Assembly (NCBI GenBank): GCA_944548615.1
Contig: OX155957.1
Span: forward strand, 7,601,597-7,665,596
Length of the DNA stretch: 64,000 nt
Direction: 5' to 3'
Source: Micropterix aruncella
Lineage: Eukaryota > Arthropoda > Insecta > Lepidoptera > Micropterigidae
Below are positions 1-64,000 of the stretch, piece by piece; position 1 is the first letter of the stretch, and every line of letters begins with the position of its first letter. Both the position numbers and the translations under genes were made by a program. The notes beneath the pieces are model-generated. The model saw nothing but the letters and a program-made list of their open reading frames with translations. It was not told where the DNA came from and did no database searches.

Positions 1-236
1 CAATTTAATGTTTTCGTGATTTTCGTGATTTCGGTCCGACAAAGTATATGTGTACCGAATATCAAGTCTCTAAGTCCAATATTTCGAGATTGAAGTATGA
101 CTAGCGCGCTCCGATTTCAACCACAATCTTTTCAACTCTTGCCATGACCAAATGATGTTTGCATGCCAAGTTTCAGCTTAATCGGGCGAAGCTTTTGGGC
201 GCTATCGTGGAGGAATACTAACAGACACACACAGAA
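1..236 (+). repeat. Dispersed repeat family A, copy 1 (cut by window edge)
   Basis: The 3' part of a repeat that recurs at about 6432-6860 (inverted), 26969-27490 and 34901-35392. Shared landmarks, in order, are CCAATATTTCGAGATTGA, CTTTTCAACTCTTG and GCGCTATCGTGGAGGAATAC, then a short CA/GA-rich tract. The other copies begin with ACTTTCCCGGCAAGT, which lies outside the window here. No coding function is visible and the class is unknown; a non-autonomous element is likely. Confidence 0.75.
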
Positions 237-479
237 GTGCGTCCCCCTTCGGCTACGTAACGACTAAATTTGGTTGCACATCAGAACTCCGTTGACTACG
301 TAACGACCAATATTGGCGGCTTGCTCCCGGAGCGCACAGTAATATTATTTTCTAATTCGAACGCATCCTAAAATCCATACCAAATATCTCATTATTACCA
401 TAGATAGATAGACGACCGCTAGAATAATTTCGCGCGTCATTTCGCGGATATTTCTGGTAAAATTCCATTGTCAAACATC

Positions 480-915
480 ATATTTTTTTTTTTTTCGAGA
501 AATCAAAATTTTAATTGGTTTTTATGAGCTAATATCTAAATATTTTTGTACGTAAATAAGCGAAACGAAATATTACCTTTGATAGAGAATCTAATAAAGA
601 TCACGATAGTATTTACAATTTCTAAATAGGGCTCCGTATTTTTCCGTAAGACAAGTACAAGTTAGAAATACCGAGTTTTTTTCACTTTTTTGACTTTCTC
701 ATATTTATTCATATTTATCTATTTGTTTTACAAAATGAGATTTCAATATTCTACAAACAATATTTCAATGCGATCATTGAACAGTTATTTACTTATGATT
801 TCTATAATAGTTCTATAGTTATGGTACTTTTTGTCGAGCGCGGCGATATTGCAAGAAATTCCAATAAATTGCCGCGGTCTGCCATAAAATTATGCCGCTA
901 CTCGAAGGGTTAAAG
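480..915 (-). repeat. Dispersed repeat family C, copy 1
   Basis: The reverse complement aligns along its length with 5398-5800. Shared blocks include ATGATCGCATTGAAAT, ATGAATAAATAT, AATTGTAAATAC and ACAAAAATATTTAG. The copies have diverged clearly, so this is an old element. No terminal repeat, coding frame or target duplication could be fixed. Confidence 0.6.
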
Positions 916-1878
916 TAGGATTACGGGCAACAGTTTTTGGCATTTCATGTTATCAGTTCTTTGCTACTGGATTTTTGTCGATAACATTTTAATTGTACAA
1001 TATTATGAATTATGAATTAAGTGGTTGTGAAAGTTCGTTTCGTCACCCGTATTTCGCGAAAGAGACAGATATGCGGAGCGTAAATGAGACGATAACATCG
1101 TCATTACCTAATATTCCAAATTGTAATATTGCTGCTGCCGCGACTCCATTTGTTCGAATGTCGCATGTGAATCGCATTAACTATAACAACTCGAGGGAGA
1201 GAAAAGTAGGGCAAGAAAGAAAAGGCGCTGAGACAAATCGAATTGCTAATCACTTAATACAGTACTCCTACCAATTGTATGTCCTCCTGATATTAAAAAC
1301 TTTTTGCTTCGAGGAACCGATCGATTTCAGATGGATTACGTTCCTATTTCGACTCAGTTTTATAGTAATTCCTTTGCCACCTCTCGTGACGTCACACACA
1401 GTTCGTTTTTCGATTGCCTTTCAAGCTGTCACCCGTACATCGGCGTCATTGTCCCGAAAAGGATGAAAACAAGGACGTTTCCCCCCTAAAGAGACGGCGG
1501 CGTCTCAGTTCACAAAGGAAACATATTTCTGACAATATCAAAAATGCGCACAGTTTTGGGACACAGGTGGGGGCGGCATATATATCGGAATAGTATTATA
1601 TGGAAAACATATTCCCCTAACAAAACAGCTGGTCTGGGGCAAATATCTGCTCGGTTTTCATAAGGCTCGGTCTCCATTTATGTAATGGACTTTTTTCCTG
1701 TGTGAACCTAATTTGTTTTCTATTACATTTTACTTCTCATAATAATCCAAGCAAATTGGCCCATAAATAGACAATCGGCTCAAATAATTCACATAGTTTT
1801 AAAATCGGTAGTTATTCCTCAAGATATCCTGATAAAAATACTGAAAGTCCCTGAGGCTAGGGCGGTAGCCGGGGGTGG
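916..1878. other. No supported gene
   Basis: One 157-codon open frame lies at 993-1466 on the plus strand. It shows no domain I recognise, no clear bias and no splice context, so I treat it as a chance frame. The rest is AT-rich and I see nothing in it. Confidence 0.4.
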
Positions 1879-2278
1879 CTCATACTCACACTCGTTCACA
1901 AGCTCAAAGTCGCGCAACGAGCCATTGAAAAAGCAATGCTTGCAGTTCCACTGCGTGATTGGATCCGAAATGAGGAAATCTGCAGATGAATCAAGGTCAC
2001 TGATATAGCTCGTAAAATTACCGACTTGAAATGACAATGGGCCATATAGCTCGCAGAACCGACAGCTGTTGGGGAAAAAAGGTTCTCGAATGACGACCAC
2101 AAACCGGCAGACGCCTTGTGGGACGCCCCCCCCCCCCCCCTACAATATGTACCGATGGCATAATCAAGGTCGCAGGAAGTAGGTCGATAGAGGCGACTCA
2201 AGACTGCTCGTCATGGCATTCTATGGGGGAGGCCTATATCCAACAGTGGTCGTCTACCGGCTAATGATGATGATGATG
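1879..2278 (+). pseudogene. RTE-type non-LTR retrotransposon, 3' end of ORF2
   Basis: Translation in shifting plus-strand frames gives the C-terminal signature of RTE-clade ORF2: KLKVAQRAIEKAML with LRDWIRNEEI (about 1900-1975), then KVTDIA and TDLKW (about 1995-2035), and finally WHSMGEAYIQQW (about 2213-2250). It closes with a stop and a (TGA)n tail at about 2263-2278. This stretch follows the RT domain and precedes the 3' end in the family. Frameshifts, a poly-C run at about 2137-2151 and loss of everything upstream make it a dead, 5'-truncated copy. The family call rests on the EAYIQQW ending plus the TGA tail, both typical of lepidopteran RTE elements. Confidence 0.85.
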
Positions 2279-3007
2279 GATTTCAGGGTTATCATACCGC
2301 CTATAATATAATGTGTCAATCTATTCGGCAATTGACAAAACTAAGTCCCATTATCCATCATTATTAATTTGTTAACCTCATATTCTAACAATAAATTTCC
2401 CGTACCTTTCCCAGCTTGACATAATGTACTTTTCTCCAATCTATTATTATCGATAATTCTACTTTCCAATTTCCCCATAATTTCCATCAGCCCATTATTG
2501 TCGGCGGAGGAGGGGTAACTTGTATAATCACATATGCGCGCCGGGGGTTTTCCCTTCGTTCGATTGGCTCCAGTCATAGGTAATACCCACTAATGATCAC
2601 CGGCAGACGTTCCTCCTCCTACCCGTATTTCCAAAGCGAATACGATTGTGGTACACTACTGACAGTCCTATAATTTCACCGCTTTCTCGGAATGGAACGC
2701 CACGTGAATGTTTTCCCACAGTTCATCGAGCGTCTCAGCATCAAATATTTAATATCCCCCCCCCCCCTCTCTTAGAGTTTCCGTTTGACAGTTTATCGAT
2801 TTAGAAAACAGCCATGGGTTAAATAATATATTAGAGTGAGAACTATAAAACTTCTAAGGCATGACGTGACGTCTAAAAAGCGGTGGGAATAACACCAGCA
2901 GGATAAATTAGATAATTCGAGATAGGAGGCGTGGCTTGTCCTACAAACATTTCATGTACGCCCCTTTTCGTGTACTTGTTTCGAATACACTCATTAAATA
3001 TTTTCAT
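2279..3007. other. No supported gene
   Basis: Unique-looking AT-rich sequence with a poly-C run at about 2756-2766. A 78-codon minus frame (2341-2577) has no recognisable content. Confidence 0.4.
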
Positions 3008-3965
3008 TATATAGCGTATTAGGTTGCTCAAGTCCGTACTACGATTTGGCAGCTAGGATTTTACTATGAAACGCAACGTGTAGTGTAAACATGACACTCA
3101 TAGCTCCAAACATTCAGTATATATTTTTATTTTCAATATGGCGGTGTGACGAGCCACCCCTTACTAGACTCCAAGTTGTTTGATGTGAGGAGTTGGTGTC
3201 AACTTGCGGGTTATCTCCGTATTGAAAGTCGATTGAAAGTATATCAGAAGGTATTTATTGTATCAGAAGGAATTTATAGTGATTTATATTGCCAGTTTGT
3301 TAACGCTTCCCGAATATGTCAGGGGTTGACGGGAATGGGGTAGCTATCTGCATGAAATTACGAGGGTGCATGGATAAGGATTATAGTTTGTGCTCAAAGT
3401 ATCTCGTAGTCGACATGGCTCGAGTCTGCAGGAATTCAGACTGATGCTTGCTCGTCTCGATATGAGAAAGGAAGGAAGAGGTACCCAAAATGGTCAGACC
3501 CGTTGACCTAACTCGTGAGAGTACTGCCGGGTGATTCCGCCGCTGTCTTGGGCGAGTGATCATTCGAGAAATGATACCCTGGTGCTATTTTCGCCGCCTT
3601 ATAAAGGCCGGAAAATGACGCAATCCAAAATATTCCGAGTACAAATGTTGTTCAATGTAACTGATTTGACAAAGTAGTTAAAATTCGTGCTAATTCAGCG
3701 CTTCACGAGGTGGAACAATGGCTGTCGTGACGTCAGTGCATTTCACTGGAATTCAATGCATTTGTTGACTGGCATGTACGATACTTAGGGATCGTTACAG
3801 TGGCTTTCGGGATATAGCAGTATGTCGGCGCACTATAGATGGCGCTCTAAACACGACTTATACGGTAAAAAAAATATTTTTTAATCATAGCTCTTATTAT
3901 TTTTATGTTTTTTATATAAAGATGACAATTTTTATTTTGTTTACATGTTTCAATGGCTAATTATT
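3008..3965 (+). repeat. MITE family G, copy 1, split by about 660 bp
   Basis: The outer end at 3012-3130 carries GCGTATTAGGTTGCTCAAG followed by GAAACGCAACGTG. It matches the ends of the element at 38332-38743 and the copy at 50087-50400. The next block of the family, with GGCGCACTATAGATGGCGC, resumes only at about 3824-3960. In the copy at 50087 the two blocks are contiguous. The 3150-3812 stretch is therefore extra sequence. It has no clear terminal repeats or duplication that I could define. Confidence 0.6.
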
Positions 3966-5397
3966 ACGCACTTAAATTTTCAGATAGACTAATATATGGA
4001 CTAACTTTTAAGTATAATATGTTTGTTGTATGGGCAGTATAATATTGTCAAATACCTACGTAGTGGGATATAGGTATTTATTTTAATAAATTTTTGACTA
4101 AATACTCAGTTTATACCGAAAATATGCATTAAAGTCTGAGAAAAAAATTGCGAAGTGATGAAGAGTGGTTTCATGGTCCATGTAGGTCGTCATGTACTGT
4201 CACGTATTCGCAGTAAAAATATTTAAAAAAACTTACTAAAAAAATATTTATGTAAATATTTTTACAAGAACATCTTAAGAAATATGGTCCTCATTGGTTT
4301 AAGACTTTCTAATAATTTTTACAAACAAAAATAACTAAAAAACTACGGTATACATATACCTCTCAACGATTTCGTATTCTTTGACCTCAATGAACTATTT
4401 TCGCAAAATCTTTTACACTTAAATTTTGCATTCCTCTTACAATCTGTAAATTTTACAAATGTGTGTTTTTTTATTGCAAATGTAAAATATTTTTCGACCT
4501 AAAGACTATGTATGTATTATAAATATTAAAACCAATATCAACGGTTTGCTCATTTTTATTGAAATTTTAGAATGCTTATTTTCAAAAAGAATAGTGTTAT
4601 CAACACTATTCACCAAAATTGAAAATCGAAGCTCTTTCCAAAAAAGATAATGAAGCATAAACGATCAAGATTAAGGCTCAAAAGATCTGTAAAAGTGGCT
4701 CCAGCCTCCGAAGCATCCAAAAGTAAAACGTAAAAAAGTAACGAATCACAATAACATAACGAATTCCAATAACTTGGAGATTACATCTTACATATTTCAA
4801 ATTACAATCTTTGAAATTACATTACATTATTCTTTCGCCGCAAATTACCCACCTACAATTCTAATAACTTGAGTTGCCCAATAAACACCGGCAGAGGCAA
4901 AGCTGTAGCTTTTTCCCCCTGCAATATTATCGGATATTTTCCATTACTCTTGGCGAAATGTCGCATTATGAGCGAATCGTTGCGGCGAAACGAGTATTGC
5001 CTGAATACTGCCCCACTTTCCGCTGCCAATTTTTATCCCATCTGCTAGGGCGGCCCGCCCAAACGACCCATGAACGTGGAAAGGTTTGTAAAGGGACGTA
5101 GAACGTGGAACGGAGTCTGCAGTCACTTTTACATAAGAAATATAGATGATATGTTTTTAAATTTTTATAACTATATATTTAAAAAAATATATTTTTAAAG
5201 ATAGTATAGCTCATTAAAAAAAACTTATTTAGTTGTAATGAAAAAACGTCAATTATAGCTACAGTAGAAACCCTCTTATGTGCCCTCCAGTGGAGAGCTC
5301 AATGATATTGTGAGTTGTTGTTGAGTCTTTTTTAGACTATACTGGGAGAGTTAGAACGGTGACTGATTAGAAGGGTTCTGCTGAAAAACGAAAAATA
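3966..5397. other. No supported gene
   Basis: AT-rich sequence with many short A and T runs. The frames at 4874-5126 overlap on both strands and show no family resemblance. Confidence 0.4.
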
Positions 5398-5800
5398 AAT
5401 ATAAATATTTAACCCCTAAACTCGTGAAGGAAAACTCAGCCGCCCCTTTTGCACGCGAGTTTCGCTCGTGAAATCGACGCGAATCGATGGCCTTGAGAAA
5501 AACTACCATAACTTATAAATCACTATACGGATCATAAAAAAAACTTTAAAATGATCGCATTGAAATTTGAAATATAAAACATTATAACCTTATCTCGTAA
5601 AACAATTAAGATAATTATGAATAAATATTACAAAGTTGGCGAACTGAAAAAACTCGCCTATTCAATCATTTCGAAGTTTTTATCACAAAATCGGAACTCT
5701 ATGCAAAAATTGTAAATACAGTTATGTTCTTTATTAAATGCTTTACCAAAACTATTATTTTGTTTTACTTATTTGCTTACAAAAATATTTAGTTATTGAG
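5398..5800 (+). repeat. Dispersed repeat family C, copy 2
   Basis: Inverted relative to copy 1 at 480-915, with the shared blocks listed there in the same order. It starts near TTAACCCCTAAACTCGTGAA, matching the reverse complement of CTACTCGAAGGGTTAAAG in copy 1. Confidence 0.6.
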
Positions 5801-6431
5801 CCAAGAAAAAATTGATGATGAATTTGATGTATTTCATATTTAACAGAAAATACAAATAATATAAATATTTATATTAATAGATAATAAAATACACTTATTC
5901 AATCATGGCGTATTTGATACTACTTTAATATAATCTTAACATATTTGAAGAAATGACTTAAAGTTTTGAAATCTCTAGGAGTGCACTCAAAATCGAGGTA
6001 TAGCAGTAAAAATAGCGGAATAAAGACCGCCGCTGCAAAAACTCCTCTAATTAATTATATGAGAGGGCGAAATTTGTAAAAAGAAATATCCGACGAGATG
6101 GACCCGTCGAGATAGGCGCACTTAATGGGCGCGATCGCTATCGCAACGAGCGTCTACACGAATTACTTCAGGCGTGATATTACGGGGAAAATGAAAACTT
6201 GACATTTATCCCTCTGAAATTAACGACAAGATTTCGGGGGAAGTTTCCGCGGCTCTGAGCGGATCATATTCGAATTTTAGAATTTCAATTTAAAGTTTTC
6301 GGCGTTGCGAAAGATGCTAAAGGGTATAGCGTTTCGTGGAAAATGAATATGGTTTTAGTTTGGAGGATCTTATTTTGTGAACTCTCGAAAATGTACATCT
6401 TTTGATAGAATTCACATTACTTTAAGCGATT
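5801..6431. other. No supported gene
   Basis: No recognisable coding sequence, RNA gene or repeat beyond simple AT-rich stretches. Confidence 0.4.
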
Positions 6432-6860
6432 TTTACTTTCCCAGTCCAAGGGAAAGCATTGGGAACGCGTTAAAAAAATCAAGATGAAGACGAAAATATC
6501 CATTTTGAACCCCCCCCCCCTCCCCCCCCGAGACGAATAGGACCATTTCCAGACGGAATTCTGTCTGTGAGTCTGTGTGTGTATATTCATCCACGATAGC
6601 GCCTAAACGCTTCATCCGATTGAGCTGGAATTCGGAATGTAGGCATCATTCGTTTATGGTAAGAGTTGAAAAGATTGTAGTTAAAATCGGTCTACCAGAG
6701 GGCGCATTAGTTATACTTCAATCTCGAAATATTGCAGGTAAAGACATGAAATGGCGACATAAATGCCTTGTTGGACCAAAATCACGTTGTGAAATTTTGA
6801 ATAAAATATCTCATATACATACAAACTATACCAATAATATTTAAAATCTGCCATATTTAA
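6432..6860 (-). repeat. Dispersed repeat family A, copy 2
   Basis: An inverted copy containing the reverse complements of the family A landmarks, including CACGATAGCGCCTAAACGCT and CAAGAGTTGAAAAG-type sequence. It also shows the family's downstream part: a C-rich run at 6509-6529, then GAGACGAATAGGACCATTTC. The 27425 copy has the reverse complement of the same unit. The 89-codon frame at 6575-6844 comes from the repeat and is not evidence of a gene. Confidence 0.75.
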
Positions 6861-7119
6861 GAAAATACTACAACATTTTTCGGAAAAATACCGGAAATTA
6901 CTACAACTATGTTACGAAATGTCGCGCGGGGGAAAGGTTGGGTTGGCGCGAGGGGGGGGGGCTTATTTATTATCCGGAAAGTCTTGGGGTGACACAGCCG
7001 ATTTTTTCAAAGGTGTTTTTTTTAAACCGTTTCGACACTATTATGGAGGAGGTTATTTGAGGAGGTTATATTAATAACTTAATAAAATTAAAGGAGTAGA
7101 ATACATTGTTTTTTTACAG

Positions 7120-7335
7120 ACATTTGCAACTTCTTTATTTCTTTATTTTATTTATTTGGTAATTCACAATCATCCACAGTAATTGAACATATTCAATTAC
7201 AATATCATAGACCAAAATCCAGTAGCAAAAAACTGATGCTATGCCAGAAACTAATGCTAGTGATCCTATTTCAACCACACCTAACTAGGCAATAGCCTGT
7301 CCTAAGGCAGAAATTTAAATTGTTGTAAATATATG
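7120..7335 (-). repeat. 3' UTR fragment of a Jockey-like retrotransposon
   Basis: It carries ACACCTAACTAGGCAATAG followed by CCTGTCCTAAGGCAG, preceded by TTTATTTATTTGGTAATTCA. The same arrangement lies downstream of reverse-transcriptase remnants at 17855-17945 (minus) and, inverted, at about 37185-37220 (plus), and again at about 28500-28700. This ties it to the 3' end of one retrotransposon family. No coding part remains here. Confidence 0.6.
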
Positions 7336-7539
7336 TATGAACCAATATTTAAAAAAAACTATATATTAAATAATATAGAAAATTTAAGAGAATGTATACA
7401 CTAAGAGTTATTATTATTTCATACAAGCTGGACAATCAAAGTAAAATTGAAAATAACATAATCATTAAAAATGATGATGATGATTAGCTAGTATATAGCT
7501 ATTTCACCTCGAGGATCGACATAAACTCTTTACCAAGTT

Positions 7540-8441
7540 TTGGCATAGGTGCGGATGAGGTCCCAATCAGCTCTCAGGCTAAAATTCTTGGTGTATACCT
7601 CAACCAAAATCTTTCGTGGCAGCCACACATCGAGTAGATGAGACGTAGACTCTTTGGTCGCTTTCATGCAATAAAGAAAGTCAAGAATTTTCTCCCCGAG
7701 GAAAGCAAAATCACAATCTGCCAATCTATTCTCCTCCCTTTCTATGATTATTCAAATTTTGCCTTTCTCGGCATCAAGGAAGATCTAGCCACCAGGGTAG
7801 AAAGGCTGCAAAATGTCTGCATTCGATTCATTTACGACCTAAGAAAGTTTGACCATATTACGGAGTACAGAAGGAGACTTGACTGGCTGACGACCCGAGA
7901 AAGGAGAGATACGAGAGTCCTAGGTTTGCTTTTCAGAATCCTGAAGGGGGTCGCTCCGAACTATCTTATAAGTAGGTTCAAACTTCTATCTTCTCACGGG
8001 CTATGATCTGAAGACAACCTACTGCTCTCGATCCCTAGTCACAGTACTGATTTCTTCTCACACTCCTTCTCTGTACGTGGAGCCCGTCTCTGGAATGCTT
8101 TACCCACGCGTATAAGGATAGCACCTAGTTTGTTTTGCTTCAAACGCAGGCTCAAAGAACACTTGAACCCACGCTCATAAACTTTTCCTTATTTTTTCCT
8201 ATTTTTTTCCTCCCAATTGCGTCCCCTGCGTCATTATAGGTTTATTGTTTGTTTTTTCTTAAATTTATTGTTTTGGTTTCCTGCTCAATTTAAATGAATA
8301 AAATTTAATTTATTAGTTTATTTTTACCGCATAACATGTTATTCCACTAGGTTAAGGTTAGCTGTAAGATATTGCTTTTAGGCAATAAGCTCGCCTTTTT
8401 GTTAAAGCAAATAAAGCGTTTAATTATTATTATTATTATTA
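7540..8441 (+). pseudogene. Non-LTR retrotransposon, RT C-terminal part and 3' end
   Basis: A single plus frame reads from about 7540 to the TAA near 8180, with only two internal stops (TAG near 7636, TGA near 8005). It contains AKILGVYLNQNLSWQPHIE, the conserved block after the RT catalytic domain, then ICQSILLPFYDYSNFAFLG and, near the C-terminus, FSVRGARLWNALPTRIR. This C-terminal signature is typical of CR1/Jockey-type ORF2. A 3' UTR follows and ends in (TTA)n at about 8420-8441. The endonuclease and RT catalytic box (YxDD) are missing, so it is a 5'-truncated dead copy. The exact clade is uncertain. Confidence 0.9.
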
Positions 8442-8903
8442 TATAGATAATCATAATTGATTAAAATAGCCAGTGTACGTCAATTTCAGCCAATTTTAAA
8501 TAAACCCTCTAGGTCAAAAGTTCACCTATCAATAATATCTACCTCGTCTGGCTGCAATGCATTTACGTCATATCTCTGACTATTTTCGTAATGAATCATC
8601 GGACATGAAGCTAACGGACATGAGAAGCCCATTTGCTACGAGCTAATTTTAGCAATAAAGCATTGGAGCTACCGTATAATTTCAAATTCAATTTCAATCT
8701 CGGTTGGAGTGCTTTGCTTAACTGACATGATGCAGTTAATTGGTTTAGCCATTTATATTAAAATATAAACTTTAAACCGTATGAGGGTATCTATATAAAT
8801 CATAAACATACACTGCAATTTAAATGGCATACTTCTATAGTAGGGAGAATATGCAGATTCTAGTAAATAAATATAATAATAATAATAAATCTCTTAATTT
8901 TCA

Positions 8904-9489
8904 ACTAGCTGACCCGTGCCCACTTCGTTGGGCGGTAAAACTTTTACTTGTGATGAAATTATGAGTGTGGTTCAGTTCGTACTGAGTGCTATGATTTATT
9001 TCCTTACTGCCAAAAGAAGGGTTATATTTTTACTGCATATGTATGTATGTATTTGCATCCCAATTATGAATTCATAATTGTTGATAATATGGCCAATAAA
9101 CATGACCTCACGATTTAAATAATTTTTTTAATATAAAATACTACTTTTTGTGACTTAAACATAAAAGTTAGACATATGCTGTCGCTGACTTTTTTGTATG
9201 CATTATCAAGCTCTACAACTTTTCTCTAGAACTTAATCATATATCTGTCATCGTTAAGGCAGCGTTAGTTAGAAACGTTTTCGTCCGACCGTTTTTTCTC
9301 CGACTTACTTTGCAAATCCGACTACCACGAAAAAGTCTTTTTATTTTTCGGATTAATATATAGCCTATGACACTCACAAATAACGTGGCTTTCTATTGGT
9401 AAAAGAATTTTCAAAATCGGTTCAGCAGATCCAGAGATTACTTCCTACAACCTCACAAACTTTTCCTCATTATAATATTAGTATAGATA
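8904..9489 (+). repeat. Dispersed repeat family D, copy 1 (complete)
   Basis: It starts ACTAGCTGACCCGTGCCCAC and ends ATAATATTAGTATAGATA. These are the same ends seen in the minus-strand copy at 44890-45735, and the start recurs at 43288. Internal landmarks are TTTTCAAAATCGGTTCAG and CACTCACAAATAACGTGGCT. It has no open frame. These start and end sequences are common in arthropod genomes; the superfamily is not settled and the element is non-autonomous. Confidence 0.8.
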
Positions 9490-10820
9490 AAAAAAATTGT
9501 GCGTGTCAGCTCTGACGCGCGACTGGAGTTTATTCTTTAAGTGCGATCGTCATTGAATGTATAATAGGTAAAGGGGTTAATTAAAGTTTTTTTTTAATTG
9601 TATGTCGTTTGTATATGGCTACAACATACCTATTATAACATTATGATTTCATGCTTTATTATTCGATTCGAATCGAACATACTGTCGCCATCTATCAAGC
9701 GGCCCTCGAAATACGTCGGAAAAACAGCCACCCACATCACATCTGACATTTCTATTTGTACTACATTTCTACAATGGTCGTTCTAAACTCCGGTAAAGTA
9801 CATTTGTCGTTCTAAAGTCCTCGCTGTGCAATTTTCAGGTCAAGATTCCGGGATAAGCGAGTCGAAAAACACAGCTCTCTATCTCAAAAAACACAGTCCT
9901 CGCTGCGCCATTTTCAATCCACGTCGCGCAGTCTTCGTTTTAAAATCAAATCTTTATTAAAATTAAAGTAACGCTTTTTGTTAACGTGTAAAAATACTGG
10001 TTTTCGCAGCAACGTGATCTAGATAAGGCATGCACACTTCGGTTCTTTTTGGTAAAGCTCGGATCTCGTCGGTCGGTCGCCCTCGGCCCCCGACCCACCC
10101 CGTCGTATCGCCCGCCCGCGCAATTCGTTTTTGCTTAGCGTTTGTTCCTGCGCGCCTCCTAAGAGTAGTAACGTGATGTTATCCTTTAACCTTCCTCAAG
10201 AATTAGGCTATCAAATGCAAAAGGAATGTTTCAAATCCGACTGGTAGTTCCAAAGATTAGCGCGTTCAAAAAAAAACAAACAAACTCTTCAGCCAGAATA
10301 CTAATATCAATAGTATTGATTGTCATTAATGTTCTTTCATATCTCAATTTAATCTTTTAAGTGCCTGCAATCCTGTATTGCAATCTAGAAGCTAAATTGA
10401 CCACCAAAGCCAACATTGTTTATTTAAAATCAGGCCATAAGTACAGTCCACTGAATTAAACACGTGCAATAATAAGCATTATGCGATTTGGAGTATGCAC
10501 ATTGGACTGGAGGCTGCGAGGGGGTTGAATAGGGGTGAATGTGAGGGGGTTAAATGTCGTTTCAGGGGTTGAATTCCTGGAGCGGCTAGCGTGGCCGCTG
10601 TCCACGGCGGTCATTAGCGGAACCTAACCGATTTGAGGTCGTTGCTCTTGAATCATTGCAAATATGAAACCGAGCATTTTTAGTAAAAAATAACAAACTT
10701 TCCAGAAATTCTGTTAAAAGAAAATACAATTTTAGAGATTTTAAACAAACGGCCTCGGAACATCGCAAGTACCTGAAATTAGATTCACAGAAAGTAGTAT
10801 TTTTGGTATATTTTCAAATA
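9490..10820. other. No supported gene; end of a D-like element near 10200-10310
   Basis: The stretch GATTAGCGCGTTCAAA, A-rich and CAAACTCTTCAGC tracts, then a degraded ATACTAATAT resemble the 3' end of repeats related to family D. A GC-rich patch lies at 10060-10150. The hairpin-like CCGCTGTCCACGGCGG at about 10594-10609 is short. No gene is supported. Confidence 0.35.
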
Positions 10821-10846
10821 GGGGAGCGAGGGGCTTATTGTAACAG
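10821..10846 (+). repeat. Left terminal inverted repeat of the pogo-like element
   Basis: It pairs with 12737-12762. Over the first 25 bases the two ends differ at only two positions. It sits directly next to the TA duplication. Confidence 0.9.
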
Positions 10847-11207
10847 GGGTAAGTAGTAACAGTGATTTTTCACCAGGAACTTAAACTTTGTTAACGTATT
10901 TCTTTGACTCAATCTTACCTTTATATCGCGCCTCATAATGTCGTCATAGCCAGAGTCCCGCCAGACGGCGCAGTGAGCGGACTCAAGTACGTGCTTCATT
11001 TCTACCAGGTAATGTAAAATTATACTCTCGTAAAATTTGATTGGCGTTATTAGTATTGACTAATTTGAAAGATTCTGTGTTTTATTTATTTTAAAATTTA
11101 TCTATCTCTGTTGTTGTGTAACAGTTTTAAACATCACTAAGTTGATTAAATAGTTACCTTTATAAATGTTCAGAATTATACTCTGGGGTTAGTTGTAACA
11201 AAATATT

Positions 11208-11239
11208 GGGGCAAGTTGTAACATGTTACAACTTGCCCC
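11208..11239. repeat. Perfect 32-bp palindrome inside the pogo-like element
   Basis: Two copies of GGGGCAAGTTGTAACA joined tail to tail with no spacer. The same motif occurs singly at about 11184-11200 (GGGGTTAGTTGTAACA), inside both terminal repeats, and near 12526-12576. Repeated subterminal copies like this are usually transposase binding sites; that role is inferred here. Confidence 0.85.
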
Positions 11240-11297
11240 CGACTTATCAATAACGGTTTCTTAGCAACCTTGTAATTTCATTTTTTTTTCTTCCAGA

Positions 11298-12188
11298 ATG
11301 AGAGAGTATAAGAGAAAGTCAGAGTGGGCAACACAAAGCCAAGAGGTGTATGAGTTAGCTGCAGCTGAAGTTTTAGAAAACAACTGTAGTATTCGGAAAA
11401 CGAGTCAGAATTTCGGCCTATGTCACGTATCTCTTTACAGATACATTAAGAAAAATAAATATGGATGCCATAATCCAGGGAAGACGATGACTATTTATGA
11501 TATCTCAGGTATAGTTAAGGAGTCATTACCGCTCGCCTTAAACCCTGCTAATATTACGAATGGATTTAAAGCTTCAGGTTTATGGCCTTTGAATGCTGAT
11601 AATTTCCAAGACAGTGACTTTGCGCCATCTTATGTCACCGACCGTCCAGATCCTACTGAAGAACCCGAAAATGCTGTAAATGTAACTGAAAATTTAACGT
11701 CAGAACTATTAGATTCTGCCCTTGAATTGGATATTAGCCAACTCCAAGTTGCTCAAGTATACAAAATTTTTTTTCGCCATCGCCTTTACCAAAGGCGCCA
11801 CCGCGGAAAAAAACACAACAAGCATACACAAAAGAAAATCTACTGTTTTGACGGATACTCCTGAAAAGGAAGCTTTACGAATGGAATATGAAGACAAGAT
11901 GAAGAAAAAACAGAAAAAAAGATGATAAAGATAGGGGCAAAGGAAAGGAGAAGGGGAAAGGCAAAGGTAAATCAACGAAAAATAGACATGAAGTGGAAAG
12001 AGTTAAAAAAAGGGTTTTTTGTTCAGATTCAGAATCTCAGACTGAAGAGTGGTATTGTCTAGTTTGTAATAAAGCTTATAAAGATTCAAATAAATCTTAT
12101 AAGGTTTGCAAGATGTGGGCACATGAAGGATGTGTCACAGGAGACACATTTTTTTGTTTGTATCAATTGTAACTCAGATGAGGATTGA
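11298..12188 (+). pseudogene. Pogo-family transposase lacking its DDE core
   Basis: A plausible splice acceptor (a T-rich tract then CTTCCAG) ends at 11296, just before the ATG at 11298. Residues 1-55 form a pipsqueak/CENP-B-like helix-turn-helix (NNCSIRKTSQNFGLCHVSLY). At residue 60 the frame passes without a break into NPGKTMTIYDISGIVKESLP, followed by FKASGLWPLNADNF and PSYVTDRP. In relatives this block follows the catalytic domain, so an estimated 300 or more residues, including every catalytic acidic residue, are missing in frame. Downstream, frameshifts at about 11765, 11922 and 12163 sit in homopolymer runs. The last segment holds a PHD-like finger with WYCLVCNKAY, CKMWAHEGC and, after the last shift, CINCNSDED. 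A repressor-like role is possible but unproven. Confidence 0.85.
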
Positions 12189-12736
12189 CTTTAATCGTAA
12201 AGAAACTTATCCAAAAGTTTATTATTGTATACGATACTTTGTAAGATGTAAGGTATAAGAAAGAGATAATTACTAGATTTAATTTAGAGGTACATAATTT
12301 CATTTACTGTTATTTTAAAGTGCCATGTGGATTATAAGTATTGTCTTACGAAATAAGATATATAGTTGATAACAAATCTTTTAAATAGATTAGTTATAAA
12401 CTAAATTTCAGTTATTTATTTGATAAAGATTACATGCTAAGTATAGAAAAAGTTTATTTTGTTTCTAACGAACAAATAATAAATAGTCAAAGGTGTCATA
12501 TTTTCGTTTTTTATTATTGTTACTACTTGCCCCAATAGATGTTACAACAAACCCCAGCATGGGGATAAATTGTAACATCCCGCTTTCTTTATATAAATAT
12601 TTATTGTGAAATAATTAATTATAGTTTTCGTATTTTGTTTACTTGATTTAAAAGAAGAAGAGTTAAAGTATCAATTGATATTTAATTACTGGTAATTTAA
12701 CCGATAGAACTGAAGATATATAAGTTTTTCTAAAAA

Positions 12737-12762
12737 TTGTTACAACAAGCCCCTCCCTCCCC
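12737..12762 (-). repeat. Right terminal inverted repeat of the pogo-like element
   Basis: The mirror of 10821-10846, ending at the second TA at 12763-12764. Confidence 0.9.
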
Positions 12763-14504
12763 TACTTTTTTCCAGTATAAGAAATCGCTGCGCGCGTCAC
12801 TACCGCCATGTCGCGTCGCTTATCACACATATCGAATAACATATCGCTTACCCGACATCGATCGAAAATCATCTACGTTACCATCGATACCAACATACTA
12901 ATGTAAACATCGATGGATGAAAAAAATCGTTAGCAAATCATTGATATTTACATCACCTAAACAGCGATATATATTTTTTTAAATATCGTTTGTTAGACTC
13001 ATGTTGCTGACAGTCCCTATAAAATATTTTCTTCTAATAAAATCAAACATAGGGTTGACATTATGTTATATTATGTATAATTCAACATAGCTATTAAAAT
13101 AAATCAAATAAAAGAAGTAATTAAATCTACATTAAAATAGAAAATAGCAATGTTTGATGAATTGATTTCTAAATTCGTCGTTTAGAGTATTCAGAAATAT
13201 CAACTTGGATAAATATTATTAGTCATATATGGTAAAAGAAAATGTAAAGTATAGATAAGAAATATCAATCGAGGGACATCGATGGCGCCAAAACATCGAT
13301 AAGGTAAAAAAATATCGAATATCGATCTTCATACCTACATCTAACATGCGTCTGTGTGTGTGTGTCAAATCAAATCAAATCAAATAATTTATTGTCCTAA
13401 AAACTAATACATAGTTGTATAGACAGTTGTATTACATTTACATTTGGCCGTGATATGATTGAGTTCTTCATTAATGATCAAATTCTTCTATTAATAATCA
13501 AAACATAAAAGGTTACTCGTAAGAATAAAGAAGGTATTATTGTAGAATTAAATCGAGTCTCACCATTTAGTTTATCAGATAAAAAACATAGAGTAATAAA
13601 TTTTTTAAAATACCGATAAATATAAGTTTTTATAGTATAAAATTAATAAATGTAATGTCAAAAATAACAAAAAAAAATGTGACGGTTGTCAAAAAGTAAA
13701 ATAAAATGTCTTAGTGATTATATTGCAAATAAAAATAGTCAAGGTGTAATTAATATGTGCCTACCTAATAATAGAAATAGTCAATACATTTTAGTCAAAT
13801 TGAAATCTTTTTAAAACCTATTACAGAAAGATATTTTTTTTAGAGAGAGCGTTTTAAAACCTATCTTGTCGAGTGACAAAATTGAAATGTAATTTCGTTA
13901 ATTTTATCCTAACGGAAACCTTATAGTGTCGCCAGTAACATATGCAACTGGGTCGTGTAACTTGTAACTGTCTAAGTAACTTTCTTATTACTTAATTGAA
14001 ACATTTCTAATTATGCCTTTCATGTTGGTTATGCGATGTATTATTTTGGTGTTTCCACGTCGGCCTTTTAAATGTCGCTGTATACTTTTAGTCAAACATC
14101 TACATTGTTTTAACGAAAGGACTGCGATTTGTAAACATGCCTCTGGTCGCGTTCAGCTTCCCCGCAGCTAATAATGCCGTATTTACGAAATAATTAAGGC
14201 GACGTACTACTTAAAAAATAAACCGTATCTGAGTTTTTAAGCCCCGCCTACTTACCCCCTCCCCTCGCGACGGGGCAGGTGTTTATTATGTTGACTCATC
14301 TCGCAGCGATATTCACTCGCTATCGATGTCTGGACTAAACACACTAGGTATACACTATTGCAATGGGATTTATATTTTGGGATTATGCAAGTGTCATGTA
14401 CCTACGCTGGTGAAGAAGGCTACGCTTTATCATCATCTAAACTTGAACATTATATTACTTTCCCGGCTGCCACTGGTAGGGAAGGTGTTGTGATCGTGCG
14501 GAAA
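12763..14504. other. AT-rich spacer with small repeat scraps
   Basis: Many ATCGAT motifs lie between 12845 and 13330. CA/GT dinucleotides are followed by four CAAAT units at 13366-13395, which look like the inverted tail of a retroelement. A SINE-body scrap lies at 13869-13915, where ATTTCGTTAATTTTATCC matches the SINE at 31820-32030. No gene is supported. Confidence 0.45.
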
Positions 14505-14680
14505 AAAATGTTTAGATAACGATAGAGATGTCCATTTTGAGGTCCACCAAGATGATTAAGACCATTTTCAGAGAAATGTATGTCTGTTTGCCTGTATGTA
14601 ATCTCTCACGATAACTGCCGAGCCGTTGAACCGATTGAGTTGAAATTTGGAACATAGGGATAGTATCACCCTGGAATGCG
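14505..14680 (-). repeat. Divergent relative of family A
   Basis: It has the same block order as the inverted family A copy at 6432: GTCCATTTTGAGG, AAGACCATTTTCAGA, a GTCTGTTTG tract, CACGATAACTGCCGA and GATTGAGTTGAAATTTGG. It is more diverged than the other copies. Confidence 0.5.
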
Positions 14681-14696
14681 CCCATTAGATTTTGGC

Positions 14697-15016
14697 TGTC
14701 AACTGTTAAACCAAACTATCACTGTCAAAAATTTACAGAAGCCATATCTTACAGAATTTCATTTGCGATATGTCATTTGAAAGCCCCTGAAAAACTGCAT
14801 TAAGAACAGTCACCTGTCACTAATTAATTTTCGACATTTTAAAATTATTTTAAATGGTGATAGATGACAATTGGAGAAATGCCGTTAACTGTTTTGGATA
14901 CAGTTTTCCAAGGGCTTTTAAATGACATAAATCGCAATTCATGTTCCGTGAGATACAGCTTTAGTATTTTTTTTATAGTTGTAGTGACAGTTTTTGATAG
15001 TATTTTTTGGCAGAAA
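14697..15016. repeat. Foldback (inverted-repeat) element
   Basis: The left half (about 14710-14792) and the reverse complement of the right half (about 14900-15005) align imperfectly. Matching blocks are GCGATATGTCATTTGAAAGC against GCGATTTATGTCATTTAAAAGC, plus CTGTCAAAAA near both outer ends. The roughly 100-bp centre is AT-rich and there is no open frame. It fits an old MITE or foldback element. Confidence 0.65.
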
Positions 15017-15724
15017 AAACATTTAGCATCGAATTAAAAAACAACATTGTGTATCGAACTATTTATTCGCGGTATAATAGTTCTTTGAGGAGGACATAAC
15101 GACACCCATCGCCTTGTACATTATCATTAAATAATTATTTAATTAAAAAGTAATATAATTTATTTTTAGATACTGTAAGCACATCATTGTAAACTTTAAA
15201 GAAATACACATCATTAAAAATAAATAATTATTAATGAAAATATAAAATCATTAAGACAAAAAATCATGAAGACATTTCTGGTTGGCAAAGTAGTCTGTTA
15301 TTTCTGAGTAGATACATACATATTAAATGTAAAGAGACGAATAAATACATTTAAAATTGCGCAGTACATTTGAGACTTCCTTTTTGTAGCCTTGACAGTG
15401 TCGCTTTGTAGTGGTGCGCCGACTTTTGTAATTAAAATTCATCAAATGGTAATACATTTTCAAAAGCATGTTCATCATTATTAATTAGATCTGTACTCAG
15501 CACAGATTTGGAATATCGTGTACTTTTCGGTGGCTCTATATTGCTTGTGCTTTGCTTTGGAGTGTTATTGGCAAGTACATTCTCTGTGAGTTCTTTGCTC
15601 ACTTTGTGATGGAATCACTGAAAACTAACTACCGCTTAAGCGTTGGACAAGGGAGAGGAACCGATTTCTTTCGTTTTATCGTGTCGTTTCTTTTATTTGC
15701 TTCTTTCAAAGTGTATTCAGGCTC
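15017..15724. other. No supported gene
   Basis: AT-rich. The 78-codon frame at 15552-15788 lies antisense to the end of the YqaJ pseudogene and is not a gene. Confidence 0.4.
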
Positions 15725-17745
15725 CCTTAAATCCATATTCCTTCATACTCCTGGATCGATAATTTCAGGTAATACACAGTCCATATAAAAACAAACAAGT
15801 TTTTTCCATGACATTTGTCCAAATCAAATCATCCGTCTGTAGGTATATATTCGGTTTTGAGGAGATCGTTTTTACCAGACCAAAATGTAAATAGGCACAC
15901 TTCCTTTCCAGTTATATCTATCGTTCCAGTTACAGTTTCTTTCCAGCACACTTTCTTTAAAGTTATCCACAATACCACAGATAGTTCATACCTTGTTGAA
16001 AACTTACGTTTTTTCGTTCCTCAGCGATTAATTCGCAATTCACGCACGTTTGAGGTCTCTCGTGCCAATACCAACTACGGGAAACATTCCATCGCTTATG
16101 GGCTGATATGCACGTACGACTCTTGTTTCTCCACCATCGACATTTTCAACCTCAACCAACCGACGTTCGTTAAAGAATTATTCAAATCAATTGCACCTAA
16201 CGAGCTTGTTAATACCTATAGTAATTAGTTATATACTTTCTATACAACATATCAGTAGCTACCACAAATATTTATAAATATCTATAAATATTTATTATAT
16301 ATCTATAAATACCTATAAACATCAATAAATATCTGTATCTATATATCCACTATACGACCTATCTATATCTTTATTTATATCTATATACATATACACATAC
16401 CATCATCGTCTAACTCCTTCTTCCTAATCACTTCCAATTCCCTACCTCTCCCATCGGTTTTCTATATATTTTTTATATTTAATATGAACTTTGTTTATTT
16501 TATAATTATTTTTTAAGTGTAATATGCTGAAATCCAAATGTGTAATAAACGATTATAGGCGTAATGTTTTTCTTTTTTTTCTACATTTATGCACACGTAT
16601 GTATATTGTATGCGCTGTATTTTTCCAGAAATAAAATTAAAAAAAAATAAATAAAAAGAAATTATATATGGACCTGTCCTTGAACTTGAACGTACCAGTG
16701 ATGTTTGATGCTGATTTCAAGTTTTCCATCTTTCTGTTTCCAAAATGTCACTTTTCTTTTTCTTGTCGCTTCCGTTAACCAGATTCTATGCGCTGTAATG
16801 GGAAATTTGACTTCAAAAATATAATCATCAGATATTCCATCTGGAGAAGCTCCCAAAAATGGAAATTTAGGGTCAATGAATAATCCACATTGCTGAATTT
16901 CCACTTTTTCTAGACATATTTTTCATTCTAGTGCAGTTGTTTCATTTTCTTTTCCATGGCAAATTGATGCTACGTTGCTCAAATCCCATTTTCAGTCATG
17001 GATTTAACTAAATTGGCGCATTTTGTGTGTTGTTAACTATTGTCAATTTTGCCAAAGTTAGACGCAGTTACCATTTTTCTTCGTAATTCCAACCACTCGC
17101 TGCTTTCACCTTGAATAACCGTAAGTTTTTCAATTCGCAATCGATCATTTTTCTATTTTCCAATTCTTGAAATAACAGAGCTTTGCTTTTTTCGAATATT
17201 TCTGATGGAACATCGGGTTGGTTGCAATGTTCTCCATAATGCGAATTATTGTTTTTTTTTTCAAAAAAACTTTCTGCTTTTATTTCTTTTATAAAGAATG
17301 GATTTACTTAAATGCCTCTGTCTTCTTTATTCCACTTTTGATATCCTGCCATAGGGACTTTTGCCTATATATTTTTTATGTAATCTTGACAGTGGCTGTT
17401 TTGTATTTAATGATATAACTGCCGCATTACATCGCGCTTGGTAAGACTGCTTTTGGATGTAATTTGTCCTCTTACCACCAATAAATTTTGCAATGATGCC
17501 GTTAAACCTTTCGAGAACATTACTATCTACATCATGAATTAGGCTTCTTGCATGTATTGCTACCTACGTTGTTATGTAACGTATTCTTTCCCAAATAATG
17601 TCACCCATCAAACAACTCATTGCATCCAGTGTTTCATTTTCCACAAACAATTTTAAAAACTTCTACATTTATCATGGTTTCCAAATGCATCTATCGGGGC
17701 GTTCAAAATGTCATTATACAGGCAATCAATTTTCTCATCAATTTT
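15725..17745 (-). pseudogene. YqaJ-nuclease-domain protein, degenerate and interrupted
   Basis: Read on the minus strand from 17745 down in shifting frames. An N-terminal region (ILNAPIDAFGNH, then FNGIIAKFIGGKRTNYIQKQ near 17500) leads to HYGEHCNQPDVP and ELENRKM. The 80-codon frame at 16904-16662 carries the YqaJ/lambda-exonuclease-like core, with CGLFIDPKFPFLGASPDGIS, FEVKFP and a QVQGQVHI end. After a retroelement insertion at about 15985-16655 the C-terminal part resumes as LVCFYMDCVLPEIIDPG and REPEY (about 15830-15730). The family is common in insect genomes as multicopy uncharacterised proteins and is probably carried by a mobile element. The acidic residues of SPDG and the E-V-K segment are present, but stops and frameshifts make it inactive. 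Confidence 0.8.
15985..16655 (+). mobile_element. Non-LTR retrotransposon fragment, 3' end, inside the YqaJ pseudogene
   Basis: The frame ending at 16228 contains FFVPQRLIRNSRTFEVSRAN, then TNYGKHSIAYGL and IDIFNL. This is the C-terminal signature of CR1/Jockey-type ORF2 (a V-P-x-R-x-x-R block, then TNYG, then xDIF). A 3' UTR of about 425 bp follows and ends in an A-rich tail at about 16630-16655. It separates the two halves of the minus-strand YqaJ pseudogene, so it inserted after that gene arrived. The start is approximate. Confidence 0.75.
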
Positions 17746-18117
17746 ATTATTTTATTTATTTATTTATTTAGGTACATAGGATTAGGTATACAGTTCATTC
17801 ATAGGTCATGTAATCTTATAATAATTATATAAATTATTTAATAATTAATATAGGGAGGTTTAACACATCTTACATGACCTTTACTGCCAATAGCACATCT
17901 AACTAGGCGATAATTTGGCCCGTCTCTAGATGTGCATATTTTTATGCAATTTTAAGAAATGAAGTGTTTTTTTAAAATAAATTATTTGGACCCACCACCT
18001 GTATATACACATAAATATACCAATTTTATAAAAAATATAGCTATGTAATAAATATATACATTTATAGTTGTAATTTAATAAAATTTAATTAAGAAAAATA
18101 GATAAGTGATACTAAAT

Positions 18118-18196
18118 AAATTGTCGTGCGTTGCAAAGAAGTTGATCAGATTTTACATATCCCTTGTTAAGTAGCCATCTATTAAGGTTTGCTTTA
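18118..18196 (-). pseudogene. Last codons of the split Jockey-like ORF2
   Basis: Minus-strand reading from 18196 gives KANLNRWLLNKGYVKSDQLL and then a stop. It continues the protein broken at 21247, where SLSEDMKNYPNIK ends. This F/K-x-x-L-x-x-WLL ending is the usual C-terminus of the family. The two parts are one nucleotide out of frame when joined. Confidence 0.75.
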
Positions 18197-18769
18197 AATA
18201 TCGACCCTTTGCGGAACACTTGTCGTAAAAGCCATTTTGGCCAAAATCACTTTTTGATGCAGTCTTACTCAGTTTTGCGAGCTCTATCGATCTGTATATT
18301 TAGAGTTGTCATATTCCCATAAAAATGTCTTTTACTGCACAGAAAATTTTGTAGCCTAAACACGTATTTCTTAAAAATAATGCTGTAAAAACATTCCAAT
18401 TAAAAGTAGTTGCTGTAAACACCGAATATTTACTGCGTGGCCGATACAACGTATATTCTATAAAATATTTCTATTTTTTTTTCATAACAATTGTCGTAAA
18501 GGATGGCAAAATTTGGAAATGGCTTTTACAACCTTAGGATCAGACACAATCTTTTCATTTATTCTGCAGACATTGGTTGTAAAAACCAAAACACGCGTAT
18601 GATTGTTTTACAACGTAGCTTAGCTATGATTGTTTTACTAGTAGCTATGGTGAAGGTACCTATAGTATATTGTTTACGTAGTAAACACCTGCGCTGGAGC
18701 GCGGCTCGCGGCATATCGTCCGTTTGCTTGGAGGTGCAGCAGTTTAATTGCCGGGATCGATATCCATTG

Positions 18770-20627
18770 CAAAACATTGAGATAAACAAGAAAAAGAAAC
18801 GACAAAATTTGAAAAAGTTGAACAAGAAACAGAGAGATGAGGGGAAACAATATTCAACAAGAAAGGGGAAAATTATCGAAGAAAAATCTACGCAGATTAA
18901 TCCGTGTATTCCAGAGAATTGTAAATCGAGGTTGTTACGAAATAAGCGACGAGAGACGAACCTCCATTTTTTCATTTTTCTGGAAACTTGATGTTCAACG
19001 GCGACGTGATTGGCTAGTTCGCTCTGTACATGCAGGATCTATTAGGCGTAAAAGAACGGATTCTATCAAACGAAATCTTACCTACGATTATTTTATAAAT
19101 GATGTTGAAGATCGTAGGAAGGTATGCCAAAAATGTTTATTGAAAACTTTAGACATAACGCAGAGATTTTTGCTGTACACTTTATCTAATTAAAAGGAAG
19201 GTATGTCACAAGAAGAAAAGAGAACGCGAAGTGCTCCTAACAAATATTTAGAATCAGATAAAATCTATGTACGTACGTTTATTGAGAAACTTCCTGCATG
19301 CCCGTCACATTACAACAGAAAGAAATCCAAACGTATGTATCAGCAGCATGAATTGAAAAATCTGTCCAAATTATTCAGGACTGAGGACTGTAAACTAAAC
19401 AACCAAAAGGCTGTGAGTGAAACCATCTTCCGAAAGATTTTTAATGGAGATTATGACCTTGGCTTCCACATCCCAGAGAGGATAAATGTACATTATGTAC
19501 TAAAGTAGAGACTTTTGGAAATGAAATGACTGAAACTGATAAAGAAAAATGGAAGAAACACCTAGAAGAGAAAGAAGCCATATGTATAGCCGATTCAAAG
19601 CTCATCAAACTTTGAATGATGTTGATACTCTGACTTGAAGTTTTGACTTACAGAAGGTTCTCAATACACCCTTTGGGGAAAGCATGCTTTTATATTATCC
19701 CCGGAAATACGCAGTATATAATTTCACCGTTTACTAGAGTATCACACAAAATGTTTCCTGTTTTGCCTGGGGTGAGTGTGATGGCAAACGAGGCGGCATT
19801 GAGATTGCATCTTGTTTGTATTTGTATTTGAAAGAACTTGATAAAAAGGGTATAAAAACGCTCTCTTATACTGTGATTCGTGCACGGGACAAAATAAAAA
19901 TGAAGTCGTTTTATCCGTCCTTAATTACTTTTTACATACCTCGAACAATCTTCAAGTGCTTCGGATCAATTACTTGCTACCTGGACATACGTAGATGCCT
20001 GCCGATTATGTACATGCGACAATTGAAGCCGAAGTAAAAAAACTTATAGTGTGGAGTCCGTCACAATGACCTTCATATTTTGAAAGTGCAAGAAAAAGGC
20101 GTAGACCTTATTCAGTTACTTGTATGGAGCACACAGACTTCATTGATTGGGAGGAGCTCGCGACGAAAACCTTTACCAAAGAGACAGTAAAAAACTTAAA
20201 ATTCAAAGATATTCTAGTAGCTACGGTAAAAAAAAAAGAATTTGAATCAAATGGAAATTAAATATTCTATGAAGGAAGAAGCATTGAGCGAAAAAGTTTT
20301 GCTTTTCCAAAACGTGCAGAAGAAGGTAAAGGCAAAGGGAAAGGAAAAAAGATAGAAGGGATTGACGAAAGCCATGAAATAGAGTACCAGAAAGTGTTAA
20401 ACAGCTTCAACTTAGCTCCAAAGTATTCCAAAAAACTGTCCATATCTGCATCTAAGTATTCGGATTTGAAGAAATTGTGTTCGGATGGAACAATTCCTAA
20501 ATGGTTCCACAGAGAGTTTCAGGAAATGCCCTATGATGGCAAAATCAGTGATGCACTAGTTAAAACAGATGAAGAAGATGAGGTTGCATCGGAGGTTGTG
20601 GAGGAGATTGTGGATAGATATCTATAA
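18770..20627 (+). pseudogene. Degenerate transposase of the DUF7869-like family
   Basis: Plus-strand pieces in three frames read in the right order: FSFFWKLDVQRRRDWLVRSV (about 18975-19030); DKIYVRTFIEKLPACPSHYN (19257-19320); a segment ending LGFHIPE then CTLCTKVE-like cysteines (about 19460-19510); SCLYLYLKELDKKGIKTLSL followed by YCDSCTGQNKNK (about 19805-19900); KKLIVWSPSQWP (about 20037-20070); and an intact tail at 20394-20627. Blocks such as LPxxPSHYxR, CDxCxGQNKN and a C-terminal lysine-rich region mark a widespread insect and cnidarian family of uncharacterised transposase-like proteins. Several frameshifts and stops make it nonfunctional. The catalytic residues cannot be assigned confidently. 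Confidence 0.75.
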
Positions 20628-20647
20628 TCTCCTCCTCAATCTCCGAT
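20596..20647. terminator. Inverted repeat at the end of the transposase frame
   Basis: GGAGGAGATTGTGGATAG and TATCTATAATCTCCTCCTC can fold on each other around the stop codon. It may simply be local duplication; a role in transcript ending is a guess. Confidence 0.3.
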
Positions 20648-21246
20648 GTCACTCCAGAGCTCCAATCAAAGTCATACTTGATTTTAAGTTGCCCCAGTTG
20701 ACGTTGCTAAACATACTTCAATTATAACACCACTGGTTACTATTTTTGTTGTTAATTGTATTTTATTATTCTAAAATAATAGTTTTTCTAAGAGATAAAT
20801 AGTGCATTACATCATTTGCTCCTAGATTATACGTTCTAACTGGAAGAAACCTAATTATATTGTATTCATTTACAACAATAAAGTCTCGTTTTTCTATGGA
20901 ACCCTGTCTTTTACTACACAAATAGCAGGCTATCTTTATTACATACATGTATTTTACAACAAACGTCTCAGTATTTCATGAAACTATTTTTGTCGTAATA
21001 ACCAATTAACATGAAATTTTATGTAGTAAAAGCCACACTAACTCCTAAACTATAACACATACTCTTTTCTGGTTTACATGAAATAAAAGTAATCAAAATT
21101 TTATGAAAATATTTCACAGATATATCAATATAACTATAAAAACTATAAAAATACAATAAAAAACACGTGTACTTTTTTGTTTTTTGCCCCTCCTGTAAAG
21201 TAGCGTTTTGGCTTTTACGACAAGTGTTCCGCAAAGGGTCGATATT

Positions 21247-21857
21247 TTTATGTTAGGATAATTTTTCATGTCTTCACTAAGGGAATTATATAATTTTGGG
21301 GCTATGTAGAATATATGTCTCTGGGCAAATGTTGTCCTGACTGACGGAATTATATAATTGATACTCGCGGACATTCTTGTGTTCAGATTGTTTTGAGTTC
21401 GGGCGTGGTCATCTCTAGATTTGTAGAATGCAAGAAGCGCTTGCTTAATGAATACCTGTTTAGCTGATAGCACATGGGATTGGGAAAATAACAAGGCAGA
21501 TGGATGACGCCGGTTTTTCCTTTGAATTACTCTCAATAATAATTTCTGCGCTTTTGTCAATCTATCCAGATTATCATTAGTAGTAGCGCCCCATGCCGCG
21601 ACTCCGTAGGACAAAATACTCTGACACAAGGCCATGTATACCATTCTTATGGTTGTTTTGGACAGAATGTTACGCAGCCGAAGAAATACATAAACCAGCT
21701 TTCTAATTCTCGAACTCAAATTTGCAATCTGATTTTCCCAACATAGCTTCTCATCTACCGTTATGCCTAAGTAGGAGACTGTTGCAGATTTGCTTAATTT
21801 AGTACATACACATCTATTCTTATCCAAGCATTTGTCGGTATGAATGGCAAATGTCAA
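21247..21857 (-). pseudogene. Jockey-like ORF2, region after the RT catalytic domain
   Basis: The minus frame from 21857 reads SYLGITVDEKLCWENQIANL (the conserved block after the RT palm), ALCQSILSYGVAAWG (the thumb region ending in W-G) and FAQRHIFYIAPKLYNSLSED. In this family it should be preceded by the RT catalytic YxDD box, which is absent. The frame runs on into the transposon terminal repeat at 21246, so the last 40 or so residues of the long open frame are not its own. The real continuation is at 18196-18118. Confidence 0.9.
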
Positions 21858-21891
21858 AACTTTTCAATGCAATTGAAAAGTTTTGACATTT
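21849..21891. repeat. Perfect 20-bp-arm hairpin at the retrotransposon 5' junction
   Basis: The arms AAATGTCAAAACTTTTCAAT (21849-21868) and its exact reverse complement (21872-21891) are separated by GCA. The left arm overlaps the truncated start of the retrotransposon frame. Confidence 0.95.
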
Positions 21892-22175
21892 ATTGTAAGC
21901 TACTGCTGATGTTATATTTCTTCGCATTTTTAGATTTTTTTTCACAGACATTACAAGTTGAATAAAAGCTTTTAAAAAGTAGATACCTACGTTTTGTTTT
22001 TTAAATTACAATTCTGCCTATCTGACGGTTTTCTATATTAGAACGGTCAGAATCGTAGCCTAATTGTATATTATATTTATACATGGTGTATAGCTCTGTC
22101 ATATGGCTCTAACGCAAATGTATTGGCATTATTTACTGTCCCCTTATATACACACATTTTGACTCGCAGGAAGCA

Positions 22176-22240
22176 AGCTGAAGTGGCGCACTTGTTTTAA
22201 ACTCGCATAAGATCACACCGGTCGTAGGTTCAAAACCTAC
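22176..22240 (+). repeat. tRNA-like sequence, possibly a SINE head
   Basis: A B-box-like GGTTCAAAACC sits inside a 5-bp stem (GTAGG with CCTAC). About 42 bases upstream is a weak A-box-like TGGCGCACTTG. The D-arm and acceptor stem do not fold convincingly, so this is not a working tRNA gene. Confidence 0.4.
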
Positions 22241-23749
22241 CGATATGTATATATTTTTTTTGTTTTTATACATAAAGAAACATTGTTATCAAATAAATGA
22301 ACACTTTTTATTAAAAAAAAGTAATATTGTAAATTAAAAAAATAAATAAATAAATAAATAAATATTATTTTAGTTATTATTGTTTCTATTTTTCAACATA
22401 TGATTTATCATGTTTTTAAACCTCTTTCATTTACACGGTGAAATAGCCATCTAAAACCGATATTTTTTTACTTTCACTCTCCGATCCATCGAAATGTCAA
22501 TTTGGTAATAATAAGTCATGAAACAGAGCGTCGCGAACGCAACCGCATATGTCGGCCTTCGAAGCCGAAATGAACCACGTTTCTAAGAGCCAATAACATT
22601 TCACTATTAAAGGTTGGCTGTTATGCCATTTGAATCAGTAATTGATCCCCACATAAGAACCATATTGACCCAATGTCGCTTGCGGCATTTTGAATGCCAG
22701 CGCGTCGTCGCGAGAAGAGCGCGCTCATCTCATTGTATGACAAAAATAATATAAACGGGCTCCGCAAAATATTATTTTTAAAATATACTGATATTTTATT
22801 TGAAAAAAATAATCGTCAGTACTACAAGTTTATTGTACATAGTTTATGTAAAAAAAAACAAACTTGAAAAAAAACACACAGTAATAAGTAATATTTAACA
22901 GTGAATATGGATGAAAGTTACAATTTTTATATATTTTTTTTTAACAAGAAAAACTTATTTTTTTAAATGTATGCGAAAGCATTCGTCTTTACAACTATTG
23001 TTAAAATGCCGTAGTATTTTTTTTGAGTTTCTTGATCGTGCAGTTTAGTGTGAGGCACGTTTCAAAAAATGCTCTAAAATGAAAATTTCCTGTATAGCTC
23101 CCAGATTTAATTATTTTCCTCAATTTTCCAATACTTTAAAAAAAATCTGAAATAGCTATCTACTTAAGAAAGGTACCGTGAGTTACGATATTTTTGTTTT
23201 GTTGGCTAACATCATCAGTTATTTCAGTATGACTGTTCAAAAATTGCCAAAAAATGTAATTTTCGAAATTTACCTACATCGTCGCCTTAAGTCAGTTATT
23301 CGTATTGTACTGATGAATGATTCATCACTATGAGTCCCTAGGGCGCTAATATGCATTTATTTTTACCCGGATTATACGGCTGGCTTTTATTTCGCATTGC
23401 TGGCAGGAATCCGACAAATGCAATGGCACGCGAGTAATTTTCAAATGTAGCCATACGTTGAGCTCGGGGGTGGGGGGGCTGGGGTAGCAATTCGGAGAAG
23501 TTTGGTTTATTAAATGATCATCAGCGACTCATTTGTTACAAGAGACAACAACAGCAATGAAAAGGTAAAAGGGTTTCCAAATTGTTTAGTAATCTTCAAT
23601 TATTTGATTATGAGATTAACTTATTATCTGTATCTATAGCGATTAGGACAAATTAGAATCCTCACAGAAAAAGTCTTATTGCGCATTTTTACCCAATTTC
23701 GACTATAAATTTCTTGTAACTTAGAAAACATTGTCTATTCACATCGTAC
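22239..23749. other. No supported gene
   Basis: AT-rich with an (AAAT)n microsatellite at about 22338-22367. The GC content rises slightly around 22500-22760. No family or frame is recognisable. Confidence 0.4.
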
Positions 23750-24500
23750 GTTTTATTTTCTTAAATTTGGTAATTTACAATCATCTACAACTAGGGTTGT
23801 CGACTACAGCGGGCGAGCCCGTCACCTCAGGAAGTTTTAACGATTAGTCGTTCTATCTCCCTGAAGTGAGCGTAGAAGGCTTGGACAAAACAGTCCACCG
23901 TCTAGCTCCGCCACAAACTTGTAAGAGGCCAATGCCTTAACCGCGAGATAGCCAGGAGTGTTACCCGGCGGTCTTACACTCACGCCCTTAATCCCAATTG
24001 TGACCAGATTACTCCGGTCTCTCGATTGGTTACGAGTTCGAGGTCTCTTGCGCGGTCCTCTCCCTTACGAATTGGTGAAACGATGTATACCGAATCTATC
24101 GCGGACCACAGCGTCCTTTGCCCGGCTGTTCACCCAGGATCGGATAGCCGATGGTCGTTTCAAGAGCAGTCGCCGTAAGGTCCGCAACCACCCCCGCTCT
24201 ATAGGAAACAGTACTGTTTCCAGACTCCCCCGACTGTTAGTCAGAGTGCACAGTCGATTGGCTTACGCCGCACGGTGCGCAGACCGTCCAGGAGCGCCAG
24301 AAGGTTGATACCCAGGGGAAACTAACCATAAGACCAGAGTCCTACCCAGGCTCGCACTTCATGCGTGGAAGCCGTCGGATAGGTGTTGACCCGTGATTGT
24401 GACCGACCCTGAACAGAATGGGTCTTCGTGGCCAACTCAGCAAGGGCCCATTAGCTCCCAATCATCTACAGTAAATGTTCACAAGGGGAGAGTGGTTGGT
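23750..24500 (-). repeat. Retrotransposon 3' UTR fragment split by element E1
   Basis: TTGGTAATTTACAATCATC at 23767-23785 resembles TTGGTAATTCACAATCATCC at about 7157, part of the Jockey-like 3' UTR. It breaks at 23789 and resumes at 24471 with GTAAATGTTCACAA. It is the target of the insertion described next. Confidence 0.5.
23790..24459 (-). mobile_element. GC-rich retroelement family E, copy 1, with 11-bp duplication
   Basis: It is flanked by AATCATCTACA on both sides (23779-23789 and 24460-24470), the target duplication of a target-primed insertion. Read on the minus strand it aligns with the plus-strand copy at 46770-47643: CTCCTGGACGG, TGCGCACCG, GACTGTGCACTCTGACTAA, TAGACGGTGGACTG and GACGGGCTCGCCCG all occur in order. 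It is unusually GC-rich against its surroundings. The 116-codon frame at 23958-24308 lies antisense to the element and is not a gene. It probably represents the 3' region of a non-LTR element of unknown clade. Confidence 0.75.
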
Positions 24501-25084
24501 AAAGCAATGCAAATTTAGAGCTTCATCACAAAGATCCCTATAGAGATCTTATAAACGGCTTATAAGCCGTTTACTCATTCTAAACCTATTCCTTCGCTAT
24601 ACTGTGCTTATATCCGCAGTGTTTTAGAAATGACGTCATCTATCTGGAACCTGCAATACAGCGTCTACAAAATGAGAATTGAGGTAGTGCAGAAGCGATT
24701 CTTGAGTCATCTTAACTTTCGACAAAACCTAAGACTACGGACATGATAGCAGACTGAGACACTTCCATTGTCACTCGATTGTGTAAAGGCGCACGGTTGC
24801 GGATATGGTTTTCCTCTGTAAAATCCTGAATAATAGCATCGACGGCCCATAATAACTCTTGAAAAAAAAATCGTCCCACCTTGAACGATTAGAGTTCCTC
24901 GCACATTCGAATTGCATCGCGCAAATACGAATTTTACACAAAATGCCTTTATGCATCGTCTTATGACACAAAGTTTCAGCGTATAGTTATTAATTCTTCA
25001 ATTAACCGCCTTACCTTTGGGTTATTATTCAAAAAGTAGGTAAAAAATCGTTAAGTTTCTTCATGTATTTTTTAGTGGGTTTTC
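24501..25084. other. No supported gene
   Basis: Overlapping short minus frames at 24707-24971 show no recognisable content. Confidence 0.35.
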
Positions 25085-25490
25085 TTCTGGCATTTTTTTG
25101 TGGGTGACTCAGAGCAAAGAAGCCGACTACTTTTAATTAAAAAAATGGAAAAAAACTGAAAAATATTGTTTTTTTTTTTAAATTTGTTTTTTTTAAATTT
25201 ATTTTTAAATAGTATGAAAATCTATGATAACGATACGCTATCTAGCGGTTGGTAAAATGTTGCTGATATTGCTTATTTACGACTTAATACCAATCGCTGG
25301 ATGGCTCCGCGCACTCAAACGCTTCTCAAACGCTTTAACAGTCAACTTCTTCAAACTTTCAAATTAAAAAAAAAAACAAAAAAAAAAAACCAACAAAACT
25401 AATGTTTTTGTTTTTTTTTCCATTTTGTTTATCAAAAGTTGCTCATCACATTGTACTGATTCACCCACAGAAAAAAATGCCAGTGTAGTA
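25085..25490. mobile_element. MITE family H, copy 1
   Basis: The inverted ends pair CTGGCATTTTTTTGTGGGTG (about 25087) with the reverse complement of CACCCACAGAAAAAAATGCC (about 25463-25482). The centre holds GCTATCTAGCGGTTGGTAA, matching GCCATCTAGCGGTATGTAA in the copy at 38756-39106. No coding frame. Confidence 0.7.
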
Positions 25491-26176
25491 ATAACACCCC
25501 GCATACCAGAAAACTTTTTTACATAATAGATCAATAATCGTAGGAACAATTTGACGTATCACGTACGCTTTGTGAGTTTCGGTTTTTTTGGTATACGTTC
25601 GGGATACGTTTTTTTGCGGCGGTTAATCTGCTTATATTACAGAATTATATGGAACTATAGGAAATCAATATATAGTTTTTTTTTACTATTTGTTTATGTA
25701 GGTTTTTATTTGTTATTTATTTATTTATTTATATATGTATACCTTTATAAATACACACCATCCCCGTGCAATCCCTACTCCCGATACCCTTTTAGATAAC
25801 TTACATTATTATATTGTAAAGCGTTGAAAATAAATAAACGGCCTTATATTTGTTGTTACGATCGCATATATAAAATTGTTTAAAGCAATGTTGTATTTAA
25901 GAAATAAATAAATCATTGTTAGGTGGTTTTATTTCCAAAACGTCAATCATCAATATTTAAAATAAAAACTGTTTGAAGATCATTCTTTTCCTAAACAAAG
26001 TAAATCTACTTTCTCTTCCCAAATCCATTAGGTAAGTGCTAATTGCTTTCGTAATGAGATTCATGTAAGGATATGAATGCAACACTAGCTTTGATTTAAT
26101 TACACTACTAGAACCCAAATTGCGACCTTGGTATTTGTGCGACTTTTTTCGTCAACTGTACCTATACACTCCCAAT
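25491..26176. other. No supported gene
   Basis: The segment at 25740-25850 (CATCCCCGTGCAATCCC, later GTTGAAAATAAATAAACGGC) resembles the 3' end of a retroelement, but no coding part is present. Confidence 0.35.
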
Positions 26177-26475
26177 GGGCTCGATTGCGGTTCTTCGTGA
26201 ACTAAAATCGGAAATTAGTCCGTGTGAACGAGACGGGGCAATACGCTAAAGCGGAGTGTGAGATGACCGGTTGTCACTTTTTCGCATTAAAACTGCCCGC
26301 CAAGGTCAAATCTTACACCGCACGAAATATGCTCGAATTTATTCGGACGCGTATAAGTTCGACAGGTGGTATTTATCGACGATCGTTCGTTTCATTTCCC
26401 GCTCTAACGTATCGCTCTGTCTCGTTCGCTTGGACTAATTTTAGTTTTAGTTCACAAAGAAACGCAATCGGGCCC
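26177..26475. mobile_element. MITE family I, copy 1 (Harbinger-like ends)
   Basis: A 299-bp element with long TIRs. GGGCTCGATTGCGGTTCTTC at the left pairs with GGGCCCGATTGCGTTTCTTT read from the right, and the match continues for about 80 bases through GAACGAGAC. AAT occurs on both sides (26174-26176 and 26476-26478). A GGG start and a 3-bp duplication fit PIF/Harbinger MITEs. The open frames inside come from the TIRs and are not genes. Confidence 0.8.
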
Positions 26476-26968
26476 AATGTGTATATTTGGACCTCGTAAA
26501 ATAATGTATCCCTACTAGGCATATCACGTAAACCTTTCACTTTCTATGCGTCGTATTATGTTGTGTGTCAAGCCCGGACGAAACGCTGCGGCTAACACCA
26601 AGTGGCTGTGAAATTGATTGAGGGTCGCGTGTCGATTCGAATTGGATTCGTTCGATTTACCAAATTGCCGCTTTCCTCGCTCCATGAATAAAGCGGATGC
26701 ATCGGCTCCATTTGTTTGTGATCGGAATCAAAAACGCGTCATCGACGCCTGCCGCCGCCGATCTCGTTACGCGCTACTAGAGCCTCCATGCAGTTTCGTT
26801 TGACCGCTTTTCCAGAGTCTTTTTAAGAGCCGTTTTACACCATCCGCATCCGGTTAGTTGTAGTTTTGGAAAGGGATATTGTAACGACAACCAACCGTAA
26901 GGTTGGTTTAACTCAGGGACTGTATAAGGCGGAAAGATGGGAAGACGGCGACTGTGTAATGGCACAAG
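26476..26968. other. No supported gene
   Basis: Moderately GC-rich. Short frames on both strands (26618-26989) have no family resemblance. Confidence 0.35.
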
Positions 26969-27490
26969 ACTTTCCCGGCAAGTAGCCAAGGACTGATTTC
27001 ATATGAAAAAACTCTTGACCGGCGGATGATCCCGGTAAAGTTCCATTGCGATACTTCAGGCAGCGCGGTTCATGTCTCGTCTAAAGGCGGGTTTAGGCCA
27101 AGCGCTAATAGATGGCGGTAATATTTGATTAAAATGCATAGCGGAATTTAAATATTATCAGTGCAGCTGGTATATGAGATGATCCAACAAAAAAATCACA
27201 ATATGATTTCGGCCTAACAAGGCATCTGTGTACCAAATTTCACCAATATTTCGATATTTAAACATGGCTGGGGCGCTTCCTGGTAGACCGATTTCAACCA
27301 CAACCTTTTCAACTCTTGACATGACCAAATTATGCCTGCATGCCAAATTTCAGCTCAGTTGGATTAAGCGTTTGGGCGCTATCGTGGAGGAATACACACA
27401 GACAGTCAGACACACAGACATACTTTCTCCTGGAAATGGTTTTAATCGTCTCAGGGGTGCTCATAATTGTTATTTCCGTCTTCATCTCGA
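26969..27490 (+). repeat. Dispersed repeat family A, copy 3 (near full length)
   Basis: It runs from ACTTTCCCGGCAAGTAGCC through GGCCGGCGGATGA-type sequence, GCGGAATTTAAATATTAT, CTTTTCAACTCTTG and GCGCTATCGTGGAGGAATAC to the CACAGACAGTC tract. It then continues into CTGGAAATGGTTTTAATCG, as in copy 2. It aligns end to end with 34901-35392. Confidence 0.8.
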
Positions 27491-27839
27491 AATAAAAGGG
27501 GGGATTTCAGAGTTCTACAAAAGAGAAACGCGCGAATGAGCTGCAGCCATATACCGCCAAGCTTCACGTAGGAACGGGGACGTAATTGGTTCCCTATTCG
27601 CTACTTAAATCTGGAATAAGAATTTATAAATATCCTCCAATAGTGAGATTAGATATCACAGTTCATGGTTTTCGTAATAATAAATATATTCGGCCTTGTT
27701 AAAATTGATGATAGATAGTGAAATAGATATTTATTATGTACCTGTATATTAGAGGTAGAGTTGTTTTGGTACAATATGGTTCGATACAGTTTGGCCACAT
27801 GGCGTAAAATTTCAGTTAATATATTTTTAATAACAGTAA

Positions 27840-29026
27840 CGAGTTAAAAATAACAAATCAAATTCATTCATAATAGCATTTTAAAAGTCTAAGAAATAAT
27901 CAGATTAACATTTAAAAGTAATCCAAGTGTAAAAAAATATATTAAAATAGTCTAAAAAAATAAACAGGGAAACTGAAATGATTAAAAATCCAAAAAATAA
28001 TCTTTAAAATATTTGAATTATCCAAGAACTTAAATAAATGCATTACATAAAATAATGTAGCGAACAGTAGTTTTACTACGTATAACCTTTAAAATGTTGA
28101 AAGCTATAAAACTATAATATTATTAATTTTTGAAATAGTGTTTTTGACATTTACCTACAGACCTAAATGAAAACGATGTTAAAGATATAATCGTCGAAGA
28201 TTGCACAAGAAAAACCAAATAGTCACAACCCAACGCTTTAAATGGTTATTGTATCTTTTGAGTCTTTAACGCCGGTAATCTTTAGTATACTGAGCCGAAT
28301 CGGAAGGGATTTAAACGGTGCAATAAAAAATAATAATAAAAAAGTCTAAGAAAATTAATCAGTGAAAATAAAATTATTAAAAATCCATTACATAATCTAT
28401 AAAATATTTAAATTATCCAAGAAATTGGAAATTTGCCTTACATAAAATAATAATAAGAATTTTAGCTGGTATTTTTGATATTTACTAAAACGAAAACGAC
28501 CTTAAAGATATTTATTTCTTTTATTTATTTAAAGAAATGCGCATTTTTTAAACTACAGTACATTGCATATTATCATTAGAGGCTCCGTTGAAAAAAGTAG
28601 CAAAAAAGAGAGTGCCGCAGCCCAGTCCTTCAGATCAACGCCGCCTAACTAGGCCTAGGCCCGTACTAAGGCAAGCGTACCAGGAAAATAGTGGCTTGTG
28701 CATACTTCAAACTACATATGTTAAAAGAGAAAAAAAATAAAAAATCTATCTAATAATATTAGGAATTAACTTAAGACAATAAAAAATGTATGTAAAAATG
28801 TCAATGCGTCTGTCAGTCTGTCAGTCTGCAAATAATATTTGTAAAATACCTATCATAAAACACAATAAAATTAATTTCAATTACACGAAAAAGGTAAGTA
28901 ATAAATAGGAATTGCAATAAATAGTGAAATAATCAAATTGAAATAATATCCTTAAACAAAATATGATCCTTAAACATTGCACAAGGAAAACCCAATAGAC
29001 ACAACCTAATGCTTTAAATGCTTATT
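27840..29026 (+). repeat. Degenerate tandem duplication, AT-rich, about 450-bp units
   Basis: Blocks recur in the same order. AAAAGTCTAAGAAA at about 27883 recurs at 28340; ATTAAAAATCCA at about 27980 recurs at 28377; AATTATCCAAGAA at 28016 recurs at 28413. TTGCACAAGAAAAACC at 28200 recurs as TTGCACAAGGAAAACC at 28976. AAACGGTGCAATAAA at 28312 recurs as AAACCGTGCAATAAA at 29415. A MITE (29027-29335) and a retroelement 3' UTR (about 28500-28700) sit inside the later unit. Confidence 0.6.
28490..28700 (-). repeat. 3' UTR fragment of the Jockey-like retrotransposon family
   Basis: GCCGCCTAACTAGGCCTAGG is followed by CCGTACTAAGGCAAG, preceded by a TTTATTTATTT tract. It matches the element ends at 7120, 17855 and 37190. 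Confidence 0.6.
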
Positions 29027-29335
29027 GGGTCCATTTGCGTTTCTTCGTGAACTAAAATCGGAATTAGTTCATGCGAGTGAGACAGGCCAAATATCTTAGA
29101 GCGGAACATAAAATGAATGACTTTTCCAGCATAACACTACCAATCGAACATAAAGGGCTTAATATAAGACCGAACGATATTTTCAAACTAATACAGATAT
29201 TGTATGTGCGGCAGGCAGTTTTAGTACGAGAAAAGATACGGTCGTTCATTTTACATTCCGTTCTAATGCACTGCTCTGTCTCGTTCGCATGAACTATTTT
29301 CCGATATTAATTCACGAAGAAACGCAAGCCAGCCC
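29027..29335. mobile_element. MITE family I, copy 2
   Basis: GGGTCCATTTGCGTTTCTTC at the left pairs with the reverse complement of GAAGAAACGCAAGCCAGCCC at the right, the same termini as 26177-26475. The flanking triplets are ATT and GTT, so the duplication has mutated or is not preserved. The long frames at 29064-29292 on both strands are TIR-derived. Confidence 0.75.
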
Positions 29336-29392
29336 GTTAACATGGATAGTCTTTCATTGTTGAGTCGTTAACATGGATAGTCTTTCAAATAC
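29336..29392 (+). repeat. Short direct repeat after the MITE
   Basis: GTTAACATGGATAGTCTTTC occurs twice, at about 29336 and 29369, about 33 bp apart. Confidence 0.8.
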
Positions 29393-29974
29393 TGGACAGA
29401 ACCTGAAGCGTTTTAAACCGTGCAATAAACAATCACAGCCCCTCACCCTTGTGTTTCCCATCCCCTCTCCCCTACGCATCCCAAACCACGACACAAATTT
29501 ATCCATTTGACCCATTCATGACGACATTCATTTTCACTATTTCCACCGATCCTTTGTTGTGCCCGTTTAATTGCGCTAATTTTAAGCTCTAAGCGCTGGG
29601 CTTTATGCTACGCCGATTCAGGCAAACACAATAAACTGCTTTTGACATATGGAGGGGCACGTGGAATGGTGATGTTTTTAATCAACTGATATCAACGTTT
29701 TCAATTTAAACTGTGTTTATTGGGCTCCGTCGCAATTCATTATTCTCAATTGAATTATATAACAAGCTGCGCTATTTTATCTCGATCCAATTTCAAACAC
29801 TGTTTTCATTTGATCGAAATGATATATTATGGTTTTTGGCCCCGTGTTAACGAGAAATGGGAAACCTTTGACACTGCTCTTGAAGAGTGAATTAATGATA
29901 ATTTATCACAAAAACATTTTGAATGCTTTGATTTTCCTTCATATAACTGTTCTAAATGCCTACCGCAGAACTGC

Positions 29975-30245
29975 ATACACGACTGTCCAACAAAAAATTA
30001 GTATAATGGTTCAGCGTACAGGGTACATCTATCTATATTTTCCGTTTCTTTAACTTCACCATAACTTCGAAACGCTCGAACCGATTTAGAAGTATGCAGT
30101 ATTGTTAGAATCGTTACGTCGTCCCGAGTATCATAGGGTACCTTAACTATCCAAATCTCAAGTAAATAGTTCTATAAGTGTCCAAATCTCCAATCATCAA
30201 TAAATTAACATAAATTTATCGTGTTTCGTGTCGAATGAACGGTCT
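29975..30245 (+). repeat. Dispersed repeat family F, copy 1
   Basis: It aligns with the reverse complement of 49205-49475. Shared blocks are ACGACTGTCCAACAAAAAA, GAACCGATTTAGAAG, TTAGAATCG and GTCCAAATCTCCAA. No coding content. Confidence 0.65.
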
Positions 30246-30580
30246 GATTGAGTAGGTACATTACGAAAAGTTATATTTATCCATATGGATAAATACATAA
30301 ACCACAAATATTTCGTAAAAAACCGTAATAAATATAATTATAAGTACAGTAGCTCACTTTTTGTAACGGTAGTCTTGTTTTTTATTCCTTTTAATATATT
30401 TATTTGGTAAATATATACTGAATACTAAAATATTATCAAGTTATTTTTAGTAAAAATTTTGCAAATAGATTTGTTGTTTTATTGGTCCTAGCTCAAATTG
30501 AGTCATATTGATAGATACAGAATAAAAGGAGCATTGAAAAACTCGCGATTTCAGTCTTCTCACAGGCAACGTTGGCATAC

Positions 30581-30795
30581 GGGACCGGAGGCATATTGGT
30601 GAGGTCATCTGATCTTACATTAACAGGTTCCGGGTTCGATTCTCGGATGTGTCACCATTTTTGGTTGTAATAAAATTAACTGAATTGCATTGCAGTCCTG
30701 TCGATCGAATTGAATTACAAGACATAGGTACACATATGTTACATGCGTATATACACATAAACGTTTCATATTAGGGTAGGTCGTAAGACATTGAC
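30581..30795 (+). mobile_element. tRNA-derived SINE, copy 1
   Basis: The tRNA-like head at 30581-30656 has an A-box-like GGCATATTGGTGAGG and a clear B box in GGGTTCGATTCTCGG. A body follows: AAAATTAACTGAATTGCATT, then CTGTCGATCGAATTG and ACAAGACATAGG. Head and body both match the reverse complement of 31820-32030. This is a SINE, not a tRNA gene: it lacks a proper acceptor stem and carries the shared tail. Confidence 0.8.
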
Positions 30796-31819
30796 GTATG
30801 ATAATAAACCCACCCATTGTAAAATTTCCTAATGAATGGTATAAAAAATAAACTAACAAACTTTGATTATCATTGTAACCACTGTAAACAATCGGTTAGT
30901 TTTCAATTTCGTCAATTTAAGTGAGAACTAACATTTTCGTTTCTGTAGCATCTTCTGTTCTGTGCATGATTTGTATCTTGGATTACGTACGATTGACAGG
31001 TATGACGTAACATCCAAACTAATATTGAACCGCACTCATATTCGGGTGGCGTATTCTCAGTGCGGAAGCGTCAGAGTCGAGCGGTTGACATAGAGGGGGG
31101 GGGGGGTCCTGTTGTTGGTGCCTACAATGGGATCGCCGAAATCCGGCGACACGTTGATTAATGAACCAGTCATGGCCGACTTGTTTGCGGTCTCTTCCCA
31201 GCCATTGTCCGACGTTTTTGTCCAGCCGCAGGATTTAATCAGACACACCTACTCCAACGCCTATTCCAACGCGCTTTTAACAACGTAATGGGCTGCCGAT
31301 TTTGGCGTAAAACTGTATTGATTCTTATTTCATAATAACGTTGTACTCATCGACGACTGTATTAGAGTCAAGAAAGACGCTATATGCTGTCATATGCTGT
31401 TGTATGCTGTCAGACTCTTTTCCACCAGCGAATCCATCAAATCTGAGAAAACGATAGCATGAAATTCGTCGAAAATATAGCAAAAAAAATCTGTTGTGTC
31501 ATCACAAAGCGTTCCCGGAAAGTAGTCAAGGACTTATGTAAGGATTTTGAGCGTGATGTCCCTTCGGAAAGGAGGTTAACCTGATTGACAGGAAGGGATA
31601 ATCAGCGACGAGCGCGAATGGCGAGAATGCAACGCATTAAACACGTTCGATTCGATAGTTCACGCAAATATCCTGATTTCAGTACTGATTTTAGGTTTGT
31701 AATTTTATTTAAATCCGTAACCGGTTTTACTTTTCATTAATCTGTATTTATCAATGTAATTACTCACTGTAATACTGCTTGACTTCCTAAATAAAGAATT
31801 GAAATGATATTGGAAAATG
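30796..31819. other. No supported gene
   Basis: A G-run lies at 31085-31099. GCGTTCCCGGAAAGTAGTCA at about 31503 resembles the head of family A (ACTTTCCCGGCAAGTAGCCA). CTAAATAAAGAATTGAAATG at about 31787-31806 resembles a retroelement tail. Confidence 0.35.
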
Positions 31820-32030
31820 GACTGGACTGTTTATTTTCATGCGTTTATATGTATGAGTGCGTATAACGTGTCTGTGTGTGTGTGTGTCTTGTTATTGCAT
31901 TCGATCGACAGATTTGAAATGCAATTCCGTTAATTTTATCCCAATGAAAAATAGTGACCCAGCCGGGAATCGAACCCAGAACCTTACAGTGTAAGATTAG
32001 GCGACCTAGCCACTATGCCACCGGGCTGTG
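31820..32030 (-). mobile_element. tRNA-derived SINE, copy 2
   Basis: The minus-strand head at 32030-31956 reads GCCCGGTGGCATAGTGGCTA (A box TGGCATAGTGG) and GGTTCTGGGTTCGATTCCCG (B box). Next comes the body AAAATTAACGGAATTGCATT and CTGTCGATCGAATGC, then a run of CA repeats. The internal promoter boxes are well preserved, better than in copy 1. Confidence 0.85.
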
Positions 32031-32149
32031 TTTACTAGTTACTCAATTTAACGAAGAATGATGTACGGTAAATTACTCCAAAATTATTCCAATTAACAAA
32101 AAAAGTATAAAACAACAATTTAAGTATAAACAAAACTATATTAAATTAC

Positions 32150-32415
32150 ATTGGTAACTACTGTGTAAAAATGTTGTTATCCGCATACATGTTGATTTTA
32201 AGCAGATACACCCCGATGGATGTCTTAACAATATCAATGTTTTTAATCGCCTTGAATTTATCATACAATTTATTAAACAGTTTAACTCCTGTGTAGAGAC
32301 TAGTCGCCTGGAATTTAATCGTACGTGTTATGATCGGTTGGAGGTAATGGGTTTTATTCCTGGTGTCATGCCGATGTAGAACCTGATCGGATATAGTAAA
32401 ACGCTCACAATATAT
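32150..32415 (-). pseudogene. Non-LTR retrotransposon, C-terminal fragment of ORF2
   Basis: The minus strand reads VLHRHDTRNKTHYLQPIITR, then TSLYTGVKLFNKLYDKFKAI and KNIDIVKTSIGVYLL. The H-x-TRNK-x-HYLxP block, then LYxGVKLFNxL, is a typical C-terminus of Jockey/CR1-type ORF2. No catalytic region survives. Confidence 0.7.
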
Positions 32416-34900
32416 TATCCAATGATAATAATATAGTCATATTTCATGAAGCTTGTCCGATTGAATTTATTGCTCTTTGGGCTTATCTCAATGTAATATT
32501 TTCGTTGACGTATCTGAATGTATACATGTATCGTAATATATGGTTACTATCTGAGATGAACCAAACTGAACTCCCGATTCCCAATTCCCGATTTTAGATT
32601 TACAGGCTACAAATATATAATCGTACCCAAATACTCGTAAGAAGAGCCGCTTGAAGTAAACATCTCCTACACTCAAAGAGTTTAGTGTAGTCTCAAAATA
32701 TCAATTTTCACAGAACAACTTTTGTAACATACATATCTGCCTCGGGGGTCTTATTTGTGTGGGAGAATCTGTGTTCAACGCTTAAGGAAACTCATTTTCT
32801 TATCTTCCGCCAAGAAAGTTTTGAAACGAAATGCTGTGAAATGTACCTACTTTCGCAGACAATAATTACTTATTATGCTTCCTCGCTCAGAGATACTTGT
32901 TGGGAGCTGGGTTGAAGCGTGTACAATTTTCAATGTAATTTATGCTGTATTTTCTTTGGTTTCAGGTATGTGGACGATTTATTGGTTACGTAAAACAATG
33001 AAAGTATACTGCGGTCAGCGCTGTGGGTGAGAAATTATTTTTAATAATTATAAGATTATGATTATGCACATAATTTGTTGTTGATTATATTTTAACACTC
33101 AATTTAACTTAACATTTTAAACATATAACTGCATTAACAAAATTTCTTAAATTTGTTGTTTTATAACTTTTATTTGTTCAAATTGTATAACTCATTAGAA
33201 TATCACGTTTATATAATACTGGGACGAGAAATCTAAATCGTACTCAGATTTTGATTCTGGGATAGGAATATTGGCAATGGATTACGCGCCATCGAGCTCG
33301 GAGCATTACCAGAACATCCAATTTCTTTCCTGTCTTGGACATTTCTTCTTGTTACTGTGGCATCGACTATACATAATATCTATGCAATTTCTTTATCAAA
33401 ATTTGGCAACTTTTGACGCCCGGTTTATATTGATTTACTCGCGGAATCCGTTGAAACTAGTCGATTCAAAAATAAACAGATTACATCAGCGTATAGCGAG
33501 TTTAATGAGTTTATTTATTTATTTATTTTATTTATTTATTTATTTATTTGCTGCTCAGTAATGCCATCAAAAATGCTAAAACAAAATAAATGATTGTTTG
33601 AATGCCGAACTACGAATTCACTGCATTTGTTTTGGCTTTTGTTTCTGTTTTGTCACAAAAAAATATAGGAAGCGCTCCTGGTAAGCAATATTCATTATTA
33701 GTATTGTATTTATTGAATCTGCCAGCTTTCTTAGTTTTCCAGATATTCATACGTTTATGTTAATTCATGCATTCATTGTTCCTGAGTGTATATTGTAAAC
33801 CTGACGAGACGGATCAAAATACGGAATGTACGATAAAATAAAAGTTAAGCACTGCTTCGTCGAAGAATTTAGACAGAACAAGAGCGATGCGCTACCCTCG
33901 CTCTTCAAATTATATTAATCAAAACCTAATTAATTTCTCATTTTCAAAAACCGCCCCCATTTCAATTAACGCTTAGTTGCTGGAATGTTGCCTATCCGTC
34001 CCATATGGGCTTATTAAAAGTTTTCGCTCTGCGGTGCGAATTAATCCCGCTTAGCTGATATTTTGGTTTCATAACGACCGCGACAGATGAGGGTTAAGAG
34101 CGGTCTTATATTAAATCAGTAATGAATCAAGCGGATAACGAATGACATGCCAGTTTGGCTGTGTTTAAACGCGAACCTCAAACTTTACCCAATTAGGGAG
34201 AGACGAATTTCGACAAACATATTCGTGTTAATCAAATCACATTTAGCGGTCGGTGATCGTCTTTCATTAGTTTGTGTTTGTAATTAATTAACGTGATAGT
34301 TCCTATTGTAAACCACAAACCACATGTAGACGTCATTCTGGATATTACGACGTATCCCCATAGAGAAAGCGGAGAGACACAATTTTGTAATAAGATAGCC
34401 CAAAGGATTAAGGATATCGAATAATTAACGTTTCTGAAGCTTTTTAATGAATTAATTAGGCAGAATTAGATGCTGAAGAAACTGAAACATAGCTACATCC
34501 TAATCCTAGTACAAACCACAGTGGTGATATGGACAGGTTTGCTTCTGTCTTGAATAAATCAAACGCATAGATGCATGTAGATGAAAGGAAAATAACACGA
34601 AGAAGTACGTTGAGTCACCAGCAGTCAAGACGTAATACATTAACGTAGGAGAATGTTTCAGGACAATTTCGTAGTCCTAGTGGGATGAATCTAGCATTTG
34701 CGGAGGGAGGTAGAAGGTACAGAGCTCATCCCTAAAGTTTATAAATCAATTAAACCAAATCTTGCGACCATATCTACTTTGAGTGGAGACGCTAAGTCGT
34801 TAATTATAGTCAAACTAGTGTTGTCGAGTAGGTAAAATATAGGGCAGCGACGACTGAAACGTGAAGCGTGAATAAAAATAAACGATTATGCCACCTCAAT
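32416..34900. other. No supported gene
   Basis: Contains a (TTTA)n microsatellite at 33508-33550 and AT-rich DNA. At 32968-32985 a frame reads YVDDLLVT, but it stops at once and has no other RT motif nearby. A possible exon between a CAG acceptor (about 32966) and GTGAGAAAT (33028) is too short to support. Confidence 0.4.
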
Positions 34901-35392
34901 ACTTTCCCGGCAAGTTGCCAAGGACTGATTTAATCTGAATATTAATTTCATAAATAATATCGACAAGCGTCCACTCTCGGCCGGCGGATGAACCAGGTTG
35001 GGTTCCATTGTTAGGCGGCGCTGTTCGTTTCTCGGTTAAGAGCGGGTACGCGCCAAGCGTCAACAGATGGTGTTAGTATTGCTTTAAAATGTGTGGCGGA
35101 ATTTAAATATTATTAGGTGTAGCTTGTATGTGAGATTTTTCAACCAATATTTTACAGTGTGATTTTGGCCCAACATGGAATCTATGTACACAATTTCAAG
35201 TCAGTAAGTCCAATATTTCGAGATTGATATATGACTAGTGCGCCCGGTGGACCGATTTCCACCACAATCTTTTCAACTCTTGCAATGAGCAAATGATTCC
35301 TGCATACCAAATTTCAGCTCAATCGGATTAATCGTTTGGGCGCTATCGTGGAGGAATACACACACACAGACAGTAACACAGACTTTAATCTG
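34901..35392 (+). repeat. Dispersed repeat family A, copy 4 (near full length)
   Basis: From ACTTTCCCGGCAAGTTGCCA to the CACACACACAGACAG tract. It aligns with 26969-27490 throughout and shares GGCCGGCGGATGA, GCGGAATTTAAATATTAT and GCGCTATCGTGGAGGAATAC. Confidence 0.8.
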
Positions 35393-35650
35393 GGATCATC
35401 ATGCGTTTTATTATTGCGCTCTATAGCCATAAAGTATTCCTGGGTGAGAGTTCTTAGGTCTCGCCCATAATGCATTTTATTAATGCGCTCTAAAGCCATA
35501 AAGTATTTCTGGGCAAGATTTCTTAGGCTAATCATGCTCCTGCATTTCCAGAACGCCTTAGTGGCCTTTTCACACTTTTGTTTTAAGTGGGGACAACAGC
35601 TGAGTTTGCTCTCCAGGACAATCCCCAAATATTTTACTTCTTTCAAGAGT
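35393..35650 (-). pseudogene. Non-LTR retrotransposon ORF2 fragment with an internal duplication
   Basis: The minus frame from 35646 reads KEVKYLGIVLESKLSCCPHL, KQKCEKATKAFWKCRSMI and then SLRNLAQKYFMAL. KYLGxxLExKL is the conserved block after the RT palm, and CEKATKAFWxCR is usual in Jockey-like elements. The following roughly 66 bp are duplicated in tandem (35400-35465 and 35466-35528), each with GCGCTCTAtAGCCATAAAGT. The call is secure as a fragment; the exact clade is not. Confidence 0.8.
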
Positions 35651-36051
35651 CTTACCAGAGATATTTGGTAAGTTGTTTAGTTGGAGTAAATCAGTTGCTT
35701 AGCAGTTTGCTTTTTTTCGTACCGAGGACCAGCTATTCTCTCGTTTCCCAGCATTTTATACGGCTACAAAGTCGCCGTTTGTTTGGCGCGCGGTGTTCTT
35801 TGTTGATCCCTCAAAGGGCCAACCACTTTCGCGGTCCGATATTTACGCTTGCCGCCCCACCCCCCGCACCGCACTACCGACCACATCTCGCGCAAAAACT
35901 TTTCTAATTATTTCAGGGGTCACCCCTCAACCGAATATCGAAACAGTGGCCGACCCGTTGAAATTCCGCCGCCACTATTTGCGAAAAGTCAATCGCGAAC
36001 TGTAACTTTTTGCGCCGTGCAAACATCGTTAGCGGAAACTAGCACGATTGA
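35651..36051. other. No supported gene
   Basis: Overlapping frames in three phases (35587-36268) without family resemblance. A C-rich stretch lies at 35851-35870. Confidence 0.35.
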
Positions 36052-37650
36052 AACATCAGTTCAGAGGGCATGGATTGGAGATGTAATTGGTCCGGTAATA
36101 TCACGAAATATTTCCAGAGTACGATTGTTTATCACTTCGCTAGTAGTAGGGTGGTGCAATAACGATCGTACATTCCGCATTCGTGTTCCTGGCCGTGGGA
36201 TATGTGCAGCCTCATGTGACTTGTATGTACATGCAATCACGCTTTCTCTATCATATTTAATTAACTAACACGAGCGAAGCATCGGTTCAGAGGGCATGGA
36301 TTGGAGATGTAATTAGTTCGATATTATCATAAAATATTTCAAGAGAATGATTGTTTATCGCTAGTAGTAGCATCACTATGCATTGTGTCAGTCAATACTA
36401 TGCTATGGTATTATAGGATGGGGCGGTTGTACAAGGTCCACTCTACACCCTCTAGAAGTAGCCCAAAAATGTATATTAAAAATAATCGCACGTCAACCGT
36501 ATCGATTTCCGTCAGACACTCTTTACATTCAGTCCGAGGTTTTGGACGTAAGACAGCTTTATATTCGCATTGCCCTAATATACAATAAAAATAAAATGAC
36601 CCCTTATAATCAACAACAAGTTGGAAAGGCGAGAGCAACAAAAACTGGTGATATGATGGTGCCAAGAACTTACACAGCATTTGGCCAACGCCATTTCACG
36701 TTCATTGGCCCTAGAATGTACAACAATGTTCCCGAAGCAATTAAAAGTAGTGAGAAAACATCCACTTTTAAAAAATCACTAACCGATTGGTTGTTGGAGG
36801 TGGGTAGGGACGGTTTAGGGAATATGCTGACTTGTATTTTGAATGATAGTATTTAGTATTTAGTTTTTACCATGAAAATTTTAAGTGACTATTATAGCTA
36901 TGTAAACGTTATATCAATATGTAATTCATTTATATATGTATATTATTTTAGTTTTTATTTTTATTTATTTTGGTTTTATTATTATTTTCGTATACATATA
37001 TGTATGTGTATGTGTGCATATATGGATATATATTTTATCTATAGATGTATATGAGTATCTATATTTGTATAGGCGTAAATATTTATAGTTTCATATTTGT
37101 CGATTTAAAAATAAGTAGGTACTAACATATTTTATAGTTTAAGTTGACAGTGCACACTTAATAACTAATCATTAAAAGTCTGCCTTAGAACAAACCTAGG
37201 CCTAGTTAGGCGACTGTGTCAAACATTAAAAATAATGTCGCATCAATTTCTTGCTAACATCTTACTTACAAATATGACATTAATTGTTTACTAGATGTGT
37301 TACTAACTAAATAAATAAATGCTATAACTATCGTACATTCCGCATTCATGTTCCTGTCCGTGGGATAGGTGCAGCGTCATGTGACCTGTGTGTCTCGCTT
37401 CTCGTCAAATCTCGCTTTCTCTATCATCTTGAATTAACTGGCACGAGAGAAGCATCAGTTCAGAGTACATGGATTGGAGATGTAATCGGTGTGATAATAT
37501 CACTAAATATTTCAAGAGTACGATTGTTTTTGAAATTCACTAGTAGTAGGGGAGTGCAATAACTATCGTACATTCCGCATACGTGTTCCTGTCCGTGGAA
37601 TAGATGCAGCCTCATGTGATAATATGCACATGCAATCAGGCTTTTTGAAT
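36052..37650 (+). repeat. Tandem array of about 230-bp units, split by a retroelement
   Basis: Three units start at about 36053, 36281 and 37455, each with CAGTTCAGAG or CGGTTCAGAG, then ATGGATTGGAGATGTAAT, CTAGTAGTAG, ATCGTACATTCCGCAT and GTGCAGCCTCATGTGA or a close variant. The middle unit is cut at about 36373 and resumes at about 37321 with CTATAACTATCGTACATTCC. The units differ at many positions, so the array is not new. Confidence 0.85.
36374..37320 (+). mobile_element. Jockey-like non-LTR retrotransposon, 5'-truncated, inside the array
   Basis: The open frame to 36856 reads CQSILCYGIIGWGGCTRSTL, LYIQSEVLDVRQLYIRIALI, FGQRHFTFIGPRMYNNVPEA and FKKSLTDWLLE: the thumb and C-terminal end of ORF2. 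It matches the order seen in 21857-21247. The 3' UTR has GCCTTAGAACAAACCTAGGC then CTAGTTAGGC at about 37183-37210. The tail is AAATAAATAAATG at 37308-37320. ATGC lies at both edges and may be part of a short duplication. The frame has no stop, so this copy is fairly young or lucky, but it lacks the whole N-terminal two thirds. Confidence 0.85.
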
Positions 37651-38331
37651 CATATTAAATTTTATAGGTTTCTTTCAAGGATTTCTACTATATTTACCTA
37701 AAACTTAATTTAGACAAAAAATATGCATTCTAAAATTCTGAAAAATCAGAGCAAACTAATGGAGAGAGGTTTCATAGTAAGTGCTAGTCGTTATATGGAA
37801 AAAAGGAGAAACTTTTAAATTTACACAGTAAAGGGGGGAATTGAAAATTTTACCAGGGTGTTGAAGATTATGCAACAATAATTAGTTGGAATGAAACAAT
37901 ATGAAATGTTTAAAATGCGTTCACCTTTATTGTTTTATTATTTTGTCGCTATTAAGTCGCTAGAATGTTTAAAATCTTAAAGAATTTCGGCCGCAATACT
38001 TCAAACCTTCCTAAAATGGCATCAAAGATCTGAGTAAGATCTACACGACTCGCGTCCCATATGCACTGTTTTGTCGTTTGTTTTTTTTAATATGTCAAGC
38101 TCGTTACTATATTTTGAGTAAAACAACTCCACACAGCGTAAGAATGCTTAAGCATTGGACGCACTAAAACATTGTTTGGAAAAAGCTGTGAGTATTGAAA
38201 ATAGGTGAGTAACTTTCTAGAAGCTCGAAGGTAAAAGCCCATGGATTTGTTTATACGCTTTCTTATGAACATTTTTAATATGTATATCAAAGTAGAGTTT
38301 TTTTCATAGACTATAGCATTGATTATATATG
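37651..38331. other. No supported gene
   Basis: AT-rich. The minus frame at 38087-38368 runs into the MITE and is not a gene. Confidence 0.35.
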
Positions 38332-38743
38332 GTATTAGACTGCTCAACTGCATAGTACGATTTGGCAACTCTTCTGAAACAATTCAATTATTAGTGGCAT
38401 CTACCGCATTTTACCACAGAAATAATGCAGACACATATAATGCCATCTATAAGTACCAAACAACAAAGTGCCTAATTATTACGTATTGAATACTGTATAC
38501 CAAATTATAAATGTACATATTTATGTAAATTATATTAAATTAATAATAGCTATGTTTTTAAAAATCGTTCGTTATTATTATTTTATACGTTACCATACTG
38601 TTATACCACGATAGTCGCCGTATTGAACATAATAATAGAATATTAATCTATTTTTGGAACTATGCGTGCCATTTGCACGTTGCGTTTCGTAGCAAAATTT
38701 GGCTAGTTGCCAAATTGTAGTACGGCCTTGAGCAATCTAATAC
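38332..38743. mobile_element. MITE family G, copy 2 (complete)
   Basis: The TIRs are about 39 bp: GTATTAGACTGCTCAACTGC at the left, and GTATTAGATTGCTCAAGGCC read from the right. Both continue to ATTTGGCAACT. The right half contains GCACGTTGCGTTTCGTAGC, matching the outer parts of copies at 3012 and 50087. The centre is AT-rich with no frame. The surrounding bases are TA-rich and the duplication is unclear. Confidence 0.85.
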
Positions 38744-38755
38744 ACTATACACTGT

Positions 38756-39106
38756 GAGTTTTTAGTTATTGGCATCCTTAAAGGGAGTGAATCATTATGA
38801 GCAGATAAGCAACTTTTAATTTAAAAGGAGAGGAAAAAATCTCAAAAAACAAAAAAGAAATGTTTTTTATTTGTAATATTTGTGAATATTATCTATTCGA
38901 AAAAAGTTTGAGAACTATTGAGTGCGCTGCGCCATCTAGCGGTATGTAACATATCGGTAATATTGTTTATTAGCGATATTTTATTTACCTACCGCTAAAT
39001 TAGCTACCGCCAAAAAAATTCGAAAAAAAACATTTTTTTTTTATTAATAGATGCTTACTTGCTCGTACTGATTCGCCCCTGCAAGGATGCCGGTAACTAA
39101 AAGCTC
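38756..39106. mobile_element. MITE family H, copy 2
   Basis: It begins 12 bp after the previous MITE. GAGTTTTTAGTTATTGGCAT pairs with GAGCTTTTAGTTACCGGCAT read from the right, continuing through CCTT and GAATCA. The centre carries GCGCCATCTAGCGGTATG. It relates to 25085-25490 by the same ends and centre. Confidence 0.8.
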
Positions 39107-39889
39107 ATCCTATATAATCAATTATTATAGTCATTTCACGAGTGTACCCCGTTGCGGCGGTTGACCCGCCCTTAAATACAGCGACGCGGCGACAGTCAGG
39201 AATCTGACAGAATAATTCTTTCGGATTATCCCGTCCGTCATATTGCAAAAACGATCGGACCGCTTGTACCATTTACGGGGGCGGAAGTGATTATTATTCG
39301 GGAGCAAAGTTCAGGCGGATTGTCAACCTGTCGCTCCCGTGTCCGGCCGGGGGAGGGGGGCAGTCGGTGCTATTTCGGGTCGCCCGCCGTCGCCCGGTTA
39401 CCCGCGTAAATATTTTAACAGGTACACGTAAAACCACTTCGGCTCATCAAGAAATTAAAGTTAGACGGGGCTGCGGCCCGTCGCCACCCTCTTCACCTGA
39501 ACGCGAATGCGGCTGTCCTGTCTAAAATTAGGACAGTCGATTGTCAGGCTGATTGATCCGCGCCGCGTGATCCATGTGTAATATTCATGGGCTGAATGAA
39601 GTGGATCAGTTGTGGATTAATTCTATCCTCATTTCGAGTGTTCGCGATATCATCTTTTCTTAACCCTCGTAACCGAGGGGACGTCCACGTATTACGTAAT
39701 CACCAAAGGGGTAAGGGGGTTGAAGCTGAGGCTTACGCTTGATTACGTGGGGAGGAGAGTTGCAACTTTGGTCACCGCATTGCAATTTTTTTGCGACTTG
39801 CGGCTCTCCGACACTGCGGAATGTACACAGCCACTGTGGTCTAAAGATTAGTACCTGATGTTGTTTTTAACTCACCGTTATCTGAAGAT
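39107..39889. other. No supported gene
   Basis: GC-rich around 39200-39560 without a convincing exon. CAGCCACTGTGGTCTAAAGA at about 39829 recurs as CAGCCACTGCGGTCTGAAGA at about 40666, flanking the next retroelement fragment. Confidence 0.4.
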
Positions 39890-40555
39890 TGGGATCTATT
39901 AGAAGATTACTCTACTAGAAAATTACTCTTAGAAAGAGGAGAGAGTGCGGAAGCCTAATGTTTCTGCACAAACTTCTTAACGGCGGGATAGACTCACCAG
40001 ATTTATTAGAAGCGTTAAATTTCAACGTACCATCCAGGCGACTGAGGCAGCACCTAACATTTCACCTTCCCACTTCGCAGACAAATCAATCTTTCCACAA
40101 TCCTATCTCACGTACATGCCGGTTATACAACACTATAACCGATAACATTGATTTCTTCAACCTGGGACCATTAGTAGTTAAGTCCATTATAAATAACGTA
40201 TTATGAAACAAATTGATAATTTACCGTATGTTTTTATTATTTTATTCCAGACAATATTTCATCTATTTTTTTTACCGTTTAATTGTTTAATTGTTTTTCA
40301 GAATTCACTGTAAACTTATTTCTAAAATTTTTAATTTTTGTTTTGATATTTTTTAAGGATATTAATTTGTGTACTGATAATTTTGATAATTTTGTAAATC
40401 ATGAGATACGGCGCATACGCATTTATAAATTAAGCATGCGGAGTACGCATAAAATATTATACTCTCTTTAGAAACAAAGTAAAAATGTTAGCGATAGCCA
40501 TGTAATATTAGAGTATTGTTTGTGTACCTATTATACTAAATAAATAAATAAATCT
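39890..40555 (+). pseudogene. Non-LTR retrotransposon, ORF2 C-terminus and tail
   Basis: The open frame at 39958-40206 reads FLHKLLNGGIDSPDLLEALN, FNVPSRRLRQHLTFHLPTSQ, TCRLYNTI and DFFNL. This is the standard C-terminal block of CR1/Jockey-like ORF2 (a NFNVPxRRLR core, a TNxxxxNPI segment, then RLYN and DFFN). A 3' UTR follows and ends in AAATAAATAAATAAAT at about 40537-40552. It is strongly 5'-truncated. Confidence 0.85.
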
Positions 40556-41138
40556 ATATCTAAAGATTTAGAATATCTTCTAATTGTTTTGAAATTAAAA
40601 ATGCACATTAAATGTGCATTTCTATATGCATTTTTAAATATTTTTCTCTTTAATACTGTCTTTACAGCCACTGCGGTCTGAAGATTGAGATCTTAAAATA
40701 AACCAAAAAGTTTGAAACTTTGTAATTACTTTGAATGAATAAAGCACATTTTTAAAAGCATTCTAAAATGTTTTTTTTCCACTTATATTAACCGTCTTCA
40801 AACACTTTACAAATGCTGGGTTCAAGATTCTTCACATTTTCTGCAAATTCGGTTGTTTCCGTAATCTTAGGGTAGAAGGGGGGGGGGGCGGTCAGGCCGC
40901 TGATTACGTTTGTTGACATGAGGGAGGGGGGGGGGTGCAAATCCCAAAAACGACATTATGTAATAAGTAGACGGCCGCTTTTTCGCGTCTTCCACATATA
41001 ATATTCAGCCGCTTGGCGCGGTTAAAACCTTCGATTGCTTGTAATGTAATTCCCACTTTGCCCCTGTCGGAGGAGTACACGAGGAGGTACTCCTCCGACG
41101 TTCTCATTTGCTTAGTGTATCCTAAAAATAACATACAC
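40556..41138. other. No supported gene; G-runs and a small hairpin
   Basis: G-runs lie at 40878-40889 and 40922-40936. A hairpin at 41066-41099 has arms GTCGGAGGAGTA and TACTCCTCCGAC around a 10-base loop. The frames here are not recognisable. Confidence 0.45.
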
Positions 41139-41272
41139 TTAGACCTGAGAGAAGCTCAACTCGACGCCGACACGGTAAAATATCGTGCTTAGTGAAGGAG
41201 TAGGACAAGGAAGGCCGACCCCAAGTAAATGAAACAGGGTCTAAGAAGAAGAAGAAGAAGAAGAATGTAGCT
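41139..41272 (+). pseudogene. Non-LTR retrotransposon 3' end with (GAA)n tail
   Basis: The plus strand reads DLREAQLDADTVKYRA, two stops, then RSRTRKADPK, a stop and a short run into AAGAAGAAGAAGAAG at 41248-41268. The D-L-R-E-A...DRA-x-WR...RKADP ending followed by a GAA repeat is a known 3' signature of lepidopteran non-LTR elements. Only the last 45 or so codons remain. Confidence 0.75.
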
Positions 41273-41739
41273 TCTTTTGTATGATATATAAGAAAATCGT
41301 TGAAATAATAATATACTATACGAAAAATCATAACGACTTCATTATTATATATCTCAAAGCCTCGGATATGTCACGCTATTTCGTTTATTCATCGCGTTCC
41401 GGACTGTGTGACGAAAGCGACACGAAAGCGCGCAAAAATAATGGCAACACGGAAAGTGCATTTATCAATGATTCATATCGGCGGACGGGCGGTCGGATGG
41501 AAATTTAGCCAATTAGGATCAATTTGAGCGCGCGCGTCGCTGCCACCATTCAAAAACTTCAGCCGATGAAACTTTAAAGCGGTTTCAGCGTTTATCGGTT
41601 ATTTTTAAGCGGTCTGGCGCATTTCGACCTGTCTATATTTTGAAATGCCTAATTGCGCGGTTGAGTGGCGGGGCTATTTTTACAAATTGGTCGAAGATGT
41701 TTGAACCGATAGAGACTGGTTTCATCCGGGTAAAGACGA

Positions 41740-42490
41740 CTAAGTTTATAAACAGTAGATACTCTTCAGATAACCTCTACAAAGAGTATACAGTGCTGGA
41801 CGTACCACAACTTTACGTGAAAGCGGCGCTCTGTCAGAATCAAGCAAATTTAGATAACGCAACAAGAACTCAGGAAATACTCTGCACGCGGTAATCTCAA
41901 GCCATTCATTTCGACGTCCCCAGAATGCAGATCAGACCACATTTGGGCAGAGGCATTTCGTTTACATACCCCCAGGATATTCAATATTCTAAAATAGAAA
42001 TTGCCTAAGTCTTCTTTTAAAACTAAAATTGATTCCTGGTTGAAATATGAAACCCGGCAAAATACCCACAAATCGATTCGTCCAGACAATTTCTAATATT
42101 AAATATAATTCTTGACTATTCTTATGACTATTTCTTAATATTTAATTTTGGTTATTATTATTTAATATTATTAAACATTTTATTTAATTTAACACTTTGT
42201 TTTCCGCATTATATATTTTAATTATTGCCTATTGTATTATTAGTTATAATTATTAGTTATTATTATTATAACTTGTAATGATTATAGCATAGCATTTTTT
42301 GCTTGCGGAATATACGTACATACATTAAAACTATATAGCTCGCGGCCTTGGAACAAGTCCTGGCACTTAGTTCGACGCAGCAAGCCCTTAATTTTGTTAG
42401 TCTTTAGTTGAAAAAGCATTTATAATACTATAATCATTACAAATAAGTTATTACTAATAATAACTAACTAATAATCACAATCGAAAATAA
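41740..42490 (+). pseudogene. Non-LTR retrotransposon, ORF2 C-terminus and 3' UTR
   Basis: Frames from 41755 read RYSSDNLYKEYTVLDVPQLY, then VKAALCQNQANLD, and in shifted frames FRLHTPRIFNIL and KTKIDSWLKYETRQ. This parallels LYIQSEVLDVRQLYIRIALI in the element at 36374. The 3' UTR includes CGCGGCCTTGGAACAAGTCC near 42342. Several frameshifts are present. Confidence 0.7.
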
Positions 42491-43287
42491 TTGAAATAGA
42501 ATACGGAAAATAAATAAATTTAAATACAATACGGAAATATTTCAATTTTCAACACTTATATACAATTTTGTAAAAATGTGTTAAGGGACAATAAACTTCT
42601 ATGGTCAGCAAGGACCTCGATTTTCGGCTAAAAGTTAAAATTTGATTTAAATTCAGAGGTTACAATTTGTCAGAAAAAGAAAGAATCCAAAATACGTTAA
42701 AAAATAAAAGCTCAATTTCAAAGCGCAAACATTTTACAAGGCTACTTACGGCTATTGTCATATTTTGTTATATTTTATATACCATTAAGGAAGGCATCTG
42801 AAATGAGGGCATCGGCTCTTAAGAAAGTCTAAGTAATATATAAATAGAAGAAAAAAACGACAGAGAAAGTAGAATATACACTTAGGAGAAATGATTTCGA
42901 GACTTCGAATGAATCTTAATATTTCGGAATGAAAGAATCTTAATATTTCGGATTATGAGAATCCTACCTATTTAATAATTATCACATTAATAATGAATAG
43001 CGAATACCAGGAACGCCACTTAAAGTTTTTGGCACACAACAGAAATTCAAGCAAAACAAAAGCAGTGAATTCGCAATTAGGTTTTCAAAAAATCATTTAT
43101 TTTGTTTTTTGCCTTTTTGATAGCATTACTATAGAGCATTTAAGAAGTTTTTTTTAATAGTATTAAATAGTTTATAAAATATTTTTTATTTAAATACGTT
43201 AGCATTTTTATTTTCCGAGATATTTAGGTTTATATTGGTGACCCGGATTCATTACTCCCTAGTGTACAATAACGGCTTTTATTTCTT
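42491..43287. other. No supported gene
   Basis: AT-rich. GCGAATTCACTGC-type sequence at about 43065 (inverted) resembles 33610-33640, perhaps a shared repeat. No gene. Confidence 0.35.
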
Positions 43288-43435
43288 ACTAGCTGACCCG
43301 TGCCCACTTCGTTAGGCGGTAAAACTTTTTACTTGTGATGAAATTATGAGTGTGGTTCGGTTAGTACTGAGTGCTATGATTTATTTCCTGACTGCCAAAA
43401 GAAGGGTTATATTTTTACTGCATATGTATATATAT

Positions 43436-44629
43436 CCTTCTAGCCGTGTTCGGCCATAGCGACTGCATTGTAGATTTTAGTGACTTCTTTAGTCTTCTCA
43501 GAGTCCATTGTTCGGAAGCAGTCAAGTGCGCAGGCTATATTATAGTGCACAGGTGGGCGCGCGACCACGGGTGCACTCTCTCTTCCTCCCTCTTTTGAAC
43601 CTGATGGAACGGAGACCGTTACGACCAGAGAAAAGTTTGGATGCAGATAAAATAAAATAAATTAATTAATGGCCATCACAGCAATGGCTGTCATTGTTAA
43701 ATTTGTACTCAATATTGCAGAACAATTTTTTTTTTCGGATTTAGTTCGTTTTTCCACACTGTCATTTATGAAATTGGTATAGTAGTTATGGCTTGTGGCG
43801 ATGTTTAAGGTTTTTCTGGAGCTATTGTAGAGATGACCGGTGACTTATTGGTAGTTGTTGTAGCAGGCGGTAATGTAGAAGATGCATTATTGGATTTATC
43901 CTGGTTTTCTGATGATCTCGTGTTGTTGCTCATGGGGTTTTGTTGAATACAGCATACAGTCTCTTGTTCCGACATTATACAAAATTGTGATAGTTTCCCT
44001 TTTGGCAAATCCCCGTCAGTTTTTGGACAATTTTCCGGCGGTAGACATACTCCTAAAACGCCATTTATTTCACATGACTCTTCACGGCAGTGTATATGCC
44101 AGGTCCCTTGGCACTTCCGCAAGGGCTCTTTCCAATACTGGTAACGGCGATTATGTTGAAGAGGCATTGGTTGTCAGCTATCGTCACTTGCAGAGGTCCA
44201 CCACTATCGCCTCCTCAAGAGTCTCGTCCTCCTTCTAAGCTTCCAGCGCACAATTGATCGTCCGTTATACCTTGCGGTAACCTCTTTCAGAGAGTCTTTG
44301 CATATAGTCTTCGACAGGTCGGCTGGTCAATCAAATCCACCACCACCTTCAGTAAGTCGTCCGATGTATCTTCAGCAAAGTCGATCTGCCCCCAGCCAGT
44401 AACGACAGCTCGCTTGTTTTCGATGGTCGACTTTGTCCATAGACACGCTGGTCGAATATTTAAAGTGAACAGCTCAGACCGATAAGATCCTTCGGGACGC
44501 GTCCCGTGTTAACCGCGAGTGAATCCAGACTTTAGAATTCACTATATTCTTATAAATTTATTATTTAATTATTATTTAGAGGTGAGAAAATTTTAAAATA
44601 TGTTGACACTTAGAATTTAAATTTCGAAT
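43436..44629. other. Insertion inside repeat D carrying a protease pseudogene
   Basis: A 1194-bp stretch bounded by ACTGCATATGTAT repeats. The left 250 bp begin TTCTAGCCGTGTTCGGCCAT, are moderately GC-rich and have no frame. The rest holds the scrambled CLIP protease sequence. Neither a poly-A tail at a fixed position nor terminal inverted repeats were found, so the mechanism is open. Confidence 0.6.
43805..44490 (-). pseudogene. CLIP-domain serine protease pseudogene, domains in reversed order
   Basis: Reading the minus strand from about 44487: LFTLNIRPACLW, RAVVTGWGQIDFAEDTSDDL, LLKVVVDLID, DDQLCAGSLEGG, a TGA stop, GDSGGPLQVTIADNQC, then SPCGSAKGPGIYTAVKSH. This is the second half of an S1 trypsin-like domain with the GDSGGP serine and no introns; the stop and a frameshift kill it. 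Directly after, in another frame, comes CEINGVLGVCLPPENCP, LSQFC and ETVCC. This six-cysteine pattern is a CLIP domain. It is followed by a Ser/Thr/Pro linker ending at 43805. In real CLIP proteases the CLIP domain and linker come before the catalytic domain. The pattern resembles CLIPC (snake/persephone-like) proteases of the immune cascade; that subclass is inference. Confidence 0.85.
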
Positions 44630-44889
44630 ACTGCATATGTATGTATGTATTTGCATGCCAGTTTGACTATATTACCGTTATTTGTGACTGTATTCTTGTG
44701 AGTATCTTATTTGTGATCTCTTTGACCATTTATGCAGTAAAAGGGAAATTATATGCAGTAAAACGGAAAAGTTTTGTTTTAAACACTTGAGACGATAAAT
44801 TTACTTATTTTGATATGAATTCATAATTGTTAATAATATGACCAATAAACACATAGACAACGAAATGTACGATTGTTTTATTTTAAATT

Positions 44890-45735
44890 ATCTATACTAA
44901 TATTATAAAGAGGTAAAGTTTGTGAGGTTGTAGGAAGTAATCTCTGGATCTACTGAACCGATTTCGAAAATTCTTTTACCAATAGAAAGCCACGTTATTT
45001 GTGAGTGTCATTGGCTATATATTAATCCGTGAAATGAAAAGACTTTTTCGTAGTAGTCGGATTTGCAAAGTAAGTCGGAGAAAAAACGGTCGAATGAAAA
45101 CGTTTCTTACGAACGCTGCCTTAACGATGAGAGATATATGATTGAGTTTTAGAGAAAAGTTGTAGAGCTTGATAATGCCTACAAAAAAATCAGCAACAGC
45201 ATATATCTAACTTTTATATTTAAGTCACTAAAAGTAATTTTTCATATTAAAAACATAATTTAAATCGTTAGGTTATGTTTATTGGTCATATTATCAACAA
45301 TTATGAATTCTTATCAAAATAAGTAAATTTATCGTCTCAAGTGTTTAAAACAAAAGACTTTACCCTTTTACTGCATATAATTTTCCTTTTACTGCATAAA
45401 TGGTTAAATGGAACCGCGACCGTATCTCGGGTTGGAACTCCTGAAAGAATGGTACCAAATAATAACATTACATCTAATATAGTATACAGAGATGTTTTGA
45501 ACAATTAAAATAAACATAATTTATTCAATCATAATCATTTCATTCACTCATTAGAAACCCGGTAATTTGGCCAAATAGGCATGCAAATACATACATACAT
45601 ATGCAGTAAAAATATAACCCTCCTTTGGCAGTCAGGAAATAAATCATAGCACACAGTACTAACCGAATCACACTCATAATTTCATCACAAGTAAAAATGT
45701 TTACCGCCCAAGGAAGTGGGCACGGGTCAGCTAGT
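44890..45735 (-). repeat. Dispersed repeat family D, copy 3 (complete, long form)
   Basis: On the minus strand it starts ACTAGCTGACCCGTGCCCAC at 45735 and ends at ATAATATTAGTATAGATA (44890). It is about 260 bp longer than copy 1 because of an extra segment with ATGCAGTAAAAGG motifs, also present in copy 2. It lies tail to tail with copy 2. Confidence 0.8.
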
Positions 45736-46330
45736 TATAAATAAATTATCGTCATTTTTTTAATGGTTCATTCGGTAATCATATAAATGGAAAATAAAAA
45801 ATGTACAGTAAGCTACATTTTGCACTGCGCCAGGTCGCTGCATTGAATGTATGCAGCGGCAACGGCGGGCGGTAGTTGAAGTTGAGAGTTATTTTGAGAA
45901 GTGTCACCCGCTAATGCACCGGCACATTCAGACAGGCAAAGCCAGGTTACGGCGCGCCATTTAGCCGGCGCGCGGTCCACCTGTCCGGAGGTTAAATGAC
46001 ACCTCGATATTGGCCTGAATTATATATTATTTCCGGAACTGCACTCGGCGTCTGCTGTCTGCAGACGTGTCCATATTAACAATGGATGGAGGCGGGCGGG
46101 CGAGCCATTTACAGCAGAACTGCCCCCGCGGCTATTCCTGGCCCAGCGCATGTGCTTCAGATCTGAATATTCACGAGGCGGGCTGAAGCGATACTCTCGG
46201 TTAATTGTATAACGGTCATACGGCAAACAGAATTTCAGGAGTGCTGTTTATTCTAGGTTTGCCGTTTCCCATTCTATCTATGTTACCCAACTCACTATTG
46301 TGACAACATATTTTTCTCACGGAATTTATT
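45736..46330. other. No supported gene
   Basis: GC-rich around 45830-46200 with a frame at 46020-46226 of no recognisable family. Confidence 0.35.
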
Positions 46331-46592
46331 CTAAGAGGCTCTTTAGACGATCAAGCATGCTTGTCAAGCATTGCGTCGCGGGCTGGTAAGGGATCTTAAA
46401 CCGCAGGATATCCGTTAATTAGACGTAATTGATTGATGAATGAAGTGACTCCCTGGTATAACACTACAAAATTAGGCATTTTTGGTAAATATTTTTAAAA
46501 AATATTTGCATATTTCCTGCGGTTTACGACCCCTCCCAGCTAGCGACGCGATGCTTGACAAGCATGCTTGATCATCTATAGAGCCCCTAAGG
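46331..46592. mobile_element. Foldback element with about 80-bp inverted ends
   Basis: The left arm 46331-46411 and the right arm 46512-46592 are inverted copies. Both contain GATCAAGCATGCTTGTCAAG and AAACCGCAGGA. The ends read CTAAGAGGCTCTTTAGAC and, from the right, CTTAGGGGCTCTATAGAT. The centre of about 100 bp is AT-rich. No gene. Confidence 0.85.
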
Positions 46593-46769
46593 ATAGCTGA
46601 ATGCAAGTCACTAAACGTAAGAAAAGATTGGCTGTCAATCTGCCATATATATACACTGCTTAGGTTTTTTGATAATCCGATCATCCTTAGAAGAATCGGT
46701 CTATTTGTACCCTCTAATTACTGCCGTGTCGCTCTAATTGTAGCGAATGGTTTCGTGCAGCTTGGGCCA

Positions 46770-47643
46770 CAAGATTCATTTTGTTCTCGGATCGGCTCAA
46801 CTCACGATTCAGCTCCTATTCAGAAGCCTCATTGTGCGGAAGTCTACCCGGGGTAAGACTCTCGCGTCTCATGCCTCAATGCTGGTGGACCGGTTTCTTC
46901 TGGCGGGATTGCATCCCGGCGCTACTGGACGGTTTGCGCACCGTTCGGCGACGCCGATCGGCTGTGCACTCTGACTAATAGCTAATGGGGTCTGGAGAAT
47001 ATGGTAATATACTGTCTCCTAAGCAGCAGGGGTGGATATTGACCTGTTGTCATGCCACTCTTGAAATGGCATTACAGGCAAAGAACGCCAAGATCCGCGA
47101 TAAATTCAATTTTAATTATTGCTCTAACACAACAGGTAGAGGCCGAAAAAGCGACGTCGGACCCGTTGCCAGTCGGTAGGATGGAGGTATCCTGAAGGTT
47201 AACTTCAGGTGGAGATATCCTACCAAAACTGGTAGCTAGGGGGCGAGGCTGCCCGCTGGATACCTTTCCCGGTGTCTCGCCGTAAGCCGTTAGTTTCTAA
47301 CGGGCTGTTGGCGAGCTAGACAGTAGATTGTCTTGTCTCTAAGTCTTGTCTCTTCTACGCTCATCCTATGGCTGAAAGAACGATCACATATCGTTATACC
47401 AGCCTGGGACGACGGGTTCGCCCGTTGTACTCGACACCACCCTACTGCCGTGCTAGGACTCGGACGTATGTTTAACCTTACCGCAAGCTAGAACTTTTAT
47501 AATGCAATACTGCTTCACGGTGCGGACGCTTTGTATCCTAAATGCATTATATTCGGCTGAGCTAGAATTGGATATTTATAGATAAATGACTATCTGGAAT
47601 TTTCTGTAACGTTTATTATGCTGTGGTAAATAAATAAATAAAT
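46770..47643 (+). mobile_element. GC-rich retroelement family E, copy 2, with (AAAT)n tail
   Basis: Plus-strand sequence from TTCATTTTGTTCTCGG onward matches the minus-strand copies at 23790-24459 and 48480-48975 block by block: GCTACTGGACGGTTTGCGCA, GGCTGTGCACTCTGACTAAT, AGCTAGACAGTAGATTGTCT, GACGGGTTCGCCCG. It ends in TAAATAAATAAATAAATATG at 47628-47647. The tail fixes the element's direction and supports a non-LTR origin. No RT motif lies within the copy, so this is a 5'-truncated 3' region or UTR. Confidence 0.75.
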
Positions 47644-48479
47644 ATGAAAAAGAATCCACAACATGCCCTCAACTTTAGGCTCATTGATTACCTAAAAAAC
47701 GACGTTTTTCTGTTGAGCATCGACCTCATTGGACCCTTTCCCTTTCTTTAAATATTATGACGTCACTTCCTCTTCTACGATAATCTCTAGACTTTAGAGT
47801 TTAAAGTAAAATATTAATATTTAACAATGAGATTAATTATCTTTCTTAGTACCACTTTAGCGACATGATATCTAACTAGCTCCTTATCTCCCGAGCCTTG
47901 TTTTGTCTACGTGGCTTAATTGAAAACTCAGTCGTGCCCGCGGGGCGTTTAAATGCCGTCACGCATTTTCCGCTCAGACGACACATTCGGAACACGCGAA
48001 GACGTCTCTAAGAAGCAGCTATTTAATTAAAGCTCCCCCGAAAACAACAACCCCTTCCGAACAATAGCGCTCACGCGTGCCGCAACAACCATAAAATACC
48101 GTATGCGAATAGATTGAGAACGTGAGCCAGCAATTTACTAGTACATATTAAAGGGCATTCTCCTATTTTGAAGCAGACAATGAGCAAAGTGATCTCTCAA
48201 CGTTGCTCGGCGCGACTTTGATATTGGGCATGATGCAACAAGAAAGACCTTATCAAGCCATTCGTTTTAAAACACTGTGGGAGATCCGCGGAGATTTATT
48301 TTAGATTTAGGTTAACAAATTAAGGATGTTATAAGTAAATAATATTTTTTTGTAATAATAATATTTATTTCATAATATTATTTGTATTTTTACTTATTTA
48401 TCCTAAGTTTATACGTATACATTCATTTATCATTTATTGTCATGACGAGAAGCCCGTATACTTTAGAATTGTCAAGTAC
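47644..48479. other. No supported gene
   Basis: AT-rich with a moderately GC-rich patch near 47930-48080. No recognisable frame. Confidence 0.35.
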
Positions 48480-48975
48480 TATGGGCGAGCCCGCCACCCC
48501 AGGAAGGTATAATTATATGTTTAATCAATCTTTCAACCGTGGGGTGAACGCAGAGGGTTGGGGACAACACAGTCCACCGTCTAACAACGCCAACGCTTTA
48601 CCGCGAGGCTCTGGTAAGTGACTCCAGAGGGCCGACCTCACGCCGTAACTACTAGATTTTGCTGGATTTCTCCGTCCTCCAGTCTGGTCGCAGTCGAAGT
48701 CGAAATCGCTTGCGCGGCCTTTAACTGATGTTGACGGTAATTCAGATCGAATTCAATACGGACCGTGGCGCCCTTTTCCTCGTCTTTCACATGGAATAGG
48801 GTGGTCAATGGTCAGTTTCAAGTGTAGCTGACGTCACGTCAAAAACCACCGCCGTTGCTTAGGAAACGTATAAAACCGTTTCCAGACCACCCCTGTCGTT
48901 CGCCGGAATGCACAGTGATTGGCTTACGCCACCCGATGCGCAAGCCGCCCAGCATTGTCCGAGGTGCCACCCAAA
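48480..48975 (-). mobile_element. GC-rich retroelement family E, copy 3
   Basis: GGGCGAGCCCGCCACCCCAG, ACAGTCCACCGTCTA, CGCTTGCGCGGCC and GTGATTGGCTTACGCC match the reverse complement of copy 2 and the same strand of copy 1. A further scrap with CGCTTGCGCGGCCTG ends the window at 63975-64000. Confidence 0.75.
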
Positions 48976-49204
48976 GATGCTAAATATTATCGTCATTCGG
49001 TTTTTTTGTGACTACATACAACTCAACCGACATTACTAACGATTGTTACCAACAAGTAAATATATTAGAAAGAATAAAAAACACGACTGCCGTTACACAC
49101 AGTGAACTACTGTATTTATCATTATTTTTATTACGGTTTTTTATAACTTATTTATGATTTATGTATTTATCTATATAGATACATTTATATATTTTTTTGG
49201 AATT

Positions 49205-49475
49205 TACCGAATCAGACCTTTTATTTGACACTAAACACGATATATTTATTTTAATTTATTGACATTTGGAGATTTGAATATTTAGACAACTATTTACCTA
49301 ATATTTAGACAGTTTAGGTTCTCTATGAGACTCGGGATGATATACCGATTCTAACTATATTTAATGCTTCTAAATCGGTTAGACCGTTTAGAAGTTATGG
49401 TGGAATAACGAAACGGAAAACATACATTGATGAATCCTGGACACATTACACTCCTTTTTTGTTGGGCAGTCGTGT
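49205..49475 (-). repeat. Dispersed repeat family F, copy 2
   Basis: Inverted relative to 29975-30245; shares TTGGAGATTTGAA, CTTCTAAATCGGTT and TTTTTTGTTGGGCAGTCGTG with its reverse complement. Confidence 0.65.
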
Positions 49476-50086
49476 AATAATTACGAAGTATGTTATTTGT
49501 CCGAGTCCTGTGACGTTTGCCGTTGACGGTTCAACATCTTACCACCTCCGACCCTACGGTGCTGACGCGCGAGTAGCGAGCTTCAGTAGCGAGCGGCGCT
49601 GCGCGACTGTGGGGCAGCCAACTTTTACCCCCCGAGTAGTTAGAACGTGACGTAATTAACGGTAAGTTTGTCTTCAGCGGAACTTGAGTTCCTCTAAATA
49701 TTTCAGCTTCCTATCCGCCGCGAGAGATCAACAAGCGAGCCACTCAAAAGAAAAATAAAAGACTAACTACACTTTAACACCGCCGCGAATTCTTCTTAAG
49801 ATTTTTTTTTATATACTCCTTTGTGGTCGTCCGTCGATAATGTCCTTAGTGAGTGAAGGCGTTCACCGTATTAAAAACCGCGATAAATTTCGCATAAGAA
49901 TACTTTTATTTTGTTGATAACAGTTGTCTACAGGTGGCAGTTCAATTAAGAATAGTATAGTTTATCCTAATTTGTATGCTTATATAGTAATGCGTTGCGC
50001 CGCCCGTGGATGGTGTTTACGCCCTATCTCTCACACTACCTCTCTCTCTTCTCTCTTGCTCCCACATCGTAAGTGTCACCATTGAT
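49476..50086. other. No supported gene
   Basis: CT-rich near 50035-50060. The 63-codon frame at 49459-49650 is unrecognised. Confidence 0.35.
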
Positions 50087-50400
50087 TATATAGCGTATTA
50101 TATTGCTCAACGCAGTCAGCTAGGATTTAACTATGAAGCGCAACGTGTAGATGGCACTCATAGTTCCAAATATTCATAATATTTTCTTATATTCATTATG
50201 GTCGCGTTTGTGATATATCATTATGGCGGCGCACTATAGATGGCGCTCTAAACACGCCTATATGGTATCATATCTCGAAATGAAATAATAATATAATAAC
50301 AAACAAATTTTAAAATCATAGCTCTTATTATTTAATATGATTTACGTAAAGATTTCAGTTTTTAATTTTGTATACAGGTTTCAATACGTAATAATAACTC
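50087..50400 (+). repeat. MITE family G, copy 3 (one end only)
   Basis: GCGTATTATATTGCTCAA, GCGCAACGTGTAGATGGCAC and GGCGCACTATAGATGGCGC occur in one continuous stretch. This gives the unbroken order that is split at 3150-3812. The far end of the element was not found. Confidence 0.65.
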
Positions 50401-51069
50401 ACTTTAATGTATCTGTTTTTTTTTTTTAATGGATATATAAATAATATTTTTTTTAAATCTTTATCACGAACCCCTATAAAATAGCCGTAGTGTAGTAAAA
50501 GAAATGATAACATAATTTGCTGTAAAAAAGACACCCTAAGCAAATGAGTTCGGCGATCGAAATCGGCAACAAAATTTACTCAATAAAGAAAAATGTCTAC
50601 CTGCAGATATTGGTAACGCCAACCTTTGGCATTTCTTTTTAACGCAAATTGTATTGTCTTGTTTTTTACTAAAGTTCGGCTATTTCATGGGGTCTGTGAT
50701 GAAAGTACGAAAAAAACTTACATTTATTATTTTTATATTCGCTCAAATAGGTCATGGAGTAGGTTTTTTTAAAAAAATACTCTGAAACCATTGATTTTTG
50801 CATAGAGGTAAATATGGATGTTTAGATAGCAAATAACCTCTTTTACAACATCCCCAAAGGTATCTATCGAGCAAAGAATAACCCTGTATTACATATAACC
50901 CTCTATTTCTATTATTATCTTACGCTATTATTTATATTATTATATTATTTTATCAATATTGTGTATATAAGCAATTTATTTCATGTAATGTGTTAATTAT
51001 ATTTATCAAATTCATAATGTAACTTCCCTATCCCTTTCCTCCTTATCCCTGCCATACTGGAATACATAA
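50401..51069. other. No supported gene
   Basis: AT-rich; no recognisable coding frame. Confidence 0.35.
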
Positions 51070-51700
51070 AAATCCAAAGTCGACTTGAGGTAAAAAATAG
51101 AAAAATCCTTATCTGCTCTGACAGCAGAGCAGCATTGGACGATCTGGCTAAAGCCACTACGGAATCTTTTGTGGTCTGGGACCAGTTGTTGGTTTCCCCT
51201 GCGCTATAGGTAAAAAAATCAAGAGGGACTGCTTGGAGCAGGAACATCGGGCATCATGGAAACAGAACCAAGGATGTCGCCAGACAAAAGCCATGATGGA
51301 GCAACCATTTCCAAATAAAACCAAGGCCCTACTTGTCATGAGCTAGAAAACCTTGGAACCACTATCGGTCTCCTTTCCGGACTCACGACTTTTAGAGGAC
51401 ATCTATTCAACCTTGGCTTGACCGAGAGCAAGGACTGCTGAATATGTGGCGAAGAACCTAAAGACAGCATACACATCGTTGGTCGCTGTCCAGGCCTCGC
51501 TGCAAAAAGACACAGTTTACTGGGACGAGCCTTCCTCGAACCCAGCGATCTGCCCAACTAGAAGGTCAGTGATCTGCTTGGACTGGAAAGCAGTAACGGG
51601 CTACTAGCAGACGACTGACCCAACCACAAAGTGGCTAGTTACAAAAGATCTTATAGATCCAGGTGACATCAAGGGCTGGAAACAAGCCCCAACGCGTTTA
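51070..51700 (+). pseudogene. Non-LTR retrotransposon: RNase H and zinc-finger end
   Basis: Plus frames read ILICSDSRAALDDLAKATTE (an RNase H-like CSDSxAA block with its catalytic D), and near the C-terminus LEDIYSTLA-like sequence with GHLFNLGLTESKDC, ICGEEPKDSIHIVGRCPGLA and then KRHSLLGRAFLEPSDLPN. The pattern C-x2-C, then H-x4-C after an E/D-rich stretch, is the terminal zinc motif of R1/Jockey-type elements that carry RNase H. Stops (TAG near 51209, TGA near 51437) and missing middle residues show decay. Confidence 0.75.
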
Positions 51701-51746
51701 CTACTGTTACTACATCCCTTTCCTCAAAATTTAGTCTAATACATTA

Positions 51747-51815
51747 AAATTTACCTATGTTCTTCTTGAGCTGTAACAATTATTATTACAGCTCAAGAAG
51801 AAAATAGGTAAATTT
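51747..51815. repeat. 30-bp-arm hairpin with 9-nt loop
   Basis: The arms 51747-51776 and 51786-51815 pair with one mismatch. The stem includes TTCTTCTTGAGCTGTAA, facing TTACAGCTCAAGAAGAA. The loop is CAATTATTA. It lies just past the retroelement fragment. A small-RNA role cannot be judged from sequence alone. Confidence 0.9.
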
Positions 51816-52400
51816 CTCATTTATTTTGAAAACTCTTATTTGGCCTTAGTTTGGTATATTATGTGTTAATATTATGTATAAAACGCTGTATTTTTTTTAA
51901 ATAATAAAATAGGGAAAAAAAAGTAATAATCCGATTTACTCTTCAGTGACTTCGAGATGCTTGATACCAGGCTCGATATCAGATGCTTTATACAAAAAAT
52001 CGATTATCACTTATTTTCACCACGACACATCTCGGAATTGCAGCCGAGACCACAAACATGACATCAGGGAAAAACAGACCCAGAAGCGAATTTGGACTAG
52101 GTTTGCTTTTAAAGACACCTGTTTCTGGCCCCTAGGATGTACGATGCATTCCTTGCAACGCTCACTGATGGGCAGAAGCTGAAAACCAGTACTGCTTTAA
52201 AAGCTGAAGTCACCAAATGGTTGCGTTCAAAAATTCGACGAATCGGAGTTTAAAAGTTTTAATGTAATATTTAAGGAAATGTTTAGAATTCGTATATTTT
52301 TGTGTATTCACATATTTAGATATATTACATATACATATATGTATATTGTATTTATTTTTAATTTTTGTTTACTAAGTCCTAATATTAGAATTATAAGAAT
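51816..52400. other. No supported gene; possible retroelement C-terminal scrap
   Basis: The frame near 52140-52252 reads AFLATLTDGQKLKTSTAL and then EVTKWLRSKIRRIGV before a stop. This loosely resembles a retroelement C-terminus, but too weakly to call. Confidence 0.3.
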
Positions 52401-52446
52401 ATGTTATAGTAATGCCTTTGTAGGTAATCATGTTATAGTAATGCCT
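52401..52446 (+). repeat. 29-bp tandem unit, target of the LTR element
   Basis: ATGTTATAGTAATGCCTTTG begins a 29-bp unit at 52401. A second unit starts at 52430 and is cut after ATGTTATAGTAATGCCT by the LTR element. It resumes at 62034 with TTGTAGGTTGCC after the duplicated GCCT. Confidence 0.85.
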
Positions 52447-55401
52447 TGTAAAGAAAATTTTTACTACTACTTTTTCTTTATCTGCGAGATATGATTTTAT
52501 AATCTATTTCTCGATATGTTATGTTACGATGCTTTCAATGTCTATTGGCCCACCACATTGGGACGGCATATGTCAGAGAAGATTTTACTATATCTATTTC
52601 AATATGTTACCACCATACAACGACAGTGATAATATTACCTTCAAGAGGATAGGCTTCCAATACCTTGCCTAATAATTTCCCTCCTTGTATTTACTTCCTC
52701 AATGAAACAAATCTTCTCCAATTAATAATCCATATATTAAACCAAAATGCATATTTAAACAATTAAAATTATAACTTTTTGTATTTTAGTTTAAGAACTA
52801 TTATTGTGAATTATATTTATAATAATGAGCGCCTAATTCACCACAAAATATTTACAATTTATTCTTTGAGTTATTTTCGATCGATTATTTGTCGATGACA
52901 ACAATGGCTGCGTTCAGTCGATTGTTAATAAAATAATATTAATAATGATAATGCATGAGTTTAAATCTCCGCCGTGAAATTCGACAATTAGATTCTAATC
53001 CTTTATTTATTTAAATGTGTTCAATGTCAATTTATATTGAAACATGAATCGTAATGTTTACATACAACAATAAAATTACTTATAAACTAACACACTGTCA
53101 ACTAGTCGATGGCGTTCCAGTGATATAATGAATTTAAATGACCGCAGTCGCTAATGCCCGATATAAACTACGACCTGGTTACCATTCAGTCCACTGAATG
53201 TCCATATGGTTTTCGTTCTATTATTTCTATTAATACTATTCCCTCCCCGTTATCCTTGAAACCCCATCGATCAGTCAAAACAAAAAAAACCTTAATATAA
53301 TCTACAATTTTCCTTATCTTTAATCTTATTCTAACATTCAGTATAATTCGAATGTTTCCTTAACTAGTTTCCAAATTAAAAGCACATTATATAATGGCTG
53401 GTGTCTGAATCAACGGAGTTAGCAAAGGCTAACTCTCTTCCAAATTAAATAATAGTCTGACTAGAGGTTTACCTCGTAGAACTATCAACGACTATTCATA
53501 TCAATCGATGTTAAATGCCTCATTTTTAGTTAACGTGCAAATATGTAGAAATCACGCATTTACGTTACTACTACTTATCATTTCCAATAATTTCCAACAA
53601 ACCCCACAAAACTCTAATATTTATAACCCCAAAAAAATATACAACAATGACAATATTGGTTGCTAGCTTCGGCCCAAATAATTAAATAACGCCAGCTTCG
53701 GCAAAATAAACTTACATATTTTTAGTACATCTTTGCCGACAATGACTCTCGGCTATACTTCCCCGTATTTACAGCTGCATTCACATTATGCACTTATAAC
53801 TAATGTCAATTTCTTCGATGCGTGTCGCCTTTCTAGAAATCTGCCATCACCAAGAAGAATGTCTCTTTAGAAACCTCAACCGCTTCGCTATCTTACTGCA
53901 ATTTCAAGCCGTTACTGCATTCTCATCAATGTTTTTCCCTTGTTTCGCCGCTATTTTATACACCTCCGAAGACGTTCGCAATGTTGTGATCTCAATCTGA
54001 CGTTTCAGTTTGATTTGTCCGCCATCTTTGATATAATTTTCGTATTTCAACCCGACGAATCTCGTACTTCTATTTTATATGAAATGTTGGATTTTTTACA
54101 GGCCAACTCGCGTAGCTCTCTCGATTCACATTTTTAGCACTGGATTTTCAATTATTTGTTCGTTTTTTAGTGTCTTTGTAAAAAGCGCCTCAATGACGAG
54201 TGCGATAAAGCATTTCTGTGATATTCGATCTGCTCACTTTATACGAATTTAAATGAACTGGGCACTAAGATGCTTCACAGCATCTCAGTGCCCTTATTTT
54301 AAACTGTTTATTCTCACATCTGAGCCCCAAGATATGCTTTTCTTTCCCAAACTTTCGCAGCTTTAGAGCGTGCAACTAAAATTTCTTAATGGATGCCGGA
54401 AGCAACACGTCCATCCCTTTTATAACACCCTTATCGATGTGACCTTTTTTTGATAATTTAACCCACAACTATTGACTAATCAATCATAAAACGATCTGAT
54501 TTATCTATTTTTTTGTTAAATAACGCTCTGCCACATTGGTAACAAACGAATTTCTTAACGATAATTCGTGCTTCTAATTCTACAAATGATTTTAAGTATT
54601 TATTTTACGTATTATTAGAAATTGATGTTTCATATTCGGCGGGAAATCATCATACTTTGACTTAACCTTGCCGCCTTTCTTGCGCGTCGTTTCCGCTTTC
54701 ACATTTGAAAGCGAAATAATATAACTATTTTATTTCAATTTTATTTATTGATAGTATTTTTATCTAGTAATTCCTCTATTTTAATTACGTGTTTCTAAAT
54801 TTCCTCATTTTAACTATTAAATTTTATTTTGACTGGCAATTATCTGGTGATAATTTCTTTTGATTTCATTAATTCGGCTTTCTTCCATCGATGTCGATTA
54901 TGTTTTCCAATTTCTCTTAATAATAAATTAAATGTTCTTCAAATGACTTTATCAATATTGCTATTAAATTCTCCCATAATTCCTACTATTTAATAAACCC
55001 CTTTTATATTTCTTTGAAAAAACCAATCGGTCGACTCTTTAAGACCATAAACATGCTTCTATTGTCTATTTGTCAATCGTTGAATTTTACGTCGATTTTT
55101 CGTAAAAATCTCAAAATATGCTAATTTCTTGCCAAATATTCCTGATTGTCTATCTTTAAACCCCTAATGATGTCCTTAACTCTCAAAAACCCTCAAAACC
55201 CCTTTATTTATGTGACGCTGGCACTGCACTCTATAGTTTAGCAACTGACATTCTTCATCTGTCAAGTTTAGTTCCTAATTAAATCGCTAGATGTCACTAT
55301 GATCTTTTTAAAGTACAATTTAATTTTAAAAATTCGATTAATCTATTTCCGGTTAGCTTAGAGCTGCTAAGCGATCATGTGATGATTTTCAGATCATTAC
55401 A
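52447..55401 (-). repeat. 3' LTR (2955 bp) with divergent end
   Basis: From 53001 to 55401 it matches 59631-62029 almost perfectly. I saw one 2-nt indel near 53480 and one substitution at 53734. From 52447 to 53000 it is longer and diverged, yet the outermost 17 bases (TGTAAAGAAAATTTTTA) are shared. At 52548-52568 it holds a second primer-site-like sequence, followed at 52571 by TGTCAGAGAAGATTTTA, a variant LTR end. The twin 65-codon frames at 53803-54137 are the same as those in the other LTR and are probably noncoding. Confidence 0.9.
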
Positions 55402-55417
55402 ATACCCCCTCCCAAAA
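55402..55417 (-). other. Polypurine tract
   Basis: On the element strand TTTTGGGAGGGGGTAT sits directly upstream of the 3' LTR start TGTAATG. This is the expected site for plus-strand priming. Confidence 0.85.
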
Positions 55418-55490
55418 TCTCAGCTTGCCCTCAAGCAATCATATCACATATCTTTCTTGTTATCTGTTCAATCTCCAATAACATTGATGA

Positions 55491-55738
55491 TGTTTGTAAT
55501 ATAATATTAATGTTAATAATTTTATGGAAATAACTATGTAACTCCTACGATATGTTTGTACTATAATGTCAATGATAATAGTTTATGTTTAATTCACGTA
55601 CCTTTACGATATGTTTTGTGCTATATGTTAATTATAATATTTTACGTTTAATTCACGTGCCTTTACGATATGTTTTGTACTATAATGTTATGATAATATT
55701 TTACTTTTAATTCTCGTACCCTTACGATATGTTTTGTG
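55491..55738 (-). repeat. Tandem repeats near the polypurine tract, four units of about 60 bp
   Basis: On the plus strand each unit begins TGTTTGTA or TGTTTTGT and ends with a variant of CTTTACGATA, with TTTAATTCACGT between. The units are imperfect. They lie 75-340 bp from the 3' LTR. Confidence 0.85.
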
Positions 55739-57469
55739 GCTTGCCTTCCCTCTTCAAGTCTATAATTTCTATCTTGTTTCCATATAATACCAATCTCCTA
55801 ACCCAGATCTTTTAATGATAATACTTTTAATATAATTTCTAACTTTCTCCTCTATATCTCACCTCAATAATATGATACCTATAATAACAATAATGACGAA
55901 GATTCCAAACACTCCTGTTGCAAATTTTAAAATTTATATAATATATTCCAACTTCTCCTCCTCTCTTTCGCTTCAACATGCGTCCGCTCAATTAGGAAAT
56001 AAACCCGAGTCCTCGACCATGTCTCCACCTACTTATTCTGTTCTATCGACCAATCTATAAATAATCTCAATACATCAATATAATAATTATAATATTTCTC
56101 TCCGTTGCAAAATTTAAATTGATTCCGTTTATTTCTTCTCCGTTCACCCACTCCGCTCAATTAGGATTTCTCCCGAGTCCTCGATGGTGAACATTTTAAC
56201 TGTCTAACTCTTCAAAAAAAAATAGTTTGAATATGCCTAAGTCAGAACAATGCACTTGAACAGGCTCTGGTCGTCCCTTAATGTTCTAGATTTAAAAAAA
56301 ATCGTGACATTGTCCCAACCAGTCGCATAGTAAGTTTTTATTTAATATAGTATGCTATTTCACGCTGGGCTTGTCCTTCTGCTATTTACTTAGACACAAT
56401 CTCAAGTTAGATAACCTGACGATTGTTAATAGGTTCTTCACTAGTCTATTGTTTGTGATTTTAACGTACACTGTATATGGTTTCTAACTCTCATTCGTTA
56501 TTTCAGAATTTGGAAACTGAATTTATCCTTTCACCGCCTTGCATACCTCCCACGTTCACAGCGCCTTTCATTCTATCTTCATACCAAAATCAATCCCCTC
56601 CTTCATCACAACTTATGTTGGTTTACTAATTAACAAATGTATTTATCGTCCTTCTTCTCTCACCCTCCTGGATCGCTACTATTTATCTCCTTCATAACAT
56701 AAACTAAATCAATATCCGGCCTATTCTAATTTCGCAACACCATAATAACCCCCTTGGTGCATGTAACCATAATGCCACCTTAATAATAATAATCCCATTG
56801 GGTATCTGAGCTCCTCCCTGTCGAATCTAGACCATATCCGACTCTGGGTGTCAACTCGTCCAAAAGCGTAGACCTGATCAGGGTCACGCGTTGAGGTGCG
56901 ACCTCAACCTTGCCGAGACCTCCATATATACTCCCTCGCAAGTTACCAAATACAAAACAAAACCATGGACCCGAGCAGTGGCTCCAACTCCGAAGACCGC
57001 CCACTTCAGATAAAAATTCCCATAATATTATAGTCGCTCTAAAAATTGGCGCTATTTTTCGATTCTAATTTCTTCATCCCGCTCTAAAATAGCGAGACGT
57101 CGACAATACCACCAAATATTCTATACCAAATAACAATATTAATATGACTCTTCATTCATCTTATAGTCGCTTCCTATATAGCACTATAACTCAATTCCAA
57201 AAATATATTATATTTTATAATAATTATAATAATGATTTTAATCTGGCCCTATACAGTCTCAATAATATAACGATCAACCAACTTTATCAATAACAATAAT
57301 CCATCGACTTTACTAATAATACTTTGGAATCTTCTCTCCAATATAATAAATCGTACCCCGATACTGCTTTGCCATTTAGTTCAACAACAAAAACTTATTA
57401 CACTAATGAGATTCCTAAACGTGTTCGCTTGTATTTCTTCGCTTTAGGTAGGAATGATTGGACAACAAG

Positions 57470-57530
57470 TTGTAGGTGATTAGGATAGGATTTAGGATAA
57501 GATAGGATAGGATAGGAAAGGAATACTTGT
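57470..57530. repeat. GATAG-rich minisatellite 1
   Basis: AGGATAGGATTTAGGATAAG leads into several GATAG units (57477-57522). A second tract of the same type is at 57930-58010. Confidence 0.85.
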
Positions 57531-57924
57531 TGCTTAAAACGAAGAGATTCAAACAACACAACGCTCTCTTCGACATAACTCTTCCCCAATTTTGCAAAAC
57601 AATACCACTCCACTAGATACCCAAATGAAAAAAAACTGTCAGCTTATTAACAATATTTTACAACCCAACGATTTCACGAGGTGCATTCTTCCATACATAT
57701 ACGTATCAAATGGATAATATGTTTAGTAAATGTAACTGTATGCTATATATATATGCAAAATAATGTGTGATTCTAATGTGAAAAAATTAAACTATACTGC
57801 TCAACTAAACGTGTAAGCTAATATGTATTGTAATTAAAATATTTCTGATTTATTGTATACTGCTTTTGGTGTATGGCATTAATGATTTGTTGCTATTAAT
57901 ACTTTGGTAATGGAATAGAAATAA

Positions 57925-58012
57925 GGAATGTGATAGGATAGGTAGTGTATGATAGAATGGTATGATAGGAATGTGATAGGCTGATGGATAGGATGATAGG
58001 ATAGGATTTCTA
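57925..58012. repeat. GATAG-rich minisatellite 2
   Basis: Degenerate units of GATAGGA and TGATAGAATG, the same composition as the tract near 57500, about 400 bp away. The frames here on the minus strand (57879-58193) are an effect of the repeat. Confidence 0.8.
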
Positions 58013-58435
58013 ATCTATTACTAGAAAGGAACAGGATAATGATACTATCTGTAATGTAATTTATAACTAGAAAAATGATGAAATCTAATGTTTGATATAT
58101 CGTGTTAAAATAATTTATTATGTTGGTATAATAATAATACAATACATACACAAGAACACACACCCCGCTACAATCAATAACTCTGATATTCAAAATAATC
58201 TGCTGGTTATTCTCTCAATAAAATAATAATAACTGTAATGACAGCCAATATAATAATATTATAATGCTATGACAACCACAAAACATACCATCTTAAAAAA
58301 CTGTGAGTTTTTTAATACTCCCAATAATTTATTGAGCTTCTATAACTAATCACTCAACCGATAGAACCGTAAGGTTCTTTAATCACCCCTTACTAATTTT
58401 TTACCATATCTTTCATGTGGCATCGCCCTATGGCT

Positions 58436-58867
58436 TTACCTTCCGATTTTATATATAAGTAAGTATTTTAAGTATGTTTTACTAAGTATGTATTTTAAAC
58501 GTCGGCAAACGTCCTCATATTTGATATCTATATCCAATTCTCCTATAATATTCTGTATCGTACCATCCGCCGACATCAATTGTATATTATTGCATTTGTT
58601 ATCAAACGCACAACCCTGAAATAATGTTATATATTTTCTCCCTATTATATTAACAGAAGATCCTGTATCTACTAATGCTTTTAATTTAAAATTATTTAGC
58701 CTTACATAAATATAAGGTATCTGATCCATATCATTACTATTTAGGGTATTATTAAAAATGCGAACCGACGACCCCCTCCCAGCCATCGAGTTCTCTATTC
58801 GTATTTTATTCGAGATATATCTCTCTCCAGCCTTCGTTTTTTTCGATGACGAAGCTGTTTGAGACAT
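58436..58867 (-). CDS. Truncated retropepsin, only coding remnant of the LTR element
   Basis: A 143-codon minus-strand frame whose ATG lies about 610 nt after the primer site. Residues 1-45 are Ser/Lys-rich and match nothing I know. From about residue 50, IPYIYVRLNNFKLKALVDTG begins an aspartic protease of the retroviral/Ty3 type. The catalytic D-T-G-S is followed by SVNIIGRKYI, and QLMSADGTIQNIIGELDIDI is the flap-side half. The second conserved hydrophobic-hydrophobic-G (ILG) segment that should end the domain is missing; the frame stops at Y-K-I-G-R. Gag, which should precede it, is absent. Enzyme activity is doubtful because the fold is incomplete. It might be read as part of the packaged RNA only. 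Confidence 0.8.
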   Translation of the reverse strand: MSQTASSSKKTKAGERYISNKIRIENSMAGRGSSVRIFNNTLNSNDMDQIPYIYVRLNNFKLKALVDTGSSVNIIGRKYITLFQGCAFDNKCNNIQLMSADGTIQNIIGELDIDIKYEDVCRRLKYILSKTYLKYLLIYKIGR

Positions 58868-58879
58868 TATGATATCTAT

Positions 58880-59470
58880 GTCTATTCTTAATTTATTTGT
58901 CGTATTTAATTTATTTTATTTTAATTTAAAATAAATTTAATTAATTTATTTTATTTATTTTTATTTTGATTCAAAATAAATTTAATTTATTTTACTTTTT
59001 ATTTAAACGAATTTATTTTATTTTATTTTATTATTGATTAAACGAATTTAATTATTTTTATTTTTATTCAAAGCAAAAGGTTGACGATTGCTATCGTGCC
59101 AAAGGTTATTATCCGCGGCGTCCTGATTACAATTATTTTAATTTATTTTAATTTCAGCCAAATTCTTAATTAAATCAATTACCAATCAAATTTGTTTATT
59201 TTTTATTTTAAACTATTCTTATTCCCGAGGTACTATTTTAATCACCGATTCAATTACGACGATTGCAGTCAATATGTGTACATAATGTACAATAACATTA
59301 AATTATGTAAATAGGCAGATTTCCAGAAACAACACACATATACAATATATCAACAATTCGCAATGCTAAATATACAGTTATATCACACGATTCATGTTTC
59401 TATATTTTTTATTTATTAAATGCCCAAATTACGATCGATCGAAATAATTTACTATTTATTTTATTTAGAA
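58880..59470. other. AT-rich leader of the LTR element
   Basis: Long TTTATTTTATTT runs and no frame between the primer site and the protease ATG. A Gag gene would be expected here and is not visible. Confidence 0.6.
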
Positions 59471-59478
59471 TCTATCAA

Positions 59479-59500
59479 GGCCCCACACGTTGGGACGCCA
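59479..59500 (-). other. Primer binding site, tRNA-Lys-like
   Basis: On the element strand it reads TGGCGTCCCAACGTGTGGGG, two bases after the LTR end. It resembles the complement of the 3' end of insect tRNA-Lys (TGGCGCCCAACGTGGGGC), with small differences. A related but altered copy lies at 52548-52568. Confidence 0.8.
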
Positions 59501-59502
59501 TT

Positions 59503-62029
59503 TGTAAAGAAAATTTTTAATTCTTTAATTATAAACTTATTTTCGGTCGATTGTTAAAAAAATAATAATATTAATACGAATGGCATGTGTTTAATACGAT
59601 GCACCAAAATTCGATAATTGGGTTCTGGTGCTTTATTTATTTAAATGTGTTCAATGTCAATTTATATTGAAACATGAATCGTAATGTTTACATACAACAA
59701 TAAAATTACTTATAAACTAACACACTGTCAACTAGTCGATGGCGTTCCAGTGATATAATGAATTTAAATGACCGCAGTCGCTAATGCCCGATATAAACTA
59801 CGACCTGGTTACCATTCAGTCCACTGAATGTCCATATGGTTTTCGTTCTATTATTTCTATTAATACTATTCCCTCCCCGTTATCCTTGAAACCCCATCGA
59901 TCAGTCAAAACAAAAAAAACCTTAATATAATCTACAATTTTCCTTATCTTTAATCTTATTCTAACATTCAGTATAATTCGAATGTTTCCTTAACTAGTTT
60001 CCAAATTAAAAGCACATTATATAATGGCTGGTGTCTGAATCAACGGAGTTAGCAAAGGCTAACTCTCTTCCAAATTAAATAATAGTCTGACTAGAGGTTT
60101 ACCTCGTAGCTATCAACGACTATTCATATCAATCGATGTTAAATGCCTCATTTTTAGTTAACGTGCAAATATGTAGAAATCACGCATTTACGTTACTACT
60201 ACTTATCATTTCCAATAATTTCCAACAAACCCCACAAAACTCTAATATTTATAACCCCAAAAAAATATACAACAATGACAATATTGGTTGCTAGCTTCGG
60301 CCCAAATAATTAAATAACGCCAGCTTCGGCAAAATAAACTTACATATTTTTAGTACATCTTCGCCGACAATGACTCTCGGCTATACTTCCCCGTATTTAC
60401 AGCTGCATTCACATTATGCACTTATAACTAATGTCAATTTCTTCGATGCGTGTCGCCTTTCTAGAAATCTGCCATCACCAAGAAGAATGTCTCTTTAGAA
60501 ACCTCAACCGCTTCGCTATCTTACTGCAATTTCAAGCCGTTACTGCATTCTCATCAATGTTTTTCCCTTGTTTCGCCGCTATTTTATACACCTCCGAAGA
60601 CGTTCGCAATGTTGTGATCTCAATCTGACGTTTCAGTTTGATTTGTCCGCCATCTTTGATATAATTTTCGTATTTCAACCCGACGAATCTCGTACTTCTA
60701 TTTTATATGAAATGTTGGATTTTTTACAGGCCAACTCGCGTAGCTCTCTCGATTCACATTTTTAGCACTGGATTTTCAATTATTTGTTCGTTTTTTAGTG
60801 TCTTTGTAAAAAGCGCCTCAATGACGAGTGCGATAAAGCATTTCTGTGATATTCGATCTGCTCACTTTATACGAATTTAAATGAACTGGGCACTAAGATG
60901 CTTCACAGCATCTCAGTGCCCTTATTTTAAACTGTTTATTCTCACATCTGAGCCCCAAGATATGCTTTTCTTTCCCAAACTTTCGCAGCTTTAGAGCGTG
61001 CAACTAAAATTTCTTAATGGATGCCGGAAGCAACACGTCCATCCCTTTTATAACACCCTTATCGATGTGACCTTTTTTTGATAATTTAACCCACAACTAT
61101 TGACTAATCAATCATAAAACGATCTGATTTATCTATTTTTTTGTTAAATAACGCTCTGCCACATTGGTAACAAACGAATTTCTTAACGATAATTCGTGCT
61201 TCTAATTCTACAAATGATTTTAAGTATTTATTTTACGTATTATTAGAAATTGATGTTTCATATTCGGCGGGAAATCATCATACTTTGACTTAACCTTGCC
61301 GCCTTTCTTGCGCGTCGTTTCCGCTTTCACATTTGAAAGCGAAATAATATAACTATTTTATTTCAATTTTATTTATTGATAGTATTTTTATCTAGTAATT
61401 CCTCTATTTTAATTACGTGTTTCTAAATTTCCTCATTTTAACTATTAAATTTTATTTTGACTGGCAATTATCTGGTGATAATTTCTTTTGATTTCATTAA
61501 TTCGGCTTTCTTCCATCGATGTCGATTATGTTTTCCAATTTCTCTTAATAATAAATTAAATGTTCTTCAAATGACTTTATCAATATTGCTATTAAATTCT
61601 CCCATAATTCCTACTATTTAATAAACCCCTTTTATATTTCTTTGAAAAAACCAATCGGTCGACTCTTTAAGACCATAAACATGCTTCTATTGTCTATTTG
61701 TCAATCGTTGAATTTTACGTCGATTTTTCGTAAAAATCTCAAAATATGCTAATTTCTTGCCAAATATTCCTGATTGTCTATCTTTAAACCCCTAATGATG
61801 TCCTTAACTCTCAAAAACCCTCAAAACCCCTTTATTTATGTGACGCTGGCACTGCACTCTATAGTTTAGCAACTGACATTCTTCATCTGTCAAGTTTAGT
61901 TCCTAATTAAATCGCTAGATGTCACTATGATCTTTTTAAAGTACAATTTAATTTTAAAAATTCGATTAATCTATTTCCGGTTAGCTTAGAGCTGCTAAGC
62001 GATCATGTGATGATTTTCAGATCATTACA
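59503..62029 (-). repeat. 5' LTR (2527 bp)
   Basis: Plus-strand ends TGTAAAG and ATTACA form the TG...CA boundaries. It is flanked outside by GCCT and inside by the primer site. The first 128 bases (59503-59630) differ from the 3' LTR; the remaining 2.4 kb are nearly identical to 53001-55401. Confidence 0.9.
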
Positions 62030-62182
62030 GCCTTTGTAGGTTGCCATATCATTTTAGTATCACTAATACAAGACAAGGCAATGTTACGTTATGGCTCTTG
62101 TTTCTTGAAGTTTCTATATTATATTCTTAATTATTTTAACGACAATAGGTGTATAAAATCGAAGACTATCGCGGTTGTTTGA

Positions 62183-62502
62183 CATTATAAATAGGATAGA
62201 AAACGATTTTACCGCGTGAAATTTGTAGGACCCGACGTTTCGGTGACGTTGCAGCCGCCGTTGTCTAGGGTAGACTGAAAAGCTGTCAGTCCGTTGTTTT
62301 GCGGGTAGGCCGCAAACCGCGAGCCCGGCCCCCCACCACCGTTATAACCTACGCAGTGGCGGCAGCGGTTTGCGGCCTACCCGCAAAACAACGGACTGAC
62401 AGCTCTTCAGTCTACCCTAGACAACGGTGGCTGCAACGTCACCTCAACGTCGGGTCCTACAAATTTCACGCGGTAAAATCGTTTTCTATCCTATTTATAA
62501 TG
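62183..62502. mobile_element. Near-perfect palindrome, 138-bp arms
   Basis: The arms 62183-62320 and 62365-62502 pair with four mismatches by my count, around a 44-nt spacer. The outer part is AT-rich (CATTATAAATAGGATAG) and the inner part GC-rich (TTTGCGGGTAGGCCGCAAAC with its inverse). GACAATAGGTGTA occurs outside both arms (62141-62153 and 62502-62514), but not at equal distance. It fits a foldback transposon. The 75-codon frame at 62299-62526 is palindrome-derived. Confidence 0.9.
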
Positions 62503-62557
62503 ACAATAGGTGTACTATGTAATTAAAGTATAACATAGGTATCACTCCAAAACAGAC

Positions 62558-63226
62558 TGACCCGTATTCCGTTTCTCGCAGGCTTAAATTAAGCTGGTGT
62601 TAAAAAATAGGCACTTAAGCACCTTATTTATATTATTGGTATTCCGTTTCATCAAAATTAAGAACCGGTCTTGAATCTTTAAATTTTCCGATTTGTCGTT
62701 TCAAAGAGAGGTCTTAATTTCGACCGCTCGGTTACTCCCTCGCCCGTCCGCCGTCTTCTCGTCACCGCACGCTGATTGTCACCACGTTTTCGTTTTTTTT
62801 AAAATATACAAATATAAAAGGCTTTTATCATACGATATACGAGGCTATAAAATATATACAAGGCTATTTATCTAGAAAAATACAATAATCGGCGCTCGTC
62901 CCTTCTTCGAATTAGAAGTTAATGATGAGTAAAGTCCTTTGAAATTCCGACTAAAACCTTTGATATCACGAAAGAAACAAGAGCTACACGACTGTCAAAC
63001 GCAGACTAATCGATTTAGACCGTTCTTAGATAAGACCCCGAAAAAGACTCATCCACCATGAAACGGATCCACTTGTAGAAACGGAATACGAAACACGGTC
63101 TAGACGGTGCTTAACATCAATTTAATAGCCTGATAGCCTTTACATAAGCACGCCCCAGTTAGGACCCATAAAAGGGAATACCAAAACGTCCAAGTTAGGC
63201 ACCTGCGAGAAACGGAATACGGGTCA
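62558..63226. mobile_element. TIR element, about 670 bp, with subterminal repeats
   Basis: The ends TGACCCGTATTCCGTTTCTC (62558) and the same sequence read from 63226 match for 25 bases. The core GTATTCCGTTTC recurs at about 62640 and, inverted, at about 63078. No transposase frame is visible, so it is non-autonomous. The superfamily is unknown because no clear duplication was found. Confidence 0.85.
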
Positions 63227-63964
63227 CTGTGTCTAGTGGAGTCGGTAGAATCCTATGAATCGATACTTTCATTGCTTCGCAAACAATGTTCAAGTATCTG
63301 TTTCGCTTCTACACCCTAATTTATTGCATAGTTTGTAAACTCTTTTTGTGGATTTTCTAAATAAATAAATTAAAAAATAAAAAGGAGCTGCAGCTCAAAT
63401 CTGTATATTGGCTCAACTCCCAGCTACGCTAACAGGGCATTTCATTAACACCATTCTTGCTAGCGCTCTGCTAAATTACACGAGTACGCCTAAGTTTAAA
63501 CTCCTCCACTAAGATTTAGCCAAACGCGGTGACAACGGAAGCGGCGGCCAGAGCGGGGCGGTCGACTCGGGCAGATGCCTCGCTACGCTGGCCGCCCGCC
63601 CCGCCCAAGATAAACATCGAACTGCGCGCAACTTTGCCCTGAGGTATCGAAAATATTTTTATTCCTGAATTAACATTAAAAGAATCTAAAAGTAAACGGT
63701 GCAATTACCCGCTTTACTAACGAAGCATTGAGGCAAGTATATAAACATCGGTTGTGTCACTCCAGGACTTTCCAGGCAATTAGCCGAGGACGTCATCTCA
63801 TTCAATTTAAAAATCGAATCGCAAGCGCGCGTCGGCGTAAAATTCGCCGTTAAACATTCGAATTTTATACGAGCGACACAACGCAATGAAGATTTAAATT
63901 TCGAAAGTACGTCGCGTGATATTAAACGCGCGACGCCGCAAATTTAAATATTTCATTCCTCGGT
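63227..63964. other. No supported gene; GC-rich patch and repeat A scrap
   Basis: GC-rich at 63525-63612. GGACTTTCCAGGCAATTAGC at about 63762 resembles the head of family A. The two minus frames here (63516-63886) are unrecognised. Confidence 0.4.
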
Positions 63965-64000
63965 CCGGGTCCGAAGTCGCTTGCGCGGCCTGTACCTAAT
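63965..64000 (-). repeat. Family E scrap cut by window edge
   Basis: GTCGCTTGCGCGGCCTG matches the block ATCGCTTGCGCGGCC of copy 3 (about 48705). Only the start lies inside the window. Confidence 0.45.

Follow-up and report, generated by a model that had tools for sequence, protein, structure and literature searches.

The locus considered here raises the question of how a retrotransposon without a polymerase can have moved recently, and whether it belongs to a family of its own or is a single deleted copy. The element, of 9583 bp, occupies positions 52447–62029 on the minus strand of the window, which is the whole stretch of 64,000 nucleotides of Micropterix aruncella DNA that was analysed. 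An earlier note on this DNA had described a GCCT duplication, TG...CA ends of the long terminal repeats (LTRs), a primer site and a polypurine tract, all of which were confirmed. The two copies of the target-site duplication (TSD), GCCT, lie at 52443–52446 and 62030–62033; the primer-binding site (PBS; 59479–59500, minus strand) adjoins the right LTR and the polypurine tract (PPT) TTTTGGGAGGGGGTAT (55402–55417, minus strand) adjoins the left LTR, which gives the minus-strand orientation. In the sense of the element, the 5′ LTR is 59503–62029 (2527 bp) and the 3′ LTR is 52447–55401 (2955 bp), both on the minus strand, and together they make up 57% of the element, in agreement with the claim of more than half. 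The host target consists of a 29-bp unit and the opening half of another (52403–52446), the rest of which follows at 62034–62047. When the flanks are joined, two tandem 29-bp units alike at 26 of 29 positions are obtained, with the element exactly inside the second; because the flanks rejoin into this interrupted tandem, both outer ends were made by one integration. Tandem Repeats Finder listed no repeat in the joined 240 flank bases.

The internal core (55402–59502, minus strand, 4101 bp) had been claimed to lack reverse transcriptase (RT) and integrase, and no Pfam match to RT, RNase H, integrase or gag was obtained in any of its 17 minus-strand frames of at least 35 aa. Its longest frame has 159 aa (58436–58915, minus strand; 4 of 500 shuffles contained one as long) and gives weak retropepsin matches under the curated cut-offs (PF13975, E 0.0016). 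The partial retropepsin described as the sole recognisable coding piece is in fact a fusion of the start of gag with the protease, across the first of two deletions. No relatives of the fusion frame were found in the protein database at E ≤ 0.001, its AlphaFold model from the single sequence reached a pLDDT of 31, which is too low for use, and IMG/VR gave no match by protein and none by the exact LTR start. Another repeat protein of the window had no match in the protein database, ARAGORN found no tRNA within the window, no Rfam family was matched, and single-sequence RNA folding of one 181-nt core piece gave a z of −1.13.

The origin of the core becomes apparent from autonomous relatives in the same genome, which the earlier note had proposed to look for among full-length elements with the same LTR. 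Of 14 sampled relatives, two (L034 and L042) have retained both an open gag frame of 415 aa and an open pol frame of 1062 aa. The L034 frames match gag, protease, RT, RNase H, H2C2 and rve in Pfam, and the order PR-RT-RNaseH-IN together with a Gypsy-type gag places this parent in Ty3/Gypsy (Metaviridae). When 150 out of 2450 RT candidates were scored, at least 21 copies (query locus included) matched the parent at 98–100% identity, and 14 of these lie in frames of at least 1000 aa. The core is not the separate noncoding piece that had been supposed; it combines the leader of the parent with the start of gag, the protease and the 3-kb 3′ region, which two deletions brought together. On the minus strand, the first deletion, by which about 1.14 kb of gag is gone, left a scar at 58803–58811 (good to a base or two), the protease segment common to the parent follows at 58481–58802, the second deletion, of about 2.8 kb of pol, left a scar at 58444–58480, and the 3′ region common to the parent extends over 55402–58443, with tandem repeats at 55546–55737.

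The PBS of L034 holds the 18-mer TGGCGCCCAACGTGGGGC, which we take to be the PBS for tRNA-Lys1,2; the window PBS, presumably also tRNA-Lys-like, differs from it by extra bases. LTRs of about 1–2.6 kb and a 4-bp TSD, as in Osvaldo elements, are found here as LTRs of 2527 and 2955 bp and a TSD that is exact in 11 of 12 family elements (3 of 4 bases in C31; in C36, C6 and C7 the target bases occur at a second place too, and the copy after an LTR-like end was taken). By analogy in LTR size, PBS and TSD, the parent appears to be Osvaldo-like. Culex elements of the Osvaldo lineage are described with LTRs of 997–2055 bp, a PBS that is invariably tRNA-Lys and mostly a 4-bp TSD (PMC3286476), and the Isis-like element of Calliphora vicina, of the same lineage, has LTRs of 2577/2574 bp, a 4-bp TSD, gag and pol, and hence the size class of the parent; it is described as autonomous, with no mention of a derivative family formed by deletion or of relics in U5 (PMC3630058).

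In the 1.08-Gb genome searched, the same core was found between the same LTRs at ten sampled loci (the window, L031–L033, L035, L036, L040, L041 and two arrays). The pol-side scar with identical filler is present at all ten and in 13 of 13 internal regions, the window's included and five of them from the two arrays; the gag-side scar and filler are the same in 11 of 13, L031 having an extra insert beside the scar and L036 a larger deletion. This shared scar, together with the open-frame parent, points to a double-deletion derivative of single origin. Such a core, being the parent minus two segments, could also be expected of a one-off deleted copy without a family of its own, and the earlier note had regarded a copy number of one, or gag-pol in most relatives, as the mark of such a copy. 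However, the same pol-side scar and filler recur at ten unlinked loci, TSDs and LTR pairs are separate at the tested loci, and pol is absent from 12 of 14 sampled core-bearing internal regions, so that a one-off deletion is already refuted and extremely improbable. The element is very probably a young copy of a non-autonomous LTR family derived once from an autonomous Ty3/Gypsy-type parent. Of the best 150 protease matches among 1732 candidates, a sample biased by ranking on likeness to the derivative, 130 lie in frames of 118–183 aa (some with internal stops), 12 in frames of at least 1000 aa and 8 in between, so that the derivative predominates in this sample.

The claim of recent movement is likewise borne out, because LTR pairs within elements differ by only 0–4 substitutions per 2.4 kb (9 of 9), as in young insertions. 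Between loci, LTRs differ by 30–68 substitutions per 2.4 kb (3 of 3 comparisons), and this contrast indicates that each copy goes back to a separate round of reverse transcription. Within this large family, LTRs are 94–98% alike. In the tree, two of nine inner branches are well supported and six are open; the 3′ region of the window element and of L032 groups with the autonomous L034 (support 98/96 and 95/96), a pattern expected from recombination between the derivative and autonomous classes.

From the sequences, spread of the family may be pictured as follows. The derivative arose once, when two deletions took out most of gag, together with the whole RT-RNaseH-integrase part, of an autonomous element; it retained what is probably needed in cis, namely LTRs, PBS, leader, PPT and 3′ region. 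The proteins of open-frame parent copies may package, copy and integrate the derivative, which was presumably amplified in trans. The earlier note had held that a parent must supply the enzymes; an intact parent does exist in this genome and may supply them in trans. RNAs from different copies may be packaged together, and such joint packaging would lead to recombination while they are copied, so that the U5 regions of the two LTRs may derive from different RNAs and U5 may lengthen when a tail with an additional PBS/leader piece is incorporated.

The label LARD-like is right with respect to function. The element has PBS, PPT, TSD and long LTRs, the core lacks gag-pol products, the 159-aa fusion being a predicted frame only, and this core is conserved in a multi-copy family; the short LTRs and almost absent internal domain of TRIMs are not seen, the LTRs being 2.5–3 kb and the core 4.1 kb long. 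Such elements are less confined to grasses than had been supposed, since published annotations list LARDs in honey bee (301 entries in the table, amounting to 3.10% of its genome), in whitefly and, together with TRIMs, in bumblebees, and 38 LTR families without coding sequence are reported from Culex (PMC3286476). LARDs such as Sukkula are described as a conserved group with no protein products in the core and assumed mobility in trans (PMC7215508), as here, where in addition the parent is identified and the core has arisen from it by deletion. Similarly, the 38 cqUNK families of Culex have PBS, PPT, TSD, tandem repeats and LTRs more than 98% alike without coding sequence; however, no master copy was detected for them and the tabulated LTRs reach at most 931 bp (PMC3286476), whereas here the parent is known and the LTRs are longer. 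Because a single genome offers a non-autonomous family at ten sampled loci, its parent and the deletion scars, mobilisation in trans becomes directly testable in an animal.

The two LTRs of the window element had been said to differ at two sites over 2.4 kb, which is right for this part (one substitution and one 2-bp indel; two substitutions and one gap when the border column is included). The likeness does not extend to the full length, a point overlooked in that description: the LTRs match up to the last AATAAA, after which the terminal 127–128 bp of the 5′ LTR and 553–554 bp of the 3′ LTR are unmatched. In the 5′ LTR, U5 is short (A type; 59503–59630, minus strand, about 128 bp) and has a close relative in L022, with 1 difference in 89; in the 3′ LTR it is long (B type; 52447–53000, minus strand, about 554 bp) and is the usual tail in many other copies. 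This long tail contains a relic of an LTR end plus PBS (52548–52587, minus strand) with a score of 38, a value reached by 0 of 2000 dinucleotide shuffles, whereas the rest of the element reaches 20, and such units are present in 24 of 30 LTR tails. U5 ends are unequal in 5 of 12 elements on five contigs (C8, C36, C42, C24 and C44), with an exact TSD at all five; three elements, each with a TSD, are hybrids for the whole U5, and in C44, by direct comparison, 488 identical bases are followed by differences at 4 of the 10 final bases. The array on C44 has three LTRs inside one TSD, and that on C24 has three internal regions that differ at 0 of 4276 sites, with one gap. Mismatched U5 within one insertion is not predicted by the standard copying scheme, in which, as a rule, a single U5 serves as template for both LTRs, and so conflicts with that rule. 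This rule underlies LTR dating; LTR-calling software also relies on it, and such ends may be trimmed or missed.

We infer template exchange in reverse transcription, together with growth of U5 by capture of PBS and leader. A more specific reading, possible but somewhat less probable than not, is that the LTRs were non-identical at birth, the second jump having occurred at R and not at the PBS, and that reuse of a downstream PBS lengthened U5 toward giant LTRs. First-strand DNA primed on one packaged RNA would supply the 3′ LTR with the U5 of that RNA; minus-strand synthesis would then follow a second RNA, passing the unused PBS of this RNA and entering its U5 and R, the second jump taking place at R; and repeated priming at downstream PBS copies would add PBS/leader units to U5. 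The relic units within the LTRs thus offer a possible concrete route of LTR lengthening. Alternatively, the unequal tails may be younger than the insertion, if gene conversion or end-joining repair altered one LTR with another copy as template. One-ended conversion could bring in foreign U5, PBS and leader while retaining the TSD and the outer LTR end, B tails being common donors. Moreover, the A and B types stop matching at the very point where the LTRs part, so that any exchange between A and B copies, whatever its route, would have its break at this point, and the position is no independent evidence for exchange at R; for this reason later conversion, though rather unlikely, is rated only slightly less probable than the origin at birth. 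Conversion would, however, have to exchange U5 alone, three times, although foreign U3 patches would sometimes be expected; upstream of U5, the LTRs of C8, C36 and C42 (with 2, 0 and 4 substitutions, respectively, over 2.4 kb) are as alike as those of the six concordant elements compared in this manner (0–4), and the difference in C44 confined to its last ten bases would be an odd tract. In C24, the longer 3′ end could be an in-place deletion within the tandem array. The idea that break repair brought in the 3′ LTR tail, with the 5′ LTR of a foreign copy as its source, is weakened, the tail being the usual one of many copies, and is still a rival.

An assembly error between copies might be suspected in a large family with such similar LTRs, the arrays being hard to assemble, but is improbable in view of the empty-site repeat at the window and because tails are unequal at five loci, each on a different contig and each with an exact TSD. 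Ectopic crossing-over between two elements would yield an A-type 5′ LTR with a B-type 3′ LTR; yet the TSD would then be missing, whereas all three whole-U5 hybrids carry one and the window flanks rejoin into the 29-bp tandem, so that this explanation is already refuted for these loci and scarcely conceivable.

Partial parallels to these processes exist. Family members of Onsen in Arabidopsis recombine, and most LTR recombinants fit a first template switch at R; that paper describes new copies ending in two identical LTRs, whereas U5 differs here (PMC5668417). Template-switch complexes described from Triticeae have three LTRs inside one TSD, like the C44 array, and two internal regions, compared with three in the C24 array (PMC1950507). 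In cqgypsy_1 of Culex, an abnormal PBS region lies between 26-nt copies of LTR sequence; the extra piece there is a tRNA dimer likened to Twin SINE, in contrast to the PBS-plus-leader relics inside LTRs found here (PMC3286476). Searches of the open-licence literature with a few wordings gave, for LTR retrotransposons in which the PBS is duplicated or present several times, a single unrelated genome-editing paper and, for strand transfer between molecules, the Onsen paper.

A captured host gene was also considered, because the core at 56884–57027 matches Pfam Hairy_orange (E 6.1e-5; 23.7 bits against a cut-off of 25.3) and, in the PDB, HES-1 (E 0.1). None of the six orange domains above cut-off in the genome is alike in DNA (best blastn E 0.27); one, L052, gives a protein match of 23 aa (tblastn E 7e-5, with six short pieces searched), and the frame varies among several copies. 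The match was judged to be due to chance, even though it overlaps the part of the core where conservation is highest, 125 invariant bp at 56798–56922 (minus strand; 11 other copies compared).

The LTR retrotransposon at 52447–62029 (minus strand) belongs to a non-autonomous family that is a derivative of a gag- and pol-bearing parent. The window spans 7601597–7665596 of contig C8. A search of the genome (1.08 Gb, 742 contigs) with its LTR body gave 41 matches of 94–100% identity (40 of 825 candidates scored), and 16 internal stretches were sampled. The core of the window element lies between LTRs in 12 of these (L031–L033, L035–L041, L043 and L044), L037–L039 being a single array on contig C24 and L043–L044 a single array on C44; the core of L040 carries a 1.45-kb insert. 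Internals L034 and L042 contain the core and additional DNA of approximately 1.14 kb at one site and 2.8 kb at another. This DNA completes a 415-aa gag frame and a 1062-aa pol frame, and in L034 the frames have profile matches to gag, protease, RT, RNase H, the H2C2 zinc-binding domain and the integrase core. In L045 and L046, which form a single wide locus on C84, likeness is limited to LTR parts. The pol-side deletion scar of the derivative and its filler are identical in all 13 internals, the window counted, and the gag-side scar is shared by 11 of the 13, the exceptions being L031, where an additional insert adjoins it, and L036, where the deletion is larger. Because the same filler occurs at unlinked loci, the derivative arose once. 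Several copies with one core, which the earlier note named as support for a real family, are thus present, and the full-length gag-pol relative that it proposed to seek is represented by L034 and L042. The derivative is a LARD by function. Its host, which the same note considered unusual for a LARD, is no surprise, because LARDs are commonly annotated in insects (PMC4028053, PMC9143410, PMC4414376). By LTR length, TSD and, putatively, PBS type, the parent resembles the Osvaldo lineage (PMC3286476, PMC3630058).

The sole standout in the core of the window element is a 159-aa frame, a length reached by 4 of 500 dinucleotide shuffles. Retropepsin profiles match it with scores below their curated cut-offs. 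The partial retropepsin reported previously is a fusion frame, in which a gag start runs into the protease. Gag, RT, RNase H and integrase were absent from a Pfam scan of all 17 minus-strand core frames of at least 35 aa. The longest core run invariant in 11 other copies, 125 bp at 56798–56922 (minus), exceeds the maximum of 104 in 500 random placings and is possibly a cis signal; it has no Rfam match, and the RNA fold z of 181 nt around it is −1.13. A short frame at 56884–57027 (minus) matches the Hairy_orange profile (E 6.1e-5, under the cut-off), and no DNA likeness of this frame to six host orange domains was found. Elsewhere in the window, frames at 21114–21863 (minus) and 36371–36856 (plus) presumably resemble C-terminal parts of LINE proteins; neither had an RT match in a Pfam scan, and a protein database search with the former returned no match.

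When the gag-start/protease fusion protein was used as a genome query, 150 of 1732 candidates were scored, in a ranking that favours the derivative; 130 of these protease matches lie in frames of 118–183 aa, 8 in frames of 215–884 aa and 12 in frames of at least 1000 aa. The match starts at query residues 1–10 in some and 18–23 in others, and there is therefore probably more than one type of gag-side deletion. With the RT piece of L034, 150 of 2450 candidates were scored and fall into three discrete identity classes, each with many equal-scoring copies: 98–100% (21 matches, 14 of them in frames of at least 1000 aa), 85–86% (32) and 63–65% (97). The parent subfamily accordingly has at least 21 RT-bearing copies. 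The classes are several related autonomous subfamilies, which perhaps had recent bursts, and intact parent copies exist in the genome, none being singled out here.

The window element has GCCT on both sides. In element sense, its 5′ LTR (59503–62029, minus) is followed by a PBS starting at 59500 (minus), and its 3′ LTR (52447–55401, minus) is preceded by a PPT (55402–55417, minus). With the element removed and one GCCT kept, the rejoined host flanks form two 29-bp tandem units that are alike at 26 of 29 positions, the second spanning the junction; 15 of 5000 shuffles gave a right-to-left flank match equalling the real one. This arrangement, together with GCCT, indicates that both outer borders come from one integration. 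Close to the element, on the outside, is a MITE-like hairpin (62179–62506), an inverted repeat with 142-bp arms that are 96% complementary and spaced by 44 bp. Within nine elements, paired LTRs differ over U3–R by 0–4 substitutions per approximately 2.4 kb, whereas LTRs of different loci differ by 30–68 (three comparisons); each copy therefore comes from its own recent reverse transcription and not from segmental duplication. An exact 4-bp TSD, singly a weak test that gains weight from its position directly after an LTR-like end, was found in 11 of 12 elements (named by contig: C8, which is the window element, C36, C34, C6, C35, C42, C24 at 6.58M, C7, the C24 array, C21 and the C44 array); in C31, 3 of 4 bases are alike. 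In a 12-row tree built from a 1.77-kb portion of the 3′ region (the window, nine derivative internals with one row retained per array, L034 and L042), the window and L032 group with autonomous L034 (98/96, 95/96) and L042 lies elsewhere, 6 of 9 inner branches being open. This grouping and the common scars point to recombination between derivative and parent.

The LTRs of the window element are alike up to the last AATAAA and then diverge into U5 tails of approximately 128 bp (A, 5′ LTR) and 554 bp (B, 3′ LTR). Many copies ordinarily end in B, and several others in A; the A tail of the window differs from LTR locus L022 at 1 of 89 sites and from its own 3′ LTR at 26 of 89. Whole tails were compared in ten elements, and separately in C21 and C44. 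They are equal, in sequence and to within a base in length, in C34, C6, C35 and C24 (6.58M), with 0 differences in 549–554 bp, in C31 (0 differences in 706, one gap) and in C7 (4 differences in 597); in C21 they are equal over 552 bp. U5 ends are unequal in 5 of 12 elements, in three kinds. The entire U5 is exchanged in C8 (127 vs 553 bp), C36 (142 vs 553) and C42 (155 vs 664); in the C24 array (145 vs 649), the 3′ LTR continues via a PBS and 382 bp of leader, and another LTR end follows ahead of the TSD; and in C44 the extreme end alone is affected, 488 identical bases being followed by 4 differences in the last 10.

In the textbook scheme, as given in PMC1950507, both U5s are copied from one, and unequal tails need another path. 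The simplest that we see would start with transfer of strong-stop DNA from one RNA (X) to the 3′ end of another (Y). The minus strand would continue along Y, past its unprimed PBS, into the U5 and R of Y, and the second jump would pair at R, so that the 5′ LTR would retain the Y tail beside the Y leader and the 3′ LTR would carry the X tail. The main rival is conversion of the tails after insertion. The break in C8, C36 and C42 lies 0–24 bp past the last AATAAA and might coincide with the putative end of R; because A/B likeness ends at this same place, the position of the break alone does not identify the route. LTR swapping was reportedly described in soybean by Du et al. in 2010. Recombination at the R site among family members is already known (PMC5668417).

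Tandem LTR-core units are frequent. The C24 array (C24:25611508–25634523) has four LTRs and three internals, with 0 of 4276 sites differing and one gap, and the C44 array (C44:9061694–9078183) has three LTRs and internals that differ at 1 of 4085; each has a TSD at its outer ends. Among the 150 protease matches, 25 are arranged as 11 rows, each made up of two or three matches on one strand with equal scores and a period of 6.8–9.4 kb, the LTRs between members being inspected on C44 alone. Besides the C24 and C44 arrays, ten rows are of this type, with units that are identical or nearly so. Three-LTR complexes inside one TSD in Triticeae have been attributed to template switching (PMC1950507), and unequal crossing-over fits the present arrays as well.

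In 30 LTR loci, the PBS pattern was found in none of the U3 parts (2.4 kb each) and in 24 of the tails (760 bp scanned, not counting the one immediately upstream of the shared leader), although the loci are related and the tails hence do not amount to 24 independent events, a unit at +430 being common to B tails. Most tails have one such relic, and L021, L026 and L027 have three. Relics also lie within both LTRs of five concordant elements (C34, C6, C24, C7 and C31). In C35, an 18-base site, which we take to be a tRNA-Lys PBS, follows the 5′ LTR, and another PBS is located 58 bp downstream in the leader, while the 3′ LTR ends at the base that corresponds to the 5′ LTR end; in C7, the counterpart of the first site sits within both LTRs. 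C35 and C7 look like the alternative results of priming, which may start from either the upstream or the downstream site, and we infer that U5 lengthens when the downstream PBS is used.
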